Assembly (NCBI GenBank): GCA_003990745.1
Contig: RBNI01006446.1
Span: forward strand, 1-11,321
DNA: 11,321 nt
DNA from: Jimgerdemannia flammicorona
Taxonomy: Eukaryota > Mucoromycota > Endogonomycetes > Endogonales > Endogonaceae
Direction: 5' to 3'
Numbering within the stretch: the first letter of the stretch is position 1; each line of letters opens with the position of its first letter. A program made the translations under genes and the position numbers. Below the pieces are notes generated by a model that searched no databases, was not told the origin of the DNA, and worked only from the letters and a program-made list of their open reading frames with translations. Below are positions 1 to 11,321 of this stretch, in pieces.

Positions 1-24
1 AAAAAAAAAAAAAAAAAAAAAAAA
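1..24. repeat. Poly(A) homopolymer run
   Basis: Twenty-four consecutive A open the window and directly abut LINE coding sequence in a sensible frame. It may be the 3' tail of another retroposed element inserted in the LINE, an expanded lysine-codon run, or an assembly edge effect. The sequence does not decide between these because nothing upstream is visible. Confidence 0.8.
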
Positions 25-111
25 GAGGCCAACTAAATATCTGTCTGGTATTTTGAAGGCCAGGAGGGTATGACACAGCTGGGCCTTGGTATTGCATGAA
101 GATAGAGTGAA
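25..111 (+). pseudogene. LINE ORF2 fragment, left of the gypsy insertion
   Basis: Reading from base 26 gives a basic stretch, PTKYLSGILKARR, then a TGA stop at 71-73. It resembles the segment that lies between the endonuclease and reverse transcriptase domains of LINE ORF2 proteins, where a K-Y/F-F-x-x-L-K-x-R-R pattern is common. The frame ends at GTG (107-109) in the left target duplication. It continues without phase change at GTG 9254-9256, beyond the gypsy element, so the two pieces are one ORF split by insertion. The endonuclease domain would lie upstream of the window. The TGA follows GTA and is compatible with a former CGA codon. The identification rests mainly on continuity with the clear RT on the right. 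Confidence 0.7.
107..111. repeat. Left target-site duplication (GTGAA)
   Basis: The five bases directly before the TG of the 5' LTR read GTGAA. They match GTGGA after the 3' LTR at four of five positions, and the single difference is a transition. Five bp is the usual duplication length for Ty3/gypsy integrases. Confidence 0.75.
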
Positions 112-461
112 TGTAATAGAATGAACGAGCAAGTGAACAGATGGGACGCAATGAGTGATGAGTGATCACATGACCCGGCAAATGATAACATCATCATATG
201 ATCGAGCATGGCATATAAATAATGAGTAACGAATGAATGAATGATGCAAATGAATGATATGAAAAATGATATTTAGCTTATCCCTGATAACTGACACCAT
301 AGCAACAGTTGCCATAGCTGCTGATCATTGCCTAGTAATTGAGGTCCTAATCACAAAGATGTTTTTTGCCAAAAACCACCTGACAAAGGTCGTGATCACA
401 AACCTCATTATAGTTATCAAATTAGTCACTCATACTTAGTCAGAAATTGCAGACCAACTTG

Positions 462-469
462 TATAAATA
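462..469 (+). promoter_or_regulatory. LTR TATA box (TATAAATA)
   Basis: TATAAATA is conserved at the same place in both LTRs (8803-8810 on the right) inside a conserved block, which makes it the best candidate for the element's RNA polymerase II core promoter. A second TATATAAA, also in both LTRs (644-651 and 8980-8987), is an alternative. Confidence 0.6.
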
Positions 470-488
470 CCCCCCAGTTTCTATCCGA

Positions 489-494
489 AATAAA
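489..494 (+). promoter_or_regulatory. AATAAA polyadenylation-like signal in 5' LTR
   Basis: AATAAA occurs 20 bases after the TATA box and is conserved in the 3' LTR (8830-8835). In the 3' LTR copy it could direct 3' end formation. Being so close to the TATA box, it would sit at or near the transcription start, which is compatible with a short distance between cap site and poly(A) signal. Confidence 0.4.
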
Positions 495-530
495 GCAGTT
501 TTAGTTCAGTTCTTGATACAAGAATCAAGT

Positions 531-550
531 CCCCCCCCCACACACACACA
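531..550. repeat. C-run and (CA)n microsatellite in the LTR
   Basis: Nine C followed by an alternating AC tract. The right LTR has seven C and a slightly longer AC tract (8872-8891), so the simple repeat has changed length since insertion. Confidence 0.85.
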
Positions 551-920
551 TTCCCCTGAGTCTTAGTAATGACATCTAAGTGACTCTAGTGTTTCTGACT
601 AAACTCCAGAAGTCTAGCTAACTTATGCCAGAACTGAGACTGGTATATAAATCCCCAAAGACTTAAGTAAATCTATTGAACCTAAATTCCAAGGCAAATT
701 CAGTCTGTGCATAGCAAAGAACAAGACTCTTGAAAGATAGGGCATACAAGAGAAAGACCTTTGAAATAGAAGGCACTACCACTACAACTACTTTTAAGTG
801 AGCACTTCCTCAAACTGAAGGCTTCTTGGTACACATTGTGTACTAAGTCTCTAAGTAATAGTCCACTTTCCTAATTATCCAAAGGATAAGAGAGGGGTAG
901 AAGTGAGAGTTATTACAACT

Positions 921-932
921 TGGTAGCAGCAG
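921..932 (+). promoter_or_regulatory. Primer binding site (tRNA, probably initiator Met)
   Basis: TGGTAGCAGCAG begins three bases after the LTR's terminal CA, the expected place for a minus-strand primer site. Its complement would be a tRNA ending GCTACCA, that is discriminator A73 and U72. An A1:U72 pair is characteristic of eukaryotic initiator tRNA-Met, a common primer for retrotransposons. Matching the host tRNA gene would confirm this; only the first dozen bases can be judged here. Confidence 0.65.
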
Positions 933-1018
933 ATTACTAGCTAAGAAGGCACCAAAGAACATACTCCTGAAGTTGGAACAAGACCAACCTTGGACAGGAG
1001 TAACCCCCAGAAACAACT

Positions 1019-1807
1019 GTGGATCCTCAAACCAGAGCCAGAGAAGCCCTTGCCATTAGAACCAGGTGGTACCAGGAAATCACAGACCCAAGGACCCACC
1101 AGCTTGTAATTGACCAGGCTTATAAGAATCTATACCAGGCCTTTAGGACATACCACCCAGGACTTAGGAATATTGTCAGCTGCCATAGGTTCTACAAACT
1201 CCTCCAAGGATACATTAGAACCACTAAGACCCCAGAATCTACTGCTGCAGCCACCCAGGATTTTTTAGATTATATCACACCCCCTGCTATAAGAGAAGTA
1301 GCTGCCAAGTAGATTACCTCTGACAGATATTATCATACCCCTACCAAGACCTCCCTCTATTACAGGCTAGTTGTATACTATGCCTCTGCCATAACTAGGT
1401 ATGAGAACAAGCAAGCAGGCCACCCATCCCCTACTGCTGAACAAGGAGCAGGCCCATCTACTCAGCCAGAGACTGATATCCTCTTTGAAGGACCTAGCCA
1501 GTATGTGGATGCACTATCTCATCAGAGAAGAGAGTCAGACGAAGACTCTACAGGTTACCAGTCTGACGATAGCCAATGAGGAACAGCAGGCCTAGGAATT
1601 TACCAAGGAACCACAGGTCAAGAAGATCAGACCCCAGAACCAACCCAGCCACCTATACAGAGATTTGGTTTACCCTCTCTCACAGGACTCTTTGACTTGA
1701 TATCCAGGAATCAAGTAACTCCAAGTTATACAGCACTACAACTCCATCAAGCAGAATAATCTTCAGGAGAATCTACCCCAACAGGCCCACCACTAATAGT
1801 CAACACA
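1019..1807 (+). pseudogene. Gag N-terminal extension (or separate ORF1)
   Basis: About 260 codons in the same frame as, and immediately before, the recognisable Gag. The first hundred residues (from MDPQTRAREA) look helical, with many Arg, Tyr and His and no domain I recognise. The second part is acidic, rich in Ser, Pro, Gln and Thr, and looks like a flexible linker. Stops at 1310 (TAG), 1577 (TGA) and 1757 (TAA) interrupt it. The frame is otherwise continuous into the Met at 1808, so I read it as part of Gag. An independent ORF ending near 1577 cannot be excluded. Typical Ty3/gypsy Gag proteins lack such a long leader. Confidence 0.6.
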
Positions 1808-2621
1808 ATGGTAGATGTCAACATTACAGCACTGACTACCCAGCTAGCAGCACTAGCAGAGATAGTAGGACAGATTACTGAACAGAACAAGCCAACCAAG
1901 ACCTTGTGAATCCCAACATTCAGTGGAAAAAACAGCAATATCGAAAACTTCATCAATGCAGTTGACACAGGCTACCGAGAAAACCAATGGAATGACAACC
2001 AAGTACCTATAGGAATGCTCACCAACAACCAGAACAGTACCCTCTAACAACTGTTTACCACATCAGCAGCACAAGTAGAAACAGTAGTCGCATTCTTTAC
2101 AGGAATAGCAGTTGAATTCTGGCAAACCTTGGAACAACACCCAGTAACTTGGGAAGCCCACCCCCAAGTCAATAGACAAGTACCTGCCAACAATAGACCA
2201 GATTGGAATGACTACAAAGCAGGCCCAGGACTCAAGGCCTTGCTACTGACCAAATTCTGAAATGCGGCCTATATATAAGAAACTTGGAACAAACTGTTCC
2301 AGATGAAGTTCCACAAGAATGGCAAAGAGGATCTAGAGACCTTTGCCACCAGAATAGATGCCTATCTCAAAACTGTTGGACTTTACCTACCAGGAGAACA
2401 ATTTGACCATCAATGGTACCAGAGCCAACCATCTCTTTACAGCCCTACCAGACTGGCTCACCCAGAAGATCAAGGAACAAGGACTTCTCCAAGGATGCCC
2501 CCACTACTTATAGTGCTTTGCCCAAGTACAAAGAAGAGCCCGCGAAATCCTTGCTGCACAAGCTCCACGAAATCAAGAACACAAGAAGGATAACCAAGAT
2601 AGGAGAAATCCTACCAGGAGA

Positions 2622-2669
2622 AATGATCAAAGGAATGATCAAAGATATGATCAAAGATATGATCAAAGG
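2622..2669 (+). repeat. Four tandem 12-bp units encoding (N/Y)DQR
   Basis: Four near-identical 12-base units (AAT/TAT GAT CAA AGA/G) encode NDQR, NDQR, YDQR, YDQR in the nucleocapsid tail just before the zinc knuckle. Such basic repeats can bind nucleic acid. The near-identity of the units suggests recent slippage or unequal exchange in the ancestor. Confidence 0.9.
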
Positions 2670-2741
2670 AACCAGTGAAATACCAGAGGACCCAGACCTC
2701 CCACTGAGAATGAAAAGAGACAGCTCTGTGAAAAGGGATTG

Positions 2742-2783
2742 TGCTTCATCTGCAAGAAGGCAGGACACATCTCAGTCAAATGT
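2742..2783 (+). other. CCHC zinc knuckle of nucleocapsid
   Basis: The codons read C-F-I-C-K-K-A-G-H-I-S-V-K-C, a perfect C-x2-C-x4-H-x4-C zinc knuckle, the RNA-binding signature of retroviral and retrotransposon nucleocapsid. All four ligands are intact. Confidence 0.95.
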
Positions 2784-2888
2784 CCTGAGAAGAGAAATAG
2801 ATCAGGCAAACCCAGTAACCAGAACATTACTGTTATTGGAGAAGGTCCAGAAAAAAAGAACCCTGAGAATGTCATTAAAGTACAGAAG

Positions 2889-3287
2889 ATATGGTACAAG
2901 GCTACCATCTCCACTAAGGCCCACCCAACCGATGCTGGATATGACCTCTACAGCAGCCAAGACCTCACTATTCCACCAAGTACCAATGCCACAGTGCGAA
3001 CAGGAATTGCAATGCAAGCTCCCAGAGGTACATACATCTGCCTTGCTGAGTGAAGCAGCCTAGCCAAAGAGTTCAACATTGGGCTAGGAGGAGGAGTAGT
3101 TGACCAAGGATTTACTGGCGAAATCCATGTCATCTTGCAAAATTTTGGAGACATATCATTTGAAGTCAAAGCAGGCCAAAGGATTGCCCAAGCAATCATC
3201 GAAGAAATCCATCAAGATCTCACCATTGAAGAAGTCCCCGAACTCTCCCAGACAGACCATAGCAAGAAAGAGTTTAGATCTACCAAC
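2889..3287 (+). pseudogene. dUTPase-like domain inside Gag-Pol
   Basis: About 133 residues match the trimeric dUTPase motifs in order. Motif 1 is DAGYDLYS (2931-2954). Motif 2 is [stop]-S-S-L-A (3051-3065), where the expected Arg codon is now TGA. Motif 3 is GVVDQGFTGE (3093-3122), with the catalytic Asp present and Phe at the usual Tyr position. Motif 4 is GQRIAQAII (3174-3200). Motif 5 is degenerate (3258-3287): F, S and T of the usual R-G-x-x-G-F-G-S-T-G remain, while two Gly have become Glu and Arg. The enzyme hydrolyses dUTP to dUMP and pyrophosphate and in retroviruses limits uracil in cDNA. It follows the CCHC knuckle by about 35 residues and precedes the protease in the same frame. 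Length fits the family (about 130-150). The motif-2 stop means no intact copy is made today. Confidence 0.88.
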
Positions 3288-3600
3288 AAACCTCCCAGTC
3301 AAAAGGTCACTACTATGAAAGAAGATGATGAAAACTGGTATAAGAGAATTGCAGATGGTTATGTACCATGTGGACGATGCTCTCATTCCATTCGAATGTA
3401 CTGTATAGAACATATTGGTGAATGTCATGCATGCCTCTCCAAAGTTTTCAAAATTCAATCCAAGAAGCATCAAGCTCAACAGACTGAGGAACCCAAACAA
3501 GACAACCCTCCTTGTGAAGGATGGGGAGAAACTGACTTTGAGGAGACTGACAGCAATTGGGACAACAATGAAGATGAAGAGCTCAATACTATCAAGAAGA
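3288..3600 (+). other. Cys-rich and acidic linker between dUTPase and protease
   Basis: An open stretch with no stop. Five cysteines at 3369, 3378, 3402, 3423 and 3432 form C-x2-C-x7-C-x6-C-x2-C with three His between them, looking like a small zinc-binding module. It is followed by a strongly acidic, Glu/Asp/Asn-rich segment up to the protease. I do not recognise the module as a named family. It could bind metal and nucleic acid or merely brace the polyprotein. Confidence 0.6.
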
Positions 3601-3605
3601 AGGAC

Positions 3606-4037
3606 AGTTGCATCAAGTTCACAGGCCAAGTCCACAGACAGAATGTCAATGTTTTGCTTGATAGTGGTACTACTGGAAACTATATCAGCACCAAGACTGC
3701 CAAGAGGATTGGAGCCTGAAGCAGACCAGCCACTGAGAAAAGAAGTTTTACCTTTGGTGATGGAAAAACTACACCATTGACCAAGATCTGTGAAGATCTT
3801 TTGCTCAAGATTGGCAAATATCAAGAGAAGTTGGACTTCAGCATTGTAGATCTCCCAGGACAAGATATTATCTTAGGAAAAGCCTGGTTGACCCAGCACA
3901 ACCCAGACATCAACTGGAGAACCAACAAGGTTAACCTGACCCATGAAGGCAGAAAAATCACCCTGACACCCCAGGAAGATACCAACTACCAAAGAATTGA
4001 AATCATCTCTGCCATTCAAATAAAAAGACTCTCTTGA
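3606..4037 (+). pseudogene. Retroviral-type aspartic protease domain
   Basis: The active-site loop L-L-D-S-G-T-T-G-N-Y-I-S has its catalytic D-S-G at 3660-3668. A second signature, D-I-I-L-G-K-A-W-L, lies at 3864-3890 and matches the hydrophobic-hydrophobic-Leu-Gly strand of retropepsins (D-x-I-L-G-x-x-W-L in Ty3/gypsy). The enzyme works as a dimer to mature Gag-Pol in the particle. A TGA at 3717-3719, between the active site and the flap region, splits the domain, and another TGA follows at 4035-4037. The catalytic residues are unchanged. Confidence 0.9.
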
Positions 4038-4139
4038 AAAAAGGGAAACACCTACTTCATCTGTACAGTACAAGAAGTCACTGAAGCTACAAGTAGCCCA
4101 ATTCCAACAGAAGCTCAAGAACTGTTTGAAGAATTCTAA

Positions 4140-4990
4140 GATGTATTCCAAGACCCCCAAGGACTTCCACCCAAGTGCCAAATCCAACATAGAATTGATC
4201 TTATTCCAGGATCTGAACCCCCATACAAGAGTATCTACCAACTGGCCCAACCTGAGCTCAAGACTCTCAAGGATGAATTGATCAAACTACTGACCCAAGG
4301 ATACATTGAACCCAGCTGCTCTCCATTTGGAGCCCCCATTCTATTTATCAAGAAGAAGGATGGCTCCCTACAAATGTGTATTGACTATAGAGCCTTCAAT
4401 AAGATCACTATCAAGAACCAGTATACCTTGCCCAGGATTGACAAGTTGCTACACCAAATCTTCAAGGCCAAGATCTTTTCTCTACTGGATTTGCGAAACA
4501 GCTACCACCAGATTCTCATTGATGAGAAGAACATTGAGAAGACAGCTTTCTGAATACAGTTTGAATACTACCAGTTTCAAGTCATGCCTTTTGAATTGAC
4601 CAATGCACCAGCAACATTCCAATATCTGATAAATGACATCTTTGGACCACTCCTCAATATCTGTGTCCTTGTATATATTGTTGATATACTAATCTACAGC
4701 AAAACAGTAGAGCTATATTACACCCACCTCAGACAAATACTGACCCTCCTACAAGAACACCAGCTCTATGCTAAGATGAGCAAATGCAAGTTCTACCAAG
4801 ACCAGATTGAATATCTAGGACACATCATCTCTGCTGAAGGAATCAATGTGGACCCCCAAAAGGTATCAGCCCTTAAGAATATCCCTATCCCCACTACCCT
4901 TAAGCTACTCCAGTGCTTTCTGGATATTGCCGGTTATTACCAAAGGTTTATCCAAGGATATTCTACTATTGTAGCTCTATTAATCAGCCT
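4140..4990 (+). pseudogene. Reverse transcriptase domain, active site altered
   Basis: Typical Ty3/gypsy RT blocks occur in order: G-Y-I-E-P-S-x-S-P-F-G-A-P (4299-4337), K-K-D-G-S-L-Q-M-C-I-D-Y-R, L-P-R-I-D, motif A F-S-L-L-D-L-R-N-S-Y-H-Q-I with catalytic Asp at 4488-4490, F-E-Y-Y-Q-F-Q-V-M-P-F-E-L-T-N-A-P, then motif C. Motif C should be Y-x-D-D but reads Y-I-V-D: the first Asp codon (4680-4682) is GTT. The next blocks (H-L-R-Q-I-L-T-L-L, K-C-K-F, Y-L-G-H-I-I-S, G-Y-Y-Q-R-F-I) complete fingers, palm, thumb and connection. A TGA at 4551-4553 and a TAA at 4137-4139 also break it. The enzyme would copy the RNA into cDNA from the tRNA primer. Confidence 0.95.
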
Positions 4991-5105
4991 GGCCTACAAA
5001 GGAGTAAACATCAAAGCTAAATGGACCCCCGAATGTACCTTAGCTATGGACCATCTCAAGAGACTCCTTACTGAGGCCCTAGTGCTAATTGCATCTGACC
5101 CTACC

Positions 5106-5456
5106 AGGCCATTCACCCTGACCACAGATGCCTCTGACATTGCTATTAGAGCAGTGCTCAGCCAAGAAGACCACCCAGTGGCCTACCTTTCCCAAAAGCT
5201 CAAGCCAGCTGAGACCCAGTATACCACCCATGAGAAGGAACTCTTGGCTATTGTCACTGCACTTCAGAAATGGTGCCATTTCCTCCTAGGACAGCCATTT
5301 GTGGCCTACACTGATCACCATACACTGTGGTATATTCACACACAGCCCATGCTGACCCACAGACAAGCCTGCTGGATAGAAATCATTGCCAACTTTGATA
5401 TGGAAATCAAGTATATTCTAGGCAAAACCAACTATGTGGCTGATGGTTTCTCCAGG
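5106..5456 (+). other. RNase H domain of Pol
   Basis: This is part of a 368-codon open stretch (4584-5690) and looks intact. The four acidic active-site positions are visible: Asp in T-T-D-A-S (5127), Glu in H-E-K-E-L-L-A (5238), Asp in Y-T-D-H-H-T-L (5313) and Asp in V-A-D-G-F-S-R (5442). The last is normally A-D-A-L-S-R in the family; Gly and Phe here are neighbouring changes. The domain would remove the RNA strand of RNA-DNA hybrids and leave the polypurine primer. Confidence 0.92.
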
Positions 5457-5609
5457 TATATGGAAGATGAACTTGTCTTTATGGTCGAGATAATTGGAGA
5501 CCTTATCCAGATGATCAAGGAAGGCTACCAGCAAGACAGCCCCCTGACGAAATTCCTTCAATTCTGCCAAGACCCAGAGGCCAAGGTTCCAGAACCCATG
5601 AGGCAAATG

Positions 5610-6810
5610 GCCAAGAGATTTATCTACCATGATGGACTTATCTACAGGGACTATGATAGAGTAGTTGTACCTAACAATGATACTCTGTGACTCAAGATCA
5701 TGCAGGAACTCTATGATACTCCTGCAGCAGGATACTTTGGTTTTGAAAAGACCTACAACCTCCTCTCAAAAGAGTTCTACTGGCCAAAGATGACCAAGGA
5801 CATCAAAGACTTTGTGGCCTCATGTGAGATGTGCCAAAGGTTCAAAAGTGATAACAAGCTACCAGCAGGACTCCTGCAATCCTTGCCTATCCCAAGCCAC
5901 AACTGGGATCAGATTGTAATGGACTTCATTGTCCAACTCCCTAAGACCAAGGCAGGATGGGGTACCATAGTGGTATTCATGAACCAACTAAGCAAACAAG
6001 CCTACTTTGCACCCACCAAGACCACTGCTATAGCACCAAAGATTGCCGAGATTTTTCTCAATCAAGTATTTAGGCTATATGGCATACCTAGTATCATTGT
6101 ATCTGACTGAGATGCCAAGTTCACAAGCAACTTCTGGAAGGCATTTTTCTCTCTCCATGGAACCAAGCTGAAGTTCTCTACTGCCTACCACCCTCAGACT
6201 GACAGTCAAACTGAGCGAACCAACAGGACTCTCAAACAGATGCTTAGTATCTTCTGCTGTTACAAGCAAAATGATTGGGATAAGTATCTAGCCCATACCA
6301 AGTTTGCCTACAACAACAGTCAGCAAACCTCCACAAAGAAGACTCCATTTTTCCTGAACCACGGTCAATACCCCAGGACCCCAAGTACTACTGTGAAATC
6401 AGCAGTCCCAGCAGCCCAAGATCTGGCTGAGATCATTTCTGACCTTATCCAAATAACAAGAGATGCTCTCATAGAAGCACAAGACTATCAGACCAAGTAT
6501 ACAAACTTGAAGCAAAGAGAAGCCTCCTACAATATTGGTGACATAGTCATGCTTAGAACAGACCACCTCCACCCTGACACCCTGGCACAACAACTAGCCA
6601 AGAAACTCCATGCCAGAAGAATTGGACCATACAAGATTATGGAAAAAATCAGCAAAGTCAACTACAAGTTTACAACTTTCTCATAATATCCAAGTACACC
6701 CAGTATTCCATATCAGCCAATTGGTGGACTATCATGAGAACCCATTCCCCAAGCATACAATTCCACCACCACCTCCAATTAGGATCAATGATCATGAGGA
6801 ATTCGAATTG
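5610..6810 (+). pseudogene. Integrase domain with GPY/F module
   Basis: The N-terminal zinc module should be H-H-C-C, but both His positions are Tyr (codons TAT 5712 and TAC 5733); the Cys pair C-E-M-C remains (5823-5834). The catalytic core has D (5922, M-D-F-I), D (6105, V-S-D, followed directly by TGA 6108-6110) and E (6213, Q-T-D-S-Q-T-E-R), with 35 residues between the last two, so DD35E is preserved. The GPY of GPY/F is at 6624-6632. A frame shift near 6669 separates it from H-P-V-F-H-I-S-Q-L (6697-6723), read in the next frame. A further TGA at 5688-5690 stands where Arg is common. The enzyme would insert cDNA with 5-bp staggering, agreeing with the duplication found. Confidence 0.93.
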
Positions 6811-7001
6811 AGGGAGTACTTGACCACAAGGTCCACAAATATCCCAAAGCAGTTAAGCACTTTTTCCTGATCAAGTGGAAGGGTTACCCTACCCATGATG
6901 CTATCTGAGAAAAAGAAGAAGCCCTGAAGAATGCACATGAAGCCCTTCAGGACTACATGGAAACACTTACTCTCCAGCAAAGAAAGGAACTGCAGCTCTA
7001 G
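6811..7001 (+). pseudogene. C-terminal chromodomain of integrase
   Basis: After a second shift near 6812, the pol frame resumes with V-L-D-H-K, then F-F-L-I-K-W-K-G-Y-P (6861-6890), then A-I-[stop]-E-K-E-E-A-L-K-N-A and D-Y-M-E-T. The order V-L-D-H-(K/R), hydrophobic-K-W-K-G-Y and W-E-x-E-x-x-L is the chromodomain pattern seen at the end of chromovirus integrases. The TGA at 6906-6908 replaces the W expected before E, as TGG to TGA would produce. Chromodomains bind methylated histone H3 and steer integration into heterochromatin; landing inside another repeat is consistent with that. The frame ends at TAG 6999-7001. Confidence 0.88.
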
Positions 7002-7532
7002 GATTTGGAGCACATAGTGAGCAGAAGGATACTACATATTTTATCCAGAAACATATAATACTGAACATTGCAGAAAAAGGAACACTATGGATAACCAACA
7101 AGAAGATACCTGAGCAAAAGAACAATCTAGTTTTATGCCATCTGTGTCATCTCTGCTGGGTGATGATGGACACTTCATATGGAACTTAGAAAAGCTGACA
7201 ATGTCGAAACCAGTCTAAGTCCATCTATATGACAGATATTGTTACTAGGAATTGCCTTGGATTATAAAAAAAGTCTATTTCTGAGAGGTTTGAACCCCCA
7301 GCCACGACAATGGGAGCCCTCGCCCTAGACAAGAATGGCCAGTTCTTGCAAATGCACTGACCAGACAAAAAAAAAAGTAGACCAAGATCTGTTAACTCTG
7401 TATAACCACAACTATGAGTGACGAGATCTTTGAAATCAAGATTTTCTTATGTGATCAGTACATGCCCTGCTTACAGCAACAGGTCATGTATTTTGCCAGA
7501 AAGTGTGACCAAAGGAAGGTTACATCAGATGG
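7002..7532. other. Non-coding spacer between pol and the third ORF
   Basis: No reading frame here looks like protein. The stretch has an ATTATAAAAAAA (7261-7271), an A10 run (7367-7376) and a minus-strand motif like a tRNA T-arm (7284-7303) without a convincing rest of a tRNA. It may hold splice or regulatory signals for the downstream ORF, but none can be called firmly. Confidence 0.6.
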
Positions 7533-8441
7533 GTGAATAAGTATAAATACCCTAGGCAAGAATACCCTGCAACTCTCATCTCCCTCTCCTCACAAAGAAA
7601 AGACAAGACAAGAATACCTACCACCCGCTGCCAAACTGCCCACTGTAGCCAGCCCCTCCTAAGCCAGATTGACCACCTCTTTGGACATATCCAGGTTGCT
7701 ATCCAAAGAAGGAATCACCACTCAGAGGCCCTTAACCTCTCCAGCCAGGACCTAGGACACTATGTCCTCAACTACTATGAAGTCATCGAAAGAGCCTACC
7801 TTGCCACCAGCTGCCTAGAGATCTGGCATGAATATGAGATTGGCCATCAACTCCTCTAATGGGCAAAGAACCTACCCATAGACCAAATCTCTGATTGGAC
7901 CCACCTGGATAGAAGCGAGTAAAGACTTGCTAAGAAGGTCCATCGAATCATGCGCCATGCACCCTTTGCAATCTCCAACCTCAACTATGTTCAACTGAAG
8001 GACTTCCAGAACCTCTCTTTCTTTGAGGTTGATGAACTAGAGATCAAGGTAGCCCAAGAAGCTAACTTCTGGATCACCCTCAAGTCCACTGACTGCAAAC
8101 CCTCCTGGAGCCCCCTCCTGAATAACAACCCAGACCAATGGCTCCAAGATCTCTCTGACCTCTTTGAAGAACCACCCATTTGAATGGATATTCCCAGGCA
8201 TAAGGACCAAGAATCCTACTTGGATGGCCCCGACTGCATCAGATGGAGAACCCCTACACCAGCACCCATCCCCATGCAAGAACCATTTGCAGACCTCATT
8301 GACTTCTCCATCCTGGACAATGAGCCATCAGCAACCACCCCCCCTACCACTAAAGATGATGGCAACAACCCTAAGGAGGATTCACCACCTTTCTCTCCCC
8401 TGGTTCTCAATTTCTGAATCAATGAGGATATTGATTTCTAA
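7533..8441 (+). pseudogene. Third ORF downstream of pol, unknown function
   Basis: One frame reads through about 300 codons from a GTG at 7533 to TAA 8439-8441, interrupted at TAA 7857, TAA 7920, TGA 8181 and TGA 8415. Stop density and type resemble those in gag-pol, so it is probably a real ORF decayed by the same process. The N-terminal part is basic. The middle is helical and aromatic (L-N-Y-Y-E-V-I-E-R-A-Y, I-W-H-E-Y-E-I). The end is acidic and Pro-rich with D/E-L-F/I repeats (L-Q-D-L-S-D-L-F-E-E-P-P; F-A-D-L-I-D-F-S-I-L-D). I see no signal peptide or membrane segment, so it is not env-like. No family is recognised. It ends just before the polypurine tract. The true start is unknown because no in-frame ATG occurs near the 5' end; GTG 7533 may be a mutated ATG, or the ORF may be reached by splicing. 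Confidence 0.6.
7542..7549 (+). promoter_or_regulatory. TATA-like box at the start of the third ORF
   Basis: TATAAATA lies at the beginning of the third ORF inside GTATAAATACCC, the same 12 bases that surround the 5' LTR's TATA box (461-472). It could be an internal promoter, or coding sequence that happens to match, because it falls within the open frame (K-Y-K-Y-P). Confidence 0.3.
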
Positions 8442-8452
8442 GGTGGGAAGGA
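8441..8452 (+). promoter_or_regulatory. Polypurine tract
   Basis: AGGTGGGAAGGA, purine except for one T, lies directly before the TG of the 3' LTR. This is the standard position and composition for the plus-strand primer left by RNase H. Confidence 0.8.
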
Positions 8453-9253
8453 TGTAATAGAATGAATGAGCAAGTGAATAGATGGGATATAACAAGCGAC
8501 AAGCAATCACGTGACCTGGTGAACGATGATGTCATCATACGATTGAGTACGGCATATGAATAATGAGTGATGAACAAATGAATGATGCAAATGAATGGTA
8601 TGAAAAATAATATTTAGCTTATCCCTGATAACCGGCACCACAGCAACAGTTGCCACAGCTGCTGATCATTGCCTAGTAATTGAGGTCCTAATCACAAAGA
8701 TGTTTTTTGCCAAAAACCACCTGACAAAGGTCACAATCACAAACCTCATTATAGTTACTAAATTAGTCACTCATACTTAGTCAGAAATCGCAGACCAACT
8801 TGTATAAATACTCCCCAGTTTCTATCTAAAATAAAGCAGTTTTAGTTCAGTCCTTGATACAAGAATCAAGTCCCCCCCACACACACACACATTCCCCTGA
8901 GTCTTAGTAATGACATCTAAGTGACTCTAGTGTTTCTGACTAAACTCCAGAAGTCTAGCTAACTTCTACCAGAGACCGGTATATAAATCCCCAAAGACTT
9001 AAGTAAACCCATTGAACCTGAATTCCAAGGCGAATTCAGTCTGTGCATAGCAAAGAACAAGACACTTGAAAGATAGGACACACAAGAGAAAGACCTTTGA
9101 AACAGAAGGCACTGCCACTACAACTACTTTTAAGTGAGCACTTCCTCAAACTGAAGGCTTCTTGGTACACATTGTGTACTAAGTCTCTAAGTAATAGTCC
9201 ACTTCCCTAATTATCCAAAGGATAAGAGAGGGATAGAAGTGAGAGTTATTATA
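8453..9253 (+). repeat. 3' long terminal repeat
   Basis: The 801-bp repeat starts TGTAATAGAATGAA and ends GTTATTATA, so its terminal CA has become TA. It aligns with 112-917. TATAAATA (8803-8810), AATAAA (8830-8835) and TATATAAA (8980-8987) are conserved. Differences from the 5' copy are almost all transitions and cluster in the first 165 bp. Confidence 0.95.
8507..8514 (+). promoter_or_regulatory. Palindromic E-box TCACGTGA in U3
   Basis: TCACGTGA is a perfect palindrome of the type bound by fungal bHLH factors (CACGTG). The 5' LTR has TCACATGA at the matching place (166-173), as expected if its central CpG was deaminated. The site is only a candidate; no binding can be shown from sequence. 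Confidence 0.3.
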
Positions 9254-9258
9254 GTGGA
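9254..9258. repeat. Right target-site duplication (GTGGA)
   Basis: The five bases after the 3' LTR read GTGGA, against GTGAA on the left. The right copy fits the LINE reading frame, so GTGGA is probably the original target and the left copy carries the change. Confidence 0.75.
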
Positions 9259-11106
9259 GGTCTCAGAGATTGTGGACATGTTGGGAGAGATATTGGAACA
9301 ATGGCAGGCTCTCTGGCAGGATGTTGGAGACAATGTTGAGGATACAGTTCTTTGGGAGGATAATGACAATATAGTGAACAATTGGTCAGTGACAGCACTA
9401 CCCGAGATAGAGAAGATGGTCATGGGAGAGATATCATTAGATGAAGTATTGGAGGGAGGTATTGAGGAAGATACAGACTAGCTCATTGCCTGGGGAGAAT
9501 GGGCTGCCCTGGGAATTCTGGAAGGAGTTCCAGACAGAGTTTGGTGGCTGGTTAATAGAGATGGCTAACTTTATGTTGAAGGAGGGCAGCTGGATCAGTA
9601 ATGGTTTCTTGGGATTAGTTTTCCTTCTATATAAGAAAAAGAGAGATCAACAAGTATGGTATAATTGGTGATCTATCTTGTTGTTGAATGTAGATAGAAA
9701 GTTGGTCTCAAAGATTCTGGCAGAGAAGATGTAGCAGTATATTAGTGCACTAGTTGGGGAAGAGCAGCAAGGCTTTGTCAAGAGGAGGCAGATCAGAGAT
9801 AGTACTGCTTGGGTGTAGAATGTCTTAGAGAGCTATAGGAGCTGGTAGGTAGATGGCCAGATGGTCTTTTTGGATCAAGAGAAGGCCTATGACAGAGTGC
9901 AGTGGAGTTATCTAGAGGCTGTTCTGATAAGGGTAGGGTTTGGTGTAGCAGAGGCAGGGTGATTGATGGGCCTAGTACAGAGAGATACCAAGCAGCAGTT
10001 ATGATGAATGAATGGAGTGGACCAGAGTTTATCTTGGAGTGAGGTGTACCACAGAGAGACCCTCTCTCCCCCCTCCTTTATGTGCTCTCTTTGGAGTCTT
10101 TGCTGGTATAGCTGAAGAGACAGCTTGTTGGACTATAGATGGGTAATGTGGTCTGGAAGCTGGGTGCTTTCACAGATGACATGGTGGTAGGGTTGAGTAG
10201 TTTGGAGGATGTAGACCTCCTACAGAAAGGGGTTGGATAGTATGAGAGGCTGGCAGGGGCTAAGTTGAATTGGGGCAAATGTGAGACAATAGAACTTAGT
10301 ACTCGTCTGGGGGTATATAGACAATTTGGACAATTGGTGGCCCCAGGAAATGCTGTTCAGTATTTGGGTATTTGGTTCTCAGTATATAAGACAGTTCTAC
10401 TGAAGGAGTGGTGGTATGGATTGATTCAGAAGTTAGAAGGTACTTAGACTGGTTGGTCAGAGAGGAGTTTCTCCTTAATAGGTAGAATAGTGGTTTTGAA
10501 TATATATTGGTTACCTAAATTGTAGTATCTAGGATATCACTTGGATTTTCCTGGGTGGGTGGTACAGTGGCTGAAGAAGATTATAGAAGAATGGTTGTGG
10601 CATAGGAAGCGGCTGCAGATTGGGTAGAACATAGTGGTAATGAGGATAGCTGATAGAGGCCTGGGGTTGGTGGACTTCAGATACCAGCTGAAGATACTTT
10701 GGGATTGGTGGAGTTGCTGACTGATAGTACTAGGTGAGAAGGATTGGGGCAGACTGGTCATGGACAATTGGGAGGTTTGGTTCTGCCCCCATGGTGAGGT
10801 TTGGAAGGATATGTGGGGTCTGCTTCAGGTCAGCAATATAGGTAGACTGCAGTTTAAGGGGTTCTGGTTGGGTATTGTTGAGGCCTGGCTAGCTATGGAG
10901 TTGGTGGAACCAGAGATAGAGGTTGGTGTGAACTCAGTGCAGAGATGGTGGTGACTAGGAGAACTCCACATTGGTGGCCATTGCTTGAAGGAATACTCAC
11001 TGGTTGAGGTAATGGAGTAGATCAGGTCTGGTCCTTTAGAGAGATGGCTGGCTGGTTGACAGAGAGCAGGATTTGGTAAAAACTGAGAGTAGGACTGAAT
11101 ATGGAG
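9254..11106 (+). pseudogene. LINE (non-LTR retrotransposon) ORF2 reverse transcriptase, decayed
   Basis: The frame continues from 25-111. A linker (V-S-E-I-V-D-M-L-G-E-I-L) leads to S-L-P-G-E-N-G-L-P-W-E-F-W-K, the usual start of a LINE RT, after a frame shift near 9460. S-I-L-L-L-N-V-D-R-K-L and Q-Q-G-F-V-K follow. Motif A is V-F-L-D-Q-E-K-A-Y-D-R-V (Asp at 9873). After a shift near 10041, motif B is G-V-P-Q-R-D-P-L-S-P-L-L-Y (10043-10081) and motif C is A-F-T-D-D (Asp pair 10175-10180), where T replaces the usual A. Then L-N-W-G-K-C, Y-L-G-I-W-F and a thumb-like region. The remaining frame runs to about 11106. Stops are many and mostly TAG. It looks like an L1-type RT; the clade is uncertain. 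The end is cut by another LTR element. Confidence 0.88.
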
Positions 11107-11321
11107 TGTAACGGTGACCCCAGAATAATGACATCAGCACAGGAGACAGCCTTTCCTTGCAAAGCCACCAGATCAGAGCACGAGAAGATTATATGGCATA
11201 CGAGATGAGCAACGATGACCAACTGTGAGTCATTGTGACCACAGCACAAGCATCCTGAAGAATATAAAAGAAGGATCAAGGAACCGCAGTAGCAGCAACC
11301 AACAAGAACCACCAATCCCAA
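11107..11321 (+). mobile_element. Probable 5' end of a second LTR element (partial)
   Basis: LINE coding sequence stops and TGTAACGGTGACCCC begins, a start typical of fungal gypsy LTRs (TG, then TAACGG). The following 215 bases contain TATAAAAG (11263-11270) and an A/C-rich stretch like a transcript leader. The sequence is not the same as the first element's LTR beyond TGTAA. The other end, the target duplication and the coding region lie outside the window. A solo LTR or full element are both possible. Confidence 0.55.
11263..11270 (+). promoter_or_regulatory. TATA box of the second LTR
   Basis: TATAAAAG lies 156 bases after the presumed LTR start, a reasonable position for a core promoter at the end of a short U3. 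Confidence 0.4.

Follow-up and report, generated by a model that had tools for sequence, protein, structure and literature searches.

dUTPase is the enzyme that removes dUTP, a DNA-damaging building block. dUTPase domains in fungal gypsy elements have been in print since 2008, and the element described here is a further case; the find is therefore real, but not new in kind. For Postia placenta, the sections of PMC2864245 that deal with these elements describe a dUTPase at the amino-terminus of Pol in PosPlaTy3-3, at the carboxyl-terminus of Pol in PosPlaTy3-4, and between protease (PR) and reverse transcriptase (RT) in PosPlaTy3-5. The dUTPase elements of P. chrysosporium (Novikova and Blinov 2008) and Tuber melanosporum (Tmt1, Riccioni 2008) are cited in the same sections, where the domain is regarded as seemingly acquired independently from different sources. 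Judged by the published description, the place in PosPlaTy3-3 is that of the element analyzed here, and the slot in PosPlaTy3-5 is that of two further families of the same genome (E and F, see below). The bdelloid rotifer elements Juno, Vesta, and TelKA are likewise LTR retrotransposons with a dUTPase, and Juno has an extra zinc knuckle beside it; as far as the layout is described in PMC5408684, they differ in that the dUTPase lies between PR and RT, a chromodomain is lacking, and the hosts are animals. In Entomophthora muscae, PF00692 is enriched along with retroelement protease families and linked to transposable elements, according to an excerpt of PMC11105155. Outside of fungi, the betaretroviral NC-dUTPase (MMTV p30, M-PMV) occupies the same place between nucleocapsid (NC) and PR, and it is described in part of PMC4531489 as a trans-frame product that is joined to NC. 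According to a passage in PMC2774666, the dUTPases of betaretroviruses and of fungal chromoviruses resemble each other.

The window, i.e., the whole stretch of 11,321 nucleotides of Jimgerdemannia flammicorona DNA that was analyzed, had been proposed from its letters alone to encode a dUTPase-like domain at 2889..3287, with five motifs in order in the Gag-Pol frame, between the CCHC knuckle and the protease of a fungal chromovirus. HMM profile searches bore out the domain. With its three TGA codons translated as X, the frame 2679-4040 matched PF00692 with 97.1 bits (E 8.9e-28, cut-off 22 bits) over residues 75-202, which correspond to 2901-3284 of the window. The open pieces each matched PF00692 alone (2679-3053 with 36.1 bits, 3054-3719 with 50.2 bits), and chance is excluded as the source of the match. 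The five motif stretches in Table 1 were assigned by what we take to be the classical dUTPase motif definitions. Their order and frame were as proposed, and so was the site of the domain: the CCHC knuckle (residues 21-37 of the frame starting at 2679), motifs 1-5, and the protease (residues 303-423, including LLDSGTTGN at 3654-3680) share a single frame. Motif 2 of the window copy is broken by the TGA at 3051, and its motif 5 is altered, reading KKEFRSTN, while the other copies mostly have KKGFGSTN. In a comparison with 177635 distinct PDB sequences, 73 distinct chains matched. The best solved structure was yeast Dut1 (93.7 bits, E 1.2e-25), and such cellular dUTPases scored above the retroviral chains of EIAV (57.9 bits) and FIV (44.8 bits). 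M-PMV was absent among the best 60 of the 73 chains matching this domain, and it scored low against the dUTPase of another family of the same genome (family C, 47.4 bits). A shared origin with the retroviral dUTPases was not supported by these PDB scores; the trees reported below contain no retroviral rows.

Table 1. Positions of the element's features in the window, and of the linker module in two other loci.
Feature	Position	Strand	Remark
5′ target-site duplication GTGAA	107..111	.	partner GTGGA at 9254-9258, 4/5 equal
5′ LTR, 806 bp, TGTAATAG...TTATTACA	112..917	+	
Primer-binding-site-like TGGTAGCAGCAGATTA	921..936	+	three bases past the LTR; sequence reading
Gag region (broken)	1004..2670	+	
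CCHC zinc knuckle of nucleocapsid	2742..2783	+	best profile 19.3 bits, below the cut-off of 20.8
dUTPase domain PF00692	2901..3284	+	profile search, PDB search; TGA at 3051
dUTPase motif 1	2934-2963		
dUTPase motif 2	3042-3065		
dUTPase motif 3	3090-3125		
dUTPase motif 4	3174-3200		
dUTPase motif 5	3261-3290		
Cys/His linker module	3333..3455	+	no Pfam family above cut-off
Aspartic protease (RVP_2)	3585..3947	+	Pfam; TGA at 3717
Reverse transcriptase (RVT_1)	4347..4829	+	Pfam; TGA at 4551
RNase H (PF17917/PF17919)	5022..5396	+	Pfam
Integrase region, H2C2 zinc-binding to Tf2-1-like SH3 domain	5694..6668	+	Pfam
Chromodomain, one TGA at 6906	6807..6965	+	read in the sequence
Extra downstream ORF (broken)	7509..8448	+	no Pfam family above cut-off
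Polypurine-like tract AAGGTGGGAAGGA	8440..8452	+	sequence reading
3′ LTR, 801 bp, ends TA	8453..9253	+	
Linker module in other loci	L063 945-1094; L065 1792-1941		

The element is a Ty3/gypsy chromovirus, and this part of the sequence-only reading was confirmed by the Pfam domain order together with the chromodomain. The order of the parts is Gag, CCHC knuckle, dUTPase, linker, PR, RT, RNase H, integrase, chromodomain, and an extra open reading frame. The PR-RT-RH-IN order was thus found, with the integrase recognized by its zinc-binding and SH3 domains; the integrase core between these two gave no Pfam match in the pieces searched. The chromodomain of the window is broken, and that of a relative (L056) matched PF00385 with 51.4 bits. 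The N-terminal extension of Gag (1004-1757) is in the same frame as the capsid part downstream, and a relative of part of it was found in family B within an open Gag-dUTPase frame of 803 amino acids. Short repeats of a GATCAAAG-like unit occupy 2610-2680, upstream of the CCHC knuckle, and the matching stretch of the copy L051 encodes an Arg/Asp/Gln-rich run. The extra open reading frame showed a silent-site excess between two to three copies (informative columns at codon positions 1/2/3 of 3/3/20 and 10/5/20), which suggests that it is protein-coding; the wording "additional open reading frame" appears in a figure legend of PMC2864245.

The window copy is dead. As a decayed member of a large family, it can no longer make its dUTPase: the pol frame (2679-6999) contains 13 stops, one of them within motif 2, and the frame shifts inside Gag. 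The two LTRs differ by 58 transitions (18 of CpG type) and 3 transversions in 801 aligned columns (K2P 0.082). The window has far fewer CpG than expected (observed/expected 0.11) and no raised TpA (0.79), and therefore the decay looks more like the methylation type than like classical RIP.

The genome (134.8 Mb, 7754 contigs) was searched for further copies of this family, which was named family A. At least 150 PF00692 matches were above the cut-off when the best 150 of 5391 candidates were scored. From 150 listed places, 30 RT-anchored family A loci were obtained, including the window. The dUTPase was at least partly present in 25 of these 30, counting three loci in which it was partial or split (L028, L033, L036). 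In four of the five remaining loci the contig stops before the expected place (L022, L035, L047, and L037, which is also devoid of PR). In the fifth (L044, 2446-2690) about 170 bases of the place are present and unrelated sequence adjoins; because the homology breaks off inside the linker, this locus was judged to be truncated or rearranged. Relatives wholly without the segment, which had been named beforehand as the case against the domain, did not occur. Another copy, L051, has an unbroken series of Gag, NC, dUTPase, linker, and PR in a single open frame of 601 amino acids, which is still open at the contig end. NC, dUTPase, and PR of this copy share one frame, and therefore a gag/pro frame change of the betaretroviral type is absent. 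The betaretrovirus-like placement suggested earlier consequently holds for the position, but not for a trans-frame origin.

The sequence-only reading had also called for copies with an intact motif 2, and these were found. At the position of the motif 2 arginine, 29 distinct family A sequences, the window among them, had R in 14 cases, a stop in 11, and Q in 4; this set favors intact copies, because ten of the fetched loci were picked for their likeness to yeast Dut1. In the same set the Asp of motif 1 was kept in 26/29 sequences, the Asp of motif 3 in 29/29, and the second Gln of motif 4 as well as the Phe of motif 5 in 28/29 each. At two places family A has other residues than those that we take to be classical, namely E in place of P in motif 2 and F in place of Y in motif 3. 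These two replacements may lower the activity of the family A domain.

To characterize selection on the domain, differences were counted by codon position (1/2/3), with CpG-type differences set aside. The 29 family A dUTPase sequences showed pairwise differences of 3118/2599/5651, with transversions of 168/166/1054, and informative columns of 10/11/26. The informative columns were 7/2/25 for the family A RT (32 sequences), 12/5/31 for its PR (31 sequences), and 11/7/21 for its linker (29 sequences). For the dUTPases of other families they were 2/3/30 in B (3 sequences), 1/1/8 in C (10), 7/3/14 in D (11), 6/0/6 in E (10), and 8/3/25 in F (2 sequences); the values for B and F come from only 3 and 2 copies, respectively. 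The third-position excess in the dUTPase was comparable to that in RT and PR, being milder in A (10/11/26) than in the RT of that family (7/2/25), and E (6/0/6) had no excess over position 1. The E linker showed no third-position excess either (columns 1/2/0, 11 sequences; pairs 201/176/131). The counts are not independent events, because the copies share ancestry. The third-position excess points to past purifying selection on the dUTPase; on this reading, the domain was kept as a protein while the families spread. Conservation at the protein level appears clearest in A, B, C, and F, and least in E.

Taken as a whole, the domain is very probably a homotrimeric-type dUTPase domain of the chromovirus Gag-Pol, located in the slot between NC and PR in one frame, that would hydrolyze dUTP in the particle. 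The observed parts are the homology, the order of the motifs, the frame shared with NC and PR, the many copies, and the third-position excess, to which the predicted fold of a relative is added. This relative, a metagenome protein (P0130), is 94% identical over 61% of the query, and its predicted protein of 485 amino acids has no stop. The model of this protein has an overall pLDDT of 60.9 and is confident in the dUTPase part (block means of 88-97 over residues 291-400), and Foldseek aligned it with human dUTPase (E 2.1e-15, TM 0.84 by target length). A dUTPase fold is thus predicted from the model of P0130, not from the window's own protein.

The domain would be made as part of the Gag-Pol polyprotein, between nucleocapsid and protease, and after proteolysis, or still joined to NC, it would hydrolyze dUTP within the virus-like particle. 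Removal of dUTP beside RT would keep dUMP/uracil out of the element's cDNA, which could be of benefit when reverse transcription takes place in cells, or during phases, in which the dUTP/dTTP ratio is poor. We infer this role from what retroviral dUTPases are known to do, and by this analogy dUTP removal beside RT would be the most likely one. The domain could instead have been retained for a non-catalytic job, such as assembly, Gag-Pol trimerization, or contact with RNA or protein, and hydrolyze no dUTP. The departure of family A from the classical motifs at two places would fit this, and there is a precedent in bovine immunodeficiency virus, for which PMC4261571 reports a lentiviral protein, related to dUTPase, that is important although it lacks activity. 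A non-catalytic job is nevertheless improbable, given the retention of the motif 1, 3, 4, and 5 residues in at least 26 of the 29 family A sequences, and given that the copies read from families B-G also keep most motif letters, with both F rows having R in motif 5 (GFRS or EFRS).

Seven gypsy families (A-G) were recognized in the genome, and each has a dUTPase. A-C were recognized mainly via the dUTPase, D-G via RNase H and without regard to the dUTPase. In families B (L053, L054, L057) and C (L052, L055, L058-L060) the order is NC-dUTPase-PR as in A, to which they have 31.7-38.5% identity in the dUTPase and about 48-53% in RT. In E and F the order is PR-linker-dUTPase-RT, and for D and G a distance of about 480-510 bases separates the dUTPase from the downstream RT; no PR was found in D and G within the stretches examined. 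The dUTPase-blind sample comprised 30 stretches upstream of RNase H places, i.e., 6 from 150 listed places, 20 hand-picked from the same list, and 4 of family G from another 150 listed places. The dUTPase was found in 5/6, 19/20, and 4/4 of these, together in 28/30. The two misses were L066, for which the stretch had been cut on the wrong side, and L067, a G copy with a stretch without gypsy homology. The possibility raised by L067 that G is a gypsy family without a dUTPase was rejected, as four other G copies carry one. Rare families without a dUTPase may exist outside of the listed RNase H places.

The linker module, with the pattern KI..GY.P.G.C.H...MY......C, is common to A, B, E, and F. 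Whichever of the two comes first, dUTPase or PR, the module separates them (dUTPase-linker-PR or PR-linker-dUTPase). In the C copy that was read (L055) the linker was not found, and PR follows directly after the dUTPase. The linker module and the presence of a dUTPase in all seven families are observations made here. No report of the linker, or of a dUTPase in every sampled gypsy family of one genome, was met in the literature search, which had been aimed at neither. In family G (L171, L174) a stretch of the form IPIRNLGFEVITIPKGTKLGYFEP was seen between dUTPase and RT.

The history of the domain was addressed with trees of RT and of the dUTPase. In the RT tree, A+B+C were separated from D+E+F with 100/99 support, and likewise from D+E+F+G (100/99). 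The groupings A+D and B+E+F were both rejected for RT (p 0.004 each), and A+C and B+C had p values of 0.217 and 0.087. The dUTPase trees were different. A, the partial row P0002, and D were grouped with 96/97 (29 and 31 rows) and 93/83 (57 rows); B+E+F were grouped with 80/80 (29 rows) and 96/73 (57 rows), and together with G, but weakly, in the 31-row tree. C was placed with P0131 near the eukaryotes in all three dUTPase trees, A was outside of the eukaryote part in all three, and the best trees showed at least three separate groups of transposable elements (TE). The disagreement between RT and dUTPase trees is suggestive of repeated gain or exchange; it does not settle the matter, because the branches are long and the alignment has only about 145 columns.

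Several acquisitions or exchanges, with one dUTPase type in A+D, another in B+E/F, and a eukaryote-like one in C, against the RT tree, would explain this pattern, and we regard this reading as about evenly poised between right and wrong. In the 31-row set, the RT-like groupings of the dUTPases were rejected (A+B+C+P0131+P0002 with p 0.0003, D-G with p 0.036). In the 29-row set, A+B+C (1e-6), A-F (1e-18), and A plus yeasts (0.0004) had very low values, but these three tests are unfair to A or C, because P0002 and/or P0131 were left out; A+B+D+P0002 had 0.073. The widest set weighs against several acquisitions. With 57 rows, none of six groupings was rejected at 0.05, neither A+P0002+B+C+P0131 (p 0.112) nor A+B+P0002 (0.28), and A+D+P0002+B+E+F (0.109) and B+E+F+C+P0131 plus eukaryotes (0.365) also stood. 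This set includes 14/66 and 10/14 loci from two alignment scans, with dUTPases of viral contigs and prokaryotes, and it is biased because the selection of these loci relied on motifs that A and D have in common with them. The long branches, the partial P0002, and the composition of the trees, which were built without Pezizomycotina, Basidiomycota, or retroviral rows, weigh against several acquisitions as well.

A single old acquisition that predates the split of the gypsy families, with later moves between the two slots, is possible, if somewhat doubtful. It would account for the dUTPase in all seven families, four of which were found without regard to it, and for the linker module beside the dUTPase in A, B, E, and F, and one clade of all TE with P0002 was not rejected in the 57-row tree (p-AU 0.093). 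Against it stand the three or more TE groups of the best trees and the smaller sets, in which one TE clade was rejected (29 rows: p 0.0002 without P0002, a test unfair to A, and 0.041 with it; 31 rows with P0002: 0.024). That family A recently took up the dUTPase gene of its own host fungus is hardly credible, even with 45-49% raw identity of A to the tabled cellular eukaryote dUTPases (42% to D) and a borderline value for A+C+P0002+P0131 plus eukaryotes in the 57-row set (p 0.054), since in the 31-row set A+P0002 plus ten hosts was rejected (p 0.003), the same with C and P0131 had a low value (p 0.015), A is placed outside of the eukaryotes, and an older event is indicated by the many copies and by how diverse the family is. 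The same row set rejected the capture of a gene from a yeast-like host (A+P0002 plus yeasts, p-AU 0.0007). Of the choice between recent and old capture that the tree had been expected to make, the recent yeast-like capture has thus fallen, and the outcome for a single TE clade, like that of the tests for several acquisitions, varies with the row set. The host's own dUTPase gene was not recognized among the fetched candidates that were inspected (best 150 of 5391 and of 4943 candidates scored).

Only few retrotransposon dUTPases have been described, and the element adds a large, well-populated case to them. Each of the gypsy families sampled from this genome had a dUTPase, in two of the slots known from another fungus. 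It is a tentative and rather unlikely generalization that practically the whole gypsy superfamily here carries, and perhaps needs, a dUTPase, in at least two slots and with the Cys/His linker in four families, and that its gain or exchange between long-split RT lineages happened repeatedly. If this were true, every successful LTR element would have had to cope with a genome-wide pressure, either a large pool of dUTP in resting hyphae or an attack on cDNA that is based on uracil. If repeated gain or exchange were true, this genome would offer a natural setting in which to ask what LTR elements need a dUTPase for. Parts of the literature discuss such a need for viruses in non-dividing cells.

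An IMG/VR scan with the NC-dUTPase-PR stretch yielded no relative, and protein searches returned 2 proteins with the element stretch and 8 with the window segment. Poly-A occupies positions 1-24 of the window, at the contig end, and is perhaps an assembly edge. The 3′ flank (9255-10100) contains the decayed remains of a reverse transcriptase, apparently of the non-LTR kind, that matched RVT_1 with 27.2 bits (E 3.9e-6), under the cut-off of 29.6; because of this piece, the element appears to lie beside or inside another retroelement.
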